Assembly (NCBI RefSeq): GCF_009765225.1
Contig: NZ_VMSF01000001.1
Span: 1,116,001-1,180,000 of the forward strand
DNA: 64,000 bases
DNA from: Leifsonia sp. AG29
Lineage (GTDB): Bacteria; Actinomycetota; Actinomycetes; Actinomycetales; Microbacteriaceae
Direction: 5' to 3'
Part shown: positions 1 through 64,000 of the stretch, piece by piece
Position numbering within the stretch: the stretch's first letter is position 1
How the letters are laid out: each line of letters opens with the position of its first letter
Position numbers and translations under genes: made by a program
The notes under the pieces: generated by a model
Seen by the model: the letters and a program-made list of their open reading frames with translations, nothing else
The model's database searches: none
Told to the model about the DNA's origin: nothing

Positions 1-45
1 GCGTCCCCCTCTCGAGCGTCGGTGGCAGCGGCTCCGGCTGCGATC

Positions 46-1527
46 CTACGCCGCGGCCGCAGCCCAGAGGTGCATCCCGGCGTAGCTGCGCCACGGCGCC
101 CAGTGCGCGCCGTACGCAGCGAGTTCGCGAGGCTCGGCCGGCAGGCCCAGCCGTCGCGCGCCCTGTCGGAGGGCCAGGTCGCCGGTGAGGAGAACGTCGG
201 GTGCGCCGAGCACCCGCATCGCCACGTAGCCCGCCGTCCACGGGCCGATGCCCGGGAGGGCGAGCAGTCGCCGCTCGAGCTCCCCACGCGACTCGCCGAC
301 GTCGAGGACCAGCGAGCCGTCGGCGAGCGCCCGGGCCGCGCCGACCACGGCCTCCGTGCGCCGCACCGGTCCGCGCAGGATCTCCCGGCCGCGCTCGGCG
401 ATCGCGGCGGCCGTGGGGAAGAGGCGGGTGAACCCGTCCAGCTCGACCCTCTCGCCCAGCGCCTCCGTCAGACGGCCGAGGGCCGTACGGGCGGCGGACA
501 CCGAGACCTGCTGGCCGATGAGGGCCCGGAACAGGATCTCGTGCGGGTCGACCGCGCCGGGGACGCGCAGCCCGGGTGTGGCGGCGACGCCCGTCGCGAG
601 CGCCGGATCGGCGGCGAGCGCCTCGTCGATCGCCGCCGCGTCGGCGTCGAGATCGAGCAGTCGCCGGACCCGGGCGACCAGCGGGGCCAGGTCGGCGACG
701 TCGGCGAGTGTGGTCGTGCACTCCACCGCGGGGGAGGCGGAGCTGCCGGAGAGCGAGAGACGGACGCTCGCCGGTCCGTGCGGCAGCCTGAGGACGCGGG
801 CGTAGCCGTCCGGTCCACCCGATTCGACGCCGGCGACGGCCCGGGCGCCGAGGAACGCGAGGACGGAAGCGCCGGCGAAGGGCGCGCGGGCGGGGAGGCG
901 CAGGCTGAGCGTCACGCCCTTGTCACCGCTGATGCTCGCCGGCCGGGCGCCGCGTGCCGCCGCGCGGATGGCGCTCGGCGACAGCCGGTACACCTCCGCC
1001 ACCGTCTCGTTGAACTGCCGGACGCTCGAGAATCCGGCAGCGAAGGCGACATCCGTGATCGGGAGGTCGGTGCCCGTCAGGAGGAGGCGCGCGGTCTGGG
1101 CGCGGTGCGCCCGCGCGAGCGCCAGCGGCCCGGCACCCAGTTCCGCCGTCAGGACGCGCCCGAGATGGCGCGGTGTGTAGCCGAGGCGTCGCGCGAGGCC
1201 GGGGACCCCCTCCCGTTCGACGGTCCCGTCGCCGATGAGCCGCATCGCGCGGGCGGCCAGATCGTCCCGCGTGTTCCACTCGGGCGACCCCGGGACGGCG
1301 TCGGGGAGGCAGCGCTTGCAGGCCCTCAGGCCCGCCTCGTGCGCCGCCGCGGCCGTGAGGTAGAAGGTGACGTTGTCGGGCTTGGGTGTGACGGCCGGGC
1401 AGGATGGACGGCAGTAGATGCCTGTGGAGTGCACGCCCGTGATGAACTGGCCGTCGAACCGAGCGTCCTTCGCGCTCATGGCCCGGTAGCGCTCGGCGAA
1501 GACCGGGTCGGAGAGCTTGTTCGGCAT
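46..1527 (-). CDS. alkA: Ada/AlkA fusion: methylphosphotriester-sensing regulator and 3-methyladenine DNA glycosylase
   Basis: A bifunctional alkylation-damage protein of 493 residues. The N-terminal Ada zinc domain has four cysteines (C39, C43, C70, C73); in Ada the first takes a methyl group from methylphosphotriesters. An AraC-type HTH follows (about 85-180), then an AlkA N-terminal fold (about 200-310) and a HhH-GPD glycosylase domain with the helix-hairpin-helix [15 protein letters not shown] and the catalytic aspartate in LLTGDLAL. It should excise alkylated bases and activate adaptive-response genes. I chose the ATG preceded by GGAG four bases upstream; a longer in-frame start has no ribosome site. 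The 45 bases beyond its stop end in an AGAGGGGG run that could be the ribosome site of a downstream gene, perhaps an O6-methylguanine methyltransferase, outside the window. Confidence 0.93.
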
Positions 1528-1627
1528 GACTCCAGCCTCGCACGGGGGACCCCCGTGCGATAGCGGAAATCGGACATCGGCGCTGCGTGCGACGGAGTCC
1601 GCAGGCGTCACCGGGCTCGCGCCTCGC

Positions 1628-1633
1628 TAGCCT
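1628..1633 (+). promoter_or_regulatory. Leaderless -10 box (TAGCCT) for the FAD oxidase gene
   Basis: TAGCCT ends six bases before the ATG, so transcription would start at or next to the start codon. There is no Shine-Dalgarno sequence. No clear -35. Confidence 0.55.
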
Positions 1634-1639
1634 GACGAC

Positions 1640-3031
1640 ATGGATGTTCTCGACTGGCTCACGGCCGCTCTCGGCGAGGATGTCGTGGCGGCGGGGGTCC
1701 TCTCCACCGATCCGGCGCTGCTCGACGCGTCCCGAGGCGACCGCTCCGGGTGGAGAGCCGACGGCGAACCCCGCGCGATTGTCTTCGCCGCCTCGGTGGA
1801 GCACGTGCAGGCGACGCTGCGCGCCGCGAGCGAGTTCCGCGTCCCGGTGGTGCCGCGGGGCGCGGGCACGGGCCTCGCCGGGGGAGCGGGCGGCACCTCC
1901 GGGTCGATCGTGCTGGACGTGAGCCGCATGGACCGCATCCTCGAGATCGTCCCGGAGGATCAGCTCGCCGTGGTGCAGCCGGGCGTCATCAACAGCGACC
2001 TGAACGCGGCCCTCGAGCCGCACGGGCTGTTCTTCGCCCCCGACCCCGCGAGCAAGGCCGTCTCGACGGTGGGCGGCAACATCGCCACCAACGCCGGCGG
2101 CCTGCTGTGCGCCAAGTACGGAGTCACCCGGGAAGCCGTCCTGGGCCTCGATGTCGTCCTCGCCGACGGCCGCCTCATCCGCACCGGTCACCGCACGGTC
2201 AAGGGGGTGACCGGGTACGACCTCACGGCGCTGTTCGTGGGCTCCGAGGGAACGCTCGGCGTGATCGTGGGCGCCACCGTGCGCGCGCTGCCGATCCCTC
2301 CCGGGGAGCCGCGGACCCTGGGCGCGCTGTTCCCCGACGTGCGGGCTGCGGCCGCTGCGGCCGCGCGGATCACGGCGGCGCGTCTCCGGCCCGCCGTCAT
2401 GGAACTGCTCGACGGACCCGCGCTCGAGCGCATAGCCGCGTACCTCGGCGAGGAGACGATCCGCGACGCCTTCGGAGCGACGGCCGGTACGAGCCACTTG
2501 CTCGTCCAGTTCGACGGCGATGGCGCGACGGCCGATGCGGAGGCCGCCGCAGCGCTCATCAGGGCGACCGGAGGCACCGTGCGCGTCGCCGCGGACGCCG
2601 CGGAGGGGGAGAGGCTCCTCGCGATCCGGCGCGCCTTCCACCCGGCCCTGGCCGCCACCGGCGAGGTGCTCATCGAGGATGTCGCGGTGCCGCGCTCACG
2701 GATGCCCGAGATGTTCGACGCCATCGAGCGGATCTCGGAGCGCTACGGCATCCCGATCCCGACGGTCGCGCACGCCGGGGACGGCAACCTCCACCCCAAC
2801 TTCGTGTTCACGGGCCCGGCGGTGCCTGACGAGGTCTGGGAGGCGGCAGGCGACCTCTTCCGCACGGCCGTGGACCTGGGCGGCACGCTCACCGGCGAGC
2901 ACGGCATCGGCGTGCTGAAGCGCCGTTGGCTCGCCGACGAGCTGGGCCCCGACTCCTACGAGCTCCAGGTCAAGCTCAAGTCCGTCTTCGACCCGCTCGG
3001 CATCCTGAACCCCGGCAAGGTGTTCGGCTGA
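1640..3031 (+). CDS. FAD-linked oxidase, GlcD / D-lactate dehydrogenase type
   Basis: A 463-residue flavoprotein of the vanillyl-alcohol-oxidase superfamily that oxidises a 2-hydroxy acid such as glycolate or D-lactate. The FAD-binding PCMH domain carries VPRGAGTGLAGGAGG (about 71-85). The C-terminal substrate domain has HAGDGNLHPNF (about 377) and GEHGIGVLKRRWL (about 420), which in the family bind the carboxylate and flavin. Length is normal for a single-subunit GlcD-like enzyme, and no GlcE/GlcF partner or iron-sulfur domain is nearby, so the electron acceptor is unknown. It starts 112 bp from the divergent alkA gene, with a leaderless promoter, and ends four bases from the convergent esterase gene. 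The exact substrate cannot be read from sequence. Confidence 0.9.
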   Translation: MDVLDWLTAALGEDVVAAGVLSTDPALLDASRGDRSGWRADGEPRAIVFAASVEHVQATLRAASEFRVPVVPRGAGTGLAGGAGGTSGSIVLDVSRMDRILEIVPEDQLAVVQPGVINSDLNAALEPHGLFFAPDPASKAVSTVGGNIATNAGGLLCAKYGVTREAVLGLDVVLADGRLIRTGHRTVKGVTGYDLTALFVGSEGTLGVIVGATVRALPIPPGEPRTLGALFPDVRAAAAAAARITAARLRPAVMELLDGPALERIAAYLGEETIRDAFGATAGTSHLLVQFDGDGATADAEAAAALIRATGGTVRVAADAAEGERLLAIRRAFHPALAATGEVLIEDVAVPRSRMPEMFDAIERISERYGIPIPTVAHAGDGNLHPNFVFTGPAVPDEVWEAAGDLFRTAVDLGGTLTGEHGIGVLKRRWLADELGPDSYELQVKLKSVFDPLGILNPGKVFG

Positions 3032-3035
3032 CCGG

Positions 3036-4517
3036 TCAGGCGAGCGCGGCCGGGAGCAGCACCGCGGCGTCCGCGTAGGCGTCGCGCTCGTCCCGCGAGG
3101 GCGCGTCGAAGACGTGGGCGGTCCGTTGCGTCTGCTCGAACGGCGGCCATCCCGGGTCGCCGTCGCGGATGAACCGCACGAGCGCAGCATGGGCCTCGTC
3201 CGCGAGCGACTGCGGCGGGTGCGCGCCGGCCAGCGCCTCCACGCGCTCGGCGTCGAGGCAGTCGAACCAGAACGGCACGTCGAGGCAGTGGGAGGCCAAC
3301 CCATCGGTGCCCGAGCGCCAGGAGAAGCGGTAGAGGTAGGTGCCCGCTCCGGGCGTCTCGCGGCGCGCCCGCGCCGCGGCGACGGCGGCAGCCGGGGTGC
3401 GGAAGATGTGATCGGTGATGAACTGGCCGACCACGTCGGCCGACTCGCCGGGGTGCGTCGCGCGATACAGCGCCGCTGTCTCCGGATCGATCCCGAGCAA
3501 CCCGAGCAGGTTCTCGGGCGGAACCGCGGCGAGCTGCTGCCGGAACCCGGCGACCGCGCCGTTGAACTCGTTGTCGGTGGTCCCCAGGAGGAGCGATTTG
3601 TCGGCTCCCGCGCCGTCGCGCACGGCGTCGACCACGGGCTGCGGGAGCAGGTCGTCGCCGACGACGGGCCCCCAGCTGAGGCCGCCCTGGACGAGTTGCG
3701 CGAGCCCCGCGAAAGGGTCGGCGCTCTGGCCTGCCGGGGCGGCCGCGCGCTGCTGCAGGTCGAGGATCGTGGTCTCGTCGAGCGACGACAGCCCGGCGCG
3801 CGTCGACTCGACGCCGCCGAGTTCGGCGAGACGGCGGCCGAGCGCCTGCGCCCTGACGACGTCCATGCCGCTCACCGCGCTCGAGATCCCGGCGACGCGG
3901 TGGAAGAGGCCGGCCGCGCGCGGAGCGGTCAGGAGGGCGAGCGCGGCGCCCCCGCCGGCGGATTGACCGGCGATCGTCACGGACGACGGATCGCCCCCGA
4001 ATGCCGCGATGTTGTCCCTGACCCACTCCAGGGCGAGGATCCAGTCGAGCACCCCGCGGTTGAGCGGTGCGTCCTCGATCCAGCCGAAGCCATCGAACCC
4101 GAGACGGTAGGAGACGCTCACGGTGACGATGCCGTCCCGGTTGAACGCCGCACCGTCGTACCAGGGACTGGCGGGCGAGCCGGCGACGAACCCGCCGCCG
4201 TGGATGTAGACGAGCACGGGGAGGCGCGCGCCCTCGTCTCCGGGAGCCGGCGTGAAGACGTTCACGGTGAGGGTCGAGTCGCCGGCGATGCTGGGCTCGG
4301 GGATGGCGGTCACCTCGGCGAGGGTCCTCCGTTGGGGCGTCGCGCCGTAACGGTCGGCGTCGAGCACCCCCTCCCACGGCGCACGGGGCACGGGAGCGGC
4401 GAACCGGAGGGCGCCGACGGGAGGCTCGGCGAACGGGATGCCGAGGAAGGCGGCCGACCCCTCCCTCCAGGTACCGCGGACGCGGCCGGAACGGGTGAGG
4501 ACCTCGGGCTGACTCAT
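3036..4517 (-). CDS. Carboxylesterase, type B family
   Basis: A 493-residue alpha/beta hydrolase of the type B carboxylesterase family (acetylcholinesterase/para-nitrobenzyl esterase fold). The oxyanion-hole motif YIHGGGF lies at 105-110 and the nucleophile elbow GQSAGG places the catalytic serine at about 186. No signal peptide is visible, so it is probably cytoplasmic. The physiological ester is unknown; actinobacteria carry many such enzymes. The ATG has a good GAAGGAG site just upstream. An inverted repeat 30-56 bases ahead of the start may be an operator. The 3' end faces the FAD oxidase gene with no room for a terminator. Confidence 0.92.
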   Translation of the reverse strand: MSQPEVLTRSGRVRGTWREGSAAFLGIPFAEPPVGALRFAAPVPRAPWEGVLDADRYGATPQRRTLAEVTAIPEPSIAGDSTLTVNVFTPAPGDEGARLPVLVYIHGGGFVAGSPASPWYDGAAFNRDGIVTVSVSYRLGFDGFGWIEDAPLNRGVLDWILALEWVRDNIAAFGGDPSSVTIAGQSAGGGAALALLTAPRAAGLFHRVAGISSAVSGMDVVRAQALGRRLAELGGVESTRAGLSSLDETTILDLQQRAAAPAGQSADPFAGLAQLVQGGLSWGPVVGDDLLPQPVVDAVRDGAGADKSLLLGTTDNEFNGAVAGFRQQLAAVPPENLLGLLGIDPETAALYRATHPGESADVVGQFITDHIFRTPAAAVAAARARRETPGAGTYLYRFSWRSGTDGLASHCLDVPFWFDCLDAERVEALAGAHPPQSLADEAHAALVRFIRDGDPGWPPFEQTQRTAHVFDAPSRDERDAYADAAVLLPAALA

Positions 4518-4546
4518 GCGTGCTCCTTCGCTGACGCGCGGCAGTC

Positions 4547-4573
4547 GCGTCGAGGCGTTAAAAGACTCGACGC
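4547..4573. promoter_or_regulatory. Inverted repeat upstream of the esterase gene, possible operator
   Basis: Perfect 8-bp arms GCGTCGAG and CTCGACGC separated by an AT-richer 11-bp centre (gcgttaaaaga), lying 30-56 bp upstream of the esterase ATG. Size and position fit a dimeric repressor site, but no regulator gene is adjacent, and a small RNA hairpin in the leader is the alternative. Confidence 0.35.
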
Positions 4574-4624
4574 CCGGTGGTGCGGCGATGCCTGCAGCTC
4601 TCCCGGGACGTCGAGTTATGCGTC

Positions 4625-4630
4625 TAGGAT
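4625..4630 (+). promoter_or_regulatory. Candidate -10 box (TAGGAT) for the FKBP gene
   Basis: TAGGAT matches the -10 form used repeatedly in this window. It would give a leader of about 90 nt before the FKBP start. No -35 is recognisable. The rest of the roughly 210-bp spacer holds only the inverted repeat described separately. Confidence 0.35.
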
Positions 4631-4726
4631 GCCGTGGCTCCGCGCGGAGCGCAAGACCCCCGCCCCGTCTGCGCGCTCAGCGAACGCCTTTGACGCGGCG
4701 GCATCCGGCCGGGTTGGATGGTCGGC

Positions 4727-5101
4727 ATGGCAGAGAACACCAACCAGAAGCCCGAAGTGGACGCCCCCGAGGGTCCCGCCCCCGAGACCCTCGAGATCGT
4801 CGACATCGTCGAGGGGACCGGCCAGGAGGCGACCCGCGGCTCCAAGGTCGACGTGCACTACCTCGGCGTCGAGTACGAGTCGGGCGAGGAGTTCGACTCC
4901 TCGTGGAGCCGGGGCCAGTCGATCAACTTCCCGCTGAACAACCTCATCCAGGGCTGGCAGGAGGGGATCCCGGGCATGAAGGTCGGCGGCCGGCGCAAGC
5001 TGACGGTCCCGCCCGCGCTCGCCTACGGCCCGGCCGGCGGCGGGCACCCGCTGTCGGGCAAGACCCTGATCTTCGTCATCGACCTGCTCGGCGTGAGCTG
5101 A
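4727..5101 (+). CDS. FKBP-type peptidyl-prolyl cis-trans isomerase
   Basis: A 124-residue single-domain FKBP that speeds proline isomerisation during protein folding. After a 35-residue acidic N-terminal tail comes the FKBP core, with GSKVDVHYLGVEY, EFDSSWSRGQSINFPL, IQGWQEGIPGMKVGG and LAYGPAGGG, which supply the conserved hydrophobic active site. There is no signal peptide or lipobox, so it is cytoplasmic. The ATG at MAENTN is preferred over an in-frame ATG nine bases earlier because it has GGATGG at a usual distance. A strong hairpin directly after the stop ends the transcript. Confidence 0.95.
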   Translation: MAENTNQKPEVDAPEGPAPETLEIVDIVEGTGQEATRGSKVDVHYLGVEYESGEEFDSSWSRGQSINFPLNNLIQGWQEGIPGMKVGGRRKLTVPPALAYGPAGGGHPLSGKTLIFVIDLLGVS

Positions 5102-5120
5102 GCCGCCCCCGCGAACGAAC

Positions 5121-5157
5121 GAAGCGCTCCCCCGGACCTGGTCCGGGGGAGCGCTTC
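5121..5157. terminator. Bidirectional hairpin terminator
   Basis: Perfect 16-bp stem (GAAGCGCTCCCCCGGA and its complement) with the 5-nt loop cctgg, between the convergent FKBP and AhpD-like genes. There is no U-tract on the plus strand. Confidence 0.8.
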
Positions 5158-5173
5158 GTCGTGATCGCGCCGG

Positions 5174-5614
5174 TCAGAGAGCGGGAGGCGCCATCCGGGT
5201 CGGGATCGCGACACGGTTCCAGACGTTGATCGTGGCGATGGCGAGGAGGAGGTTCGCCAGCCCCTCCTCCCCGAACTCGGCGACCGCGCGGTCGTAGAGG
5301 TCGTCGGAGACGCTTCCCCGGTGGATCAGCGTGACGGCCTCGGTCAGCTCGAGGGCCACGCGCTCGCGGTCGGTGAACCAGGGCGACTCGCGCCAGGCGC
5401 TGACCGCGAACACCTTGCGGAGCGGGACGCCGCGTCCCTGCAGGTCGACGCTGTGCATGTCGACGCAGTAGGTGCAGCCGTTGAGCTGGGAGGCGCGCAG
5501 CTTGATGAGGTCGCCGAGCGGCTCCTCCACGGCGCCGCCGACGTAGCCGTCGAGCGTCACGATCTTGCGGTACCCCTCGGGGGCCAGGGCGGAGAGCTGG
5601 ATGCGTTCTGTCAT
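5174..5614 (-). CDS. AhpD-like / carboxymuconolactone decarboxylase family protein
   Basis: A 146-residue protein with the alkylhydroperoxidase D core. The motif GCTYCVDMHS (CxxC followed by histidine) is the redox or peroxidatic site of AhpD-like proteins, and the C-terminal helix ends in AIATINVWNRVAI, typical of the family. It probably reduces peroxides or acts as a thiol-disulfide partner, but several members have no known activity. The ATG chosen lies just before the conserved start of the domain. It is transcribed divergently from a MocR regulator, and two CCAATCGG repeats lie between them, so it is the likely regulatory target. Confidence 0.9.
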   Translation of the reverse strand: MTERIQLSALAPEGYRKIVTLDGYVGGAVEEPLGDLIKLRASQLNGCTYCVDMHSVDLQGRGVPLRKVFAVSAWRESPWFTDRERVALELTEAVTLIHRGSVSDDLYDRAVAEFGEEGLANLLLAIATINVWNRVAIPTRMAPPAL

Positions 5615-5653
5615 GACTCCGACGCTAGAGCTGTGATTGTCCCGTCGTAAGAT

Positions 5654-5685
5654 CCAATCGGACTGGTTCTGATCAGGCCAATCGG
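5654..5685. promoter_or_regulatory. Direct repeat CCAATCGG x2, candidate MocR operator
   Basis: Two identical copies of CCAATCGG start at 5654 and 5678, 24 bp apart, with the palindrome CTGATCAG (5669-5676) between them, in the 79-bp spacer of two divergent genes. MocR regulators such as GabR and PdxR are known to bind direct repeats. The second copy touches the ribosome site of the regulator gene, which suggests autoregulation. Confidence 0.5.
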
Positions 5686-5693
5686 AGGTGCAC

Positions 5694-7130
5694 GTGGACG
5701 TCCACGTCGCGATCGGGGAGCGGGGCGACCGTGCCGATCGCATCTACCGCCAGCTGCGAGAGGCGGTGCTCGACGGAAGGCTGCGGAACGGCGAGCGGCT
5801 CCCCGCCACCCGCGAGCTCGCCGCCGACCTGCAGCTCTCCCGATCGACCGTCGCCACCGCCTACGAGCGGCTCGTGGCGGAGGGCTATCTGGTCGCCAGG
5901 GTCGGGGCGGGGACGTTCGTCGCCGCCGGTCGCGTCCCGCCGAAGAGCCGACGGCCGCCGGCTGCGCGGCGCGGCGTCCTTCCGGCGCCGGCGTGGCGGG
6001 GTATCGACGACCCGCTGTGGACGGAGCCGAGGCCGACCGCGTACGACTTCTCCGTCGGCACCCCGGACCCGGCGCTGTTCCCGCTCGAGGCCTGGCGCGC
6101 TCTGGTGGCCGCGGAGCTGCGGGGACGGACGCTGCGGACCGCGAACTACGACGATCCGGCCGGTGTACAGCGACTCCGAGAGGCCATCGCCCGGCACATC
6201 GGGCTGGCCCGCTCCGTCCGGGCGTCGCCCGAGGACGTGCTGGTGACGAGCGGGGCGCAGCAGGCGTTCGACCTGATCGCGAGGGTGACGCTGCGCCCTG
6301 GGGACACCGTCGCCGTGGAGGATCCCGGGTATCCACCGGTTCGCCAGCTCCTCGAGGCGACGGGAGCGCGCGTGGTTCCTGTCCCGGTGGACGATCAGGG
6401 CCTGCGCGTCGACCTCCTGCCGCCCGCCCGCCTCGTCTACGTCACCCCGTCTCACCAGTTCCCGCTCGGGGGAATCCTCCCCATCGAGCGCCGGACGGCC
6501 CTGCTCGAGTGGGCCGCGCGCCACGACGCCGTCATCCTGGAGGACGACTACGACAGCGAGTACCGCTTCGGCGCGCGTCCGCTCGACCCGCTGCAGCGGC
6601 TCGACGAGGAGGGACGCGTCGTCTACGTCGGGACCTTCTCGAAGACGATGCTGCCGACCCTCCGCATCGGCTTCCTCGTTGCGCCGCCCTCCCTCCTCCC
6701 GGCCCTCCGCCACGCGAAGCGGCTCACGGACTGGCACAACGACGTCGTCGGCCAGCGAGCCTTGGCCCGCTTCATCGACTCAGGGGCCTTCGCCCGGCAC
6801 GTTCGGAAGGCGACGCGCAGCTACGCCGAGCGGCGCGACCTCGTCCTTCGCACCGCGGCCGAGCTGCTGGGGCCGGCCCTCCGGGCGGTGCCGTCCTCGG
6901 CCGGTCTGCATGTGGCGCTCCTCGCGGCCGACCAACCGTCGTTCGACGACCTGGGTGCCGCCGAGAGCGCGGCGGCGGCCGGTGTGGCGGTGCAGCCGGT
7001 CTCCAAGTTCGCCGTCCACCCGGGCGCTGCCGGGGTGCTTCTCGGCTTCGGCGGGGTCGCCGGCCCGGACATCCCCGACGGCATCCGTGTGCTCGCGCAG
7101 TCGGTCGCCCGGCGACGCGCGGGTGCCTAG
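5694..7130 (+). CDS. MocR/PdxR-type regulator: GntR helix-turn-helix fused to an aminotransferase fold
   Basis: A 478-residue transcription factor. The N-terminal winged helix (about 10-75) contains RLPATRELAADLQLSRSTV, typical of GntR. The rest is a fold-type I aminotransferase domain with the pyridoxal phosphate lysine in GTFSKTMLPTLRIG (about residue 316) and VILEDDYDSEYR for cofactor contacts. MocR proteins sense pyridoxal phosphate or an amine adduct and control pyridoxal or amino-acid genes; here the divergent AhpD-like gene is the nearest candidate. I chose the GTG five bases after GGAGG; another GTG six bases earlier overlaps that site. The effector is unknown. Confidence 0.92.
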   Translation: MDVHVAIGERGDRADRIYRQLREAVLDGRLRNGERLPATRELAADLQLSRSTVATAYERLVAEGYLVARVGAGTFVAAGRVPPKSRRPPAARRGVLPAPAWRGIDDPLWTEPRPTAYDFSVGTPDPALFPLEAWRALVAAELRGRTLRTANYDDPAGVQRLREAIARHIGLARSVRASPEDVLVTSGAQQAFDLIARVTLRPGDTVAVEDPGYPPVRQLLEATGARVVPVPVDDQGLRVDLLPPARLVYVTPSHQFPLGGILPIERRTALLEWAARHDAVILEDDYDSEYRFGARPLDPLQRLDEEGRVVYVGTFSKTMLPTLRIGFLVAPPSLLPALRHAKRLTDWHNDVVGQRALARFIDSGAFARHVRKATRSYAERRDLVLRTAAELLGPALRAVPSSAGLHVALLAADQPSFDDLGAAESAAAAGVAVQPVSKFAVHPGAAGVLLGFGGVAGPDIPDGIRVLAQSVARRRAGA

Positions 7131-7135
7131 GCGAG

Positions 7136-7141
7136 TACCGT
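7136..7141 (+). promoter_or_regulatory. Leaderless -10 box (TACCGT) for the VOC gene
   Basis: TACCGT ends six bases before the ATG. There is no ribosome site, and the preceding gene's stop codon is only just upstream. Confidence 0.5.
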
Positions 7142-7147
7142 GAGCCC

Positions 7148-7909
7148 ATGCCCATCGAATCCTCCTTCCCGCACGGCTCGCCCATCTGGGTCGACCTGCA
7201 GAGCTCCGATCCTGCGGGGGCCGCCGCGTTCTACCGCGCGCTGTTCGACTGGGAGGTGGAACCCCCCGCCGCGGACACGAACGGCTACGCGCTCGCGACC
7301 CGCCGGGGCGTCCCGGTCAGCGCGATCGGACCGCTTCCCGAGGGGGAGCGACCGCGGTGGACGACGTACTTCGCCGTCGACGACATCGCGGCCGCGGCGG
7401 ACGCCGTCCTGGGCGCCGGGGGAGCGGTCCTCCTCCCGCCGGGCGAGCTCATCCCCGGTGTGACGCTGTCGATCGTCGCCGATCCGGCCGGCGCCGTCCT
7501 CGGGCTGTGGCAGTCGCACGCCGCGTCCTCCTGGCTGCGCGACGAGCCGGGGGCGGTCGACTGGCTGGAGCTCGTCGCGCCGGACATCGAGTCGGTGTTC
7601 CCGTTCTACGAGGCGGTGCTCGGCGTCGGAGCGAGCGAGATGCGCGTCGCGGACGAGCCGTACGGGCTCTTCGACGTCGCCGACCGCAGCGTCGCCGGTG
7701 CCTACCGCTCGGACGGGTCGGAGCCGGCCCACTGGCTGGTCTATCTGAACGTCGCCGACCTCGACGCGACCGTCGTCCGGGCGACCGAGCTGGGAGGGAC
7801 GCTGCGCACCGAGCCGACCGCCGCCGCGGGGGTCGGACGCTGGGCCGAGATCGTGGACCCGCAGGGCGCCACCGTGGCCCTCCTCGAGCCCGAGCCCGAG
7901 CCGGCCTGA
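7148..7909 (+). CDS. VOC family protein with two glyoxalase-like domains
   Basis: A 253-residue protein made of two vicinal-oxygen-chelate domains in tandem, about 10-120 and 133-250. Each begins with a PIWVDLQSSDPAGAAAFYRALFDW-like strand-helix segment: the first is followed by a WTTYFAVDDI strand and the second by HWLVYLNVADLDA. The arrangement resembles the hydroxylase-type CFP-30 family of actinobacteria. Enzymes of this superfamily carry out metal-dependent glyoxalase, dioxygenase or resistance reactions, but the substrate cannot be inferred and the metal ligands are not clear to me. It follows the MocR gene by 17 bp and has its own leaderless promoter, so it may be expressed independently. 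Confidence 0.85.
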   Translation: MPIESSFPHGSPIWVDLQSSDPAGAAAFYRALFDWEVEPPAADTNGYALATRRGVPVSAIGPLPEGERPRWTTYFAVDDIAAAADAVLGAGGAVLLPPGELIPGVTLSIVADPAGAVLGLWQSHAASSWLRDEPGAVDWLELVAPDIESVFPFYEAVLGVGASEMRVADEPYGLFDVADRSVAGAYRSDGSEPAHWLVYLNVADLDATVVRATELGGTLRTEPTAAAGVGRWAEIVDPQGATVALLEPEPEPA

Positions 7910-7935
7910 CGGCGTCGGCGACGCACCCGGTCTGG

Positions 7936-7941
7936 TAGACT
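7936..7941 (+). promoter_or_regulatory. -10 box (TAGACT) of rpsO
   Basis: TAGACT lies about 90 bp before the rpsO start and implies a leader of roughly 85 nt. The leader contains a short hairpin (GCCGT-CGA-ACGGC, 7951-7963) and the palindrome GGGGATCCCC (8019-8028) just before the ATG, next to the AAGGAAGGGG ribosome site. S15 autoregulates through its leader in several bacteria, so these may matter, though no known S15 motif is recognisable. Confidence 0.45.
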
Positions 7942-8031
7942 CTTCAGGTTGCCGTCGAACGGCCGCGGAGAAAGAGAGCCCAGGCATCAGGCCCCGGGCA
8001 CCGCGCAACGAGAAGGAAGGGGATCCCCTCT

Positions 8032-8301
8032 ATGGCACTGGATGCAGACATCAAGAAGGCGATCATCGAAGAGTACGCGACCCACCCCGGTGACACCGGA
8101 TCCCCCGAGGTCCAGGTCGCCATCCTGACCAAGCGGATCAAGGACCTCACCGAGCACCTCAAGGAGCACAAGCACGACCACCACTCGCGTCGTGGCCTCC
8201 TGCTGCTGGTCGGTCAGCGCCGCCGCCTGCTCGGCTACCTCGCCGACATCGACATCAACCGCTACCGCTCGCTCATCGAGCGCCTCGGCCTGCGTCGATA
8301 A
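8032..8301 (+). CDS. rpsO: 30S ribosomal protein S15
   Basis: An 89-residue ribosomal protein that binds the central domain of 16S rRNA at the three-way junction and starts platform assembly. The whole length matches the family, including [32 protein letters not shown] and the C-terminal [12 protein letters not shown]. It is usually followed directly by pnp; here an inverted ltrA gene lies between them. The ATG has an AAGGAAGGGG ribosome site. A strong hairpin follows. Confidence 0.99.
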
Positions 8302-8343
8302 CGCGACGGGTCGCCGTCGTCGATCGACACCGCGATCTTCTTC

Positions 8344-8382
8344 ACAGGGCCGCCGCCCCGGAATCCCGGGCGGCGGCCCTGT
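8344..8382. terminator. Bidirectional hairpin terminator after rpsO
   Basis: A 15-bp perfect stem (ACAGGGCCGCCGCCC with its complement) and a 9-nt loop, between the convergent rpsO and ltrA genes. Confidence 0.85.
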
Positions 8383-8388
8383 CGTCGT

Positions 8389-9597
8389 TCACGGGGCCGC
8401 GGGGGTCCGTGCCCGCTCGTCCCTCCTCGTCGCGCGCGCCCGGTCCCACAGGGTCGCGGCGACGAGTGCCGCCGCGACGGCAGCGATGCCGAGCGTCACG
8501 CCGACCAGCCCGATGAGCGAGGAGGCGAGCGGCAGCAGCAGCGTGAGCACCAGCGCGGCCGCCGTCTTCAGGGGCCGGATCACGACCTCCGGTACGAGCG
8601 GAGCGTGCAGGACGTACAGGCACAGGAGGAACACCGCCACCGGGATCGCGATGGCGTACCCGGCTGCCGTGTCCGTGGACCCGCCGCTGTGCGCGCCGCC
8701 CAGCTGGACCGCCACCTCCAGTCCCGCGCCGAGGGCGGCGAGCGACGAGAACACGAAGTAGTGGCCGTAGCCCCAGAAGAACGCGCGCTCGCGCTTCGAG
8801 CGGAGGCCCTCGGCGGCAGGCTCCAGGAAGTAGAGCCACCACAGGGCGAACAGCAGCACCAGCCCCGCCGCCGCGATCCACACGAGTGACGCCGACACGC
8901 CGTGGGCGGCCAGCGCCCCCTGCACGCCGATCGCGCTCGCCGAGACGGACTCGCCGAGCACGATGATCGTGAAGAGACCGTAGCGCTCGGCGATGTGATG
9001 CGCGTGCCAGGAGGTCATCCCGGGCCGCTCGGCCCAGACGGGAACCAGGAGCTCGAGCAGCACGCCGAGCGGGAAGAACCAGACGGCGACGCTCGCGGGG
9101 ACGAACCCCCACGCCACCCAGAGCACCTGGACGGCGGCGACGCCTCCGGCGTAGCGGAGCGCGGTCCTCCGCCCGTCGCGATGCTCGGCCGCGGCTCGCA
9201 GCCATTGCCCGACCAGCGCGAGCCGCATGACGAGGTACCCGACGATGATCGCCGTGAAGCTCTGCTCCTCGAACGCGTCGGGCACGCCGGCGGCCAGCAC
9301 CAGGACGCCGCCCATCTGGAGCATCGTCATGAGGCGGTACGGCACGTCGTCGGTGTCGTACGCGGAGGCGAACCACGTGAAGTTCATCCAGGCCCACCAG
9401 ATCGCGAAGAAGACCATCAGGTACGGCCAGAGCTTCTCGAGGAGGTGGCCCTGCTCACCGGCGTGGGCGAGCTGCGCCGCGACCTGGGCGATCGCGACGA
9501 CGAAGGTCAGGTCGAAGAGGAGCTCGAGCGGACTCGAGACCCGGTGATCCTCGTCGGTGGAGCGCCCGGACATCGGGATGCGGAACGCGGTGCTCAT
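8389..9597 (-). CDS. ltrA: Low temperature requirement protein A (LtrA) family membrane protein
   Basis: A 402-residue polytopic membrane protein of the LtrA family. The N-terminus has the family signature VSSPLELLFDLTFVVAIAQ, and about ten hydrophobic segments follow, including WPYLMVFFAIWWAWMNFTWF and the conserved HHIAERYGLFTIIVLGESV. LtrA was named for a Listeria mutant unable to grow in the cold; the biochemical role is unknown. The length fits the family if translation begins at MSTAFRIP; an ATG twelve bases earlier is possible and neither has a strong ribosome site. It points against rpsO and pnp and separates a gene pair that is normally contiguous. Confidence 0.9.
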   Translation of the reverse strand: MSTAFRIPMSGRSTDEDHRVSSPLELLFDLTFVVAIAQVAAQLAHAGEQGHLLEKLWPYLMVFFAIWWAWMNFTWFASAYDTDDVPYRLMTMLQMGGVLVLAAGVPDAFEEQSFTAIIVGYLVMRLALVGQWLRAAAEHRDGRRTALRYAGGVAAVQVLWVAWGFVPASVAVWFFPLGVLLELLVPVWAERPGMTSWHAHHIAERYGLFTIIVLGESVSASAIGVQGALAAHGVSASLVWIAAAGLVLLFALWWLYFLEPAAEGLRSKRERAFFWGYGHYFVFSSLAALGAGLEVAVQLGGAHSGGSTDTAAGYAIAIPVAVFLLCLYVLHAPLVPEVVIRPLKTAAALVLTLLLPLASSLIGLVGVTLGIAAVAAALVAATLWDRARATRRDERARTPAAP

Positions 9598-9656
9598 GTG
9601 CGCCAGCATAGAGAGGTCCAGCCGTCGCGCCTGCCCCTCGGCGAGCGTGCACCTGG

Positions 9657-9662
9657 TAGGAT
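9657..9662 (+). promoter_or_regulatory. -10 box (TAGGAT) of pnp
   Basis: TAGGAT would start a transcript near 9669, exactly where a GC-rich hairpin begins, giving a leader of about 255 nt. No -35 is clear. Confidence 0.45.
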
Positions 9663-9668
9663 CGGACT

Positions 9669-9687
9669 GGTCGGCCGTGCGCCGACC
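9669..9687 (+). promoter_or_regulatory. 5' hairpin of the pnp leader
   Basis: GGTCGGC-CGTGC-GCCGACC: a perfect 7-bp stem at the presumed 5' end of the pnp transcript. A 5'-terminal stem can protect an mRNA, and pnp leaders in other bacteria are targets of RNase III and PNPase autoregulation. The function here is inferred. The rest of 9688-9878 shows no other clear structure or reading frame. Confidence 0.4.
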
Positions 9688-9878
9688 CTCCAACTCAATA
9701 CTGAGAAGGAACCCGGAGCAGGCCGGCAGGAGCTGGTCCTCGGTGGTGGTATCCGGATGCGGCGAGAGCGCGCAACCGTGTATTTCTACTGATGGCCAGA
9801 CGGGCCCGGCCCACGCACCCGCTTGGGTTGCCGCGTACACACACGTGTCGAACTGCCTGTTCCTGCTCCTTGGATGAA

Positions 9879-9902
9879 GTCGCGACCACACGGGTCGGCG
9901 AC
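9879..9902 (+). promoter_or_regulatory. Hairpin just upstream of the pnp ribosome site
   Basis: GTCGCGACC pairs with GGTC-G-GCGAC (nine pairs, one bulged G at 9897, loop ACACG). It ends eight bases before the AAGGAG ribosome site at 9911-9916, a good place for post-transcriptional control of pnp. Confidence 0.4.
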
Positions 9903-9925
9903 GTTAAACAAAGGAGACAGACCTC

Positions 9926-12220
9926 TTGGAAGGTCCTGAGATCAAATTCGCCGAAGCCGTCCTCGACAACGGCCGCTTCGGCACCCGCACCGTCCGGTTC
10001 GAGACCGGACGCCTCGCCCAGCAGGCGCAGGGCGCCGTCGCCGCCTACCTCGACGAGGAGACCATGCTGCTGAGCGCCACCAGCGCCAGCAAGCACCCGA
10101 AGGACAACTTCGACTTCTTCCCGCTGACCGTCGACGTCGAGGAGCGCTCGTACGCCGCCGGCAAGATCCCCGGCTCGTTCTTCCGGCGCGAGGGCCGCCC
10201 CTCCACCGAGGCGATCCTGGTCTGCCGTCTGATCGACCGGCCGCTGCGCCCGTCGTTCGTCGAGGGCCTCCGCAACGAGGTGCAGATCGTCATCACCGTC
10301 CTGAGCATCGCTCCGGACGAGTTCTACGACGCTCTCGCCATCAACGCCGCCAGCGCCTCCACGCAGATCTCCGGTCTGCCGTTCTCGGGCCCGATCGCCG
10401 GTGTGCGCCTCGCGCTCATCCCCGGCAACGGCACCCACGAGGACCAGTGGATCGCCTTCCCGAAGGCCTCGCAGCTCGAGGAGGCCGTGTTCGACCTCGT
10501 CGTCGCCGGCCGCGTGCTGACCAACGAGGACGGCTCCGAGGGCGACGTCGCGATCATGATGGTCGAGGCCGAGGCCACCGAGAACAGCTGGAACCTCATC
10601 CAGGGCGGTGCGGTCAAGCCGAACGAGGACATCGTCGCGCAGGGCCTGGAGGCGGCGAAGCCGTTCATCCGCGAACTCGTCGGCGCGCAGAACGTGCTCG
10701 CGCAGCAGTCCGCTAAGGCGATCGCCGACTACCCGGTGTTCCTGCCCTACTCGCAGGAGACCTACGACAACGTCGCCGGCCTCGCCTACGACGAGCTCGT
10801 GAACGTCTACCAGATCGCCGACAAGATCGAGCGCCAGAACGCCGACGACGCCCTCAAGGAGCGCGTCAAGACCGCGATCATCGAGAAGGTGGAGGCGGGC
10901 GTCCTGCCGGCCGAGACCCTCGACCAGTTCTCCGCGGCGTACAAGTCGGTGTCGAAGGTCGTCATGCGCGGCCGCGTGCTGCGCGAGGGCATCCGCATCG
11001 ACGGTCGCGGGCTGACGGACATCCGTCCGCTCGACGCCGAGGTGCAGGTCATCCCGCGCGTCCACGGCTCGGCCATCTTCCAGCGCGGCGAGACCCAGAT
11101 CCTGGGCGTCACCACGCTGAACATGCTCAAGATGGAGCAGCAGATCGACTCGCTGTCGCCCGTCACGAAGAAGCGCTACCTGCACCACTACAACTTCCCG
11201 CCCTACTCGACCGGTGAGACCGGCCGCGTCGGGTCGCCGAAGCGTCGCGAGATCGGGCACGGCTTCCTCGCCGAGCGCGCCCTCGTGCCGGTGCTGCCGA
11301 GCCGCGACGAGTTCCCGTACGCGATCCGTCAGGTGTCCGAGGCGCTCGGTTCCAACGGCTCGACCTCGATGGGCTCCGTCTGCGCCTCCACCCTGTCGCT
11401 GCTGAACGCCGGTGTGCCGCTGCGCGCTCCGGTCGCCGGCATCGCCATGGGCCTCATCTCCGACGTCGTCGACGGTGAGACCCGCTACGCGGCGCTCACC
11501 GACATCCTGGGCGCCGAGGACGCGCTCGGCGACATGGACTTCAAGGTCGCCGGCACGAGCGAGTTCGTCACCGCCATCCAGCTCGACACCAAGCTCGACG
11601 GCATCCCGTCGTCGGTCCTGGCCGGCGCGCTGAAGCAGGCGAAGGACGCCCGCACGACGATCCTGAGCGTGCTCAACGCGGCGATCGACCGCCCGGACGA
11701 GATGGCCCCGACCGCGCCCCGCGTGATCTCGGTCCAGATCCCGGTCGACAAGATCGGCGAGCTGATCGGCCCGAAGGGCAAGACGATCAACGCCATCCAG
11801 GACGAGACCGGCGCCGAGATCTCCATCGAGGAGGACGGCACCGTCTACATCGGCGCCACCGACGGCCCGTCGGCCGAGGCCGCCCGCGCCCAGGTCAACG
11901 CGATCGCGAACCCCACCAACCCGGAGGTCGGCGAGCAGTTCCTCGGAACCGTCGTCAAGATCGCCGCGTTCGGCGCGTTCGTGTCGCTGCTCCCCGGCAA
12001 GGACGGCCTGCTGCACATCTCCGAGGTCCGCAAGCTCGCCGGTGGTAAGCGCGTGGAGAACGTGGAGGACGTGCTCGGCGTCGGGCAGAAGATCCTCGTC
12101 GAGATCACCAAGATCGACGACCGCGGAAAGCTGTCGCTCGCCCCGGTGATCGCCGACGAGGCCGCGCCCGCCGAGGGTGCGCCGGCCGAGGCTCCCGTGG
12201 AGGCTCCGGCCGAGGCGTAA
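9926..12220 (+). CDS. pnp: Polyribonucleotide nucleotidyltransferase (PNPase)
   Basis: A 764-residue phosphorolytic 3'-5' exoribonuclease that degrades and tails RNA as a trimer. It has two RNase PH domains separated by an all-helical linker, then a KH domain with [12 protein letters not shown] and an S1 domain with [19 protein letters not shown]. The catalytic second PH domain contains the [21 protein letters not shown]-type region. The start is TTG, fixed by AAGGAG nine bases upstream and by the conserved [16 protein letters not shown]-terminus. The tail after S1 is a short Ala/Pro/Glu-rich stretch. The leader contains two hairpins that may mediate autoregulation. Confidence 0.98.
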
Positions 12221-12236
12221 GCTCTCGCTCCGTCAC

Positions 12237-12269
12237 GAAGGCCGCGCAGGCCCAGCCTGCGCGGCCTTC
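12237..12269. terminator. Hairpin terminator after pnp
   Basis: A perfect 15-bp stem (GAAGGCCGCGCAGGC with its complement) and the tight loop CCA, 16 bases after the pnp stop. Confidence 0.85.
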
Positions 12270-12300
12270 GCCGTTCCCGCGGCCCCTTCCCGCCGCCGCT

Positions 12301-12405
12301 CATTCGTGACGAATGTCGCGAATGCCTCGAATGGTGGGAGCTAGCGCCACATTCGTGACGAATGTTGCGAATGGGGCGGGCTATCGCCACATTCGTGACG
12401 AATGT
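12301..12405. repeat. Three tandem copies of a palindromic intergenic repeat
   Basis: CATTCGTGACGAATG occurs at 12301, 12350 and 12390; copies two and three extend to a 17-bp palindrome, ACATTCGT-G-ACGAATGT. The stretches after copies one and two are related (a shared GCGAATG, a GGG-rich part, then GCTAGCGCCA or GCTATCGCCA), differing mainly by a 9-bp CCTCGAATG insertion. The block therefore looks like tandem duplication of one unit of about 40-49 bp. It lies between the 3' ends of pnp and the Lrp gene. Confidence 0.7.
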
Positions 12406-12414
12406 GCGGCGGGG

Positions 12415-12879
12415 TCAGGCGTCGCGGCTGAGCAGCGGCCGCAACCGGTAGGGGATCAGTTCGCCCATGTCGAGCGAGGTCTCGGCCCGCTCCACGCCGT
12501 CGATGGACTGGATCTCGCCGGTGATGCGAAAGAGATCCTCGGCGTCCGTGCAGACGACGCGGAGGAGCAGGTCGGAGGGGCCGGACAGCCCGTGCGCCTG
12601 CACGATCTCGGGAATGCCCGTGAGGTGCTCGACGATCGCCGAGAGCTTCTGCTGCTGAACGTGCACTGTGACGAAGGCGGCCAGCGGGTACCCGGCCGCT
12701 CGGGCCGAGATGCGCCGCTCGAACGACAGGAACGCGCCGTTTCGCTCGAGTTCGGCGACCCGCGCCTGGACCGTGTTGCGGCTGAGGCCCAGCCGGTCGG
12801 CGAGCGACACGTTGGTCGAGCGGGGGTCGTCGGCGAGCGCCACGAGGATGCGGCGATCGGTGCTGTCGAGGGTGCGCAT
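12415..12879 (-). CDS. Lrp/AsnC family transcriptional regulator
   Basis: A 154-residue feast/famine regulator. The N-terminal winged helix begins MRTLDSTDRRILVALADDP and has the recognition helix LADRLGLSRNTVQARVAEL. The C-terminal RAM (ligand-binding) domain contains VHVQQQ, IPEIVQAHGLSGPSDLLL and ends with ERAETSLDMGELIPYRLRPLL. It is divergent from the 2-oxoacid dehydrogenase operon, as BkdR is from bkd genes in other bacteria, so it probably controls that operon in response to an amino acid. The gene has no ribosome site; a TATCTT box seven bases ahead of the ATG suggests a leaderless mRNA. Confidence 0.92.
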   Translation of the reverse strand: MRTLDSTDRRILVALADDPRSTNVSLADRLGLSRNTVQARVAELERNGAFLSFERRISARAAGYPLAAFVTVHVQQQKLSAIVEHLTGIPEIVQAHGLSGPSDLLLRVVCTDAEDLFRITGEIQSIDGVERAETSLDMGELIPYRLRPLLSRDA

Positions 12880-12886
12880 GGTGTGA

Positions 12887-12892
12887 AAGATA
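12887..12892 (-). promoter_or_regulatory. Leaderless -10 box (TATCTT) for the Lrp gene
   Basis: Read on the minus strand, TATCTT ends seven bases before the ATG. The remaining 170 bp up to the E1 alpha start must hold the dehydrogenase promoter and probably Lrp sites, but I cannot assign them with confidence. Confidence 0.5.
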
Positions 12893-13062
12893 GCAGGTCG
12901 CGACACGCGGCGACAGTGCAGCGTGCACGGTCGACACGCCGTTGGTTGTGCGCGTTGCCGCCGGAGCGTAACCTTCCGAGTAATTCCGGCAAGGAGGCCG
13001 GGAGCCGGTCGTCGCCGCCACAAGCGCGTCGGCCGGGCGTGAGAGTGAAGGTTGCGTGAACC

Positions 13063-14205
13063 GTGACGATCGACAATCAGCCTGACACCCGGATGACGGC
13101 GGCGCTCGACGGCCTGGGCGCCGCGGGGCTCGACGTGGTGCAGCTTCTCAGCCCTGACGGGTCCCGCGGGAGCGACGACCGCTACGACGCGTGGGTCTCC
13201 GACCTCGGCACGGAGGAGCTCCTCTCCCTCTACGAGGACATGGTCGTCATCCGCCGCATCGACGCCGAGGCGACAGCCCTGCAGCGCCAGGGCGAGCTGG
13301 GTCTCTGGCCCCCGCTGCTCGGCCAGGAGGCGGCGCAGATCGGCTCCGGTCGCGCCCTGCGCTCCGACGACTTCGTCTTCTCCAGCTACCGCGAGCACGG
13401 CGTCGCCTACTGCCGCGGCGCCGGCCTCGTCGACCTGCTGCGCGTGTGGAGGGGGACGGTCCAGTCCGGCTGGAACCCCTACGACATCAACATGGCGACG
13501 CCCCAGGTGATCATCGGTGCGCAGACGCTCCACGCCACCGGGTACGCGCTCGGCATCCAGGCGGACGGCAGCGACGCCGTGGCCGTCGCCTACTTCGGCG
13601 ACGGCGCCACGAGCGAGGGCGACGTCACGGAGGCCATGATCTTCGCCGCGACGTATGCCGCCCCGGTCATCTTCTTCTGCCAGAACAACCAGTACGCGAT
13701 CTCGGAGCCGGTCTCCCTCCAGGCCCAGCGACCGATCGCGGACCGGGCCCCGGGCTTCGGCGTCCCGAGCGTCCGGGTCGACGGCAACGACGTCGTGGCG
13801 GTGCTCGCCGTGACGCGCGCAGCGCTCGACCGTGCCCGCAGCGGTGGCGGCCCCACCTTCATCGAGGCGGTCACCTACCGCATGGGCCCGCACACGACCG
13901 CGGACGACCCGACCCGCTACCGCGACCCGGCAGAGCTCGAGGAGTGGGGGCGGAAGGACCCCGTATCGCGGGTGGAGGCGTTCCTCTCGGCCCAGGGCGC
14001 GCTCACTCAGGACCGCCTCGCCGCGATCCACCAGAAGGCCGACGACGTGGCGGCCGAGATGCGTTCCGGCATCGTGGCGCTCGCTGACCCGGACCCGCTG
14101 ACCGTGTTCGACCACGTGTACGCCGAACCCCACACGGGACTCGCCCGCCAGCGCGACCACTACTCCCGCTACCTGCGCACCTTCGTGGGCGGTGACGGCC
14201 GATGA
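13063..14205 (+). CDS. bkdA1: 2-oxoacid dehydrogenase E1 component, alpha subunit
   Basis: A 380-residue thiamine-diphosphate enzyme subunit that decarboxylates a 2-oxoacid in the first step of a pyruvate- or branched-chain-type dehydrogenase complex. The thiamine-binding motif runs from GDGATSEGD (about 180) to FFCQNNQYAIS; YREHG and TYRMGPHTTADDPTRYR are also conserved. The layout alpha-beta-E2 with a divergent Lrp regulator favours branched-chain 2-oxoacids, but pyruvate is not excluded. The start is GTG with only a weak GAAGG upstream; an ATG 30 bases further in is the alternative. It overlaps the beta gene by ATGA. Confidence 0.9.
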   Translation: MTIDNQPDTRMTAALDGLGAAGLDVVQLLSPDGSRGSDDRYDAWVSDLGTEELLSLYEDMVVIRRIDAEATALQRQGELGLWPPLLGQEAAQIGSGRALRSDDFVFSSYREHGVAYCRGAGLVDLLRVWRGTVQSGWNPYDINMATPQVIIGAQTLHATGYALGIQADGSDAVAVAYFGDGATSEGDVTEAMIFAATYAAPVIFFCQNNQYAISEPVSLQAQRPIADRAPGFGVPSVRVDGNDVVAVLAVTRAALDRARSGGGPTFIEAVTYRMGPHTTADDPTRYRDPAELEEWGRKDPVSRVEAFLSAQGALTQDRLAAIHQKADDVAAEMRSGIVALADPDPLTVFDHVYAEPHTGLARQRDHYSRYLRTFVGGDGR

Positions 14206-15212
14206 CCACGCTGACCATGGCCAAGGCGATCAACGCAGGCCTGCGGAAGGCCCTCGCCGGTGACGATCACGTCGTCCTCATGGGCGAGGACATCGGCACG
14301 CTCGGTGGCGTCTTCCGGGTCACGGACGGCTTGCAGACCGAGTTCGGCCCGCGCCGCGTGATGGACTCCCCGCTCGCCGAGTCCGGCATCATCGGGACGG
14401 CGGTCGGCATGGCGTACCGCGGGTTCCGTCCCGTCGTCGAGATCCAGTTCGACGGCTTCATCTACCCCGCGTTCGACCAGATCGTGAACCAGGTGGCACG
14501 GATGCACTACCGGACCCGGGGCGCGGTGCGGATGCCGATCACGATCCGTGTGCCGTTCGCCGGGGGGACCGGCGCGGCCGAGCACCACTCCGATTCGCCG
14601 GAGGCCTACTTCGCGCACGCGGCCGGCCTCCGCGTGGTGAGCCCGTCCGATCCCCAGGACGCGTACACGCTCATCCAGCAGGCGATCGCCTCCGACGACC
14701 CGGTGCTGTTCTTCGAGCCGAAGCGCCGGTACTACGCCAAGGGCGAGGTCGACGAGGAGGCGCCGCTCGCCGACGCGCGCCCGATGGGCACCGCCCGGGT
14801 GGTCGCCCCCGGGACCGACGTGACCCTCGTCACCTACGGCGGGCTCGTGCAGCTCGCCCGCGACGCCGCCGTCGCGGCGGCGGACGACGGCGTCTCGGTC
14901 GAGGTGATCGACCTGCGCTCGCTCTCGCCGATCGACCTCGACACGGTCGCGGCCTCCGTGCGGAAGACCGGCCGGCTCGTCGTGACGCACGAGGCAGCGC
15001 TCTCCGGCGGTCTCGCCGCCGAGATCTCCGCCTCCATCACCGAGCGCTGTTTCTACCACCTCGAGCACGCGCCCGTCCGCATCACCGGGCACGACATCCC
15101 GTACCCGCCGGCGAAGCTGGAGGGAGCCCACCTGCCGGATCTCGACCGGATCCTCGACGGGGTGGACCGCGCCATGGACCGCCCCAATTCGCTGACCGGG
15201 GCGGAGGACTGA
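14202..15212 (+). CDS. bkdA2: 2-oxoacid dehydrogenase E1 component, beta subunit
   Basis: A 336-residue partner of the alpha subunit. It contains the transketolase pyrimidine-binding domain (VVLMGEDIGTLGGVFRVT, FGPRRVMDSPLAESGI, EIQFDGFIYPAFDQI) and the C-terminal transketolase domain with VTLVTYGGLV and GRLVVTHEAALSGGLAAEI. Together the subunits form the alpha2beta2 E1. The start codon overlaps the stop of the alpha gene by 4 bp and the stop shares one base with the E2 start, so the three genes are translationally coupled. Confidence 0.93.
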   Translation: MTTLTMAKAINAGLRKALAGDDHVVLMGEDIGTLGGVFRVTDGLQTEFGPRRVMDSPLAESGIIGTAVGMAYRGFRPVVEIQFDGFIYPAFDQIVNQVARMHYRTRGAVRMPITIRVPFAGGTGAAEHHSDSPEAYFAHAAGLRVVSPSDPQDAYTLIQQAIASDDPVLFFEPKRRYYAKGEVDEEAPLADARPMGTARVVAPGTDVTLVTYGGLVQLARDAAVAAADDGVSVEVIDLRSLSPIDLDTVAASVRKTGRLVVTHEAALSGGLAAEISASITERCFYHLEHAPVRITGHDIPYPPAKLEGAHLPDLDRILDGVDRAMDRPNSLTGAED

Positions 15213-16588
15213 TGGCCGTCAAGGATTTCGCGCTGCCGGATCTCGGCGAGGGCCTCACCGAGTCCGAGCTGGTCTCGTGGAAGGTCGCCGTCGGCGAGGA
15301 GGTGCGCCTCAACCAGATCATCGCGGAGGTCGAGACGGCCAAAGCGCTCGTCGAGCTCCCGGCGCCCTACGACGGGCGCGTCTCGCGGCTCTATGTCGAG
15401 CCGGGAGTCACGGTCGCGGTGGGGGAGCCGATCGTCGCCTTCGAGGTGGGGGCGCCGGAGGGAGCGACCGGAGCGGGCGGCCCGGAAGTGCAGGAGGCGG
15501 CCCCCGCGACGGCGGCCGCCGAAGCGCCCGAGCCAACGCTCGTCGGTTACGGAGCCCGTGCAGACTCCGGATCGAGGCCCGTCCGCCGGCCCCGCCCCGG
15601 GTTGTCCGGCCCGGCGCCGGACCGGACTCCGGAACCCGCGCTCGCGGGTTCCTCGGCTCCGGCCGCCGTGACCGCCCCGGCGGCCTCCGTTCTCACCGCG
15701 GAGCGGCCGCTCGCCGCGCCTCCGGTCCGCAAGCTCGCGCGCGAACGCGGGATCGACCTCGCGACGATCCGCGGGACCGGTGAGCGCGGTCACATCACCC
15801 GGCAGGATCTCGACCGCGCGAGCGCGCCGGCGGCTGTCACGGCCCCCTCCCCGGGAGGCGCGACGGCTCCGGCGACCTTGCCTTCCGCCGCCGACGAGGT
15901 CCGCATCCCGATCCGCGGGGTGCGGAAGGCGACGGCCGATGCCATGGTCCGCTCGGCCGCTGTTCCGCAGGCGACGGTCTTCCTGACGGTGGACGTGACC
16001 CCGACGATGGAGCTCATCGGCCGCCTCCGCGCGCACCCCGCGTCCTCGGAGGCGCGCCCCGGCCTGCTCGCCGTGGTCGGCAAGGCGTGCACCATCGCGA
16101 TCGCGCGGACGCCGGAGCTCAATTCCCGCTGGGACGATGAGAACCAGGAGATCGTGCAGTACCGGCGCGTGCACCTCGGCATCGCGGCCGCGACGCCGCG
16201 CGGCCTGCTCGTGCCCGTCGTCCGCGACGCGCAGAGCCTGAGCCTCGCGGACCTCGCCGTCGCCATCCGGGAGCTCGCCGAAACGGCGCGGGCCGGGCGT
16301 ACCGCACCGTCGGCGCTCACCGGCGGGACGATGACGATCACGAACGTCGGCGTCTTCGGCGTCGACGCGGGGACGCCCCTCCTCACCCCGGGCGAGGCGG
16401 CGATCCTCGCCCTGGGCGCCACCCGTCGCCAGCCCTGGGAGCACGACGGCGCCATCGCCCTCCGCGACGTGATGACGCTCGCCCTGTCGTTCGACCACCG
16501 CATCGTGGACGGCGAACAGGCCTCGCGCTTCCTCGCGGACCTCGGGCGCATCCTCTCGGACCCGGCCTCCGTCATCGCGATGGTGTGA
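15212..16588 (+). CDS. bkdB: 2-oxoacid dehydrogenase E2 component (lipoamide acyltransferase)
   Basis: A 458-residue core enzyme that moves the acyl group from E1 to coenzyme A. A single lipoyl domain has the modified lysine K44 in EVETAKALVELP. An Ala/Pro-rich linker leads to the peripheral-subunit-binding domain (VRKLARERGIDLATIRGTG), then a second linker and the catalytic domain ending in FDHRIVDGEQASRFLADL with the conserved His and Asp. No E3 gene is adjacent, so the complex must use dihydrolipoamide dehydrogenase encoded elsewhere. Confidence 0.94.
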   Translation: MAVKDFALPDLGEGLTESELVSWKVAVGEEVRLNQIIAEVETAKALVELPAPYDGRVSRLYVEPGVTVAVGEPIVAFEVGAPEGATGAGGPEVQEAAPATAAAEAPEPTLVGYGARADSGSRPVRRPRPGLSGPAPDRTPEPALAGSSAPAAVTAPAASVLTAERPLAAPPVRKLARERGIDLATIRGTGERGHITRQDLDRASAPAAVTAPSPGGATAPATLPSAADEVRIPIRGVRKATADAMVRSAAVPQATVFLTVDVTPTMELIGRLRAHPASSEARPGLLAVVGKACTIAIARTPELNSRWDDENQEIVQYRRVHLGIAAATPRGLLVPVVRDAQSLSLADLAVAIRELAETARAGRTAPSALTGGTMTITNVGVFGVDAGTPLLTPGEAAILALGATRRQPWEHDGAIALRDVMTLALSFDHRIVDGEQASRFLADLGRILSDPASVIAMV

Positions 16589-16595
16589 GCCGCAA

Positions 16596-16627
16596 CGCCG
16601 CCGCCCGGCGCGTTCCGGGCGGCGGCG
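16596..16627. terminator. Hairpin terminator between the E2 gene and dapD
   Basis: A 13-bp perfect stem CGCCGCCGCCCGG with the loop cgcgtt, filling the 40-bp gap between two convergent genes. Confidence 0.8.
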
Positions 16628-16628
16628 C

Positions 16629-17630
16629 TCAGGCGTGCAGAGCGGCGTTGAGTTCGACGCCCGAGCCGGCGCGGCGCAGCACCTCGACCGCGCCCGTCAC
16701 CGAGTTGCGGCGGAACAGCAGCCCCGGCACCCCCGACAGCTCGACGGCCTTGACCGTCTGCGGCCGGCCCTCGGCGGTCACGGGCTCGTCGACGAGCACG
16801 ACCTTGGTGCCCGCGGTCACGTAGAGTCCGGCCTCGACCACCGTGTCGTCGCCGATCGAGATGCCGATGCCGGAGTTGGCGCCCAGCAGCGCCCGCTCGC
16901 CGATGGCGACGCGCTGCGTGCCACCGCCCGAGAGGGTGCCCATGATGGAGGCGCCGCCTCCGATGTCCGAGCCGTCGCCCACGACCACGCCCTGCGAGAT
17001 GCGGCCCTCCACCATCGAGCTGCCGAGCGTGCCGGCGTTGAAGTTCACGAACCCCTCGTGCATGACGGTCGTGCCGGGCGCGAGGTGAGCCCCGAGCCGG
17101 ACCCGCGACGCGTCGGCGATCCGTACCCGGTCGGGCGTGACGTAGTCGAGGAGGCGGGGGAACTTGTCGATCCCGGTGACGTGGATGCCGGCGCGCTGGA
17201 GGCGCGGCCGCAGCCGGTCGAGGTCGGCGGGGTGCACCGGCCCGGCGTTGGTCCACGCCACGATCGGGAGATGCGCGAACACGCCGTCGAGGTTCACCTC
17301 GTTCGGGCGGACCAGGAGGTGGGACAGGAGGTGGAGGCGCAGGTACGCGTCGGGCGTCGACGCCGGGGGAGCGTCGAGGTCGATCTCGACCGTGACGATG
17401 TCGATGCGGACGTTCCGTCGCTCGTCGGCGACGGCGAGCTCCTCGAACTCGGCCGGGGCGATCCAGCGGTCGCGGCCGGCGGGGAGACCGCCGAGGGCGG
17501 GCTCCGGGAACCAGGTGTCGAGGACCGTGCCGTCACCCGAGACGGTGGCGAGGCCGTAGCCCCAGGCCTTCCGGTGCGGGTCGACGTGAGTCCGATTCAC
17601 GGCGGATCGGGCGGAAGCGTCAGAGGGCAT
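16629..17630 (-). CDS. dapD: Tetrahydrodipicolinate N-succinyltransferase (DapD, actinobacterial type)
   Basis: A 333-residue enzyme of the succinylase branch of lysine and meso-diaminopimelate synthesis: it succinylates tetrahydrodipicolinate with succinyl-CoA. The C-terminal half is a left-handed beta-helix of hexapeptide repeats ([54 protein letters not shown]). The N-terminal half follows the longer actinobacterial form (Rv1201c-like). It is divergent from dapE, another enzyme of the pathway, with only 17 bp between start codons and no ribosome site on either side. Confidence 0.95.
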
Positions 17631-17635
17631 GGCTC

Positions 17636-17642
17636 TAGATTA
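17636..17642. promoter_or_regulatory. Bidirectional promoter of dapD and dapE: overlapping -10 boxes
   Basis: The 7-bp core TAGATTA gives TAGATT on the plus strand (six bases before the dapE GTG) and TAATCT on the minus strand (six bases before the dapD ATG). The two -10 boxes overlap by five bases, and both transcripts would be leaderless. Confidence 0.65.
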
Positions 17643-17647
17643 GTAGC

Positions 17648-18730
17648 GTGCCTCTCGACCTCAGCGCCGGCTCCATCGACATCACCCGGCAGATCTGCGA
17701 CATCGAATCCGTGTCCGGCGACGAGAAGACCCTCGCCGACGAGATCGAGGCGGCGCTGTCCGGCCTGCCCCACCTCGAGCTCATCCGCGACGGCGACGCG
17801 ATCGTCGCGCGCACGGCTCTCGGGCGCGACCGTCGCGCGCTCATCGCCGGGCACATCGACACGGTCCCGCTCAACCGCAACCTCCCGACGCGGTTCGTGG
17901 AGGAGGGCGGCGTGCGCTACCTCTGGGGCCGGGGCACCGTCGACATGAAGGCGGGCGTGGCGGTGCAGCTGAAGCTGGCCGCCGAGCTCACGGATCCCTC
18001 CGTCGACGTCACGTGGATGTGGTACGACCACGAGGAGGTGAACGCCGAGCTCAACGGTCTCGGCCGGCTGGCTCGGAACCGTCCCGACCTGTTCGTCGGC
18101 GACTTCGGCATCCTCGGCGAGCCGAGCAACGGGGTGGTCGAGGGCGGCTGCAACGGCAACCTGCGGGTGGAGGTGCGCACGTACGGCCTGCGCGCGCACT
18201 CGGCCCGCGGCTGGGTGGGCGACAACGCCATCCACAAGGCCGCGCCGATCCTCGACATCCTGGCCGCGTACCAGCCGCGCGAGGTCGAGGTCGACGGGCT
18301 CGTCTACCGGGAGGGGCTCAACGCGGTCGGGATCACGGGCGGCGTCGCGGGCAATATCATCCCCGACGAGTGCATGGTCCACATCAACTACCGGTTCGCG
18401 CCCTCGCGGAGCTCCGACGAGGCGATCCGGCACATGCACGAGCTGTTCGGCGACTACGAGATCACCGTGGTGGACCGTGCCGACGGGGCCCGTCCCGGGC
18501 TCGACGCGCCGCTCGCGCAGGAGTTCGTGGCGGCCGTCGGCGGCGTGGCGAAGCCCAAGTACGGCTGGACCGACGTCGCCCGGTTCAGCGCGCTCGGCAT
18601 CCCGGCCGTCAACTACGGCCCGGGCGACCCGCTGAAGGCCCACGCCGACGACGAGCGGGTCGACGTCGAGCAGATCGTCGCCGTGGAGGCCGGTCTCCGT
18701 GCCTGGCTCACCGGTTCCGGCGCCCGCTGA
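17648..18730 (+). CDS. dapE: Succinyl-diaminopimelate desuccinylase
   Basis: A 360-residue M20-family zinc hydrolase that removes succinate from N-succinyl-diaminopimelate to give L,L-diaminopimelate for lysine and peptidoglycan. The first metal/catalytic motif is AGHIDTVPLN, the second WGRGTVDMKAGVA, followed by WYDHEEVN with the catalytic glutamate pair and GEPSNGVVEGGCNGNLR. A final histidine lies in GDPLKAHADDERV. The GTG start is fixed by the leaderless promoter six bases upstream. The 3' end overlaps the next gene by 32 bp and contains that gene's ribosome site. Confidence 0.95.
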   Translation: MPLDLSAGSIDITRQICDIESVSGDEKTLADEIEAALSGLPHLELIRDGDAIVARTALGRDRRALIAGHIDTVPLNRNLPTRFVEEGGVRYLWGRGTVDMKAGVAVQLKLAAELTDPSVDVTWMWYDHEEVNAELNGLGRLARNRPDLFVGDFGILGEPSNGVVEGGCNGNLRVEVRTYGLRAHSARGWVGDNAIHKAAPILDILAAYQPREVEVDGLVYREGLNAVGITGGVAGNIIPDECMVHINYRFAPSRSSDEAIRHMHELFGDYEITVVDRADGARPGLDAPLAQEFVAAVGGVAKPKYGWTDVARFSALGIPAVNYGPGDPLKAHADDERVDVEQIVAVEAGLRAWLTGSGAR

Positions 18731-19955
18731 GGCGGCGGCCCTCGACGAGCGGCCCCTCCGTCCGCTGGAGCGGGCGTGGTCGCACTGGTGGGTCCGGGTC
18801 CTCGCGATCTACGCCGGCGCGCGCGTCGTCACGACGGTCATCCTGCTCCTCTTCGCAGCCGTCCAGGGTCGCAACCCGTGGACCGGGCCGCACCCCGACT
18901 ACTTCTCGTTCGCGACCATCTGGGACGGGCTCTGGTACAACATCGTCGCGGTGGCGGGGTACCCGGCGACGCTGCCGTCGACCGACGGGATCCACGTCAC
19001 GGAGAACGCGTGGGCGTTCCTCCCCGGGTACCCGGGCGTCGTCGATGCCGTCATGTTCGTCACGCGTCTGCCGTGGCCGGTCGCGTCGGTGCTCGTCTCG
19101 GTGGTGTGCGGTGCCGGAGCGGCGCTGGTGTTCCACCGCCTGCTCCGCAGGGTCGGGCTGGACGAGTCGACCACGCTGTTCGCTGTGGCGCTGTTCTGCT
19201 TCGCGCCCGTGTCGCCTCTGTTCCAGCTGGCCTACGCGGAGTCGATGTACCTCCTCCTGCTCGCCACAGCGCTGCTCCTGCTGGTCCAGCGACGCTACGC
19301 GTGGCTGTTCCCGGTCGTCCTGGTCATGGGCTTCACCCGTCCGAGCGGCCTCGCATTCGCCCTGGCGCTCGCGATGCACGTGGTCCACCGGTGGGTCCGG
19401 CGGCGCGATGATCCCTTCCCCGCTCGGGAGCGGGCGCTGAGCGTCGGACTGACGATCTTCAGCGGCCTGGCGGGCCTCGCGTGGCCGGCGATCGCCGGCA
19501 TCGCCACCGGGTCGTGGAGCGCCTACACCGACACCGAGCTCGCCTGGCGCGCGCCGTACATCGGCTACACGCACCTCGTGCCGTTCAGCCCCTGGTTCCA
19601 GGGCGCGACCTGGTGGGCGGATGTGATGCTCGGCGTGCCGGGCTGGATCGGCGTCATCGCGCTCCTGCTCCTCGTTGCGGTGTTCGCGGTCCTGCTCTTC
19701 TCGCCCCCGGTACGGCGGCTGGGGGTCGATCTCCGGTTCTGGGTCGCCGCCTACTCCGTCTACCTGTTCGCCGTGTTCTTCCCGCAGTCGAGCACGTTCC
19801 GCCTCCTCATGCCCCTCTTCCCGCTGCTCGGGGCGATCGCCCTCCCGCGGAGCCGCGTGTACCGGACGGCGATGCTGCTCCTCTTCGTCGCTCTCCAGGT
19901 CGGGTGGATCGCCATCTGCTGGGCCGTCGACGGATCCGACTGGACGCCGCCGTGA
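18699..19955 (+). CDS. PIG-V-like membrane glycosyltransferase (GT-C fold)
   Basis: A 418-residue membrane protein with about nine hydrophobic helices. After the first helix the loop has FATIWDGLWYNIVAVAGYP and NAWAFLPGYPGVV, which match the WDxxWYxxIAxxGYP and FxPxYP pattern of PIG-V-type mannosyltransferases that use polyprenyl-phosphate mannose. It may mannosylate a lipoglycan or protein at the membrane; no acceptor can be assigned. The GTG start has GGAGG nine bases upstream, inside dapE, so translation is probably coupled although the functions are unrelated. A hairpin overlaps its stop codon. Confidence 0.75.
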   Translation: MPGSPVPAPAEAAALDERPLRPLERAWSHWWVRVLAIYAGARVVTTVILLLFAAVQGRNPWTGPHPDYFSFATIWDGLWYNIVAVAGYPATLPSTDGIHVTENAWAFLPGYPGVVDAVMFVTRLPWPVASVLVSVVCGAGAALVFHRLLRRVGLDESTTLFAVALFCFAPVSPLFQLAYAESMYLLLLATALLLLVQRRYAWLFPVVLVMGFTRPSGLAFALALAMHVVHRWVRRRDDPFPARERALSVGLTIFSGLAGLAWPAIAGIATGSWSAYTDTELAWRAPYIGYTHLVPFSPWFQGATWWADVMLGVPGWIGVIALLLLVAVFAVLLFSPPVRRLGVDLRFWVAAYSVYLFAVFFPQSSTFRLLMPLFPLLGAIALPRSRVYRTAMLLLFVALQVGWIAICWAVDGSDWTPP

Positions 19956-19976
19956 TCGGGCGACCCCCGATCACGG
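19950..19976 (+). terminator. Hairpin terminator after the PIG-V-like gene
   Basis: An 11-bp perfect stem CCGTGATCGGG with loop cgacc. The left arm includes the stop codon of the preceding gene. Confidence 0.75.
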
Positions 19977-20030
19977 CCTGAGGCGCCTCGAAAGAGAACG
20001 GTCGATTTCCCCACCCCGGCGGCGATGACC

Positions 20031-20036
20031 GATAAT
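20031..20036 (+). promoter_or_regulatory. -10 box (GATAAT) for the DUF3117 gene
   Basis: GATAAT is close to the TATAAT consensus and lies 29 bp before the start, leaving a short leader with a GGGGAG ribosome site. No clear -35. Confidence 0.45.
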
Positions 20037-20065
20037 GGAAGGACATCCACGAAAGGGGAGCTTGC

Positions 20066-20239
20066 ATGGCGGCCATGAAGCCGAGGACCGGGGACGGGCC
20101 GATGGAGGCTGTGAAGGAGGGACGGCTCATCATCGTGCGGGTTCCGCTCGAGGGCGGGGGGCGTCTCGTCGTCTCCGTCAACGATGCGGAAGCCAAGGAA
20201 CTCCACGACGCGCTCGCGGCTGTCGTGAGCGCCTCCTAG
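20066..20239 (+). CDS. DUF3117 small protein (57 residues)
   Basis: A 57-residue protein starting MAAMKPRTGDGPMEAVKEGR and continuing with IVRVPLEGGGRLVVSV. This nearly invariant sequence is the DUF3117 family, found as a single small gene in most actinobacteria. Its function is unknown. The middle part looks like a small beta-sheet, and the C-terminal EAKELHDALAAVV like an amphipathic helix. It has its own promoter, a GGGGAG ribosome site nine bases before the ATG, and its own terminator, so it is a monocistronic unit and probably well expressed. Confidence 0.93.
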   Translation: MAAMKPRTGDGPMEAVKEGRLIIVRVPLEGGGRLVVSVNDAEAKELHDALAAVVSAS

Positions 20240-20258
20240 TCGACACCGTGAACGGAAG

Positions 20259-20286
20259 AAGGCCCCGAGCGATCGGGGCCTTTTCC
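20259..20286 (+). terminator. Intrinsic terminator of the DUF3117 gene
   Basis: A 10-bp stem AAGGCCCCGA / TCGGGGCCTT with a 4-nt loop, followed by TTCC: a textbook intrinsic terminator and one of the few here with U residues. Confidence 0.9.
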
Positions 20287-20312
20287 TTGCCCCGCCGCGG
20301 TCGGCGGCGGCT

Positions 20313-20945
20313 TCAGGGAGCGAGCTTCGTGATCTGGAGGAGACCCTCGCCGGCGAGGGAGAGCGCACTGATCACCGCGCCCGAGCCGGCGGTCTCGGTG
20401 ATGAGAGTCCGGAAGCCCGTCGCGACCTCGTCGCGCGCCGCCGGGTCGGAGACGCGCCCGCGCCACAGAGCGCGCGCCACGAGCACCGTGCCACCCGGCC
20501 GGACGAGGCGCAGGCCGTGCTCGACGTACTCGATGACCGACTGCGGGTCGGCGTCGATGAAGACGATGTCGTAGGAGTTCTCGTTCATGCGGGGGAGCAC
20601 GTCGAGCGCCCGCCCCGGGATGAGCCGCACCCGGTTGGCGGGTATCCCGGCCTCGGTGAAGAAGGCCCGGGCGTGCTGCTGGTTCTCGACCTCGGCGTCG
20701 ATGGAGGTGAGCTGCGCGCGCGTGCCGCCGGTCAGGAGCCACAGGCCGGAGACGCCGACCCCCGTCCCGATCTCGACGATGTTCGCCGCCGCGGTCGCCG
20801 CGACGACGACGGCGACCTGCGCGCCCGTCGCCGGCGAGATCGGCTCGACGCCCAGTTCGAGCGACTGCTGCCGGGCTCTCGCGATCACCTCGCTCTCGAC
20901 GACCACGTCGTCGGCGAACCTCCAGTTCGAGTCCTTGTCTGACAC
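20313..20945 (-). CDS. O-methyltransferase, class I SAM-dependent
   Basis: A 210-residue methyltransferase of the catechol/caffeoyl-CoA O-methyltransferase family, like Rv1220c of M. tuberculosis. The SAM-binding motif I is VEIGTGVGVSGLWLL, the acidic motif II LTSIDAEVE, and the post-motif DIVFIDADPQSVIEY has the metal-binding aspartates. The substrate is unknown. The GTG start is preceded by GGGAGA. The divergent neighbour is tatB; in M. tuberculosis sigE, rseA and htrA lie between these two, and here they are absent. Confidence 0.92.
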   Translation of the reverse strand: MSDKDSNWRFADDVVVESEVIARARQQSLELGVEPISPATGAQVAVVVAATAAANIVEIGTGVGVSGLWLLTGGTRAQLTSIDAEVENQQHARAFFTEAGIPANRVRLIPGRALDVLPRMNENSYDIVFIDADPQSVIEYVEHGLRLVRPGGTVLVARALWRGRVSDPAARDEVATGFRTLITETAGSGAVISALSLAGEGLLQITKLAP

Positions 20946-21014
20946 AGCTCTCCCGTCGATCTGCCTCTCAGGATACGGGGAGGCGCCCCGGCATCCGCGG
21001 AGGCAGCGCCGGGT

Positions 21015-21020
21015 TACCCT
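21015..21020 (+). promoter_or_regulatory. Leaderless -10 box (TACCCT) for tatB
   Basis: TACCCT ends six bases before the GTG. The intervening GGAAGG is too close to act as a normal ribosome site. Confidence 0.5.
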
Positions 21021-21026
21021 GGAAGG

Positions 21027-21389
21027 GTGTTCGGGCTCACCTTCGACAAGCTGCTGATCGTGGCTGTCATCGCGGCGTTCCTCCTGGGGCCCGAGCGTCT
21101 GCCGACCTACGCCGCCAAGCTGGGTCAGCTCACCCGTTCGCTCCGCGACTTCGCGAACGGCGCCAAGGACCGCATGCGCGACGAGATGGGCCCCGAGTTC
21201 GACGACGTCGACTGGAAGAAGCTGGACCCCCGTCAGTACGACCCCCGGCGGATCATCCGGGAGGCGCTCCTCGACGACGGCGCGGCGCCGGCGGGGGCCA
21301 TCAAGCCGGTGACCCAGTCGGCCTATGCGGCTCGCAAGATGCCGCTTCCGGCCGGGGCCGTGCCTCCGTTCGACAGCGAATCCACCTGA
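21027..21389 (+). CDS. tatB: Sec-independent protein translocase subunit TatB
   Basis: A 120-residue membrane-anchored subunit of the twin-arginine translocon. The N-terminal helix LTFDKLLIVAVIAAFLLGPERLPTYA carries the conserved glutamate/proline hinge (GPERLP), followed by the amphipathic helix KLGQLTRSLRDFANGAKDRMRDEMG and a charged, unstructured C-terminal tail. TatB with TatC recognises folded precursors with twin-arginine signals. The length agrees with other actinobacterial TatB proteins. TatA and TatC genes are not in the window. Confidence 0.9.
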   Translation: MFGLTFDKLLIVAVIAAFLLGPERLPTYAAKLGQLTRSLRDFANGAKDRMRDEMGPEFDDVDWKKLDPRQYDPRRIIREALLDDGAAPAGAIKPVTQSAYAARKMPLPAGAVPPFDSEST

Positions 21390-21452
21390 CCCGTCCGCGG
21401 CGGCCGGCGCGTCCGCTTCTGAGCCTCACGCTCGAGGGATGCGGTGTCCCGG

Positions 21453-21458
21453 TACGCT
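21453..21458 (+). promoter_or_regulatory. Leaderless -10 box (TACGCT) for the MFS gene
   Basis: TACGCT ends six bases before the ATG. This decides between two in-frame ATG codons, the other lying 21 bp upstream. Confidence 0.5.
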
Positions 21459-21464
21459 GCCGAC

Positions 21465-22841
21465 ATGATCGCAACCGAGCAGCGGCTCACGCGCGCGACC
21501 GTCGCGCGGTACGCCGTGGGGTCGCTCGGAACGGGCGGTTTCGCGACGTTGCCTGGCCTCGTCCTCGTCTACTACCTCACCGACACGCTCGGGGTGGCGG
21601 CGATCGTCGGCGGCGCGGTGGTCACGGTCGCGAAGATCTGGGATGTGATCATCGACCCCGTGATCGGGGCGCGGAGCGACCGCATGCTCGCGTCCCGCGG
21701 ATCCCGCCGCCCGCTCATGGTGCTGGGCGCTGCGACCCTCCCGGTCCTCTTCGTCCTGACCTTCACCGTGCCGACCGGCACCCCTCCTGCCGCCGCCGCG
21801 GTCTGGGTGCTGCTGGCGTTCCTCCTCACGGCGACGGCTTTCAGCTTCTTCCAGGTGCCGTACATCGCCCTCCCGGCCGAGCTCGCCGACCGTTACGACG
21901 AGCGGACGAGACTGCTGACCTGGCGGGTCGTCGTTCTCACCTTCGCGATCCTCCTGTTCGGAGCGGGCGGACCCGCCCTGCGTCAGCTCGGAGGCGGCAG
22001 CGGCTTCTCGGGATACCTGCTGATGGCGGTCGTCGCCGGTGCGGTCATCGGTGCCGGCATGCTCGTCTCGGCCTTCGCAGCCCCGCGGCGGGTGTCGGGA
22101 GGGGAGGCGTCGCCGGCCGCAGGCATCATCCCGACGCTGCGGGAGAACTACGCCGCAGGGGTGCGCGCCCTGCGCGACAGCCGGCCGTTCCGGGCGCTCC
22201 TCCTCACCTTCCTGCTGCAGGGCGTTGCGACGGGCATGATGCTCGCGGCGGCCGATTACGTGGCGACCTGGGTGCTCCGATCGGAAGATGCGGTCACCCT
22301 GCTGTTCATCGCGCTCATCGCCCCGGCTCTCGTGGTGACGCCGGTCTGGGGCGTGGTCGCCCGGCGCATCGGGAAGGAGCGCGGATTCCGGATCGCGACG
22401 TCGCTCTTCGGCGCCGCCGCCCTCTCGATGCTCGGTCTGGCCTGGGCTCCGGGCGCATGGCTCTACCTGCCGGTCGCCGTCGCGGGCGCCGCCTACGCGG
22501 GGATGCAGTCGCTGCCGATGGCGATGTTGCCGGACGTCATCTCGTCCGACGCGCGGCGCAACGGACCGGGACGCGCCGGCACCTTCGGCGGCATGTGGAC
22601 GGCCGGTGAGACGACGGGCATGGCGCTCGGAGCGACGGTGCTCGCCATTGTCCTGGGGGTGTCCGGCTACGTGGCGCGGATGGCGGCCGGGTCGCCCGCC
22701 GTGACCGGCACCCAGCCCCCGAGCGCGGTGGTCGGGATCGTGCTGAGCTTCAGCGTGGTGCCGGCGGCCATCGTCGTCGCGAGCCTTCTCCCGCTGTCCC
22801 GCTACCGGCTGGGAAGGAAGGACGTGGATGAGCTCGTCTGA
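21465..22841 (+). CDS. Major facilitator superfamily transporter, GPH sugar/cation symporter type
   Basis: A 458-residue membrane protein with about twelve hydrophobic helices. The first cytoplasmic loop contains WDVIIDPVIGARSDRMLASRGSRRPLMVLGA, the signature (D-P-x2-G-x2-S-D, then R-G-x-R-R) of the glycoside-pentoside-hexuronide:cation family, and LSMLGLAWAPG lies in the second half. It probably imports a sugar or organic anion with a cation; the substrate is unknown. The start was chosen because it sits six bases after a TACGCT -10 box. It ends 42 bp from the convergent mrp gene. Confidence 0.88.
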   Translation: MIATEQRLTRATVARYAVGSLGTGGFATLPGLVLVYYLTDTLGVAAIVGGAVVTVAKIWDVIIDPVIGARSDRMLASRGSRRPLMVLGAATLPVLFVLTFTVPTGTPPAAAAVWVLLAFLLTATAFSFFQVPYIALPAELADRYDERTRLLTWRVVVLTFAILLFGAGGPALRQLGGGSGFSGYLLMAVVAGAVIGAGMLVSAFAAPRRVSGGEASPAAGIIPTLRENYAAGVRALRDSRPFRALLLTFLLQGVATGMMLAAADYVATWVLRSEDAVTLLFIALIAPALVVTPVWGVVARRIGKERGFRIATSLFGAAALSMLGLAWAPGAWLYLPVAVAGAAYAGMQSLPMAMLPDVISSDARRNGPGRAGTFGGMWTAGETTGMALGATVLAIVLGVSGYVARMAAGSPAVTGTQPPSAVVGIVLSFSVVPAAIVVASLLPLSRYRLGRKDVDELV

Positions 22842-22883
22842 TGCGGGCCTCCCAGCAACGCCCGCCCCGCCGCGAGCGGCCGG

Positions 22884-24026
22884 TCAGCGGACCGAGAAGC
22901 CGAGCTTGCGGCCGGCGAGGCCCCTGCCGCGGGCAGCCAACGCGCCGGCCACCGAGCGGATCGCCGCGGCGGCGGGGTCGGCCGGGTCGGTCACCACGAT
23001 GGGCGCTCCGGCGTCGCCCCCTGCCCGCAGAGCCACGCTGAGCGGCACGCTGGCCAGCAGCGGGACGGGGTCCTCCTGACCGGCCGAGAGCCGGCGAGCG
23101 ACCTCCGCCCCGCCTCCCGAGCCGAAGAGCTCGAGCACGGAACCGTCCGGCTGGGCGAGCCCGGCCATGTTCTCCACCACGCCGATGACCGTCTGCCCGG
23201 TCTGACGCGCGACGACGCCGCTGCGCTCGGCGACGTCGGCGGCCGCGGGCTGCGGGGTCGTCACCACGAGGACTTCGGCCCGGGGGAGCAGCTGACCCAC
23301 GGAGATCGCCACGTCGCCCGTTCCCGGGGGGAGGTCGAGGAGGAGCACGTCCAGGTCGCCGAAGTACACGTCCCCGAGGAACTGCTGGATCGTACGGTGG
23401 AGCATCGGCCCGCGCCAGGCCACGGCCGCAGAGGGGGAGTCGACGAACATGCCGATCGACACCGTCTTCACCCCGTAGGACACGGGAGGGAGGATCATGT
23501 CGTCGACGCGCGTCGGGCGGACCGCGACACCGCGCGCGTCGGTGAGGCCGAGGATGCCGGGGATGGAGAACCCGTGCACGTCGGCATCGACCAGCCCCAC
23601 GCGGAGGCCCTGCTCGGCGAGCGCGACGGCGAGGTTGGCCGTCAGCGTCGACTTGCCCACGCCTCCCTTGCCGCTCGTGACCGCGATGACCCGGGTGAGC
23701 GAGTCGGGCCCGAACTGATCGGCTTTGGAGGCGCGCCCGGCGCCCAGCCTCTCGATGAGCGCCTTGCGCTCCGTCGGCGACATGACCGAGACGTCGACAT
23801 CGACCCCGGTGACACCGGGGACGGCCGCGGCCGCCGTGCGCACGTCGCGCTCGATGGCGTCGGCGGCCGGGCAGCCGACGATGGTGAGCTTGATGCCGAC
23901 GAAGGCGCGCCCGTCGGGGTCGACGGAGACCCCGCCGACCATGTCGAGCTCGGTGATGGGCTTGCGGATCTCGGGGTCGATGACGCTGCCCAGGGCGCGC
24001 GACACCTCCGCGGCGAGGTCAGGCAC
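22884..24026 (-). CDS. mrp: Mrp/ApbC family iron-sulfur cluster carrier ATPase
   Basis: A 380-residue P-loop ATPase. An N-terminal MIP18 (DUF59) domain (1-95, DPEIRKPITELDMVGGV) is followed by a ParA/MinD-like domain with the deviant Walker A GKGGVGKS (119-126), DVLLLDLPPGTGD as Walker B region and VENMAGL. Proteins of this family bind and transfer iron-sulfur clusters. The CxxC usually found in the C-terminal half is not visible here, as in several actinobacterial members. It is the third gene of a minus-strand operon with the CBS and DUF1003 genes and overlaps the latter by 8 bp; the start is GTG. Confidence 0.93.
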   Translation of the reverse strand: MPDLAAEVSRALGSVIDPEIRKPITELDMVGGVSVDPDGRAFVGIKLTIVGCPAADAIERDVRTAAAAVPGVTGVDVDVSVMSPTERKALIERLGAGRASKADQFGPDSLTRVIAVTSGKGGVGKSTLTANLAVALAEQGLRVGLVDADVHGFSIPGILGLTDARGVAVRPTRVDDMILPPVSYGVKTVSIGMFVDSPSAAVAWRGPMLHRTIQQFLGDVYFGDLDVLLLDLPPGTGDVAISVGQLLPRAEVLVVTTPQPAAADVAERSGVVARQTGQTVIGVVENMAGLAQPDGSVLELFGSGGGAEVARRLSAGQEDPVPLLASVPLSVALRAGGDAGAPIVVTDPADPAAAAIRSVAGALAARGRGLAGRKLGFSVR

Positions 24027-24552
24027 GCGCCTGCTCGCCGTCGCCGTCGTCGCGGCGATCGAGGTCCTCGAGCAGCGAGCGCAGCTCCGCCCGGATGAAG
24101 TCCTTCGTGGCCATGTCGCGTACCGCGAGCCGGAGGGCCACGACCTCGCGGGCGAGGTACTCCGTGTCGGCCAGGTTCCGCTCGGCTCGCTGCCTGTCCT
24201 GCTCGATCTGCACCCGGTCGCGGTCGTCCTGACGGTTCTGCGCGAGGAGGATCAGCGGGGCGGCATACGATGCCTGCAAAGACAGCACGAGGGTCAGGGT
24301 GATGAACCCCAGGTCGGCCGAGTCGAACCGCCACGTCTTCGGCGTGAGGGTGTTCCAGGCCATCCAGGCGACGACGAAGATCGTGAGCCCGAGCACGAAC
24401 CAGGGCGTGCCCATGCCGCGCGCGATCCACTCGGTGAAGCGCCCGAAGCGATCGCTCTGCTCCATCGGGTCGCGCCTCCGTGAGGAGCCGAGCACGGGCG
24501 TGCGGAGACCCTTGGGGGCGTCCAGCCCCGGCTGCTGCTTACCGCGTGCCAC
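24019..24552 (-). CDS. DUF1003 membrane protein
   Basis: A 177-residue protein of the DUF1003 family (Rv1231c-like). Two hydrophobic helices, WFVLGLTIFVVAWMAWN and FITLTLVLSLQASYAAPLIL, are followed by the family signature LLAQNRQDDRDR and a charged coiled-coil-like C-terminal part. Function is unknown. It sits between the MgtE-N/CBS gene and mrp, with overlaps of 14 and 8 bp, an order also seen in mycobacteria, so a link to divalent-metal handling is plausible. The start is GTG. Confidence 0.88.
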   Translation of the reverse strand: MARGKQQPGLDAPKGLRTPVLGSSRRRDPMEQSDRFGRFTEWIARGMGTPWFVLGLTIFVVAWMAWNTLTPKTWRFDSADLGFITLTLVLSLQASYAAPLILLAQNRQDDRDRVQIEQDRQRAERNLADTEYLAREVVALRLAVRDMATKDFIRAELRSLLEDLDRRDDGDGEQARA

Positions 24553-25861
24553 GTCCGCTCCTCCTCCCGTTCACGATGGGGATGCTCCCCGTCTCGTCGG
24601 ACGGCTCCGCCTGTTTGACGGGCTCGTCCTCGTCCTGACTTCGCCAGTCCTCGGGGAGCAGGTAGTCGAGGACGTCGTCGATGGTCACCACCCCGACGAG
24701 ACGGTACTTGTCATCCACCACGGGGACGGAGACCAGGTTGTAGCTCGCCAGGATGCGCGAGACCTCGGCCGCGGAGGTGCCGGCGGTCACGGGCTCGAGA
24801 CCCGGGTCGAGGAGCGTGCCCAGCCGGACGTGCGGGGGATAGCGGAGCATGCGCTGGAAGTGCACGACGCCGAGGAACCGGCCGGTCGGCGGCTCGTAGG
24901 GCGGGAGCGTGACGCAGACCGCGGCGCCGAGCGCCGGTGCGAGCTCGTGGCGCCGGATGAGCGCCAGGCCCTCCGCGACGGTGGCGTCCGCCGACACGAT
25001 GATCGGCTCGGTGGTCATCAGGCCGCCGGCCGTGTCGGGGTTGTAGCTGAGGAGCATGCGCACGTCATCGGCCTCGTCGGGCTCCATGAGCTCGAGGAGG
25101 TGCTCGCCGCGCTCGTCGGACAGCTGGGCGATGAGGTCTGCGGCGTCGTCGGGCTCCATCTGGTCGAGCACGTCCGCGGCCCGGTCGTCGTCGAGGCTCG
25201 CGAGGATCTGGACCTGCTCGCTCTCGGGCATCTCCTCGAGGACGTCCGCGAGCCGGTCGTCGGGAAGCTCCTCCGCGACCTCGAGCATGCGCTGAGCGGG
25301 CAGGTCGAGCAGGGTATTGGCCAGATCGGCGGGCTTCAGCTCGGAGTAGGTGGCGATCAGCTGCTCGGCCGACTGCGCCTCCCCACGGCTCCGCTTCTCG
25401 CGCACCTCGTTCCAGGCGACGAACGTGGTCGGGCCCTTGCCGAACGGCGACGCGCTCGTCTTGGGCTTGCGCACGAACAGCTGGCCGACGGCCCATTCGC
25501 CCGACTCGGTCTCCTCGATGGCGACGTCCTCGATGGTGGCCTCGCCGCTGCTGTCGGCGAAGACCACCTTGCGCCCGAGCAGCTCGGCGATGACCCGGAC
25601 CTCGCCGCCGCGCTGCTCGAATCGCCGCACGTTGATGATGCCGGTGGTGATGATCTGCCCGCTGCTGATGCTCGTCACGCGGCCGATGGAGAGGAAGACG
25701 CGGCGCTTGCCGGGGATCTCGACGATCAGCCCGACGACCCGGGGAGGGTCGTTCTTGCGGTACACCACGAGGACGTCGCGGACGCGCCCGACCCGGTCCC
25801 CGACGGGATCGAAGACGGCCGTCCCGGCGAGCCGGGCGACGAAGACTCTGGCGGCGCTCAC
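24539..25861 (-). CDS. PRC-barrel / MgtE-N / CBS domain protein (soluble magnesium-sensor-like)
   Basis: A 440-residue soluble protein. An N-terminal PRC-barrel-like part (1-160; FDPVGDRVGRVRDVLVVYR) leads to the MgtE intracellular superhelix (about 170-290, with repeated LPDDRLADVLEEMPESEQ, LDDDRAADVLDQMEPDDAADL) and a pair of CBS domains (about 290-425). This is the cytoplasmic magnesium-sensing half of an MgtE channel without the membrane part. It probably senses Mg2+ or a nucleotide and acts on a partner. Homologous to Rv1232c by domain layout. The GTG start follows a TAGGTT box by seven bases, and the promoter faces the stress-protein gene. Confidence 0.9.
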   Translation of the reverse strand: MSAARVFVARLAGTAVFDPVGDRVGRVRDVLVVYRKNDPPRVVGLIVEIPGKRRVFLSIGRVTSISSGQIITTGIINVRRFEQRGGEVRVIAELLGRKVVFADSSGEATIEDVAIEETESGEWAVGQLFVRKPKTSASPFGKGPTTFVAWNEVREKRSRGEAQSAEQLIATYSELKPADLANTLLDLPAQRMLEVAEELPDDRLADVLEEMPESEQVQILASLDDDRAADVLDQMEPDDAADLIAQLSDERGEHLLELMEPDEADDVRMLLSYNPDTAGGLMTTEPIIVSADATVAEGLALIRRHELAPALGAAVCVTLPPYEPPTGRFLGVVHFQRMLRYPPHVRLGTLLDPGLEPVTAGTSAAEVSRILASYNLVSVPVVDDKYRLVGVVTIDDVLDYLLPEDWRSQDEDEPVKQAEPSDETGSIPIVNGRRSGRGTR

Positions 25862-25868
25862 GACTACT

Positions 25869-25874
25869 AACCTA
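25869..25874 (-). promoter_or_regulatory. Leaderless -10 box (TAGGTT) for the CBS-DUF1003-mrp operon
   Basis: On the minus strand TAGGTT ends seven bases before the GTG of the CBS gene. No ribosome site is present. Confidence 0.5.
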
Positions 25875-25939
25875 AGCCCTTGCAGCCGTCCCCAGGCTGA
25901 TTCCCAGCGCCCGCGGGCGGTCGATGCCAGAATGGGGCG

Positions 25940-26623
25940 ATGACGACACCCAGCCCGTTCGGCGGCCGCAACAGGATCCTGTTCCCGACCCTCCCACGCG
26001 GTGAGGTCGTCGCGACCTTCGAGACGTACCCGGAGGCGCAGCAGGCGGTCGACGAGCTGGCCCGCGCCGACTTCCCCGTCGACAAGGTCTCCATCGTGGG
26101 CAGCGACCTGAAGAGCGTCGAGCGCGTCACGGGGAAGCTGACGTGGGGCCGCGTCGCTCTCGCGGGGGCCGCGTCGGGCGCCTGGATGGGGATCTTCTTC
26201 GGACTGCTCCTCATCATCTTCTCGCCGACCGTGAGCTTCGCGTTCGTGCTCGCCGCGGTGCTCATCGGGGCCGGGTTCGGCGTGCTCTTCGGCATCGTCT
26301 CGTACGCCATCAACCGCCGGCGCCGCGACTACACCTCGGTCATGCAGGTCATCGCGACGAGCTACTCCGTGCTCGTCGACTCGGAACTGGGGAACCGCGC
26401 ACGCAACCTCCTGCACGGCGCTCCGACGGCTCAGCCGGAGTGGGTGCATCCGTCGGAGCCGCCGGCCGCGCAGCACCCGACCGAGCCGCCCGCCCCGCAG
26501 CATCCGAGCGATCCGCCGCAGCCGTGGCAGCCGCCGGTCCCGCCGGCGCCCCCGTCCGAGCCGTCGGGACCGACCGGGCCGTCGGGGGAGTCCGGAGGCG
26601 GTCGCCCTCCCGCGGGAGCCTGA
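25940..26623 (+). CDS. General-stress-protein-17M-like membrane protein with Pro-rich tail
   Basis: A 227-residue protein. Residues 20-55 (GEVVATFETYPEAQQAVDELARADFPVDKVSIVG) match the domain of general stress protein 17M. A glycine-rich hydrophobic pair follows (LAGAASGAWMGIFFGLLLIIF, FAFVLAAVLIGAGFGVLFGIV). The last 60 residues are low complexity with repeated HPSEPPAAQ / HPTEPPAPQ / HPSDPPQP units. Function is unknown; the mycobacterial counterpart (Rv1234-like) lies in the same neighbourhood. A CAGAAT hexamer sits six bases before the ATG, in the register of the leaderless promoters, but is a weak match. Confidence 0.85.
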   Translation: MTTPSPFGGRNRILFPTLPRGEVVATFETYPEAQQAVDELARADFPVDKVSIVGSDLKSVERVTGKLTWGRVALAGAASGAWMGIFFGLLLIIFSPTVSFAFVLAAVLIGAGFGVLFGIVSYAINRRRRDYTSVMQVIATSYSVLVDSELGNRARNLLHGAPTAQPEWVHPSEPPAAQHPTEPPAPQHPSDPPQPWQPPVPPAPPSEPSGPTGPSGESGGGRPPAGA

Positions 26624-26638
26624 CCCGGGCCGCTCCGC

Positions 26639-28189
26639 TCAGCGGGCGCTGAGCCGCCGGACCCAGGCCTCGACGTCGTCGGCGGTCCGCGGGATGGCGG
26701 TGGAGAGGTTCTCGGCACCGCCCGCGGTCACGAGGATGTTGTCCTCGATCCGCACGCCGATGCCGCGGAACCGTTCCGGCACCGTCAGGTCGTCGGGCTG
26801 GAAGTACAGGCCGGGCTCGATCGTGAACACCATGCCGGGCTCGAGCGTGCCATCGAGGTAGAGGTCGCGGCGCGCCTGTGCGCAGTCGTGCACGTCCAGA
26901 CCCAGGTGGTGGCTCGTGCCGTGGACCATGTAGCGCCGGTGGTGCTGGTTCTCCGCCTCGAGCGCCTCCTCGGCGGTGACCGGGAGGAGTCCCCACTCGG
27001 CCGTGCGCCGCGCGATCACCGCCATGGCGGCCGCGTGGATCTCGCGGAAGCGGATGCCCGGGCGGACGATCGCGAAGGCGGCGTCGGCGGCTTCTAGCAC
27101 CGCCTCGTAGACGAGGCGCTGCGTCTCGCCGAACGTGCCGTCGACCGGGAACGTGCGGGTGATGTCGGCCGTGTAGAGGCTGTCGACCTCGACGCCGGCG
27201 TCCAGGAGGACCAGGTCGCCGGGGACCACCGGGCCGTCGTTCCGGGTCCAGTGGAGGATGCAGGCGTGCGGGCCGCTCGCCGCGATCGTGTCGTAGCCGA
27301 CGGCGTTGCCCTCCACCCGGGCCCGGGTGTAGAACGCGCCCTCGATGAGCCGCTCGCCTCGCGCGTTCGCGACGATCTGCGGGAGATCGGCCAGCACGTC
27401 GTCGAAGCCGCGCGCGGTGGCGGCCACGGCGGCTCGCAGCTCGCCGACCTCGAAATCGTCCTTGATCAGCCGCAGCTCGGAGAGGTCGCGGGCGAGCCGG
27501 TCGTCGTCCTCGTGGTCCTCGGGGTCGCGGTCGCCGTCCGTGTCGTCCCACAGCACCATGCGCGCGGCGTCGACGCGGTCCGTGATCGCGGGGTCCGCCT
27601 CCCTCAGGATGATCGTCTCGCCGTCGGCCTCGTCGAGGAGGGGGTCGACCTCGGCGAGGGCGCGCGTCGGGAGGTCCAGATCGCCGGCCACCTGCGCCAG
27701 CGACGGCCGCGCGCCGATCCAGAACTCGCCGATCTCGGGGTTGGCGTAGAACTCGTCGGAATCGCGCCCCGCGCGTTCCCGGAAGTAGAGGGTCGCCTCG
27801 TGGCCGTCGGCGGTCGGCTCGAGGACGAGAACGCTGCCCGGCTCGGAGTCGGAGCCCCACCCGGTCAGGTGGGCGAAGGCGGAGTGCGGCCGGAACGGGT
27901 AGTCGGTGTCGTTCGAGCGCTGCTTGAGCCGGCCGGCGGGGATGATCAACCGCTTGCCCGGGAACAGCTCGGACACACGCGCGCGACGCGCAGCGGCGAA
28001 CGAGGCCTGAGCGCGGGGCGCAGGAGTCACCTCGGGGCGCTCGGCCCAGCCACTGCCGATGTAGGCACGGAACGCCTCCGACCCGGGGGTGGTCGACCGG
28101 TTCGCGGTGGCCCGGGGGGCCTCCGCCGGTTCAGTGGGGACGGCGGCGTCCGTGGTGTCCGAGGGGGCCTGCGATTCCATGCCGACCAT
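26639..28189 (-). CDS. pepP: Xaa-Pro aminopeptidase (aminopeptidase P)
   Basis: A 516-residue M24B metallopeptidase that removes an N-terminal residue preceding proline. The creatinase N-terminal domain (about 60-230) is followed by the pita-bread catalytic domain: LLDAGVEVDSLYTADITRTF supplies the two aspartates, HGTSHHLGLDVHD the histidine, EPGMVFTIEPGLYF and GVRIEDNILVT the glutamates of the dimanganese site. The first 45 residues are low-complexity and probably disordered. Start assigned to the ATG with GGAG seven bases upstream; a second ATG nine bases later is also possible. It is divergent from the PHP gene. Confidence 0.94.
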   Translation of the reverse strand: MVGMESQAPSDTTDAAVPTEPAEAPRATANRSTTPGSEAFRAYIGSGWAERPEVTPAPRAQASFAAARRARVSELFPGKRLIIPAGRLKQRSNDTDYPFRPHSAFAHLTGWGSDSEPGSVLVLEPTADGHEATLYFRERAGRDSDEFYANPEIGEFWIGARPSLAQVAGDLDLPTRALAEVDPLLDEADGETIILREADPAITDRVDAARMVLWDDTDGDRDPEDHEDDDRLARDLSELRLIKDDFEVGELRAAVAATARGFDDVLADLPQIVANARGERLIEGAFYTRARVEGNAVGYDTIAASGPHACILHWTRNDGPVVPGDLVLLDAGVEVDSLYTADITRTFPVDGTFGETQRLVYEAVLEAADAAFAIVRPGIRFREIHAAAMAVIARRTAEWGLLPVTAEEALEAENQHHRRYMVHGTSHHLGLDVHDCAQARRDLYLDGTLEPGMVFTIEPGLYFQPDDLTVPERFRGIGVRIEDNILVTAGGAENLSTAIPRTADDVEAWVRRLSAR

Positions 28190-28200
28190 TCTTCCACTCC

Positions 28201-28206
28201 TAGGAT
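28201..28206 (+). promoter_or_regulatory. Leaderless -10 box (TAGGAT) for the PHP gene
   Basis: TAGGAT ends six bases before the ATG of the PHP gene and is part of the palindrome TCCTAGGA, so it also overlaps the upstream region of pepP. Confidence 0.55.
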
Positions 28207-28212
28207 GGCTGC

Positions 28213-29085
28213 ATGGCTGATGCGCGACGGTTCCGCGGTCCCGTCGACCTCCACACGCACTCGAGCGTGTCGGACGGGACGGAGACCCCCGCCGAGCTCG
28301 TGCGCTCCGCCGCTCGCGCCGGCCTGGGCGCCGTCGCCCTCACCGACCACGACTCGACGGCCGGCTGGGACGCCGCCGCCGCCGAGGCCGTCCGCTCCGG
28401 CGTCACCGTGATCCCGGGCATGGAGTTGTCGACCCGGATCGAGTTCGCCAGCGTCCACATGCTCGGGTACCTGTTCGACCCGACCGACGAGGCCCTCGTC
28501 GCCGAGACCGAGCGGATCCGCGCCGGGCGCATGCGCCGCGCCGAGGACATGGTCCGCCGGATCGCGGAGGACTACGACATCACGTGGGACGACGTCATGG
28601 CGCAGGCCTCGGACGGCGCGACCGTGGGCCGCCCGCACATCGCGGACGCACTCGTCGCCCGCGGGCTGGCGAGCGACCGGAGCGCCGCCTTCGCGGGGAT
28701 CCTCCACTGGAGGAGCGGGTACTTCCAGCCCCACTACGCGCCGGACCCGCTCACCGGCGTCCGGCTCATCCGCGGAGCCGGGGGCGTGCCCGTCCTCGCC
28801 CACCCCGCCACCAGCAGCCGGGGGAGTGTCATCCCGGAGGAGCGCCTGCGACGGCTCGTCGACGCCGGCCTCTTCGGCCTGGAGCTCGACCACCGCGAGA
28901 ACCGCACCGAGGGCGTCGAGACGTTGAGAGCGCTCGCGCGCAGGTTCGGGCTCGCGGTCACCGGCTCCAGCGATTACCACGGCTCCGGCAAGCCCAATCG
29001 CCTCGGCGAGAACACGACCGACCCCGCCGTCGTCGACCGGATGATCGAAGACGCGACAGGCGCGGCGCCTTTCTACGCTTCGTGA
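28213..29085 (+). CDS. PHP-domain phosphoesterase (TrpH/RNase AM-like)
   Basis: A 290-residue PHP protein. The first metal motif is VDLHTHSSVSDG, then ALTDHDSTAGW, GMELSTR, HMLGYLF, PVLAHPATS and ITGSSDYHGSGK as the last motif, so the trinuclear metal site looks complete. E. coli YciV/TrpH of this family acts as 3',5'-nucleoside bisphosphate phosphatase and 5'-3' exoribonuclease; that activity is a reasonable inference. The ATG follows a TAGGAT box by six bases and the mRNA is probably leaderless. Confidence 0.92.
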   Translation: MADARRFRGPVDLHTHSSVSDGTETPAELVRSAARAGLGAVALTDHDSTAGWDAAAAEAVRSGVTVIPGMELSTRIEFASVHMLGYLFDPTDEALVAETERIRAGRMRRAEDMVRRIAEDYDITWDDVMAQASDGATVGRPHIADALVARGLASDRSAAFAGILHWRSGYFQPHYAPDPLTGVRLIRGAGGVPVLAHPATSSRGSVIPEERLRRLVDAGLFGLELDHRENRTEGVETLRALARRFGLAVTGSSDYHGSGKPNRLGENTTDPAVVDRMIEDATGAAPFYAS

Positions 29086-29132
29086 CGATCGCCCCGTAGC
29101 CTGGAGCGCGGGGATCGGGAGCGAGGTGGCGG

Positions 29133-30293
29133 ATGAGACGGATCTGGACGGGCACGGCGGTCGCCGCTGCTCTCGTGGCGGCACTCGTCGTAGCGGGAGG
29201 CACGGCCCCCGCCTCGGCGGACACGTCGTACCCCTCGTGGGCCGACGTGCAGGCGGCCAAGGCGAACACGGCGGCGGCTCAGGCCGAGGTCGACCGGATC
29301 AACGGGCTCCTCGCCTCCCTCCAGTCCGCAGCGGATGCCGCCGGCGACCTCGCCGTCAAACGCCTCGGCGAGTACGGCAAGGCGAAGGCGGACCTCGCCG
29401 CGGCCACGCAGAAGGCGGACGATCTGGGGTCGCAGGCCTCGGCGGCCGCGGCCAAGGCGGAGGCGCTCAAGGCGCAGAGCGGCCGGTTCGCCTCGCAGCT
29501 CACCCGGTCCGACAGCTCGGGTGTGTCGCTGCGCCTGTTCCTCGGCACCAGCGCGCAGGCGTCGGACACCCTCCTGTATCAGCTCGGAGCCGTCTCGCGC
29601 CTCACCGGTCAGGCGAGCGCGCTGTTCGCGCAGGCCGATGCTCAGAGGAACCTCGCCGCATCGCTCAGCGATCAGGCCAAGGCGGCTCAGAAGATCCGTG
29701 ACTCGCTCGCCGTCGCGGCGCAGAAGGCCAGCGAGGAGGCCGACGCCGCCAAGGCCGCGGCCGACGCGGCCCTCGCCGACCAGAAGCAGCACGCGACGAC
29801 GCTCTACCAGCAGCTCGCGTCCCTCCAGAACACGGAGGCGTCGGTCGAGCAGCAATACGCCGCGGGTGTCGCCGCCGCGCAGGCAGCTGCGGCTGCCGCG
29901 GCCGCCAAGGCCGCAGCCGCGGCGGCGAACTCCGGAGGGGGCGGCGCGGACGGTGTGGCTCCGCCTCCCGGGATGACGGTGGACCCGGCCGCCGCCCAGG
30001 CGTACGCCAACAGCCGCCTGGCCGCGTTCGGCTGGGGAGGCGGTCAGATGGACTGCCTGATCAAGCTGTGGAACCACGAGTCCGGGTGGCGCGCCGACGC
30101 ATACAACACGTCGAGCGGCGCCTACGGGATCCCGCAGGCGCTGCCGGCGAGCAAGATGGCGTCCGCCGGCTCCGACTGGATGACGAACCAGAACACCCAG
30201 GTCGACTGGGGCCTCGACTACATCAACCGCTCGTACGGCTCACCCTGCGCGGCGTGGAACTTCGAGATGAGCCACACGCCGAACTGGTACTGA
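29133..30293 (+). CDS. Secreted coiled-coil lytic transglycosylase
   Basis: A 386-residue exported cell-wall protein. The signal peptide MRRIWTGTAVAAALVAALVV ends at an Ala-x-Ala site near TAPASADT. Residues 40-250 form a long Ala/Lys/Gln-rich coiled coil similar to that of NlpC/P60 and amidase-activator proteins. An Ala and Gly linker leads to a C-terminal transglycosylase-like domain with the catalytic glutamate at about 315 in LWNHESGWRADAYN, then GAYGIPQALP and the C-terminal AAWNFEMSHTPNWY. It should cleave peptidoglycan glycan strands outside the cell. A TAGCCT -10 box lies about 30 bp upstream and GAGGTGG is the ribosome site. Confidence 0.9.
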   Translation: MRRIWTGTAVAAALVAALVVAGGTAPASADTSYPSWADVQAAKANTAAAQAEVDRINGLLASLQSAADAAGDLAVKRLGEYGKAKADLAAATQKADDLGSQASAAAAKAEALKAQSGRFASQLTRSDSSGVSLRLFLGTSAQASDTLLYQLGAVSRLTGQASALFAQADAQRNLAASLSDQAKAAQKIRDSLAVAAQKASEEADAAKAAADAALADQKQHATTLYQQLASLQNTEASVEQQYAAGVAAAQAAAAAAAAKAAAAAANSGGGGADGVAPPPGMTVDPAAAQAYANSRLAAFGWGGGQMDCLIKLWNHESGWRADAYNTSSGAYGIPQALPASKMASAGSDWMTNQNTQVDWGLDYINRSYGSPCAAWNFEMSHTPNWY

Positions 30294-30294
30294 C

Positions 30295-30315
30295 CCCGCG
30301 GGCTCAGCTCGCGGG
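30295..30315. terminator. Short hairpin between convergent genes
   Basis: CCCGCGGG-ctcag-CTCGCGGG (one G-U pair) spans the ends of the transglycosylase and RNA helicase genes, which are ten bases apart. Confidence 0.5.
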
Positions 30316-31773
30316 CGTCGCCGGGGAGCCGCCGCGCGAGCGGCGACGGCGGCGCCGCGGAGCGCTGTTGCCGTCGCGGTGCTGAGCCCCGCCGCCGTCG
30401 TGCGTGCCGGTCGCGGCCGGCGAACCGTCGGCGTGCGACGGAGCCGGCGCGGAGGCGGAGGCGGAGGCGCCGTCGGCGGGGCGTCCGCTGCGCGTGCGGC
30501 GACGGCGGTTGCCGCCGGACCGCGCGGAGTCGCTCTCACCGTGAGGCGCCGAGCGCGGGGCGTCGCCCTCCGGGGTCTTCACCGCGGGCGTCGGCTTGAG
30601 CCGGCCCTTGGCGCCGGCCGGGATGCCGAGGTCGCTGTACAGGTGCGGCGACGACGAGTAGGTCTCGACGGGCTCGGGCTGGCCGAACTCGAGCGCCCGG
30701 TTGATGAGCGCCCACTTGTGCAGGTCCTCCCAGTCGACGAAGGTCACGGCCACGCCGGTCTTGCCGGCCCGGCCCGTGCGGCCCACGCGGTGCAGGTAGG
30801 TCTTCTCGTCGTCGGGGATGGTGTGGTTGATCACGTGCGTCACGTCGTCGACGTCGATGCCGCGGGCGGCGACGTCGGTCGCGATCAGGACGTCCTTCTT
30901 GCCGGCGCGGAACGCGGCCATCGCCCGCTCGCGCTGCTCCTGGTTGAGGTCGCCGTGCACGGCGGCGGCGCTGAAGCCGCGGTCGGTGAGCTCCTCCACC
31001 AGCTTGGCGGCGGCGCGCTTCGTGCGCGTGAAGATCACGGTCTTGCCGCGGCCCTCCGCCTGGAGCATCCGGGCGATGACCTCGTCCTTGTCGAGCGAGT
31101 GCGCGCGGTAGATGAGGTGCTTGATGTTGGCCTGCACCTGGCCCTCGTCGGGGTCGGTGGCGCGGATGTGGATCGGGCGCGTCATGAAGCGGCGCGCCAG
31201 GGCTACGATCGGCCCGGGCATCGTGGCGGAGAAGAGCATCGTGTGCCGGGTGGCGGGCGTCTGCGCGAACAGCTTCTCGATGTCGGCGAGGAAGCCGAGG
31301 TCGAGCATCTTGTCGGCCTCGTCGAGCACCATCTCGCGGACGTTGCCGAGGTTCAGGAGGCGCTGGCCCGCGAGGTCGAGGAGGCGTCCGGGGGTGCCGA
31401 CGACGACCTGCGCGCCGGCCTTGAGCTGCGCGATCTGGCCCTCGTACGCCTTGCCGCCGTAGATGGCGGCGATGGACGTCGGCCGGTTCGACGCGGCCTG
31501 CTCGAGGTCCTCGAAGACCTGGATCGCGAGCTCGCGGGTCGGCACGACGACGAGCGCCTGCACTCCCGGCTCGGGGTCCGGGCCGAGGCGCTGGAGCAGC
31601 GGGAGGCCGAAGCCGAGCGTCTTGCCGGTGCCGGTCTTGGCCTGGCCGATGATGTCCTGGCCGGAGAGGCCGAGCGGGATCGTCTGCGACTGGATGGGGA
31701 ACGGCTCGGTGATGCCCTTGGAGGCGAGCGCCTCCACCATGTCGTGGTCGATGTTCAGTTCGGAGAAAGTCAC
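30304..31773 (-). CDS. rhlE: DEAD-box RNA helicase, RhlE type
   Basis: A 489-residue ATP-dependent RNA helicase. The Q motif region is ITEPFPIQSQTIP, motif I AKTGTGKT, motif II DEAD (EMVLDEADKMLD), motif III SAT, and the second RecA domain has ATDVAARGIDVDDVTHV and HRVGRTGRAGKTG (motif VI). The last 100 residues are a disordered Arg/Gly/Ser/Pro-rich tail with clusters such as [10 protein letters not shown] and RRRRRRSRGG that probably bind RNA. It likely acts in ribosome assembly or mRNA turnover. The start is GTG; no upstream in-frame ATG is near. The leader of about 85 nt folds into two hairpins. Confidence 0.94.
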   Translation of the reverse strand: MTFSELNIDHDMVEALASKGITEPFPIQSQTIPLGLSGQDIIGQAKTGTGKTLGFGLPLLQRLGPDPEPGVQALVVVPTRELAIQVFEDLEQAASNRPTSIAAIYGGKAYEGQIAQLKAGAQVVVGTPGRLLDLAGQRLLNLGNVREMVLDEADKMLDLGFLADIEKLFAQTPATRHTMLFSATMPGPIVALARRFMTRPIHIRATDPDEGQVQANIKHLIYRAHSLDKDEVIARMLQAEGRGKTVIFTRTKRAAAKLVEELTDRGFSAAAVHGDLNQEQRERAMAAFRAGKKDVLIATDVAARGIDVDDVTHVINHTIPDDEKTYLHRVGRTGRAGKTGVAVTFVDWEDLHKWALINRALEFGQPEPVETYSSSPHLYSDLGIPAGAKGRLKPTPAVKTPEGDAPRSAPHGESDSARSGGNRRRRTRSGRPADGASASASAPAPSHADGSPAATGTHDGGGAQHRDGNSAPRRRRRRSRGGSPATPAS

Positions 31774-31858
31774 GTTTCGAGAAGCCTGTCGTCGTAAGGA
31801 AGAGGGTCTACGCCCTGTTCTCTCGCAGGCGTAGGGCCGTCGATCCTGCGCCGACGGC
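31774..31858 (-). promoter_or_regulatory. Structured 5' leader of rhlE
   Basis: Two hairpins: GCCGTCG/CGACGGC (31836-31842 with 31852-31858), at the presumed 5' end, and CTACGC(C)CTG/CAGGCGTAG (31808-31817 with 31826-31834). DEAD-box helicase mRNAs are often cold-regulated by their leaders; that role here is inference. Confidence 0.4.
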
Positions 31859-31864
31859 ACCTCA

Positions 31865-31870
31865 AGCGTA
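31865..31870 (-). promoter_or_regulatory. -10 box (TACGCT) of rhlE
   Basis: Minus-strand TACGCT puts the start of transcription near 31858, where the first leader hairpin begins. Confidence 0.45.
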
Positions 31871-31884
31871 CCGGAGCGGGCCGA

Positions 31885-31890
31885 TACACT
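31885..31890 (+). promoter_or_regulatory. Leaderless -10 box (TACACT) for the ferritin-like gene
   Basis: TACACT ends seven bases before the GTG. It lies 15 bp from the rhlE -10 box, so the two promoters are back to back. Confidence 0.5.
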
Positions 31891-31897
31891 GCTGAAC

Positions 31898-32614
31898 GTG
31901 TCAACCTGGTTCAGCCGCCGCCGCCCGACCGTCGAGCTCCCGAGGCTGTCGCCGCGCACACCGCCCGGGCCCGCGACGAAGGTCGACCTCCACGAGGTGA
32001 TGCCGGATCTGCTGCCCTTCCTGGGGCAGGCGGCGTACCTCCAGCTCGGCCGGTTCGAGACCCTGTCGAGGGTCGCGGCGGACGCCGGCGACCTCCGCGC
32101 CAAGGAGCCCGTGTCGGTCGCCGCGGGCCTCGCGCTCTCGAAGCACCACGGTCTGATCGCCGAGATCCGGCGGCGCGGGGACGACCCGGCCGCGGTCATG
32201 CAGCCGTTCGCGGACGCCATCGAGGGCTTCGGCGCGACCACGCTCGGATCCGACTGGCGCGAGACGCTGCTGTCGGCGATCGTGACCGGCGGGCTGCTCG
32301 ACGACTTCTTCATCCGGCTGGCCGCCGGTCTGCCGGGCGACGTCGGGCCGCGCACGGCGCATCTCCTCGGGTCCGACTCCGGTCAGGAGGGGATCCTGGA
32401 GGTGCTGCGCGAGGAGATCGGCGCCGACCCCCAGCTCGGTTCGCGTCTCGCGATGTGGGGGAGGCGGCTGGTGGGCGACACCCTGCTCGTCGCGCGTTCC
32501 GCGCTGCACCAGTCGGGCAACCGGGCATCGGATGAGGAGCGGATCGAACCGATCTTCACCGAGCTGATCGCGGCGCACACGCGGCGCATGGATGCGCTCG
32601 GCCTGACGGCCTGA
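31898..32614 (+). CDS. Ferritin-like fold protein (MiaE-like family)
   Basis: A 238-residue mainly helical protein of the ferritin-like/MiaE-type group found next to rhlE in actinobacteria (compare Rv3210c). Candidate iron ligands are in the helices QLGRFETLSRVAADAG, SVAAGLALSKHHGLIAEI and DDFFIRLAAGL, with further acidic residues in GILEVLREEI. MiaE hydroxylates a modified adenosine in tRNA, but whether this protein has that activity is unknown. The GTG start is set by the TACACT box. Divergent from rhlE. Confidence 0.8.
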   Translation: MSTWFSRRRPTVELPRLSPRTPPGPATKVDLHEVMPDLLPFLGQAAYLQLGRFETLSRVAADAGDLRAKEPVSVAAGLALSKHHGLIAEIRRRGDDPAAVMQPFADAIEGFGATTLGSDWRETLLSAIVTGGLLDDFFIRLAAGLPGDVGPRTAHLLGSDSGQEGILEVLREEIGADPQLGSRLAMWGRRLVGDTLLVARSALHQSGNRASDEERIEPIFTELIAAHTRRMDALGLTA

Positions 32615-32650
32615 GCCGGGGTCACCGCGCCGGGACGCCCGTGAGGCCGG

Positions 32651-32953
32651 TCAGCGGGCGACGGCGCCGCGCGAGAGCTCGTGCAGGAGCCGCTCGTCGC
32701 TCGCGGTCCGGAGGCGTCCGAGGAGCAGATCGGTCACGGCGACGACGACGGCCGTGCCGATGAGGGTGATCCACCAGATCCAGCCGCCGTCCCAGGCCAG
32801 CCCGGCCCAGGTGAGGACGACCCAGATGACGCTCGCCGCGGCGGCCCCGAGGGCCGGGACCAGGACGGCGCCGTGGGTGTGGCGACGGGGCAGGAGATAG
32901 CGTGCGGCGAGGCCCAGGATGGCGCCGCCGAGGACGACGAAGAGCAGTTCCAC
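32651..32953 (-). CDS. Small membrane protein, three predicted helices
   Basis: A 100-residue protein of unknown function. Three hydrophobic segments are visible: LLFVVLGGAILGLAARYLL, AVLVPALGAAAASVIWVVL and WIWWITLIGTAVVVAVTDLLL, ending in a charged tail. The start is GTG, with a TAGCCT box six bases upstream that overlaps the stop codon of the DUF3107 gene. It keeps a constant place between the ferritin-like and DUF3107 genes, so it is real, but no family assignment can be made. Confidence 0.75.
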   Translation of the reverse strand: MELLFVVLGGAILGLAARYLLPRRHTHGAVLVPALGAAAASVIWVVLTWAGLAWDGGWIWWITLIGTAVVVAVTDLLLGRLRTASDERLLHELSRGAVAR

Positions 32954-32959
32954 GAGGGG

Positions 32960-32965
32960 AGGCTA
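32960..32965 (-). promoter_or_regulatory. Leaderless -10 box (TAGCCT) overlapping the DUF3107 stop codon
   Basis: Minus-strand TAGCCT ends six bases before the GTG of the small membrane protein. Its TAG is also the stop codon of the upstream gene. Confidence 0.45.
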
Positions 32966-33187
32966 GCCGACGAAGCCGATCCGGCGCGATTCCTCGGTGC
33001 CGAGCTCCACGTAGCCGATGCCCGCGGTCGGGACGATGTAGAGGCGGCCCTTGTCGTCGGTGAGGCGGAGGAACCCGGTGCCGCTGCTGAGCGCGGTCTG
33101 CACCTGCTCCGCCAGCTCCTCGGCCGACTGCGACGACTCGAAGCTGAGCTCGCGGGGGGCGTTGACGATTCCGATGCGGATCTCCAC
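32963..33187 (-). CDS. DUF3107 small protein
   Basis: A 74-residue soluble protein of the DUF3107 family (TB9.4/Rv3208A-like). It starts MEIRIGIVNAPRELSFESSQSAEEL and ends GIGYVELGTEESRRIGFVG. Function is unknown; the family is nearly always next to DNA-repair or TetR genes in actinobacteria. The GTG start has AAAGG eight bases upstream. The gene sits directly upstream of, and divergent from, adnA. Confidence 0.9.
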   Translation of the reverse strand: MEIRIGIVNAPRELSFESSQSAEELAEQVQTALSSGTGFLRLTDDKGRLYIVPTAGIGYVELGTEESRRIGFVG

Positions 33188-33299
33188 GACTGTGCCTTTC
33201 CGGGTAGCGGGCCGTTCTTTAGCCGACCGGCGGATGTGAGTTCAGACTACGGCACACGGCTCGCGGCCCTCGCTCGCGTTCTCTGTCGGCGGACGCCGA

Positions 33300-33305
33300 T
33301 ACCGT
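33300..33305 (+). promoter_or_regulatory. Leaderless -10 box (TACCGT) for adnAB
   Basis: TACCGT ends seven bases before the ATG of adnA. An in-frame GTG lies inside this hexamer and is therefore unlikely to be the start. Confidence 0.45.
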
Positions 33306-33312
33306 GGCAGGC

Positions 33313-36300
33313 ATGACGACGAGCGGCTTCCTCCCTCGTGCTGCTGTGCAGCACGAGCGTGCGGTTGCGCTCGACGCCTCCCAGTCCGAGGTGCTCGCGC
33401 TCGGCGACGGCGTGTCGGCCGCGGTCCTCGGAGCGCCCGGCACCGGCAAGACCACCACGCTCGTCGAGGCCATGGCGGAACGCGTCCTGGGGCGCGGGTA
33501 CGAGACCGGCGAGGTGCTCGCGCTCTCCGCCTCCCGAGCCTCCGCCACCGCGCTACGCGATCGCCTCGCTCTGCGGATCGGTCGGCCCGCGAACGGCCCG
33601 CTGGCCCGCACGGCGACCTCGCTCGCCTTCCAGCTGGTCGGCGACCGCGCCCGCCGCCTGGGCGACGAGCCCCCGCGGCTGCTGACCGGAGGGGAGCAGG
33701 ACCAGATCATCGCCGAGCTGCTCGCCGGGCACCGGGAGGACGGCACCGGACCGGTGTGGCCCGAGCCGCTGGTCGACGAGGTGCGCGGTCTCCGCGGCTT
33801 CCGAACGGAGCTGCGCGAACTCATGGCGCGTTGCGCGGAGCGCGGTGTGAGCCCGTCCCGCCTGTCGGAGCTCGGAGCGATCACGGGCCACGACGAGTGG
33901 CGGGCTGCGGCGCGGTTCATCGCCGAGTATCAGCTCGTCGTCGACAGCTACCGGGGCGGCTTCGTCGACTCCGCCGAGCTCGTCGCCTCGGCCGTGGCCG
34001 CCGTGCGGGAGGGCAGCCGGCTCGACGGCCTCCGGGTGCTGTTCGTCGACGACCTCCAGGAGGCGACGCTCGCCACGCTCTCGCTGCTCCGCGCCCTTGC
34101 GCAGCGCGGCGTCGCCGTCATCGCGTTCGGCGACCCCGACGTCGCCTCGACCACGTTCCGCGGGGCGGAGGCCTCGGCGCTGGGCCAGCTTGAGGCACGC
34201 CTCGGCGTACCGGTCGAGCGCTTCGTCCTCACGACCGCGCATCGACAGAGCGCGCCGCTGCGCGAGCTCACAGCCCGGGTGACCGAACGGATCGGCACGG
34301 CGGCCGCCGGCATGCAGCGCGTCGCCTCGGCCGCACCGGCGGAGGACGATCACGATGACGACCAGCGCGCCCCGGGCGGAGACCGGCCCCCGGTCGTCGT
34401 CGTGCAGGCGTCGTCCGGCCCGGGGGAGGCGGCGCGGCTCGCCCGCAAGCTCCGCGAGCGGCACCTCCTCGACGGCGTCCCGTGGGGCGAGATGGCCGTC
34501 ATCGTGCGCTCCGGCTCCCATGTGCCCGCCCTCGCCCGTTCGCTCGCGGTGGCGGAGGTCCCCACGAAGACGAGCATCGCGGGCCGGGCCCTGCGCGACG
34601 ACTACGCGGCCCGTCAGCTCATCACGCTGGCCGGCGTGGAGCTCGGGGCGGTGGAGCTCACGGCCGCCGTCGCGACCGAGCTCCTCCTCGGCCCGTTCGG
34701 CGGGCTCGACGGCGTGAGCCTCAGGCGCCTGCGGCTGGCACTCCGTCAGGAGGAGCTCGCGGGGGACGGCAACCGCCCGGGCGACGACCTGCTCGTCGAG
34801 GCGCTGAGCCACCCGGCGCACCTCGCCACCATCGACGCCTCTCACGCCCGCCGGGCGGCGCGGCTGGCCGAGACGCTCCGCGCCGGCCGCGAGAAGGCGG
34901 CCGAGGGGGCGACCATCGAGGAGCTCATCTGGCACGCGTGGGAGCGAAGCGGACTGGCGCGCCGCTGGCTCGAGCAGGCGGAGCGCAGCGGGATCGTCGC
35001 CGACGAGGCCGACCGCCATCTGGACGGCGTGGTCGCCCTGTTCACCGCGGCGCGCCGCTTCGTCGAGCGCTACCCGGAACGTCCCGCGGCCGACTTCGTC
35101 GTCGAGCTCCTCGGCGCCGAGGTGCCGGAGGACACGCTGGCCGCGCAGACGGTGGGGGAGGCGGTCCTCGTGTGCACCCCGAGCGCCACGATCGGTCGCG
35201 AGTTCGAGGTGGTGGCCGTTGCCGGGTTGCAGGAGAGCGTGTGGCCGAACCTCCGGCTGCGCGGGTCGCTCCTCCACCCCCAAGAGCTCGCCGACGCGAT
35301 CGAGGGTCGCGAGGTCGCGACTCAGGACCAGCGTGCGCAGGTGCTCGGCGACGAGCTGCGCATGTTCGCGCTCGCGGTGTCGCGAGCGCGCGGGCAGGTG
35401 CTGCTCACGGCGACGGCCAACGACGACGAGCAGCCGTCGCCCTTCCTCCGGCTCGCCGCCGGCCTGGCCGTGGAGGACGGCGACGAGGCCCTCCACCCGC
35501 TCTCGCTGCGCGGGATGGTCGGCCGGCTCCGCCGACGGCTCGTGACCACCGGCTCTCCGGACGCCGCCGAAGCGCTCGCCCGGCTCGCCGACGCCGGCGT
35601 CGAAGGCGCCGACCCGGCCTCCTGGTACGGGATGCTCGCGCCGTCGACCACCGAGCCGCTCGTCGACCCGGACGACCCCGAGGCCCTGGTGACCGTGTCG
35701 CCCTCGCGGCTGGCGACGTTCGAGAAGTCACCGCTCGCGTGGTTCGTCGACGAGATGGCGGCCACGCCGAGCGGGCTCGCGGCGGGGATCGGCACGGTCG
35801 TCCACGCCGTCATGGAGGAGGCGGCGTCGAGCGACGACCTCAGTGTCGACGCCCTGTGGGCCGGCATCGAGCAGCACTGGGCCGAGCTCGCCTTCGAGTC
35901 GCCCTGGATCGAGGAGCGGGAGCGGCGGCGGACGCGCACGCTCGTCTCCGGCGTCTCCGAGTACCTCCGCGATTTCGAGCGAGCGGGTGGTCGCCTGCTC
36001 GGCTCGGAGGGCGGGTTCGCCTTCGACGTCGGGCGCGCGCGTGTCCGCGGCACCATCGACCGGGTCGAGCGCACCGCCGAGGGTACGGTCGTCATCGTCG
36101 ATCTGAAGACCGGGCGGACGGTGCCGACCGCTGCGGAGACCGCGGCGCACGCGCAGCTCGGGGCCTACCAGCTCGCGCTGGCCCACGGGGCGGTGGAGCA
36201 GGCGGCCGACCTGCCGCCCGGAGGCGCGAAGCTGCTGTTCGTCGCTCGCGGCGCCGCCGGGAAGGGATACAAGCAGGTGGTGCAGGAGCGCATCGACGAC

Positions 36301-36450
36301 GACGGGCTGGAGCGCCTCAAGGAGCGGGTGGCCCGTGCCGCTGAGGGCATGGGTGCCGCCACCTTCGCGGGAGTCGTCGATCTCGGCGAGCGCGACCCGC
36401 ACGCGCGCTACGAGTACCGCATCCACCTCGTCCCGGCGGTGAGCGCATGA
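33313..36450 (+). CDS. adnA: AdnA: helicase-nuclease subunit of the AdnAB DNA end-resection motor
   Basis: A 1045-residue subunit of the actinobacterial AdnAB complex, which resects double-strand breaks in place of RecBCD or AddAB. The N-terminal UvrD-like motor has Walker A GAPGTGKT (40-47), a Walker B region reading LFVDDLQEA, and TTAHRQS. The C-terminal RecB-like nuclease has GTIDRVER (about 914) and IVDLKTGR (about 929), the D and DxK residues of the PD-(D/E)xK site. Walker B has Asp in place of the usual Glu (compare LLDEYQDT in AdnB), fitting reports that the AdnA motor is the lesser one. It overlaps adnB by ATGA. Confidence 0.95.
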   Translation: MTTSGFLPRAAVQHERAVALDASQSEVLALGDGVSAAVLGAPGTGKTTTLVEAMAERVLGRGYETGEVLALSASRASATALRDRLALRIGRPANGPLARTATSLAFQLVGDRARRLGDEPPRLLTGGEQDQIIAELLAGHREDGTGPVWPEPLVDEVRGLRGFRTELRELMARCAERGVSPSRLSELGAITGHDEWRAAARFIAEYQLVVDSYRGGFVDSAELVASAVAAVREGSRLDGLRVLFVDDLQEATLATLSLLRALAQRGVAVIAFGDPDVASTTFRGAEASALGQLEARLGVPVERFVLTTAHRQSAPLRELTARVTERIGTAAAGMQRVASAAPAEDDHDDDQRAPGGDRPPVVVVQASSGPGEAARLARKLRERHLLDGVPWGEMAVIVRSGSHVPALARSLAVAEVPTKTSIAGRALRDDYAARQLITLAGVELGAVELTAAVATELLLGPFGGLDGVSLRRLRLALRQEELAGDGNRPGDDLLVEALSHPAHLATIDASHARRAARLAETLRAGREKAAEGATIEELIWHAWERSGLARRWLEQAERSGIVADEADRHLDGVVALFTAARRFVERYPERPAADFVVELLGAEVPEDTLAAQTVGEAVLVCTPSATIGREFEVVAVAGLQESVWPNLRLRGSLLHPQELADAIEGREVATQDQRAQVLGDELRMFALAVSRARGQVLLTATANDDEQPSPFLRLAAGLAVEDGDEALHPLSLRGMVGRLRRRLVTTGSPDAAEALARLADAGVEGADPASWYGMLAPSTTEPLVDPDDPEALVTVSPSRLATFEKSPLAWFVDEMAATPSGLAAGIGTVVHAVMEEAASSDDLSVDALWAGIEQHWAELAFESPWIEERERRRTRTLVSGVSEYLRDFERAGGRLLGSEGGFAFDVGRARVRGTIDRVERTAEGTVVIVDLKTGRTVPTAAETAAHAQLGAYQLALAHGAVEQAADLPPGGAKLLFVARGAAGKGYKQVVQERIDDDGLERLKERVARAAEGMGAATFAGVVDLGERDPHARYEYRIHLVPAVSA

Positions 36451-39400
36451 CCGGCGAAGACGGCGTGCTGGAGTGGGCGGCCGAGGAGGCCGGGCTCGAC
36501 CTCGTCGAGCAGGCCTTCTCGCTGGAGGCGCCCGACGCGCGGCCCGACCCGGTGAGAGCCACTGCCTCGCTGAGTGCCGCGCGCATCGCCGAGGCCCTCG
36601 GTCTTCCCGTCCCCACCGAGCAGCAGCAGGCCGTCATCGAGGCTCCGCTGCGCCCCGCCATCGTCGTCGCGGGCGCCGGGAGCGGAAAGACGGAGACGAT
36701 GGCGAACCGCGTCGTCTGGCTGCTCGCGAACGGTCATGTCCGCGTCCCCGAGATCCTCGGGCTCACCTTCACCCGCAAGGCCGCGGGCGAGCTCGCCGAG
36801 CGGATCCGGAAGCGCGTCGAGCAGCTGGTCGCCTCGGGGCTGACCGACATCCCGTTCGACCCGTTCGAGGCACCGGAGGTCGCGACCTACAACGCGTTCG
36901 CCAATGCGATCTTCCGGGAGAACGCGCTGCTCGTCGGTCGCGAACCGGAGTCGGCCGTGCTGAGCGAGGCGTCCGCCTGGCAGCTCGCGCGGCGCATCGT
37001 CGTGGCGAGCGCCGACGACCGGCTCGTCGAGCTCGACAAGAGCGTCGACCAGGTGACGAGCGCGGTGGTGACCCTGAGCCGCGCCCTCAGCGAGAACGTG
37101 GTCAGCGCCGACGAGGTGGCCCGCATGGCCCGCGCGTTCAGCGGCGTCGTCGAGCTGCCCACCGGGAACGGACGGGTGAAGGAGGCGTACGCCTCGGTCC
37201 GGGCGGCCGTCGCGGCCGTCGGGTCTCTCCCTCCGCTGCTGGAGCTCGCCGAGACGTTCGCGGCGGAGAAGCGACGGCGCGGCTTCGTGGAGTACTCCGA
37301 CCAGGTGGCTCTGGCGCTCCAGGTGTGCGAGCGCGTGCCGGAGGTCGTCGGCGACTACCGTGAGCGCTTCCGGGTCGTCCTCCTCGACGAGTATCAGGAC
37401 ACCTCGGTCGTCCAGACCCGGCTGCTCGCCACCCTCTTCGCCGGTCAGGCGGTGATGGCCGTCGGCGATCCGCACCAGTCCATCTACGGCTGGCGCGGTG
37501 CGTCGGCCGCCAATCTCGGTCGGTTCGGTGCCGACTTCACCGGGGAGCGGGACGGGGCGGCGCGATACGCCCTGAGCACGAGCTGGCGCAACCCGGTCCG
37601 CGTGCTCGATGCCGCAAACGTCCTGGTCGAGCCGCTCTCCGCCTCCTCCCCGGTCGCCGTGGAGCGCCTGCAGCCGCGGCCGGGCGCCGCGCCCGGCCGC
37701 CTCGACACCGCGTTCGGGCAGACGGTCGCCGAGGAGGCCGATACGGTCGCCGCGTGGTTCTCCGAGCGGGTGAAGCGCCGCCTCCCGAACGGCGAACCCC
37801 CCAGCGCGGCCCTGCTGTGCCGGTCGCTCAAGAAGATCGATGTCTTCACCGCAGCGCTCACGAGGCACGGCGTGCCGTTCCATGTGCTCGGGCTCGGCGG
37901 CCTGCTCGAGCAGCCGGTCGTCGCCGACCTCGTCTCAGCCCTGCGCGTCATGCACGACCCGACGGCCGGATCGGAGCTGATCAGGCTGCTCACGGGGGCC
38001 CGGTGGCGCATCGGCCCGAAGGACATCGCCGCCCTCCGGCGCGTCGCGTCCTGGCTGGCCGCGCGGGACCACCGCTTCCAGCAGCTCGATCCGGAGGTAC
38101 GCGACCGGCTGCGGCGATCGGTGGCCGGCGAGGAGTCCGCCTCCCTCGTCGATGCGCTCGACTTCGTCGTCGAGGCGCCCGACGGCCACGGTCAGCTCGC
38201 CGGGTTCAGCGCCGTCGGCCTCGAGCGCCTGCGCGAGGCGGGCCGCGAGCTCGACCGCCTCCGGTCGAGGGTCGGACTGGACCTGCTCGACCTCGTCACG
38301 CTCGTCCAGCAGGAACTCCGCCTCGACATCGAGGTCGCGGCGAACGAGACCGCGCAGCTCGGCCAGGCGAGCCTGGACGCCTTCGCGGAGCAGGTGGCCT
38401 CGTACCTGGCGAGCGACGAGCAGGCGACCCTCGGATCGTTCCTCGCGTGGTTGGCCGAGGCGGAGCAGCGCGACAACCTCGCGCCGCGCAGCGAGGAGGC
38501 CGAGCCCGGCACCGTCCAGATCCTCACCATCCACGGGGCCAAGGGCCTCGAGTGGGACGTCGTCGCGATCCCTCGCCTCGTCGACGGGGAGCTCCCGGGT
38601 CCGCCCCAGAGCAAGAAGGGGTGGCTCGCGTTCGGTCAGCTGCCGAACGAGTTCCGCGGCGACTCGGCCGAGCTGCCGATCGTGGCCTGGCGGACGGCCG
38701 ACACGCAGAAGGATGTCCACGATTCCATCGCGGCCTTCGAGGAGGAGAACGTCGCGCGTCATCTCGAGGAGCAGCGGCGGCTGATCTACGTGGCCGTCAC
38801 GCGGGCCAAGCAGGAGCTGCTGCTCACCGGCTCCTACTGGTCGACCCAGACCCGTCCGCGCGGGCCCGGGTCCTACCTGCTCGAGCTGCAGGCGGCGGGA
38901 CTGATCCCCGCGGATGGGCTTCCCGAGTGCGACGAACCCGATGAGAACCCGTTCGCGCAGGAGTCACGGACGGTCCTCTGGCCGCTCGAGCCCCTGGGTG
39001 CGCGACGCTCCGCCGTCGAAGCCGCCGCGGGCGCCGTCCGGGCGGCGCGCGAGCGCGGCTCCGGCGACGGCGGTGTCTACGCCCGCGACCTCGACCTGCT
39101 CCTCGCGGAACGAGCGCGGCGCGCGTCGGAATCGGGTCTCGTCCCGCTCCCCGCGCGCATCCCCGCATCGCGGTTCAAGGACTACGTCTCCGACCCGGCG
39201 GGCGTCGCCGCGTCCCTCCGCCGGCCCATGCCGGAGCGGCCGTACCGCCAGACGCGCCTCGGCACGCTGTTCCACCGCTGGGTGGAGGATCGGTTCGGCA
39301 CCGTCGCGGGCTCGGCCGACGAACTCGACGCCGCGGCGCACGAACTCGACGACCCGGCCGGCGATCTCCTCGAAGCGGAGCGCCTGACGGAGCTCCAGGC

Positions 39401-39785
39401 GACCTTCGCCGCGAGCGAGTGGGCCGGGCGGCGGCCCGAACAGGTGGAGCTCGAGATCCATGTGACGCTCGCCGGCCAGGTGATCGTCTGCAAGCTCGAC
39501 GCGGTCTACCGCGTCGACGACGGGACCCACGACTACCAGATCGTCGACTGGAAGACCGGCAAGGCTCCCCGCGACGCCGAGGACCTAGAGCGCAAGCAGC
39601 TCCAGCTCGCGCTCTACCGGCTCGCCTTCGCGGAGTTCGCCGGGGCGGACCCCGAGCGGATCGACGCGGTCTTCTACTTCGTGGCGGATGACCGGGTCGT
39701 CCGACCCGAGCGGCTCTACACCGCCGAGGAGCTCCGGTCGCTCTGGTCCTCCGCGACCGGCTTCATGCCGCCGAAGCGCCCGTAG
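36447..39785 (+). CDS. adnB: AdnB: lead helicase-nuclease subunit of AdnAB
   Basis: A 1112-residue partner of AdnA. The SF1A motor is intact: Walker A AGAGSGKT (75-82), TFTRKAAGELAERI, Walker B VLLDEYQDTS, GDPHQSIYGWRGA, and motif VI VAVTRAKQELLLTGS. The C-terminal RecB-like nuclease has CKLDAVYRVDDG (about 1014) and QIVDWKTGKAP, with all catalytic acidic and lysine residues. The complex unwinds and cuts broken DNA ends before RecA loading. It is translationally coupled to adnA. Its last 70 bp are antisense to the 3' end of the kinase-fold gene. Confidence 0.95.
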   Translation: MTGEDGVLEWAAEEAGLDLVEQAFSLEAPDARPDPVRATASLSAARIAEALGLPVPTEQQQAVIEAPLRPAIVVAGAGSGKTETMANRVVWLLANGHVRVPEILGLTFTRKAAGELAERIRKRVEQLVASGLTDIPFDPFEAPEVATYNAFANAIFRENALLVGREPESAVLSEASAWQLARRIVVASADDRLVELDKSVDQVTSAVVTLSRALSENVVSADEVARMARAFSGVVELPTGNGRVKEAYASVRAAVAAVGSLPPLLELAETFAAEKRRRGFVEYSDQVALALQVCERVPEVVGDYRERFRVVLLDEYQDTSVVQTRLLATLFAGQAVMAVGDPHQSIYGWRGASAANLGRFGADFTGERDGAARYALSTSWRNPVRVLDAANVLVEPLSASSPVAVERLQPRPGAAPGRLDTAFGQTVAEEADTVAAWFSERVKRRLPNGEPPSAALLCRSLKKIDVFTAALTRHGVPFHVLGLGGLLEQPVVADLVSALRVMHDPTAGSELIRLLTGARWRIGPKDIAALRRVASWLAARDHRFQQLDPEVRDRLRRSVAGEESASLVDALDFVVEAPDGHGQLAGFSAVGLERLREAGRELDRLRSRVGLDLLDLVTLVQQELRLDIEVAANETAQLGQASLDAFAEQVASYLASDEQATLGSFLAWLAEAEQRDNLAPRSEEAEPGTVQILTIHGAKGLEWDVVAIPRLVDGELPGPPQSKKGWLAFGQLPNEFRGDSAELPIVAWRTADTQKDVHDSIAAFEEENVARHLEEQRRLIYVAVTRAKQELLLTGSYWSTQTRPRGPGSYLLELQAAGLIPADGLPECDEPDENPFAQESRTVLWPLEPLGARRSAVEAAAGAVRAARERGSGDGGVYARDLDLLLAERARRASESGLVPLPARIPASRFKDYVSDPAGVAASLRRPMPERPYRQTRLGTLFHRWVEDRFGTVAGSADELDAAAHELDDPAGDLLEAERLTELQATFAASEWAGRRPEQVELEIHVTLAGQVIVCKLDAVYRVDDGTHDYQIVDWKTGKAPRDAEDLERKQLQLALYRLAFAEFAGADPERIDAVFYFVADDRVVRPERLYTAEELRSLWSSATGFMPPKRP

Positions 39786-40789
39786 GACTCGGGACGGTCG
39801 CCGGGAGTCCGATCGAGCATCGCCTCCACGTCGCCGACCGCGAGGATGGGCCCGGTGGCCGTCGAGAGCGGGATGACCGCGTGCCCGTGCACCCGGTCGA
39901 CCAGGCCGTCGAGCATCTGCACCGCGTCGTCGACGATCGACTGGTCGCGGACCTCCCGGCCGTGGAGCAGCCAGCGGGCGACCTCGAGCTCGGCATACAG
40001 CATCGCGCGCTGCGTGAACTGACGGTCTGTGGCGACCTGACGAGTGGAGGCGTAGGCGCCCAGAGCGCCGTCGGTCGCCTCCGGGTTCATCGCGAGCAGC
40101 CAGTGGAGGTCGCGGGCCGGGTCGCCGACGCGCAGCGCCGACCAGCCGAGGACAGCCGTGACGACGTCGTGCTCCACGAGGAATGAGTCCGCTGTGAGCA
40201 GCCCGTTGATCACGGTCGGCTGGAACTGCCAGACGGTGTGGTCGGCGGCGGCGTCGCGCCACCGATCCCGGAGCGCCGCCGGGAGGAGGCCGGTCGCCGC
40301 GGCGGACTCGATGAGCGAGCTCGCCGCCGACTGGCACTCGGGTGCCGAGAGGACGGGCAGGCCGGCCTCTCCCACGAAGCTCGTCGGGAGGGAGTGGATG
40401 GCGGCGATCGCGTGGCCGATCGACCCGGCGAGGCCGTCGCCCGGGGGCACGTCCTCGACCTGGATGTGGTGACCGGGGAGGAAGTCGTAGACGATCGCGC
40501 GAGTGCTGCCCACGGGTGCTTGCCCGAGATACCTCGGCACGTCGAACGGCAGCCGGCTCCGGATGCCCTGCGTGAGCGCGCGGAGCGCGACCAGGTCGGC
40601 GCCCTGCTCCGACTCCGCCGCCTGCGTGGCCGGGACGCGCACGATGAGGGTCTCGCCGTCGCGGGTGCTGAGGAGCGCCGAGTCGTATTCGCCGGAACCG
40701 CCCCGCCCGTAGCCCGTGGCCCCGGTGACCTGGAGGTCCGGAACGGCCGAGGTGGCCAGCGCGGCTAGAGTGAGATGGGATCTGGCCAT
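39716..40789 (-). CDS. Kinase-fold (aminoglycoside/macrolide phosphotransferase-like) protein with lost catalytic residues
   Basis: A 357-residue protein with the APH fold. The N-lobe has VTGATGYGRGGSGEYDSALLST and LIVRVPA; the C-lobe has a GLAGSIGHAIAAIHSLP helix. Where active members have HGDxxxxN this one reads INGLLTADSFLV (Asp to Leu, Asn to Ser), and where they have IDW it reads LGW (Asp to Gly), although the following VGDPARDLHWLL is normal. All three catalytic/magnesium residues are therefore missing, and it is probably a pseudokinase, not an antibiotic-resistance enzyme. It has a leaderless promoter and lies between adnB and nudC, overlapping adnB by 70 bp. Confidence 0.85.
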   Translation of the reverse strand: MARSHLTLAALATSAVPDLQVTGATGYGRGGSGEYDSALLSTRDGETLIVRVPATQAAESEQGADLVALRALTQGIRSRLPFDVPRYLGQAPVGSTRAIVYDFLPGHHIQVEDVPPGDGLAGSIGHAIAAIHSLPTSFVGEAGLPVLSAPECQSAASSLIESAAATGLLPAALRDRWRDAAADHTVWQFQPTVINGLLTADSFLVEHDVVTAVLGWSALRVGDPARDLHWLLAMNPEATDGALGAYASTRQVATDRQFTQRAMLYAELEVARWLLHGREVRDQSIVDDAVQMLDGLVDRVHGHAVIPLSTATGPILAVGDVEAMLDRTPGDRPESYGRFGGMKPVAEDQSDRSSSAV

Positions 40790-40795
40790 GCACCC

Positions 40796-40801
40796 AGGCT
40801 A
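40796..40801 (-). promoter_or_regulatory. Leaderless -10 box (TAGCCT) for the kinase-fold gene
   Basis: Minus-strand TAGCCT ends six bases before the ATG. Confidence 0.5.
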
Positions 40802-40849
40802 AACGGACCTTCCCGGGTCGGCCGTCCGCCACGCCCCGAAAGGACCTCG

Positions 40850-41872
40850 ATGTCGTCCGCTCAGACCTCCGCCCTCCCGCTCGCCGCGTTGCCGCTGTCG
40901 CGTCACGCGATCGATCGCGACCACGCGGCGCGCTCGCGGCCGGCGCTCTTCGACGAGCTCTGGGAGGAACCGGGCACCCGCGTCCTCCCGCTGTGGAAGG
41001 GGCATGCGCTGGTCACGCCCGAGAGCGTCCCCGCCGCGACGCCGGCCGCCGACGGCTGGTCCTCGCCCGACGCCGGACGCGCTGCGCTCGACCTCCTGCC
41101 GGTGGACCGCGTGTCCGCCGCGCTCATCCGCGTCTACCTCGGCCGCACCACGGCCGATGCCCCCGGCGAGCCCGTGGGAACCGCTGTGGTGCTCGAGGTG
41201 CTGACGGATGCCGCCGCCCGGGAGCTCGAGCCCGACGAGGCGCGCTGGGCCAATCTCCGCACGGTCGCGACGGCGCTGACCGACCGCGATGCGGGTCTCT
41301 TCACGGAGGCCCTCGCGATCGCCAACTGGCATGCTTCGCACACGCACTGCCCGCGCTGCGGGACGCCGACGGTCATCGAGCAGGCCGGGTGGGTGCGCCG
41401 CTGCTTCGAGGACGGCTCGGAGGTCTTCCCCCGCACCGACCCCGCGGTGATCGTCACCGTGCTCGATGACGACGACCGTCTGCTTCTCGGTTCGAACGCC
41501 ATGTGGGAGCAGTCCCGCTACTCCCTGCTCGCCGGGTTCGTCGAGCCGGGGGAGTCGTTCGAGTCGGCGGTAGAGCGCGAGATCTTCGAGGAGGCCGGGA
41601 TCCGCGTCGTCGACGCCCGGTACAAGGGGTCGCAGCCGTGGCCGTTCCCGGCGTCGGTGATGATCGGCATGACGGCCCGGCTCGCCCCCGGCCAGCACCC
41701 GTCCGGCCTCGACCCCGATGGCGAGGAGATCCTCGAGCTGCGCTGGTTCAGCCGCGAGGAGCTGTGGGAGGCACGCGGCCAGATCGTGCTGCCGGGACGC
41801 TCCTCCATCGCGCGCGCGCTCATCGAGGACTGGTACGGCGGTCCCCTGGACGAACCGCCGTCGCTGCCGTGA
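40850..41872 (+). CDS. nudC: NAD+ diphosphatase (NudC), Nudix family
   Basis: A 340-residue Nudix hydrolase that cleaves NAD(H) to nicotinamide mononucleotide and AMP and can remove NAD caps from RNA. The N-terminal domain is followed by a zinc ribbon with CPRC (about 166) and one further cysteine in RRCFEDGS; a fourth cysteine is not present. The Nudix box GFVEPGESFESAVEREIFEEAGI is complete (about 227-249), and SQPWPFP is the NudC signature that sets NAD specificity. The ATG has AAAGGA upstream. It overlaps uvrD2 by GTGA. Confidence 0.95.
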   Translation: MSSAQTSALPLAALPLSRHAIDRDHAARSRPALFDELWEEPGTRVLPLWKGHALVTPESVPAATPAADGWSSPDAGRAALDLLPVDRVSAALIRVYLGRTTADAPGEPVGTAVVLEVLTDAAARELEPDEARWANLRTVATALTDRDAGLFTEALAIANWHASHTHCPRCGTPTVIEQAGWVRRCFEDGSEVFPRTDPAVIVTVLDDDDRLLLGSNAMWEQSRYSLLAGFVEPGESFESAVEREIFEEAGIRVVDARYKGSQPWPFPASVMIGMTARLAPGQHPSGLDPDGEEILELRWFSREELWEARGQIVLPGRSSIARALIEDWYGGPLDEPPSLP

Positions 41873-43608
41873 CCGAGACCGCCACCGGCCCGGACGTCCT
41901 CCTCGACGGTCTCGACGCCCAGCAGCGGGTCGCCGCGGAGGCACTGTTCGGCCCGGTCTGCATCCTCGCCGGTGCGGGTACCGGCAAGACGCGCGCGATC
42001 ACGCACCGCATCGCGTACGGCGTCGCGTCGGGCGCCTACGCACCGAACCGGGTGATGGCGCTCACGTTCACGAATCGCGCAGCCGCTGAGCTCCGGGGGC
42101 GGCTGCGCCAGCTCGGAGCTGGCGGGGTGTCGGCCCGCACCTTCCACTCGGCGGCGCTCGCGCAGCTCAACTACTTCTGGCCGCAGGTGGTCGGCGGCCA
42201 GCTGCCGAGCGTCCTCGACGGCAAGGGCCGGATCCTCGGCCACGCTGCCGAGCGGCTGAAGCTCCGTGTCGACACGCCGACCCTTCGCGACATCGCCGCG
42301 GAGGTCGAGTGGAGGAAGGTGTCGAGCCTCTCCCTGGAGCAGTACGCGGCCGTCGGACGGCCCACTCCCGGGCAGCTGAACACCGAGCAGGTGATCGACC
42401 TGCTCCGCACGTACGAGGAGCTCAAGGACGAGCGTCGCCAGATCGATTTCGAGGACGTGCTGCTCGCGTGCGCCGGCATGATCGAGTCGGAGCCCGGCGT
42501 GGCGATGCAGGTGCGCGAGCAGTACCGCTTCTTCGTCGTCGACGAGTACCAGGACGTTTCGCCCCTCCAGCACGACCTGCTGGCGCTGTGGCTGGGCACC
42601 CGGACCGATCTGTGCGTCGTCGGAGATGCCAGCCAGACGATCTACTCATTCGCGGGAGCCCGGAGCCAGTACCTCCTCGACTTCGAGCGCGAGCACCCCG
42701 GCGCGACCGTCGTACGGCTGGAGCAGAACTACCGGTCCTCGCCGGCCGTCGTCGACACCGCCAACCGGCTGATGCGCGGCCGCTCGGGAGCTCTGACCCT
42801 CCACGCCGTCCGCGCCGAGGGCGACACCGTGCCGGAGCCCGCCGTCTACGAGGACGACCGGGCGGAGGCCCGCGCGGTGGCCGAGCGGATCGCGGCGGAA
42901 CTCGACGCCGGCGCGCGCCCGCAGGACATCGCCGTGCTGTACCGCGTCAACGTGCAGGCCGCCGTTCTGGAGCAGGCGCTCGGAGACAGAGGGATCAGCT
43001 ACCAGGTGCGCGGCTCCCGGCGCTTCTTCGACCTCCCCGAGGTGCGCCAGGCGATCATGTCGCTGCGGGGCGCCTCCCTCGCCGCGCAGGAGGAGCCCCT
43101 GTTCAAGACGGTGAGCGATGTCCTCCGGTCGCTCGGCTGGTCGACGAGACCGCCCGAGGGGAGGGGCGCGGTGCGCGATCGCTGGGAGTCGCTGAACGCC
43201 ATCATGGGACTCGTCGACGAACAGCCGCCCGGCACCACGCTCCGGCGCTTCACGGACGACCTGCTCGCCAGGCAGGCCGGGCAGCACGAGCCCACTCTCT
43301 CCGCCGTCACTCTCGCGACGCTCCACGCGGCCAAGGGGCTCGAGTGGGACTCCGTCCACCTCGTGGGCCTCAGCGAGGGACTCGTGCCGATCAGCTACGC
43401 GACCGGCTTCGACCAGATCGACGAGGAGCGGCGCCTCCTCTACGTCGGGATCACCCGGGCGCGGAGGCGCCTCCACCTCAGCTGGGCCGAGCGCGGAATC
43501 ACCCCCGGGCGCCCGGTCACGCGCCGGCCGTCCCGGTTCCTCGAGGAGCTTCGAGCACCGGCCCGGGGAGCGCGCGACACCCGCACGCGGAGTGCGGCGT
43601 CCAGCTGA
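41869..43608 (+). CDS. uvrD2: UvrD2-type superfamily 1A DNA helicase, short form
   Basis: A 579-residue 3'-5' helicase. Walker A is AGAGTGKT (34-41); TFTNRAAAELRGRL, VVDEYQDVSPLQ, GDASQTIYSFAGA, LEQNYRSS and VTLATLHAAKGLEWDSV follow, with motif VI VGITRARRRLHLSW near the end. Only about 35 residues follow motif VI, so the HRDC domain and tetracysteine module of mycobacterial UvrD2 are missing. The GTG start overlaps the nudC stop. The last 92 bp overlap the 3' end of the E1-like gene on the other strand. Confidence 0.92.
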   Translation: MTETATGPDVLLDGLDAQQRVAAEALFGPVCILAGAGTGKTRAITHRIAYGVASGAYAPNRVMALTFTNRAAAELRGRLRQLGAGGVSARTFHSAALAQLNYFWPQVVGGQLPSVLDGKGRILGHAAERLKLRVDTPTLRDIAAEVEWRKVSSLSLEQYAAVGRPTPGQLNTEQVIDLLRTYEELKDERRQIDFEDVLLACAGMIESEPGVAMQVREQYRFFVVDEYQDVSPLQHDLLALWLGTRTDLCVVGDASQTIYSFAGARSQYLLDFEREHPGATVVRLEQNYRSSPAVVDTANRLMRGRSGALTLHAVRAEGDTVPEPAVYEDDRAEARAVAERIAAELDAGARPQDIAVLYRVNVQAAVLEQALGDRGISYQVRGSRRFFDLPEVRQAIMSLRGASLAAQEEPLFKTVSDVLRSLGWSTRPPEGRGAVRDRWESLNAIMGLVDEQPPGTTLRRFTDDLLARQAGQHEPTLSAVTLATLHAAKGLEWDSVHLVGLSEGLVPISYATGFDQIDEERRLLYVGITRARRRLHLSWAERGITPGRPVTRRPSRFLEELRAPARGARDTRTRSAASS

Positions 43609-44368
43609 CCGCGGTCCGCTCGCCGGAGCGCGGCACGACTCTCGTGCTGCGTGCCGTCAGCGCCGTGTCGCCGTCGCGCAGACGCGAGACGACGGCGACG
43701 ACGGCGGTCGATGCGATCGTGGCGGACGCGAGCGCGCTCTCACCCGGCCGCGGACGCCGGTACAGCTGCGCCGCCATGGCCGGCCACGCCGGGTCGTCGT
43801 CGGTGCGATGCAGGTCGACGCAGCGGAGACAGGGCCCCGCGCCCGGCTCGACCAGCGGCCCGACGGTCACCCCTCCATCGCCGAAGACGACGGGGAGGTG
43901 CGGCACGTCGCGGCGCAGCCAGCCCTCGTAGCGCCGAGGCTCGACCGCGTAGGACGCGACGATCACCGCCGCGTCCGCGGTCTCGACGAGCGGGTCCGAC
44001 CACTCCCTGCCGCTCACGACCGAGACACCCTCCTCGCCGAGCAGTCCGGCGATCAGCGAAGCGGTCGGCCCCTCGCCGTCGACGACCACGGCCGGCACGG
44101 CGGCTTCGTCGCTCGCGGCCGCGTCCGACGGCTGGAGCACCGGGGCCAGGCGCTCGAGGAGCGATCGGGCGGCGCCGTCGGGGGCCCCTGCTCGCTCGCC
44201 GATCGCCTGGAGCACGCTCAGCGGCACGCCGCTCGCGAGCGCGCCGATCATCCGCTCCTCCCACTCCGCGACGGGCGTGAGCACGAGGCGCGGATCGTCG
44301 ACGCCGAACTGGAGCTCGTCCGGGCTGCGCCAGACGCGGGGGAGGGACGGATCGAGTACGTGGACCAT
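43517..44368 (-). CDS. E1-like (ThiF/TOMM cyclodehydratase partner-like) protein, orphan
   Basis: A 283-residue protein resembling the E1-like leader-binding partner of YcaO cyclodehydratases. An N-terminal winged-helix-like part is followed by a degenerate Rossmann segment (AVVVDGEGPTASLIAGLLGEEG) and the family signature GPCLRCVDLHRTDDDPAWPA, with a second cysteine pair in HSACGC near the end; together these would bind zinc. No YcaO protein or precursor peptide is nearby, and actinobacteria keep this gene next to uvrD2, so it probably has a housekeeping role unrelated to peptide modification. The ATG has GGAAGGA upstream. Its tail, including CGC, overlaps uvrD2. Confidence 0.78.
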   Translation of the reverse strand: MVHVLDPSLPRVWRSPDELQFGVDDPRLVLTPVAEWEERMIGALASGVPLSVLQAIGERAGAPDGAARSLLERLAPVLQPSDAAASDEAAVPAVVVDGEGPTASLIAGLLGEEGVSVVSGREWSDPLVETADAAVIVASYAVEPRRYEGWLRRDVPHLPVVFGDGGVTVGPLVEPGAGPCLRCVDLHRTDDDPAWPAMAAQLYRRPRPGESALASATIASTAVVAVVSRLRDGDTALTARSTRVVPRSGERTAVSWTPHSACGCRALPGPVLEAPRGTGTAGA

Positions 44369-44405
44369 CCCGGCATCCTTCCGCATCCGGAGGGTCCGGA
44401 GGCGG

Positions 44406-44414
44406 TTATCCACA
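44406..44414 (+). promoter_or_regulatory. Isolated consensus DnaA box (TTATCCACA)
   Basis: A single exact match to the DnaA-box consensus, in the 58-bp gap between the E1-like and zincin-like genes. One copy can occur by chance in 64 kb. Confidence 0.25.
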
Positions 44415-44426
44415 GGCCGGGACGGA

Positions 44427-45800
44427 TCAGTCCTCGGAGGGGCGCTCCGTGTCGCCCCGAAGCAGGTCTTCGATCGCCTGGTCGAGGGCGTCCCGCTCCG
44501 GCTCGGCGCCCGCGGCGTCGGCGGTGAGGCGTGCCACCAGGGCGGTCGGGTCGTCGAGGTCGGAGGCGTCGGGCAGCAGGTCCGGGTGCGACCAGAGCCG
44601 ATCCCGCGCCTCCTGGCCCACCGCGTCGGTGACGGCCTGCCACAGGGCCGCCGCCTCGCGGAGGCGGCGGGGACGCAGCTCGAGGCCGACGAGCGTCGCG
44701 AAGGCCGACTCCGCCGGTCCGCCGGACGCGCGCCGGCGGCGCACCGTCTCGGCGATGGCGTCGGCCTTCGGCAGCAGGCGCGTGGCCTGCGCGGTCACGA
44801 CGTCGACCCAGCCCTCGACCAGGGCGAGCACCGTCTCGAGCCGGGCGAGCGCCTCCTGCTGCTCCTCGCTCCGCGGCGGGATCAGGCGGCCGCTCACCAT
44901 GGCCTCGCGGAGCTCCTCGGGATTGTTCGGGTCGAAGTTCTCGGCCAGCGACTCGAGCGCGTCCGTGTCGATCGAGATGCCCTTGGCGAAGGCCGTGATC
45001 TGGGTGATCAGCTGGAGACGCAGCCATTTCGCGTGCCGGAACAGGCGCGCGTGCGCCAGTTCGCGCACGGCCAGGTAGAGCTGGATCTGGTCGTCGGGGA
45101 TGTCGAGACCCTCGCCGAACTCGGCGACGTTCTGGGGGAGCAGCGCCGCGGTGCCCTCGGGGAGGAGGGGGATCCCGATGTCGCCGCCGGAGACGACCTC
45201 CTTCGAGAGCTGCCCGACCACCTGCCCGAGCTGCATCGCGAACAGGGCGCCCCCGATCGAGCGCATCAGCTGTCCGGCGTTCTGGATCATCCCGAGCATC
45301 TCCTCGGGCGCCTGCTCGGTGAGGACGCGGGTCAGGGCGTCGGAGATGCTCAGTGCGACCGGCTCGGCGAGCTGGGTCCAGAGCGGCATGGTCTGGCGGG
45401 CCCACTCGGCGCGGCCGATGAGCTCCGGGGTGGTCATCAGTTCGGAGACGGTCGTCGCCTGGTCGAGCCAGAGCTGCGCGACGGAGAACGCCTGGTCGAG
45501 CTGCGCCCGCTCGGCCGGGGTGACCGCGTGCGCTCCATCGCCGGCGAGCGTGCGCGCCTGCTGCTGGGCGATGTCCCAGTCGATGCCGCCGCCGGGGTTG
45601 CGGAGCGCGTTCTGGAGCTGGCCGAGGAGCTGCTGGATGCTCGCGGGGTCGCTGGGGAGCCCCGCCGCGCCCGCCAGCTTGCCCGGGTCGATGGTCGAGT
45701 CGCCCGAGAGGAACTCGCGCAGCATGTCCCGGAGCTCGTCCTCCGGGTTGCGGTCGTCCGGGTCCCGGTCGTCGGGACCCCTGCCCCGGTCGTCGCTCAT
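44427..45800 (-). CDS. Zinc-dependent-metalloprotease-like protein (DUF2342 group, Rv3195-like)
   Basis: A 457-residue protein of the group usually labelled zinc-dependent metalloprotease. The first 45 residues are acidic and disordered. The helix YLAVRELAHARLFRHAKWL occupies the position of the zincin helix but reads RExxH in place of HExxH, so a normal zinc site is doubtful unless another residue substitutes. There is no signal peptide or membrane helix. The ATG has GAGGGG seven bases upstream; an earlier in-frame ATG has no ribosome site. It is divergent from the PDZ/Lon gene, a pairing also seen in mycobacteria. The substrate is unknown. Confidence 0.82.
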   Translation of the reverse strand: MSDDRGRGPDDRDPDDRNPEDELRDMLREFLSGDSTIDPGKLAGAAGLPSDPASIQQLLGQLQNALRNPGGGIDWDIAQQQARTLAGDGAHAVTPAERAQLDQAFSVAQLWLDQATTVSELMTTPELIGRAEWARQTMPLWTQLAEPVALSISDALTRVLTEQAPEEMLGMIQNAGQLMRSIGGALFAMQLGQVVGQLSKEVVSGGDIGIPLLPEGTAALLPQNVAEFGEGLDIPDDQIQLYLAVRELAHARLFRHAKWLRLQLITQITAFAKGISIDTDALESLAENFDPNNPEELREAMVSGRLIPPRSEEQQEALARLETVLALVEGWVDVVTAQATRLLPKADAIAETVRRRRASGGPAESAFATLVGLELRPRRLREAAALWQAVTDAVGQEARDRLWSHPDLLPDASDLDDPTALVARLTADAAGAEPERDALDQAIEDLLRGDTERPSED

Positions 45801-45900
45801 GTCGTGCCCCTCGTTCTCGAGTGCTGCTGCCATTCAGGTTGGGCGTCAGGCTTGCATCTACGCTAGCTCGTGATCTCCGCGAGCCGGGTGAGAATTGGCC

Positions 45901-45906
45901 TATGCT
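45901..45906 (+). promoter_or_regulatory. -10 box (TATGCT) for the PDZ/Lon gene
   Basis: TATGCT implies a leader of about 40 nt with an AAGGGA ribosome site seven bases before the GTG. No -35 is evident. Confidence 0.4.
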
Positions 45907-45953
45907 CGCAGCCGGGCCGTGCGCCCGTGGCGAACACGACCGAAGGGACCTCA

Positions 45954-47096
45954 GTGACGCTGTTCAGCGACGGGGACGGCAGGACTCCGGCTCCCGGAGG
46001 CCCCGAGCGGGTCGCGCCCCCGCGCCGCGTGATCGTGGGCTGGGTGGCGATCGCGGTCGGATTCGTCCTCGCCATCGTGCTCGCCCTCGCGCCCGCCCCG
46101 TTCGTCATCGAGCAGCCGGGCCCGGTCTACAACACGCTCGGCACCGACCAGGCGGTCGGCTCGGAGCCGTCCGGCGAGGCGAAGCCCCTCATCACGATCC
46201 CCGGGAAGGCCACCTACCCGACCAAGGGGTCGCTGGACCTCCTGACCGTGTCGGTGGTCGGCAATCCCGACCAGCACCCGACGTGGTTCGACATCGTGGG
46301 CGCGTGGTTCGATCCGAGCCGCGCCGTCGTCCCCATCGAGGAGGTCTTCCCTCCCGGTACCACGACCGAGCAGTCGAACGCGGAGAACGCGGCCCTCATG
46401 ACGGACTCCCAGCAGGACGCGGTCGCGGCCGCGCTCAACGAGCTCGGCTACACGTTCCCGCAGGCGGTCGCCGTCAAGCAGGTGATCAAGGGCTCGCCGG
46501 CAGCCTCCGTCCTGAAGGTGGGCGACCAGATCACGAGCCTCGACGGGCGGACGGTCAAGAGCGTCCAGCAGCTCCGCGACGCGGTGAAGCGCAACGGCAC
46601 GGGCAAGGCGGCCGAGGTGGGCATCGTGCGCGACGGCGCCGCCTCGACCGTGTCGATCACGCCCGAGGAGTCGGGCGGCCAGGTCGTGCTCGGCATCGGA
46701 GCCGGGATGGACTACACCTTCCCGTTCGACGTCAAGATCCAGCTCGACAACGTGGGCGGCCCGAGCGCCGGCCAGATGTTCGCGCTCGGGATCATCGACA
46801 AGCTCACCCCGGGTTCGCTCAACGGCGGCAAGCGCGTCGCCGGCACGGGCACGATCGACAACGCGGGCGACATCGGAGCGATCGGCGGCATCCGGCAGAA
46901 GATGTACGCGGCGCGCGACACGGGAGGGGCGACCTACTTCCTCGCACCGGCAGCCAACTGCAACGAGGTGACGGGACACATCCCGGCCGGCCTCCGGGTG
47001 TTCGCGGTCAAGACGCTGGCGGACTCGCTCAAGGTGCTCGACGCCGTGAGCGGCGGCAAGAGCACGCAGGGACTTCCCACCTGCCCCTCGTCCTGA
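45954..47096 (+). CDS. Membrane-anchored PDZ and Lon-type (S16) protease, YlbL-like
   Basis: A 380-residue protein. A single N-terminal helix (VIVGWVAIAVGFVLAIVLALA) anchors it outside the membrane. A PDZ domain (about 170-250, IKGSPAASVLKVGDQITSLDG) is followed by a Lon-type proteolytic domain with the catalytic serine in NVGGPSAGQMFALG and lysine in GIRQKMYAA. It resembles YlbL of Bacillus and Rv3194c, which cleave membrane or secreted substrates. The GTG start is chosen because AAGGGA precedes it and because the upstream extension is not conserved in character. UPF0182 follows at 84 bp. Confidence 0.9.
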   Translation: MTLFSDGDGRTPAPGGPERVAPPRRVIVGWVAIAVGFVLAIVLALAPAPFVIEQPGPVYNTLGTDQAVGSEPSGEAKPLITIPGKATYPTKGSLDLLTVSVVGNPDQHPTWFDIVGAWFDPSRAVVPIEEVFPPGTTTEQSNAENAALMTDSQQDAVAAALNELGYTFPQAVAVKQVIKGSPAASVLKVGDQITSLDGRTVKSVQQLRDAVKRNGTGKAAEVGIVRDGAASTVSITPEESGGQVVLGIGAGMDYTFPFDVKIQLDNVGGPSAGQMFALGIIDKLTPGSLNGGKRVAGTGTIDNAGDIGAIGGIRQKMYAARDTGGATYFLAPAANCNEVTGHIPAGLRVFAVKTLADSLKVLDAVSGGKSTQGLPTCPSS

Positions 47097-47135
47097 GCGG
47101 AGCCGCCCTCAAGCGTTCTCCAAGCGTGTGACACC

Positions 47136-47141
47136 TAGGAT
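47136..47141 (+). promoter_or_regulatory. -10 box (TAGGAT) for the UPF0182 gene
   Basis: TAGGAT 40 bp before the GTG implies a leader of about 33 nt with a weak GAGGG ribosome site. Confidence 0.45.
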
Positions 47142-47180
47142 GGGATCCGATCCCCGCCACGCGAGAGCAATGAGGGCCAC

Positions 47181-50123
47181 GTGAGTTCTGAAGCCGCTGT
47201 CCGACCCCCCGGCCGCCGTCGCGCGGCGATCTGGATCACTCTCGGGGTGATCGTCGGGCTCGTCATCCTCTTCTTCGTCTTCGCGGGGCTCTACGCCGAT
47301 ATCCTGTGGTACCAGCAGCTCGGCTTCCTCAACGTCCTGACGACGCAGTGGTTCGGCGCGATATCGATGTTCTTCATCGGTTTCCTCGGCATGGCCGTGC
47401 CGCTCTGGCTGTCCATCCAGCTCGCCTACCGCCTCCGGCCGGTCTACGCGAAGCTCAACACCCAGCTCGACCGGTACCAGCAGGTCATCGAGCCGCTGCG
47501 CCGGCTCGCGATGTACGGCATCCCGATCGTCTTCGGCATCTTCGCGGGCGTCTCGACCGCCAGCCGCTGGGAGACCGCGGCGATGTGGCTCAACGGGACC
47601 TCCTACGGCAAGACCGACCCCCTCTTCCACCTCGACATCGGGTTCTACCTGTTCGCGCTGCCGTTCTACCGCAGCGCCGTGGGGTTCGCCTCTGCCGTGG
47701 TCATCATCTCGCTGCTCGCCACGCTGGCCACCTGCTACCTCTACGGGTCCATCCGGATCAGCGGCCGGGAGGTGCGCATCTCCAAGGCCGCGCGCGTCCA
47801 GATCTCGATCATCTCGGGGCTGTACCTGCTCCTCCAGGGCATCAGCATCTGGCTGGACCGGTACGCGACCGTGACCGACTCGAACGTCAACGACATGATC
47901 AACGGCGCCGCGTACACCGATGTCAACGCGACGATCCCGGGGCGCGCGATCCTCGCCGGCGCGGCGATCTTCGTCGCGATCCTCTTCATCGTGACCGCCT
48001 TCATCGGCCGCTGGCGGTTCCCGATGGTCGGTACCGCGCTGCTCATCGTGGCGGCGCTCGTGGTCGGCGCGATCTACCCGTGGATCGTCCAGCGGTTCCA
48101 GGTCGACCCGAGCCAGAAGACGCTCGAGACCCCGTACGTGCAGCGGGGGATAGACGCGACGCGCGACGCCTACGGGCTCAGCAGCATCGAGACCATCCCC
48201 TACAACGCGAAGACCACGGCGGAGGCCGGCGCCCTCCGGCAGGACGCCCAGACGACGGCTCAGATCCGGATCATCGATCCGGCGGTCGTGAGTCCGTCGT
48301 TCCGGCAGCTCCAGCAGTTCCGCCAGTACTACGCCTTCCCGTCGTACCTCAACGTCGACCGCTACCGGATCGGCGGCAAGGAGCAGGACGCGGTCGTCGC
48401 CGTCCGCGAGCTCCAGCAGTCCGGCCTGGGCAACGCCCGGAACTGGTACAACGACACGGTCGTCTACACGCACGGCTACGGCCTCGTCGCCGCGTACGGC
48501 AACCAGCGCTCGCCCGACGGACAGCCCGTCTTCATGGAGTACGGCATCCCCACGCAGGGGACGCTCGGCCAGTACGAGCCCCGCGTGTACTTCGGTCAGC
48601 AGTCGCCGACCTACTCGATCGTCGGCGGTCCCAAGGGATCGAAGCAGATCGAGCTCGACTACCCGGGCGGCACCGACGGGGCCCAGCAGACCTACACCAC
48701 CTTCAGCGGCAACGGCGGCCCGAAGCTCGACAACATCTTCAAGCGGCTCGTCTACGCGCTGAAGTTCCAGGACGAGCAGATCGTGCTCTCCGACGCGGTG
48801 AACAGCGACTCCCAGATCCTGTACGACCGCGACCCGATCAAGCGGGTGCAGAAGGTGGCGCCGTACCTCACGCTCGACTCGCAGGCGTACCCCGCGGTCG
48901 TCGACGGCCGCATCAAGTGGATCATCGACGGTTACACGACGAGCGATCAGTACCCGTACGCCCACGTCGGCAGCCTGAGCGACGCGATCGCCGACACCGA
49001 GACGCCGAAGCCCGCCTACGCCTTCGACGACATCAACTACATCCGCAACTCGGTCAAGGCCACGGTCGACGCGTACGACGGCTCGGTGCAGCTCTACGCC
49101 TGGGACGCCAAGGATCCCGTCCTCAAGACCTGGGAGAAGATCTACCCGGCGACGGTCAAGCCGGTCAGCGACATGAGCGCCCAGCTGCTGAGCCATGTGC
49201 GCTACCCGTCCGACCTGTTCAAGGTGCAGCGGTCGGTGCTCGGTCAGTACCACGTGACCGACGCGGGATCGTTCTACTCGCGGGAGGACGCCTGGACGAC
49301 CCCCAACGACCCGACCTCGTCGTCGGCCGACCCGACCCTCCAGCCGCCCTACTACCTGACGCTCCAGATGCCGGGGCAGAAGCAGCCGTCCTTCTCGCTC
49401 TACAGCACGTTCATCCCGCAGGCCTCCAGCGAGGCGAGCAGATCGGTGCTGAAGGGGTATCTGGCGGTCGATGCCGACGCGGGATCGACGAAGGGCCAGG
49501 TCGCTTCCGGGTACGGGAAGCTGCGATTGCTGGAGCTGCCCTCGAGCGACACCATTCCGGGGCCCGGGCAGGTCCAGAACAACTTCAATGCCGATCCGGC
49601 GGTGTCGCAACAGCTGAACCTGTTGCGGCAGGGCAAGACCGATGTCATCAACGGCAACCTGCTGACGCTCCCGGTCGGCGGCGGCCTGCTGTACGTCCAG
49701 CCCGTCTATGTGAAGTCCACGGGTGAGACGAGCTACCCGCTCCTGCAGATGGTCCTCGTCTCGTTCGGCGACAAGATCGCCTTCGAGTCCACGCTCGACG
49801 CGGCACTCGATGACCTCTTCGGCGGTGACTCGGGCGCCAACGCCGGCGACACGAACGTGCCCGCTACCGGCGGGGGAGGCGCGACCTCCGGCTCGACCGG
49901 CGGCACCTCCTCCACGACCGGAGGGACGAAGGCCGCGAACAACCCCGCCCTGCAGGACGCCCTGCAGCGGGCCAAGCAGGCGCTGGCCGACCGGCAGACG
50001 GCGCTGAAGGCCGGGGACTGGACGGCGTACGGCGCCGCGGACGCGCGGCTGCAGCAGGCGCTGAACGACGCGCTGGCCGCCGAGGGCGCGGGAGCGACGA
50101 GCGGGTCGTCCGGCTCCAAGTAG
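47181..50123 (+). CDS. UPF0182 family large membrane protein
   Basis: A 980-residue protein of the UPF0182 family (Rv3193c-like). The first 300 residues hold about seven hydrophobic helices, among them IWITLGVIVGLVILFFVFAGL, FGAISMFFIGFLGMAVPLWL and RAILAGAAIFVAILFIVTAF. A large extracellular part follows with AYGLSSIETIPYNA and FMEYGIPTQGTLGQYEPRVYFGQ. The C-terminus has a Gly/Ser/Thr linker and a helical ALQDALQRAKQALADRQTALKAGDW segment. Function is unknown. It is conserved as the neighbour of the PDZ/Lon protease. The start is GTG. Confidence 0.92.
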   Translation: MSSEAAVRPPGRRRAAIWITLGVIVGLVILFFVFAGLYADILWYQQLGFLNVLTTQWFGAISMFFIGFLGMAVPLWLSIQLAYRLRPVYAKLNTQLDRYQQVIEPLRRLAMYGIPIVFGIFAGVSTASRWETAAMWLNGTSYGKTDPLFHLDIGFYLFALPFYRSAVGFASAVVIISLLATLATCYLYGSIRISGREVRISKAARVQISIISGLYLLLQGISIWLDRYATVTDSNVNDMINGAAYTDVNATIPGRAILAGAAIFVAILFIVTAFIGRWRFPMVGTALLIVAALVVGAIYPWIVQRFQVDPSQKTLETPYVQRGIDATRDAYGLSSIETIPYNAKTTAEAGALRQDAQTTAQIRIIDPAVVSPSFRQLQQFRQYYAFPSYLNVDRYRIGGKEQDAVVAVRELQQSGLGNARNWYNDTVVYTHGYGLVAAYGNQRSPDGQPVFMEYGIPTQGTLGQYEPRVYFGQQSPTYSIVGGPKGSKQIELDYPGGTDGAQQTYTTFSGNGGPKLDNIFKRLVYALKFQDEQIVLSDAVNSDSQILYDRDPIKRVQKVAPYLTLDSQAYPAVVDGRIKWIIDGYTTSDQYPYAHVGSLSDAIADTETPKPAYAFDDINYIRNSVKATVDAYDGSVQLYAWDAKDPVLKTWEKIYPATVKPVSDMSAQLLSHVRYPSDLFKVQRSVLGQYHVTDAGSFYSREDAWTTPNDPTSSSADPTLQPPYYLTLQMPGQKQPSFSLYSTFIPQASSEASRSVLKGYLAVDADAGSTKGQVASGYGKLRLLELPSSDTIPGPGQVQNNFNADPAVSQQLNLLRQGKTDVINGNLLTLPVGGGLLYVQPVYVKSTGETSYPLLQMVLVSFGDKIAFESTLDAALDDLFGGDSGANAGDTNVPATGGGGATSGSTGGTSSTTGGTKAANNPALQDALQRAKQALADRQTALKAGDWTAYGAADARLQQALNDALAAEGAGATSGSSGSK

Positions 50124-50137
50124 TCACCCGCATCGTT

Positions 50138-50172
50138 CACGGCCCGCGCACCGCTCCGGTGCGCGGGCCGTG
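50138..50172 (+). terminator. Hairpin terminator after the UPF0182 gene
   Basis: A perfect 16-bp stem (CACGGCCCGCGCACCG with its complement) and loop CTC, fourteen bases after the stop. Confidence 0.85.
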
Positions 50173-50242
50173 TCGTTCCCTGCACGCTCGCCTCCGGGGG
50201 TAGACGCTTCCGGCCCCGGTGAAAGGGGCGGAGGATGGGCGG

Positions 50243-50761
50243 ATGGGATACGGCCTCATGCTCGTCGGTGCGCAGCGCGCCCGGCTCGAGGGCGCCGACG
50301 CGGTCCCCGGCGCCGAGTCGTTGCGGCTAGTCCTCGGCCGGGTGCTGGAGGCCGCCCGTGCCGCCGGCGCCCCGATCGTGCACGTCAAGAACGACGGGAC
50401 GCGCGGGGAGACCGACGCGCCGGGCACCGGCGGGTGGGAGCTCGTGTTCGCGCCGGAGCCGGGGGAGCCGGTGGTGCGCAAGAGCGCTCCCAACACGTTC
50501 GAGTCGAATCCGGCGCTGGCCGACGTCCTGCGCGCGATGGCGGTCGACACGGTCGTCGTCGTCGGAGTCCCGAGTGAGGGGTCCGTGCGTGCCACGGCGC
50601 TGGGCGCGCTCGAGCGCGGGTTCGACGTCATCGTCCCGACGGGCGCCCACGCGGCCGCCCCGGCGGTTGGATCACCGTCGGAGGTCGTGCGGCGTGTCGA
50701 GCGCGAACTCTCCGCGGAGGGCGTCGAGGTGATCGAGCTCGACGAGGTGCGGTTCGACTGA
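50243..50761 (+). CDS. Isochorismatase-fold (cysteine hydrolase) protein lacking two of three catalytic residues
   Basis: A 172-residue protein of the isochorismatase superfamily. The first strand reads YGLMLVGAQ where active members have LLVxDxQ, so the catalytic Asp is Gly. The lysine is kept in VRKSAPNTFESNPAL. The nucleophile strand reads VVVGVPSEGSVRATALGA, with Ser where the catalytic Cys belongs. Only Lys of the D-K-C triad remains, so it is probably not a normal amide hydrolase. The start at MGYG follows GGAGG; a GTG 24 bases earlier is possible. It stands alone between two terminators. Confidence 0.82.
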   Translation: MGYGLMLVGAQRARLEGADAVPGAESLRLVLGRVLEAARAAGAPIVHVKNDGTRGETDAPGTGGWELVFAPEPGEPVVRKSAPNTFESNPALADVLRAMAVDTVVVVGVPSEGSVRATALGALERGFDVIVPTGAHAAAPAVGSPSEVVRRVERELSAEGVEVIELDEVRFD

Positions 50762-50811
50762 CCGCCGCCGAGCGAGACGCACGGCCGGGCGCTGGGCGCG
50801 ACGGTGTGGAA

Positions 50812-50852
50812 AAGGCCCGGATCCGGGGATTTCTCCACCGGATCCGGGCCTT
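50812..50852 (-). terminator. Terminator of the initiator tRNA gene
   Basis: A perfect 15-bp stem AAGGCCCGGATCCGG and an 11-nt loop. Read on the minus strand it is followed by a U-rich TTTTCC, so it serves the tRNA, and may also stop transcripts from the isochorismatase-like gene. Confidence 0.85.
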
Positions 50853-50854
50853 GC

Positions 50855-50931
50855 TGGTTGCGGGGGCAGGATTTGAACCTACGACCTCTGGGTTATGAGC
50901 CCAGCGAGCTACCGAGCTGCTCCACCCCGCG
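50855..50931 (-). tRNA. Initiator tRNA-fMet (CAT)
   Basis: A 77-nt tRNA including an encoded CCA end. The acceptor begins CGCGGGG and the 3' side CCCCGCAA leaves a C1-A72 mismatch, the mark of bacterial initiator tRNA that allows formylation and excludes EF-Tu. The anticodon stem-loop CTGGGCTCATAACCCAG has three consecutive G-C pairs, the second initiator feature, and anticodon CAT. The T arm contains GTTCAAATC. It is a single gene with its own promoter and terminator. Confidence 0.97.
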
Positions 50932-50943
50932 GCACAAGAATTC

Positions 50944-50949
50944 ACTTTA
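50944..50949 (-). promoter_or_regulatory. -10 box (TAAAGT) of the initiator tRNA gene
   Basis: Minus-strand TAAAGT lies 12 bp before the mature 5' end, giving a very short 5' leader for RNase P. Confidence 0.5.
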
Positions 50950-51022
50950 GCACGCGTTCTGGGGGCCACGAAATCGAGGTCGCCGCCCGGGCGCGTCCGC
51001 CTCCCTGGACGGGTCGTCCTAC

Positions 51023-51028
51023 TAGAGT
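51023..51028 (+). promoter_or_regulatory. -10 box (TAGAGT) of the seven-gene phosphorelay operon
   Basis: TAGAGT lies 22 bp before the first ATG and leaves a leader of about 15 nt containing the strong AAGGAGG ribosome site. No -35 is clear. This is the only promoter-like sequence I see for the whole operon. Confidence 0.5.
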
Positions 51029-51049
51029 CGGGTTCGACAAGGAGGCGGA

Positions 51050-52117
51050 ATGCCGGGCGCGGTGACGAAATACCGGGTGGTCGTGATCGAGGACGACCCC
51101 GATGTGGCCTTCTTCATGAAGACGGTCCTCGAGAAGCGGGCCGATGCCCTGGTCACGGCGATCACCGATCCCTCCCTCGCCCTCTCGGTCATCGCCCAGT
51201 TCGAGCCCGACATCGTCGTCACGGACATCGAGATGCCCGGGATCTCCGGGCTCGACCTGCTGAAAGAGCTGCGCGGCCAGTACCCGGGCATGCCCGTCGT
51301 CGTCATGACGGCCCACGTCTCGGTCGACTACGCCGTCTCCGCCCTCCGCGCGCAGGCCGACGAGTTCCTCACGAAGCCCATCGCCTCCGCGGAGCTCGTG
51401 GCGATCGTGAACCGGCTCGCGGCGGAAGGGCGCACCAAGCGTGCGGCCCATCGTCAGCAGGTCGTCCTCGCCATCGGCGCCCATCCCGACGATGTCGAGA
51501 TCGGCGTCGGCGGGATCCTCGCCGCGCACCGCGACGCCGGAAACCAGGTCGTCATCCTCACCCTGTCGCGCGGGTCGCGCGGCGGCGACGCCGAGGACCG
51601 CCAGCACGAGTCCCTGGCGTCGGCGGAACTGCTCGGCGCCCGACTCTTCCTGGAGGACCTCGAGGACACGAAGATCCCGGTCGCCGACCCCACGGTGGGC
51701 ATCATCGAGCGCGTCGTGGCGGAGGTGAAGCCGGACATCGTCTACACGCACTCGTCGCACGACCGTCATCAGGACCATCAGGCGGTCCACGCCGCCACGG
51801 TCGTGGCGACCCGGACGGTCCGGACGGTGTGCTGCTATCAGAGCCCGTCGGCGACCATCGATTTCCGCCCGACGCGGTTCGTGCCGATCGACGGGTTCAC
51901 CGACACCAAGCTCCAGCTCATCGAGTGCTTCCGTTCGCAGACCGAGGTCCGCGACTACCTCGAGCCGGACCTCGTCCGCGCGACGGCGCGCTATTGGTCC
52001 CGGTTCGGTGGCGGCCGGAACTGCGAGCCGCTCGAGGTCATGCGCGACACCGCCGACATCTCCATGCCCGCCTCGTCGGTGGCCACCGACGTCCGAGTCC
52101 AGAGGACGGCGGAATGA
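51050..52117 (+). CDS. Receiver domain fused to PIG-L (LmbE) deacetylase
   Basis: A 355-residue fusion of two domains rarely found together. Residues 8-125 are a response-regulator receiver with the acidic pair ED D (EDDPDV), phospho-acceptor D59 (VTDIEMPG), T87 (MTAH) and K109 (LTKP). After a short linker a PIG-L domain (about 137-340) has both metal motifs, AHPDD at 144-148 and HQDH at 240-243. PIG-L enzymes remove acetyl groups from N-acetylglucosamine-type compounds (for example MshB in mycothiol synthesis). There is no DNA-binding domain, so phosphorylation would control an enzyme directly. It is the first gene of a seven-gene operon with a histidine kinase and overlaps the next gene by ATGA. 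The substrate is unknown. Confidence 0.9.
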   Translation: MPGAVTKYRVVVIEDDPDVAFFMKTVLEKRADALVTAITDPSLALSVIAQFEPDIVVTDIEMPGISGLDLLKELRGQYPGMPVVVMTAHVSVDYAVSALRAQADEFLTKPIASAELVAIVNRLAAEGRTKRAAHRQQVVLAIGAHPDDVEIGVGGILAAHRDAGNQVVILTLSRGSRGGDAEDRQHESLASAELLGARLFLEDLEDTKIPVADPTVGIIERVVAEVKPDIVYTHSSHDRHQDHQAVHAATVVATRTVRTVCCYQSPSATIDFRPTRFVPIDGFTDTKLQLIECFRSQTEVRDYLEPDLVRATARYWSRFGGGRNCEPLEVMRDTADISMPASSVATDVRVQRTAE

Positions 52118-53127
52118 CGGGAGCCGCACCGACCCGCGTGCTCGTCACAGGCGCCGGCGGACCGGCGGGCGTCGCGGTCATCCGCTCGCTCGTCGCCCGC
52201 CCGGACGTGGAGGTGCTCGCCGCCGACATGGACGGCTGGGCCAGCGGTCTCTACCTGGTCGCCGCCGAGAACCGGAGGATCGTCCCTCCCGGACGGTCGG
52301 CGGTCTTCGTGGACGAGCTCATCCGGATGTGCCGGGACGACCGGGTCGACGTCCTGTTCTCCACGGTGGACGTCGAGCTCCCCGGGCTGGCGGAGCGGAG
52401 GGACGATCTGCGCGCCGTGGGCGCCCTGCTGGCCGCGCCGAGTCACGACACGCTCGTCACCTGCCTCGACAAGCACGCGCTCGTGAAGCGCGTCGAGGGC
52501 TCGGCCCGGGTGCCTGTGACGCGCCTCCTGAACGGCGAGGGCGTTGGCGCCGACTGGCGGTTCCCCGTCATCGTGAAGCCGCGCAGCGGCGCGGGTTCGC
52601 GCGGCGTGCGGCTCGTCGCGGACCGTGTAGCGCTCGAAGAGCTGGGCGTCGACGAGTCGCTCATCATCCAGGAGAACCTCCCCGGGGACGAGTTCTCCGT
52701 CGACGTGCTCGCGGGACTCGACGGCGAGGTCATCGCCGCGGTCCCGCGGTCGCGCGAGCGGGTGGACTCGGGCGTGTCGATCGCGGGACGCACGGTCAAG
52801 CGCGCCGAGCTGTCCGACACGGCGGCGGCCGTCGCCCGGGCGATCGGGCTCACGGGCGTCGCGAACGTCCAGCTCCGCTACAGCTCGGAGGGGGTGCCGG
52901 CGCTGCTCGAGGTGAACCCGAGGTTCCCCGGAGCCCTGCCGCTCACGATCGCCAGCGGCGTCGACATGCCGTCCCTCCTGCTCGATCTGGTGCTCGGCCG
53001 CCCTGTGCCGTCGCGCGTCGAGTTCGAGGAGCTGGCCAACGTGCGTTATCTCGAGGACGTGTTCCTCCCGCCCGCGGAGGTGATCGTCTCCGAGAATGCG
53101 GCGCACACCGAGGGGCCGGGGGAGTGA
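52114..53127 (+). CDS. ATP-grasp ligase, carbamoyl-phosphate-synthase-like
   Basis: A 337-residue ATP-grasp enzyme. The N-terminal pre-ATP-grasp part starts VLVTGAGGPAGVAVIRSL and has LFSTVDVELPGLAE. The ATP-binding segment FPVIVKPRSGAGSRGVRLV supplies the lysine and glycine-rich loop, QENLPGDEFSVDVL follows, and the metal residues are in VPALLEVNPRFPGALPL. Such enzymes join a carboxylate to an amine or thiol through an acyl-phosphate. The acceptor is unknown. It overlaps both neighbours by 4 bp (ATGA, GTGA), so it should be made in fixed proportion with the PIG-L fusion and the PHP protein. Confidence 0.9.
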   Translation: MTGAAPTRVLVTGAGGPAGVAVIRSLVARPDVEVLAADMDGWASGLYLVAAENRRIVPPGRSAVFVDELIRMCRDDRVDVLFSTVDVELPGLAERRDDLRAVGALLAAPSHDTLVTCLDKHALVKRVEGSARVPVTRLLNGEGVGADWRFPVIVKPRSGAGSRGVRLVADRVALEELGVDESLIIQENLPGDEFSVDVLAGLDGEVIAAVPRSRERVDSGVSIAGRTVKRAELSDTAAAVARAIGLTGVANVQLRYSSEGVPALLEVNPRFPGALPLTIASGVDMPSLLLDLVLGRPVPSRVEFEELANVRYLEDVFLPPAEVIVSENAAHTEGPGE

Positions 53128-53891
53128 CCGCGCCCGGGCACGCCGAGCCGTCCCTCCTGCTCGGCGATCACCACGTGCACTCGACCTTCTCGGACGACGC
53201 CCGGAGCACCCTCGCCGAGAACATCGCGGCCGCGCAGGCGGCGGGCCTCGACCGGCTGCGGCTCACCGATCACGTGCGCGCCTCCACGACGTGGGTGCCG
53301 GAATTCCTCGCAGCGGTGGCGGCGGAGCCCGTTCCGGACGGTGTGACCGTGCTGACCGGCGTCGAGGCGAAGCTGCTCGATGCGTCCGGATCGGTGGACC
53401 TCCCTCCGGGCCTCGTCGTCGGCGAGGGAGGCGTGGACGCCATCGTGATCGGCGACCACCAGTTCCCCGGAACCGACGGTCCGTGGTCGCCGGAGAGCAC
53501 GCGCCGGAGGCTTGCGGCCGGCCTGTCGGCCGGTGACGCCCTGGACCTCCTCGTGCAGGGCAGCATCCGGGCGATGGAACGGACGCCCCGCGCGCAACTG
53601 GCGCACTGGTTCTCGATCCTCCCCAAGGTCGGCCTGTCCGAGGCGCAGCTCGGGGCGGATCGCCTCGCGGCCTGGGCCGACTCCGCCGCTGCGACGGGGA
53701 CGCTCGTCGAGGTGAACGAGAAGTGGGGGTGCCCCGGACCCGAGGCGATCGCGGCTCTGCGGCGAGCCGGCGCGCGCGTCGTCGCCTCGACCGACAGCCA
53801 TGCGGCCGAGGAGGTCGGGCGGTACGATCGGGTCGCGACCCTGTTGGCCGCGGCGGACGGTCTCGACACCCGGCAGGAGGAGCGCCCATGA
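53124..53891 (+). CDS. PHP-domain phosphoesterase, histidinol-phosphatase-like
   Basis: A 255-residue PHP protein. Metal motifs are LGDHHVHSTFSDDARST, RLTDHV, GVEAKLLD, IVIGDHQFPG, VEVNEKWG and VASTDSHAAEEVGRYD. The pattern is closest to the HisJ/YcdX type, which hydrolyse phosphomonoesters. The trinuclear site looks complete. Lying between the ATP-grasp gene and the membrane peptide in a coupled operon, it probably dephosphorylates an intermediate of the same pathway; histidine biosynthesis is unlikely since no his gene is near. The GTG start overlaps the previous stop. Confidence 0.88.
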   Translation: MTAPGHAEPSLLLGDHHVHSTFSDDARSTLAENIAAAQAAGLDRLRLTDHVRASTTWVPEFLAAVAAEPVPDGVTVLTGVEAKLLDASGSVDLPPGLVVGEGGVDAIVIGDHQFPGTDGPWSPESTRRRLAAGLSAGDALDLLVQGSIRAMERTPRAQLAHWFSILPKVGLSEAQLGADRLAAWADSAAATGTLVEVNEKWGCPGPEAIAALRRAGARVVASTDSHAAEEVGRYDRVATLLAAADGLDTRQEERP

Positions 53892-54043
53892 GCCCGGTGG
53901 AGCCCTCGCGCGAGCTGCGCGAGAAGCTGCAGCACGAGATCGAGCAGAACCGCCGGTGGGAGGCGCGCCTCCCGTGGTACGCCGCCGGCGCGCTGCTCGT
54001 CCTCGCCCTCATCGTCGTCGTGCGGGTGGTGTGGTTCTCGTGA
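53888..54043 (+). CDS. 51-residue single-pass membrane protein
   Basis: A very small gene: charged N-terminal helix (MSPVEPSRELREKLQHEIEQ, then NRRWEARLPW) followed by one transmembrane helix YAAGALLVLALIVVVRVVWF and a single terminal Ser. It overlaps the PHP gene by ATGA and the receiver gene by GTGA, which makes it very unlikely to be spurious. It may be a membrane anchor or modulator of the neighbouring histidine kinase. No family is recognised. Confidence 0.8.
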   Translation: MSPVEPSRELREKLQHEIEQNRRWEARLPWYAAGALLVLALIVVVRVVWFS

Positions 54044-54429
54044 CCGACCGGACCCGGCGCATCGTCATCGCCGACGACGACGACGACATCCGCGCGCTCA
54101 TGGTCATCGCCGCCGGCCGCGCCGGTGCCGAGGTCGCGGCCGCCGTCGACAACGGCGTCGCCGCGCTGGAGGCCGTCCGCGGCGGGGAGATCGACCTGGC
54201 CGTTCTCGACATCTCGATGCCCGGCCTCAACGGCATCGAGGTGGCGGACGCGATCCGGTCCGACGCGAGCACCCGCTCCACGCGCATCCTCATGGTGTCG
54301 GCATCGGTGCAGCTGCTCACGGACCACGGGACCGTGGCGGACAGATCGGACGGGTTCATCGTGAAGCCGTTCAGCCCGCGCCTGCTGTCGACGCGCATCC
54401 GGGAGATGCTGGAGGATCAGACCGCATGA
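54040..54429 (+). CDS. Stand-alone response-regulator receiver domain
   Basis: A 129-residue single-domain response regulator without output domain. The acidic cluster ADDDDDI, phospho-acceptor D57 (VLDISMPG), S88 (MVSAS) and K109 (IVKPF) are all present. It is directly upstream of the histidine kinase, overlapping it by ATGA, and is the likely first phosphate acceptor. Single receivers act as phosphate shuttles or as allosteric partners; here it could pass phosphate to or compete with the receiver-PIG-L fusion. The start is GTG. Confidence 0.92.
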   Translation: MTDRTRRIVIADDDDDIRALMVIAAGRAGAEVAAAVDNGVAALEAVRGGEIDLAVLDISMPGLNGIEVADAIRSDASTRSTRILMVSASVQLLTDHGTVADRSDGFIVKPFSPRLLSTRIREMLEDQTA

Positions 54430-56207
54430 CCATGGACCGCCTGCTGAGCCGGCTCTCCTTCGACTCGCCGTCGCCGCTGATCAAGCAGGTGCCGATCGTC
54501 GTCGCGTTCGTCCTCGCGCTCATCCTGACCTACTCGGTCGACGGCGTCGCACCGACCCGCCTCCCGGCGTACATCGTGGGGAGCGTGCTGGTGATCGCGC
54601 TGGCCACGGTGCTCGCGGCCGCCGTCCCGTGGAGCCGGATCCACCCCGGCTGGGTCGTCATCGTGCCCGTGCTGTCGCTGCTCGCCGTCGGCCTCTTCCG
54701 GCTCGGAACGGGCGGCGCCGCGTCGCCCGCCGGGGTGCTGATCCTGATCCCGTTCGTCTTCATCGCGGGGGAGGAGGGCCGCAGGAACATCGTCATCGCC
54801 GCCCTGAGCACCTTCGTGGTCCTGCTGATCCCGCTCTTCATCGCGGACGTCCTCACGACCCCGGCCGACAACGTCCGCGCGATCCTCTCGCCGTTCGTCT
54901 ACCTGATCCTCGCGATCATCGTGAACGAGCTCTCCCACCGGAGCCGGGTGCAGCTGGCCGCGGCCAATGCGGCCGCGGCGCAGCGGGAGGAGCTCCTCCA
55001 GCAGGCCGTGAAGGCGCAGGACGAGCTCGTGCTCAACGAGGCCCGGCTCAAGACGGCGAACCGCCTGATCCAGAGCATCTGGAACGCCGTCACCGAGCAG
55101 TCCGTGATCGGAACCGACCTCGACGGGGTCATCGACGTCTGGAACCCGGGCGCCGAGAAGATGCTCGGACTGACCGAGCAGCAGGTCGTCGGCGCCCGGC
55201 GGCACGTCACCGAGTTCCACCTGACGTCCGAGCTGGAGGAGCGCCTCCGCGGCCTCGATCCCCGCTTCACGACGCTCGCGAGCGCCGAGGACTTCTCGGC
55301 CCTCGTCGACACGGTGAGGGCCGGTTCGGCCGATGTCCGCGACTGGACCTACGTGCGCCCCGATGGGAAGCTCGTCCCCGTGCAGGTGGCGGCCACGCCG
55401 CGGCTGGACGAGAACGGGCACCGGGTCGGGTTCATCTTCGTGGCGACCGACATGACGCAGGCGCGCGAGTTCGCCCGCTTGAAGGACGAGTTCGTCGGCC
55501 TGATTTCGCACGAGCTGCGGACACCGCTCAGCTCGATCCTCGGCTACCTGGAACTGATGCGGGACGACGAGGACTCGCCGCTCTCCGACGAGCAGCTGCA
55601 GTACCTCGGCGTGGCCGAGCGCAACGCGCACCGGCTGCTCAAACTCGTGGGGGACCTGCTCTTCACCGCGCAGGTCGAGTCCGGACGGTTCCCCATCGAC
55701 ATCCGCGACGCCGAGCTCGGGTCGGTGGTCACCGCCTCCATCGAGACGGCCACGCCCGTCGCGGCCGCGGCCGGGGTGACCCTGCTGACCGACGTCCCCG
55801 ACGAGCCCGTGGACGTCCGCGGCGACACGATCCGTCTCGGGCAGGCCGTCGACAACCTGATCTCGAACGCCGTGAAGTTCACCCCGAGAGGGGGGACGGT
55901 CACCGTGTCCCTGCGCCGAGACGGCGGCGAAGCCGTCATAGCCGTGACGGACACCGGCATCGGGATCCCCGCGGTCGAGTTGAGCAGCCTCTCGCAGCGC
56001 TTCTTCCGCGCCTCCACCGCCACCCGCAATGCGGTGCCCGGCGTCGGTCTGGGGCTCACGATCACGAAGGCGATCGTCACGGCGCACGGCGGCCGGCTCG
56101 ACATCGCGAGCGAGGAGGGGGCCGGGACCTCGATCAGCCTGCACCTGCCCGTCGACACGCCGGTCCCCGTGTCCGATGCCCTGCCGAGCGCGGAGGCGGC
56201 GAGGTGA
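54426..56207 (+). CDS. Membrane PAS histidine kinase
   Basis: A 593-residue sensor kinase. The N-terminal 160 residues contain about five to six hydrophobic helices (VPIVVAFVLALILTYSV, ILIPFVFIAG, TFVVLLIPLFIADVL, PFVYLILAIIVNEL) and no large outside domain, so it may sense a membrane signal. A coiled coil leads to a PAS domain (about 215-345; AVTEQSVIGTDLDGVIDVWNPGAEKML). The HisKA domain has H362 in LISHELRTPLSSILGYLE, and the ATPase domain has the N box DNLISNAVKFTP, the G1 box DTGIGIP and the G2 box GVGLGLTI. It is coupled to the receiver gene before it and the nitrilase gene after it. Confidence 0.94.
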   Translation: MTMDRLLSRLSFDSPSPLIKQVPIVVAFVLALILTYSVDGVAPTRLPAYIVGSVLVIALATVLAAAVPWSRIHPGWVVIVPVLSLLAVGLFRLGTGGAASPAGVLILIPFVFIAGEEGRRNIVIAALSTFVVLLIPLFIADVLTTPADNVRAILSPFVYLILAIIVNELSHRSRVQLAAANAAAAQREELLQQAVKAQDELVLNEARLKTANRLIQSIWNAVTEQSVIGTDLDGVIDVWNPGAEKMLGLTEQQVVGARRHVTEFHLTSELEERLRGLDPRFTTLASAEDFSALVDTVRAGSADVRDWTYVRPDGKLVPVQVAATPRLDENGHRVGFIFVATDMTQAREFARLKDEFVGLISHELRTPLSSILGYLELMRDDEDSPLSDEQLQYLGVAERNAHRLLKLVGDLLFTAQVESGRFPIDIRDAELGSVVTASIETATPVAAAAGVTLLTDVPDEPVDVRGDTIRLGQAVDNLISNAVKFTPRGGTVTVSLRRDGGEAVIAVTDTGIGIPAVELSSLSQRFFRASTATRNAVPGVGLGLTITKAIVTAHGGRLDIASEEGAGTSISLHLPVDTPVPVSDALPSAEAAR

Positions 56208-57007
56208 GCGCTGTCGGAGTCGCGGTCGTCCAGTTCGCGCCGGGCGACGATCGGGTGCACAACAGGGATCTCGCCGCCGGGCTCATCGCCGTCGCGGCCG
56301 CGCGCGGAGCACGGCTCGTGGTTCTCCCGGAGTACTCGTCGTTCTTCACAGACCCGCTCGGACCCGCGTTCGCGCGCAACGCGGAGCCGCTCGACGGCGA
56401 CTTCGTGAAGGCTCTCGCGACGGCGGCGGAGACGCACGGGGTGCACATCATCGCCGGGCTCGTGGAGCGCACCGACGAGAAGCACAAGTTCTCGAACACG
56501 CTCGTGGCCGTCGATCCGGCGGGCGACGTCGTGGCGACCTATCGGAAGCAGCACCTGTACGACGCCTTCGGCTCGCGGGAGTCGGACTGGGTGGTCCCGG
56601 GTGAGCTCACCGAGCCCGCCGTCTTAACGGTCGACGGCTTGGCCGTCGGCATGCAGACCTGCTACGACCTGCGCTTCCCCGAGGTCACGCGACGCCTGGC
56701 GGACGCAGGAGCGCACCTCGTCGCGGTACCCGCGGAGTGGGTGCGCGGTCCGCTCAAGGAGCACCACTGGTCCACGCTGCTCGCCGCGCGCGCCATCGAG
56801 AACACGCTCTACATGGCGGCGGCCGACCACACGCCTCCGCTCGGCGTCGGCGCGAGCGCGATCGTCGACCCGATGGGCGTCACCGTCGCGGGACTCGCCG
56901 AGCAGGCCGGGATAGCGGTGGCCGAGGCGTCGACCGAACGCGTCGCAGAGGTCAGGGAGCGGAACCCCGCGCTGACGCTCCGGAGGTACCGGGTCGAGCC
57001 CCGCTGA
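56204..57007 (+). CDS. Nitrilase-fold carbon-nitrogen hydrolase, probable omega-amidase
   Basis: A 267-residue amidase. The catalytic triad is complete: Glu in VVLPEYSS, Lys in TYRKQHLYDAF and Cys in MQTCYDLRFPE. The CYDLRFPE form belongs to the Nit1/Nit2 branch, whose members include omega-amidases for 2-oxoglutaramate. The partner gene on the other strand is an aminotransferase of the kynurenine/glutamine-transaminase-K type, which makes the omega-amidase reading attractive. It is the last gene of the phosphorelay operon, overlapping the kinase by GTGA. The 3' end overlaps the aminotransferase gene by 56 bp. Confidence 0.88.
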   Translation: MSAVGVAVVQFAPGDDRVHNRDLAAGLIAVAAARGARLVVLPEYSSFFTDPLGPAFARNAEPLDGDFVKALATAAETHGVHIIAGLVERTDEKHKFSNTLVAVDPAGDVVATYRKQHLYDAFGSRESDWVVPGELTEPAVLTVDGLAVGMQTCYDLRFPEVTRRLADAGAHLVAVPAEWVRGPLKEHHWSTLLAARAIENTLYMAAADHTPPLGVGASAIVDPMGVTVAGLAEQAGIAVAEASTERVAEVRERNPALTLRRYRVEPR

Positions 57008-58202
57008 GGGCGCTGAGCCGCCGCGCGGCCTCCTCCAGGACGCCGGTCCGCTTGCAGAAGGCGAACCGGACGAGCGAGCGGGTCGATGACGCGTACTCGT
57101 CGCGCGAGAAGGCGGCGAGCGGCACGGCCACGACGCCGGCGAGCTCGGGCAGGCGCCGGCACAGTTCGACCGAGTCGGCATAGCCGAGCGGCCCCGCATC
57201 GGCCACCACGAAGTACGTGCCGGAGGAGGGGAAGACCCCGAAGCCGGCCTCGGCCAGCCCGGCGGAGAGGAGGTCGCGCTTGGCGGCGAGTCCGGCGGCG
57301 ACCCCCTCGAAGTAGGCGTCCGGAAGGCCGAGCCCGACCGCGATGGCCGGCTGGAACGGCGCTGCGTTCACGTAGGTGAGGAACTGCTTCACGGCGAGGA
57401 CGGCCGTGACGAGCTCCCGCGGTGCCGTCAGCCACCCGACCTTCCACCCCGTGGTGTTGAAGGTCTTGCCGCCGGAGGAGATGCTCACGGTCCGCTCGCG
57501 CGCGCCGGGCAGCGAGGCCAGCGGGATGTGCTCGACTCCGAATGTCAGGTGCTCGTAGACCTCGTCGGTCACGATGACGGCGTCATGGCGGTCGGCCAGC
57601 TCGACGATCGTGGTCAGAGTCTCCCGGTCGAGCACCGCGCCCGTCGGGTTGTGCGGAGAGTTGACGAGGATGACCCGCGTCCGGTCCGTCACCGTCGCGC
57701 GGAGGCGCTCCAGATCGGGGAGGAAGGCCGGCGGTTCGAGCGGGACCGTGCGGTGGACGCCTCCGGCCAGCGCGATGACCGCCGCATACTCGTCGTAGTA
57801 CGGCTCGAAGGTCACGACCTCGTCGCCCGGTTCGAGGAGCGCCAGGAGGGTCGCCGCGATCGCCTCCGTCGCTCCCGCGGTGATCAGCACCTCGACGTCG
57901 GGATCGACCTCAAGGCCGTAGAAGCGGCGCTGGTGCGAGCCCACGGCCTCGCGGAGCACGGGCGCCCCGATCCCGGGCGGGTACTGGTTGACGCCGTCGT
58001 GGATCGCGCGGACGGCCGCCTCCAGGACCTCGGCGGGGCCGTCCTCGTCGGGGAACCCCTGCCCGAGGTTGATCGCGCCGGTGCGGACGGCCAGGGCGCT
58101 CATCTCTGCGAACACGGTGGCCTTGACGCGACCGTCGCTGCCCAGGAGCCCCGCCCCGGCGGCAGCCCTCCGCCACGCACCTGACGGCATCGACGGGGTC
58201 AT
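56952..58202 (-). CDS. Class I aminotransferase, kynurenine / glutamine transaminase K type
   Basis: A 416-residue pyridoxal-phosphate enzyme. The N-terminal INLGQGFPDEDGP is the signature of the kynurenine aminotransferase/glutamine transaminase K/methionine aminotransferase group. NQYPPGIG, VNSPHNPTGAV and VTDEVYEHLTF follow, and the cofactor lysine is in SISSGGKTFNTTGWKVGWL. It should transfer the amino group of glutamine, methionine or aromatic amino acids to a 2-oxoacid. The ATG has GAGGAG upstream. The convergent nitrilase would hydrolyse the 2-oxoglutaramate formed from glutamine. Confidence 0.9.
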   Translation of the reverse strand: MTPSMPSGAWRRAAAGAGLLGSDGRVKATVFAEMSALAVRTGAINLGQGFPDEDGPAEVLEAAVRAIHDGVNQYPPGIGAPVLREAVGSHQRRFYGLEVDPDVEVLITAGATEAIAATLLALLEPGDEVVTFEPYYDEYAAVIALAGGVHRTVPLEPPAFLPDLERLRATVTDRTRVILVNSPHNPTGAVLDRETLTTIVELADRHDAVIVTDEVYEHLTFGVEHIPLASLPGARERTVSISSGGKTFNTTGWKVGWLTAPRELVTAVLAVKQFLTYVNAAPFQPAIAVGLGLPDAYFEGVAAGLAAKRDLLSAGLAEAGFGVFPSSGTYFVVADAGPLGYADSVELCRRLPELAGVVAVPLAAFSRDEYASSTRSLVRFAFCKRTGVLEEAARRLSALSGARPGTSGASARGSAP

Positions 58203-58367
58203 GGGCGCTCCTCTCGGTCTGCGGATCCACCCTACGCGGTCGTCCGGAGCGGCTTCATTCGATACGTTTGGCAGAGTCATCGACAGGCAGAAGGTCGCCC
58301 ACAGGATCGGCAAATAGAACGTTCAGGTTCGCATCCCAAGCTGTCTGTGCTTGGAAGGAGCAACACC

Positions 58368-60089
58368 ATGACCGACACCCCGAACACCCCGGAGCCCGCG
58401 AAGCCCGCGCACGACGCCGACGCCCCGTCGGGCGCGGAGGGTCGGGAGGCGCCGGCGGCCGCCGGCCAGCAGGCGGCGCAGGAGCCGGCCACGCCGGACC
58501 AGACCGCTCAGCAGCCGGCGGCGCCGCAGCCGACGGCTCACGACGACACGGCGCAGCAGCCGCCCGCGCCCCAGCCGACGGGGCAGCAGCCGACCGCGCC
58601 CCAGCCGACGGGGCAGCAGCCGACCGCGCCCCAGCCCGCGTACCCGGGCCAGCAGACGCAGCCGACCCAGCCGCTTCACCCGCAGCCCGTGCACCCCCAG
58701 CCGTACGGCGCGCAGCCGATCGGCCAGCAGGGACCGGCTCAGCCGAACTACGGCAACGGCGCCTTCGGGCAGCCGTCCGGCTACGCCGGCGCTCAGAACC
58801 CCTACGCCCACGGTGCTCAGCCCCAGGGCTACGCCTCGGCTCCCGGCACGACCGCCGAGCGGCCGGCCAAGAAGCGCAACACCGGTCTCATCATCGCCAC
58901 GCTGGCCATCGGCGCGCTCATCGGAGGAGTCGCCGGCGCCGGAGCGGGCGTCGGCCTCTACGCCGCGAACAGCGGCAACGACGCGACGATCAAGACGGTC
59001 TCGGGCCCGCAGAACATCACCGTCAACGACGCCAACAACGCGACCACGATCACTGCCGTCGCTGCGAAGGCCTCGCCGAGCGTCGTGACGATCTCGGTCA
59101 CCGCCTCCAGCTCCGGCGGCACCGGGTCCGGCATCGTCCTCAGCAAAGACGGCTACGTGCTGACCAACACGCACGTGGTGACGCTCGATGGCCAGGCCTC
59201 GGATGTCAGCATCAGCGTGACCGACAACAACGGCAAGATCTACACCGCCAAGGTCGTCGGGACCGATCCGACCACCGACCTCGCCGTCATCAAGCTCGAC
59301 AACGCCAGCGACCTCACCCCGATGGCCTGGGCCGACTCCAGCAAGCTCAACGTCGGCGACACCGCCGTTGCCATCGGGGCCCCGCTCGGGCTGTCGGGAA
59401 CCGTGACGGACGGCATCGTGTCGGCGCTGAACCGCAGCATCTCGATCGCCTCCTCCGCGGCCCCCAAGTCGAACGACGGCTCCAACGGCAACGGCAACAA
59501 CGGCGGCCAGAGCCCGTTCAACTTCGACTTCCCGGGTCAGGGCGGCTCGGGGCAGCAGCAGAGCTCGGCCAAGGGCACGATCTCGCTGCCGGTCGTCCAG
59601 ACCGACGCCTCCATCAACCCGGGCAACTCGGGCGGAGCGCTGCTCAACACCAAGGGCGAGCTGATCGGCGTCAACGTCGCGATCGCCAGCGCCAGCGGCT
59701 CGAGCAGCGACAGCCAGTCCGGCAGCATCGGTGTCGGGTTCGCGATCCCGTCGAACCTCGCCAAGCGGGTCTCCGACGAGATCATCAAGAACGGATCCGC
59801 GACGCACGGCCTGCTCGGCGCCTCCGTGGCCGACGCCAGCAGCGACACCAAGTCGACGACGGTCGGGGCGCTCGTCAAGGAGGTCACCTCCGGCGGTGCC
59901 GCCTCCTCGGCCGGGCTGAAGGCCGGCGACGTCATCGTCAACTTCAACGGCGTCCCGATCACCGACGCGACCGACCTCACGGCGCAGGTCCGGGCGCTCC
60001 CGTCCGGCGCGAGCGCCAGCGTGACGTACATCCGCGGTGGGCAGTCCAAGTCCGCCACGGTCACCCTGGGCTCGCTCCCCGCGAGCTGA
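58368..60089 (+). CDS. HtrA/DegP-type membrane-anchored serine protease with PDZ domain
   Basis: A 573-residue protease. The first 165 residues are a cytoplasmic Pro/Gln/Ala-rich disordered region with PTGQQPTAPQ repeats. One helix (GLIIATLAIGALIGGVAGAG) anchors it. The trypsin-like domain has His in GYVLTNTHVVT (about 267), Asp in DPTTDLAVIKL (about 304) and Ser in NPGNSGGALLN (about 419), separated by a Gly/Asn/Ser-rich insert. A PDZ domain (about 485-570, ITSGGAASSAGLKAGDVIVNF-like) ends the protein. It should degrade misfolded proteins outside the membrane. The ATG has a strong GGAAGGAG site. The upstream 165 bp has no confident promoter assignment. Confidence 0.93.
   Translation: MTDTPNTPEPAKPAHDADAPSGAEGREAPAAAGQQAAQEPATPDQTAQQPAAPQPTAHDDTAQQPPAPQPTGQQPTAPQPTGQQPTAPQPAYPGQQTQPTQPLHPQPVHPQPYGAQPIGQQGPAQPNYGNGAFGQPSGYAGAQNPYAHGAQPQGYASAPGTTAERPAKKRNTGLIIATLAIGALIGGVAGAGAGVGLYAANSGNDATIKTVSGPQNITVNDANNATTITAVAAKASPSVVTISVTASSSGGTGSGIVLSKDGYVLTNTHVVTLDGQASDVSISVTDNNGKIYTAKVVGTDPTTDLAVIKLDNASDLTPMAWADSSKLNVGDTAVAIGAPLGLSGTVTDGIVSALNRSISIASSAAPKSNDGSNGNGNNGGQSPFNFDFPGQGGSGQQQSSAKGTISLPVVQTDASINPGNSGGALLNTKGELIGVNVAIASASGSSSDSQSGSIGVGFAIPSNLAKRVSDEIIKNGSATHGLLGASVADASSDTKSTTVGALVKEVTSGGAASSAGLKAGDVIVNFNGVPITDATDLTAQVRALPSGASASVTYIRGGQSKSATVTLGSLPAS
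58565..58638 (+). repeat. 30-bp in-frame tandem repeat in the protease gene
   Basis: Two full 30-bp copies (starting 58565 and 58595) and a partial third encode the repeated decapeptide with PTGQQPTAPQ in the disordered N-terminal region. Copy number may vary between strains. Confidence 0.8.
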
Positions 60090-60112
60090 CCCCGGCTCCG
60101 ACCAAGCGCACC

Positions 60113-60146
60113 GAGAAGGCCGTCCGCACGCGCGGGCGGCCTTCTC
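60113..60146 (+). terminator. Hairpin terminator after the HtrA-type gene
   Basis: A 15-bp stem GAGAAGGCCGTCCGC (one G-U pair) with the loop ACGC. Confidence 0.8.
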
Positions 60147-60169
60147 CGTGAGCGGAGGTGACCGGCTGA

Positions 60170-60175
60170 TAAGCT
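60170..60175 (+). promoter_or_regulatory. -10 box (TAAGCT) of the glycopolymer operon
   Basis: TAAGCT lies about 30 bp before the first start codon, just after the terminator, and would drive the three-gene glycosyltransferase operon. Confidence 0.4.
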
Positions 60176-60204
60176 CGACGCCGACCCGAGACGGAATGGA
60201 ACGG

Positions 60205-61248
60205 ATGCCGGACGACCTTGCGAACACCCTCCCCGGTGTGTCCTACGTCATGCCCGTGCTGAACGAGGTCACTCACGTCCGCGCCGCGGTCGACAGCCTC
60301 CTCGCGCAGGACTACACGGGGCCGTTCGAGGTCACGATCGCCCTCGGTCCCAGCATGGACGGCACGAACGAGCTCGTGGAGGAGCTCGCCGCGGTCGACT
60401 CGCGCATCCGGGTGGTCGACAACGTCGTGGGCTCGACGCCGGCCGGGCTCAACATGGCGATCCGCGCCTCCCGCTACCCGATCGTGATCCGCGTCGACGC
60501 GCACAGCGTGCTCCCGCCCGACTACGCGCGGATCGCGGTCGAGACCGTGCTCGAGACCGGCGCCGACAACGTGGGCGGCCTGATGGACGCGCAGGGCACG
60601 ACGCCGTTCGAGCGCGCGGTGGCCCGGGTCTACGGAAGCAGGGTCGGTCTCGGGGGGACGAAGCTGCACGTCGGCGGCGAGGCCGGGCCGGCCGAGACGG
60701 TCTACCTCGGCGTGTTCCGGCGCGACCGGTTGGTCGAGGTCGGGCTGTTCGACGAGGAGATCAAGCGGGGCCAGGACTGGGAGCTCAACCGCCGGATCCG
60801 CGCCGGCGGCGGCGTCGTGTGGTTCACGCCGCGCCTCCGGGTCACCTACCGGCCGCGCCCCAACCTGTACCGCCTGGCCCGGCAGTTCCTCTCCACGGGG
60901 ATCTGGCGCGGCGAACTGGCACGCCGCTTCCCCGCCTCCAACGGGCTGCGCTACTTCGCGCCGCCGGTGATGGTCGTCGGCGTCGCGATCGGTACGCTCC
61001 TCGGCCTCGCCGGGGTGGTGCAGGCCCTCCTCGGCGCGACGCCGTGGCTGCTGATCGGGTTCGCAGCGCCGGCGCTCTACCTCGTGATCGACGTGGTCTC
61101 GGCCCTCGTCTGGGGTCGCCGCGACGGCCTTCGCCCGCTCCTGTGGTTTCTCGTAGTCTTGCCCTGCATCCACTTCACGTGGGGGATCGGCTTCATCCTC
61201 GGATACCTGTCGCTCACCCGCAACATCACGGCCCACACCGGAAGGTAG
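60205..61248 (+). CDS. Family 2 glycosyltransferase with C-terminal membrane helices
   Basis: A 347-residue glycosyltransferase. The GT-A domain has VSYVMPVLNEVTHVRAAVDSL for nucleotide binding, VIRVDAHSVLP as the D-x-D-like metal motif and GQDWELNRRI as the acceptor-side motif; three or four hydrophobic helices at the end anchor it. The succinoglycan glycosyltransferase ExoA group is similar in layout. It starts an operon with a CDP-alcohol phosphotransferase and a second glycosyltransferase, pointing to a cell-surface polymer. Two ATG codons nine bases apart are possible; the second has a better GGAA spacing. Confidence 0.88.
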   Translation: MPDDLANTLPGVSYVMPVLNEVTHVRAAVDSLLAQDYTGPFEVTIALGPSMDGTNELVEELAAVDSRIRVVDNVVGSTPAGLNMAIRASRYPIVIRVDAHSVLPPDYARIAVETVLETGADNVGGLMDAQGTTPFERAVARVYGSRVGLGGTKLHVGGEAGPAETVYLGVFRRDRLVEVGLFDEEIKRGQDWELNRRIRAGGGVVWFTPRLRVTYRPRPNLYRLARQFLSTGIWRGELARRFPASNGLRYFAPPVMVVGVAIGTLLGLAGVVQALLGATPWLLIGFAAPALYLVIDVVSALVWGRRDGLRPLLWFLVVLPCIHFTWGIGFILGYLSLTRNITAHTGR

Positions 61249-61250
61249 GC

Positions 61251-62069
61251 ATGTCCGCACCAGGAGACGCCGGCCGAGGCGTCCGCCCCACGTCGATCGC
61301 CGAGCTGAAGGCCGTCGCGCAGCCGCCCGAGGTCCGGGGCCGGCGCAACGCCGAGCACTGGACGGCATCCCTGTACCTGCGCAACCTGTCCCCGTACCTC
61401 ACGTGGCTCCTGCTCAAAACGTCGATCTCGGCGAACGGCGTCACCGGGCTGATGATCCTCACCGGCTGGGCCACCGCCGCCAGCCTGCTGATCCCCGGGA
61501 TCGGGGGCGCCGCGCTCGCCCTGGTGCTCGGGCAGCTCCAGATGCTCGTCGACTGCTGCGACGGAGAGGTCGCCCGGTGGAGGCGCACCTCGTCTCCGGC
61601 CGGGATCTTCCTCGACAACGTGGGCCACTACACGACGGAGACGCTGATCGCGATCGTGCTCGGAATCCGGGCGGCCGGCTACCCGTTCGAGGCGCCGCAG
61701 GACTTCCTGTGGACCAACCTCGGCACCCTGCTGGCTCTCGTCATCGTGCTCAACAAGGCGCTCAACGACATGGTGCGCGTCGCGCGGGCCAACGCAGGTC
61801 TGCCGAAGCTCGCCGACACGCAGGCCGAGTACGCGCCCACCCACGGCCTCATCGCCGGTCTGCGCCGGGCGGCCCGGTTCCTGCCCTTCCACCGCCTGTA
61901 CCACTCGGTGGAGCTCACGATCCTGATCTTCCTCTTCTCGATCGTCGGGCTGTTCATCGGTGCGACGCTGGCGGACCGCATCCTGCTCTCGGTGCTCGTC
62001 CCGCTGTCGATCCTGGCCGTCGTCGGCCACTTCGTCACGATCATGGCCTCGCGGAGGGTTCGTGGCTGA
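61251..62069 (+). CDS. CDP-alcohol phosphotransferase, variant active site
   Basis: A 272-residue membrane enzyme that transfers a phospho-alcohol group from a CDP-linked donor. The family motif reads DCCDGEVARWRRTSSPAG then IFLDNVGH: the D-x2-D-G-x2-A-R-x8-G-x3-D part is normal, but the final aspartate, proposed as catalytic base in the family, is His. About five to six hydrophobic helices are visible, such as LIPGIGGAALALVLGQLQML and LTILIFLFSIVGLFIG. Flanking glycosyltransferase genes suggest an acceptor in a glycopolymer and not a phospholipid. It starts two bases after the previous stop and overlaps the next gene by 8 bp. Confidence 0.85.
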   Translation: MSAPGDAGRGVRPTSIAELKAVAQPPEVRGRRNAEHWTASLYLRNLSPYLTWLLLKTSISANGVTGLMILTGWATAASLLIPGIGGAALALVLGQLQMLVDCCDGEVARWRRTSSPAGIFLDNVGHYTTETLIAIVLGIRAAGYPFEAPQDFLWTNLGTLLALVIVLNKALNDMVRVARANAGLPKLADTQAEYAPTHGLIAGLRRAARFLPFHRLYHSVELTILIFLFSIVGLFIGATLADRILLSVLVPLSILAVVGHFVTIMASRRVRG

Positions 62070-62955
62070 CGCCGCGGCGCCTCCTGCGGTCGGGGTCGTC
62101 GTCCTCACCCAGGGCACGCGACCGACTGAGCTCCGCCGCGGACTCGACTCCGTGCTGCGGCAGGAGGGCGTCCGGACCGACGTGGTCGTCGTCGGCAACG
62201 GCTGGGATCCCGCCGGAGCGGACCCGCCGCTCCCGGACGGCGTGGCGACTCTCGCCCTGCCGGAGAATCTCGGAATCCCCGCCGGGCGCAACAGCGGCGT
62301 CACGGCGGTCGAGGGGGAGTGGCTGTTCTTCCTCGACGACGATGCCGACATCCCCTCCTCGACGTTCCTCGCCGATGCCGTCGCGCTTCTCGAGGTCCGC
62401 CCGGACATCGGGCTGATCCAGCCCCGCCTGCAGGATCCGGCCGGCCGCCCCGCGCCACGGCGCTGGATCCCGCGGATCCGCAAGGGCGACCCGGGCCAGT
62501 CCGGCAACGTCTTCTCCGTGCTGGAGGCGGCCGTCGTGCTGCCCCGAGCCGTGTTCGAACGAGCGGGAGGCTGGGCGGCCCCCTTCTTCTACGCCCACGA
62601 GGGCATCGAGCTCGCCTGGAGGGTCTGGGACCAGGGCAAGCGCGTCTGGTATGCCGGCGACCTCGTCGCCGAGCACCCCGCCACGTCTCCCACGCGTCAC
62701 GCGTACTACTACCGGCTGAACGCACGGAACCGGGTCTGGCTCGCCCGGCGCAACCTGCCGCTCCCGCTCGTGCCCATCTACGTGGGGGCCTGGACGGGCA
62801 TTCAGCTGCTCCGCTGGTTCCGGCGCCCCGCCGTGCTCCGCGCGTGGTTCGGCGGCTGGGTGGAGGGGTGGCGCAGCGACCCGGGGGAGCGGCGTCCGAT
62901 CAGATGGCGCACGGTCGCCCGGATGACCGTCGCGGGTCGGCCGCCGGTCGTCTGA
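62062..62955 (+). CDS. Family 2 glycosyltransferase, soluble
   Basis: A 297-residue GT-A glycosyltransferase. VGVVVLTQGTRPTELRRGLDS begins the nucleotide-binding half, ENLGIPAGRNSGV matches the rhamnosyltransferase-like NxGxxxGRN motif, LFFLDDDADIP is the metal-binding D-x-D, and FFYAHEGIELAWRVWDQG is the acceptor/base motif. It has no clear membrane helix, only an amphipathic tail. It is the third gene of the envelope operon. The GTG start is preceded by GGAGGG and overlaps the previous gene by 8 bp. Confidence 0.88.
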   Translation: MADAAAPPAVGVVVLTQGTRPTELRRGLDSVLRQEGVRTDVVVVGNGWDPAGADPPLPDGVATLALPENLGIPAGRNSGVTAVEGEWLFFLDDDADIPSSTFLADAVALLEVRPDIGLIQPRLQDPAGRPAPRRWIPRIRKGDPGQSGNVFSVLEAAVVLPRAVFERAGGWAAPFFYAHEGIELAWRVWDQGKRVWYAGDLVAEHPATSPTRHAYYYRLNARNRVWLARRNLPLPLVPIYVGAWTGIQLLRWFRRPAVLRAWFGGWVEGWRSDPGERRPIRWRTVARMTVAGRPPVV

Positions 62956-62958
62956 CGG

Positions 62959-63849
62959 TCAGGTCGTCGGGCCGTCCGTGATCTCGGTCTGAGCCGGTCC
63001 TGGGTCGGCGCTGCGTCGGCGACGGGGCATGACGCCGCGCAGCAGCGTCCCCGCTGTCGTGATGCGCGAGCCGGCGGCGGAGCCCAGGCGGTAGACCGGG
63101 CCCGGCCCCTGCCGGGGAGCGAGCGCCTCCGGCACCACGATCGGTGCGGGGCCGAACGCCAGCCTCGAGTTGTCGACCACGCGGCGACCCAGGATGTGAT
63201 TGCCGGCCCCGCCGATCACGGCGCCGATCCCGAAGGGGATGGCCCGAGCGATGATGCTCGCGCCGCCGCGCACCGCGAACTGCCGGATGAACGAGTTCTT
63301 CAGCTTGTCGACCAGGGGGCCGACGACCATCGCCGGCAGGCTCGACGTGACCAGTTCGCCCCAGTACGCGGTGCGCGTGACGCTGCCGCCCGCGAGCTGA
63401 CCCGCGAGCTGGCGCACGAGATCGCTGCCCTCGCGCCCGAGCATCATCGTGAGCACCAGGGCGCGTGCGCGCTCGGGGTCGTCGACCGCGATGCCGTGCA
63501 ACTCGCTCAGGGACTGCGCGTAGAGGGCGGTCGCCTCGAGGAAGGCCGCGGTCTCCACACCGGAGAGGGCGAGCGTGATCCCTGTTCCGATCGCGGGGAT
63601 CACGGCGGTCGCCCCGACTGCGGCGCCGCCGGTCGTGACCGTGGCGAGATAGCGTCGTTCGAGGATCGCGGCGAGTTCCGGGCCCGTGGCGCCGGGGTAC
63701 CTCTTCCGGAGCGACCGGAGGTGCGCGAGCACGACCGGTCGATGGATGCCGATGAGACGGTCGAGCGTCGTGTCGACCGCGCGCGGGGTGTCCCCGCCGC
63801 GTGCGGGTCCTCCGGTGACGGAGACGAACGGTTGCTGCTTCTTGGCCAT
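62959..63849 (-). CDS. Unrecognised membrane-associated protein
   Basis: A 296-residue protein I cannot assign to a family. A basic N-terminus is followed by a helical part (LIGIHRPVVLAHLRSLRKRYPG, ELAAILERRYLATV) and a glycine/alanine-rich hydrophobic stretch (GGAAVGATAVIPAIGTGITLALSGVE) which might span the membrane. A second hydrophobic region has AVRGGASIIARAIPFGIGAVIGG. The C-terminal 60 residues are Pro/Arg-rich. It might be related to EcsC-like proteins, but that is only an impression. A TACACT box lies eight bases before the ATG. It ends four bases from the convergent glycosyltransferase gene. Confidence 0.75.
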   Translation of the reverse strand: MAKKQQPFVSVTGGPARGGDTPRAVDTTLDRLIGIHRPVVLAHLRSLRKRYPGATGPELAAILERRYLATVTTGGAAVGATAVIPAIGTGITLALSGVETAAFLEATALYAQSLSELHGIAVDDPERARALVLTMMLGREGSDLVRQLAGQLAGGSVTRTAYWGELVTSSLPAMVVGPLVDKLKNSFIRQFAVRGGASIIARAIPFGIGAVIGGAGNHILGRRVVDNSRLAFGPAPIVVPEALAPRQGPGPVYRLGSAAGSRITTAGTLLRGVMPRRRRSADPGPAQTEITDGPTT

Positions 63850-63900
63850 CCCTACCGAGTGTAGGTGGCGAGTCTGCGGACGCGAGGGGATTGCGTTTGC

Positions 63901-64000
63901 TCACCCGCGGAGATAACGGTCCCGTTCGCGGATGAAATCCGTCGCGTTCAGCACCGCGAGCTCGTCCGGCAGGTGGTCGCTGCTCAGCCCCTCGGTGAGC
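63901..64000 (-). CDS. 3' end of an unidentified gene, cut by the window edge
   Basis: The last 100 bases encode, on the minus strand, a C-terminal fragment ending ELAVLNATDFIRERDRYLRG before a TGA. Codon use is consistent with a real gene. The fragment of about 33 residues is too short to identify. The gene starts beyond the right edge and is 51 bp upstream of the unrecognised membrane protein, in the same direction. Confidence 0.65.
   Translation of the reverse strand, partial: LTEGLSSDHLPDELAVLNATDFIRERDRYLRG

Follow-up and report, generated by a model that had tools for sequence, protein, structure and literature searches.

The gene at positions 51050 to 52117 of the window (the whole stretch of 64,000 nucleotides from Leifsonia sp. 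AG29 analysed here) encodes, in a single chain, a response-regulator receiver followed by a PIG-L/LmbE deacetylase. Judging from its sequence and its neighbours, we slightly favour the reading that this protein is a phosphorylation-gated, zinc-dependent deacetylase that would act in the finishing of a GlcNAc-type glycan or glycolipid, gated by the kinase of its operon. A broader proposal, which we advance only tentatively, is that there is a widespread and undescribed class of response regulators through which two-component signalling controls a glycan N-deacetylase; that, in lineages devoid of the pathway, the protein may persist as a dead but still selected pseudoenzyme through whose fold the kinase acts; and that, in another lineage, a live enzyme may carry a phosphate-blind pseudo-receiver. 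Receivers with a metabolic enzyme as output are instructive because their phosphorylation would affect chemistry immediately, not via transcription. Since the charge of surface glycans depends on their de-N-acetylation, bacteria could, with a deacetylase under kinase control, adjust their surface rapidly. The genes and domains concerned are the following:

51039..51045, + strand: Shine-Dalgarno-like AAGGAGG ahead of the fusion gene, read in the sequence (presumed role)
51050..52117, + strand: REC-PIG-L fusion gene, 355 aa (open reading frame and Pfam; conserved as a fusion in relatives)
51077..51409, + strand: receiver domain, residues 10-120 (D15, D16, D59, T87, K109)
51455..52063, + strand: PIG-L/LmbE deacetylase domain, residues 136-338 (H145, D147, D148, H240, D242, H243)
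52114..53127, + strand: ATP-grasp ligase (PF15632; PRK12767-like, below the cut-off of that model), 4-bp overlap with the fusion gene
53124..53891, + strand: PHP-domain hydrolase (PF02811, 35.5 bits), GTG start, 4-bp overlap
53888..54043, + strand: small protein of 51 aa with one hydrophobic stretch and no Pfam match, with 58 and 61% identity to its counterparts in two congeners
54040..54429, + strand: single-domain response regulator (PF00072, 72 bits)
54426..56207, + strand: histidine kinase (PAS, HisKA and HATPase_c by Pfam), N-terminal third hydrophobic as read from the sequence
56204..57007, + strand: nitrilase-family amidase (PF00795), deaminated-glutathione-amidase-like, GTG start, 4-bp overlap

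As the original prediction had claimed, the fusion is one unbroken frame, which runs through 355 codons from the ATG at 51050 to the stop codon at 52115-52117 with no internal stop. Its description of the two domains was also borne out, residue numbers included. The receiver (Response_reg PF00072, 98.4 bits over residues 10-120, far above the Pfam cut-off) is complete, with the acid pair D15/D16, the phosphoacceptor D59, T87 and K109 making up the full response-regulator set, and the PIG-L domain (PF02585, 86.6 bits over residues 140-253, against a cut-off of 28.2) carries the family motifs HPDD (H145-D148, preceded by A144, which gives AHPDD 144-148) and HxDH (H240-Q-D-H243). With all these residues present, both active sites are intact in this protein. 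Its AlphaFold2 model consists of two well-formed domains (mean pLDDT 91.9, pTM 0.76), and the nearest solved PIG-L folds, which include BshB, BC1534, TT1542 and diacetylchitobiose deacetylase, match residues 133-341 only, with no receiver named in their entries. The fusion is not a matter of chance, since both domains are found in all of the best 120 of the 4008 proteins that pass the E-value (65-100% identity, the fusion itself included) and since the fusion recurs in whole genomes. A sequencing or annotation artefact is likewise ruled out by this conservation across genomes.

Each of the six genes that follow the fusion overlaps the preceding one by 4 bp (with the chosen starts, whose start codons were checked), and a tRNA-Met gene lies immediately upstream of the fusion on the opposite strand. 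The last gene of the series, of the nitrilase family, scores 238.8 bits against NF033621, under the cut-off of 355. The histidine kinase is the likely source of the phosphoryl group for the fusion receiver. In the mechanism that we propose, this kinase would phosphorylate Asp59 and the PIG-L domain would consequently be turned on or off, the state of this switch setting the extent of de-N-acetylation of a GlcNAc-type glycan or glycolipid. A GT2 synthase would build such a glycan, its gene being part of the operon in relatives and located elsewhere in the window's genus. The amine set free by PIG-L would then be linked to a carboxylate, which might be that of an amino acid, by the ATP-grasp ligase, and removal of a phosphate would be the task of the PHP enzyme. 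We infer the phosphotransfer from the operon kinase, the direction of the switch, the metal, the substrate and, for the ATP-grasp and PHP steps, both their order and their chemistry. By switching the deacetylase as predicted, the kinase likely tunes the finishing of a cell-surface glycan.

This scheme resembles the synthesis of Nod factors, in which a synthase (NodC) makes a GlcNAc oligomer, a deacetylase (NodB) frees an amine and a third enzyme (NodA) acylates it. The order synthase, deacetylase, acylating enzyme would be the same, an analogy for which the NodC model alone was compared, but the fusion system uses other families of deacetylase and ligase, and its deacetylase carries a receiver. 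The comparisons with both the NodC and the PgaC/IcaA models were made on the linked GT2 of a sister genus (L047) and not on the GT2 of the window's own genome. The former scored 89 bits, below the cut-off, while PF13641 was above its own; the latter (TIGR03937) was the best of 20 families, with 128.2 bits against a cut-off of 422.3. In the window's genome, the GT2 gene stands apart from the fusion operon, and the same is true of the 10/10 genomes of the genus that were searched, each having a 63-65% identical copy elsewhere.

The gene neighbourhoods of relatives were counted in a set of 107 PIG-L copies (L044-L149 plus the window), of which 78 are fused and 29 are not. A copy was considered fused when a receiver-profile match of at least 25 bits lay in the same frame; because of this definition, the 29 non-fused copies include a degenerate one (L066) and three with pseudo-receivers (L110-L112). 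Partners were counted up to 6.5 kb away on that copy's strand, and contig ends hide some of them. Under these conditions, ATP-grasp genes lie near 54/78 fused copies, PHP near 53/78, GT2 near 43/78 and nitrilase near 36/78, whereas, near the 29 non-fused copies, ATP-grasp and GT2 are found in 22/29 and PHP in 4/29. Whether the nitrilase-family gene lies upstream or downstream of the fusion depends on the genus. Most of the unfused copies L073, L074, L113-L117 and L138-L147 are accompanied by ATP-grasp and a PgaC-like GT2, as in a receiver-free version of the pathway, and those of L073 and L074 have a hydrophobic N-terminus.

A kinase is found within 6.5 kb of 75/78 fused copies and of 0/29 non-fused ones. 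In the named-genome set (the best 80 of 553 confirmed loci), the corresponding figures are 42/55 fused and 5/25 other copies. Remote kinases may be missed in these counts, since the kinase profile was built from the kinase family of the window operon, and the two sets are not independent, because some of their loci come from the same genomes. The original prediction had suggested that phosphorylation might switch the deacetylase. Genomic context supports this, both through the association with a kinase and through the decay of the receiver where the operon-type kinase is missing (see below), while an effect on activity stands as a prediction.

The two halves of the protein have different fates depending on their neighbours. 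When ATP-grasp is nearby (same strand, within 6.5 kb), all six PIG-L residues are present in 53/54 fused copies, and the single exception, L118, is a second copy in one genome. This duplicate (L118:11531-12505) lies in the same operon as the other REC-PIG-L copy, and both its receiver and its PIG-L site are degenerate. Without ATP-grasp, the PIG-L site is intact in 13/24 fused copies and broken in 11/24, and the receivers of these 11 are intact. In fact, leaving the L118 duplicate aside, 77/77 fused copies have a receiver with its key residues in place (D, D or E, D, T, K). The intact PIG-L site described in the original prediction is consequently not universal, having been lost in several lineages that still have the receiver. 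In the named set (best 80 of 553), PIG-L is intact in 41/41 copies with ATP-grasp and in 10/14 without it. The absence of the ligase extends beyond the neighbourhood: in a genome-wide search of 27 genomes (two Leifsonia positives and 25 negatives, G107 among the latter), no ATP-grasp homologue was found at E <=1e-20 in any of the 24 genomes behind the copies that lack it, and GT2 was absent at 1e-30 in 23/24, the exception (G991) having a weak 38% match.

Pairwise identities follow the same trend. Of the two halves, PIG-L shows the lower conservation in 22/1378 pairs with ATP-grasp, as compared with 58/66, 15/15 and 1/1 pairs of three clades without it and 219/276 pairs over all 24 copies without it. 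By parsimony, each trait (ATP-grasp loss and broken catalysis) changed 7 times over the 78 fused rows. Counts over tips are not independent of phylogeny: a tree-aware sign test for broken catalysis where ATP-grasp is lost had just 3 independent pairs when limited to starred branches (7 when all branches were used), too few for significance, which it did not reach. With a Fisher test on the tips, p is 3e-6; as this test takes no account of kinship, no conclusion was rested on it. The mirror case is provided by one group without an operon-type kinase, which has a pseudo-receiver, yet an intact PIG-L site and the pathway are kept. This two-way dissociation suggests that the likely function of the receiver is to serve the kinase and that of PIG-L catalysis to serve the glycan pathway; judged from relatives, each half tends to decay where its partner genes are missing. 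The family is therefore a natural experiment, in which a broken deacetylase with a live receiver and a live deacetylase with a dead receiver separate the two roles.

The copies with broken sites also raise an alternative that we regard as unlikely, namely that PIG-L acts mainly as an output for structure or binding, with oligomerisation or partner binding altered by phosphorylation, and that deacetylation is a separate inherited property that was lost in some lineages. The intact receivers of the 11/24 broken-site copies would be expected from it, and so would purifying selection on dead domains: among 21 pairs examined with a rough, partly saturated Nei-Gojobori dN/dS, two that share a broken motif gave values of 0.10 (L060/L131) and 0.17 (L059/L062) for PIG-L, so that these domains look still selected. 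However, the least constrained broken pair (L058/L136) reaches 0.44 by the same rough estimate, closer to decay, and a mainly structural role sits poorly both with the six residues kept in nearly all fused copies with ATP-grasp, the window's included, and with PIG-L being the more conserved half in these copies.

It is less probable still that the receiver is a phosphate sink, or a competitor for the single-domain regulator encoded at 54040-54429, and that deacetylase activity is unaltered by the fusion. The presence of this second receiver gene in the operon is what speaks for such a role. Against it, the fusion is the only receiver seen next to a same-strand kinase (within 6.5 kb) in 16/78 fused copies, and the receiver decays without the operon-type kinase while PIG-L stays intact.

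Finally, a mycothiol- or bacillithiol-like pathway in which PIG-L acts on GlcNAc-inositol or GlcNAc-malate is very improbable: BshB is among the nearest solved folds and the fusion is the sole PIG-L match of the genome, but the best scores for MshA and MshC in that genome were 144.3 and 241.2 bits (cut-offs 462.5 and 485.1), the fusion reaches 84.5 bits with the BshB1 model TIGR04001 (cut-off 182.5), and it is accompanied by genes for ATP-grasp, PHP and, among relatives, GT2. Membership of the mycothiol pathway in the role of MshB is ruled out by the scores for MshA and MshC, and that of bacillithiol BshB1 as judged by the BshB1 model.

Regarding the distribution of the fusion, an early count with the whole protein as the query gave 25/150; because receiver matches crowd the candidate list, it was repeated with the PIG-L part alone, which gave 34/150 at E 1e-8, the extras being weaker PIG-L matches. 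With the PIG-L part as the query at E <=1e-25, matches were found in 72/398 Microbacteriaceae genomes (at most 7 candidates scored per genome, so that this number may be a lower bound), 64 of the 398 having a receiver in the same frame according to the fetched neighbourhoods; the 8 remaining ones have unfused copies only or a degenerate N-terminus (G107). Wider draws gave matches, not all of them fused, in 30/297 genomes across the order and in 6/396 across the phylum (the latter at E <=1e-20).

Among the best 80 of 553 named loci, 55/80 have a receiver match in the same frame as PIG-L, and Pfam calls both domains in 7/7 of the fused copies scanned. The actinobacterial hosts of these fused loci include Microbacterium, Leifsonia, Leucobacter, Cellulomonas, Blastococcus, an Ilumatobacteraceae MAG and Thermoleophilia MAGs; the pseudomonadotan ones include Legionella rowbothamii, L. 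drozanskii, Reyranella, Rhodospirillales, Lysobacterales, Marinicella and Burkholderiales MAGs, and there are also one Myxococcales MAG and one Rhodothermales MAG. In the same best 80 of 553, D59 is kept in 55/55 fused copies and the full D-D-D-T-K set in 45/55, several Pseudomonadota copies having an altered acid pocket or a Lys-to-Arg change; as a consequence, phosphorylation should not be assumed for all members of the family.

Response regulators with enzymatic outputs include CheB (a methylesterase), PleD and WspR (cyclases) and PorX. Like them, the fusion has an N-terminal receiver with an intact phosphorylation site and a C-terminal enzyme in one chain, in this case linked to the histidine kinase at 54426-56207; unlike theirs, its output is a PIG-L/LmbE deacetylase. 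Receivers on enzymes are thus a known kind, and a receiver on a GT2 is already in print. Fusions of a receiver to a BcsA-like GT2 (PF13641) are reported from the Methanobacteriaceae, in three genera only (PMC5847659); there, the receiver sits on the glycosyltransferase, a glycan synthase of the type that relatives encode in the operon, and in the Leifsonia fusion on the deacetylase.

Databases already name both domains on such proteins automatically. In the open-access literature, no account of a PIG-L deacetylase bearing a receiver was found, and neither PIG-L nor LmbE is mentioned in the main texts of PMC5847659 and PMC3018481; the main response-regulator censuses (Galperin 2006, 2010) are outside this scope. 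Within these limits, the view in the original prediction that a deacetylase output was not known as described holds. The fusion itself proved to be widespread, in 64/398 Microbacteriaceae genomes and several phyla. That first reading was right about the fusion and its sites but incomplete, as it missed the wide spread, the operon with kinase and ATP-grasp (and GT2 in relatives) and the losses of PIG-L.

Some loci outside the Actinomycetota have additional neighbours. For instance, in Legionella rowbothamii (L180:1309-5456), a GT2 gene is followed by that of an 854-aa TPR-repeat protein, then by ATP-grasp and REC-PIG-L. TPR proteins are also found near the fusion in two gammaproteobacterial MAGs, L158 and L198. 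A few genes past the REC-PIG-L locus of L198 lies a GlmS-like gene (L198:10513-12342), whose product combines SIS and glutamine amidotransferase domains and would fit a hexosamine supply. Additionally, in 2/80 named loci (best 80 of 553), those of the same two MAGs (L158:12-2224 and L198:4167-6375), the fusion is adjoined by divergent genes for a haem-NO-binding (HNOB/H-NOX) protein and a hybrid histidine kinase, and nitric oxide may, from this arrangement, be the input of the system there.
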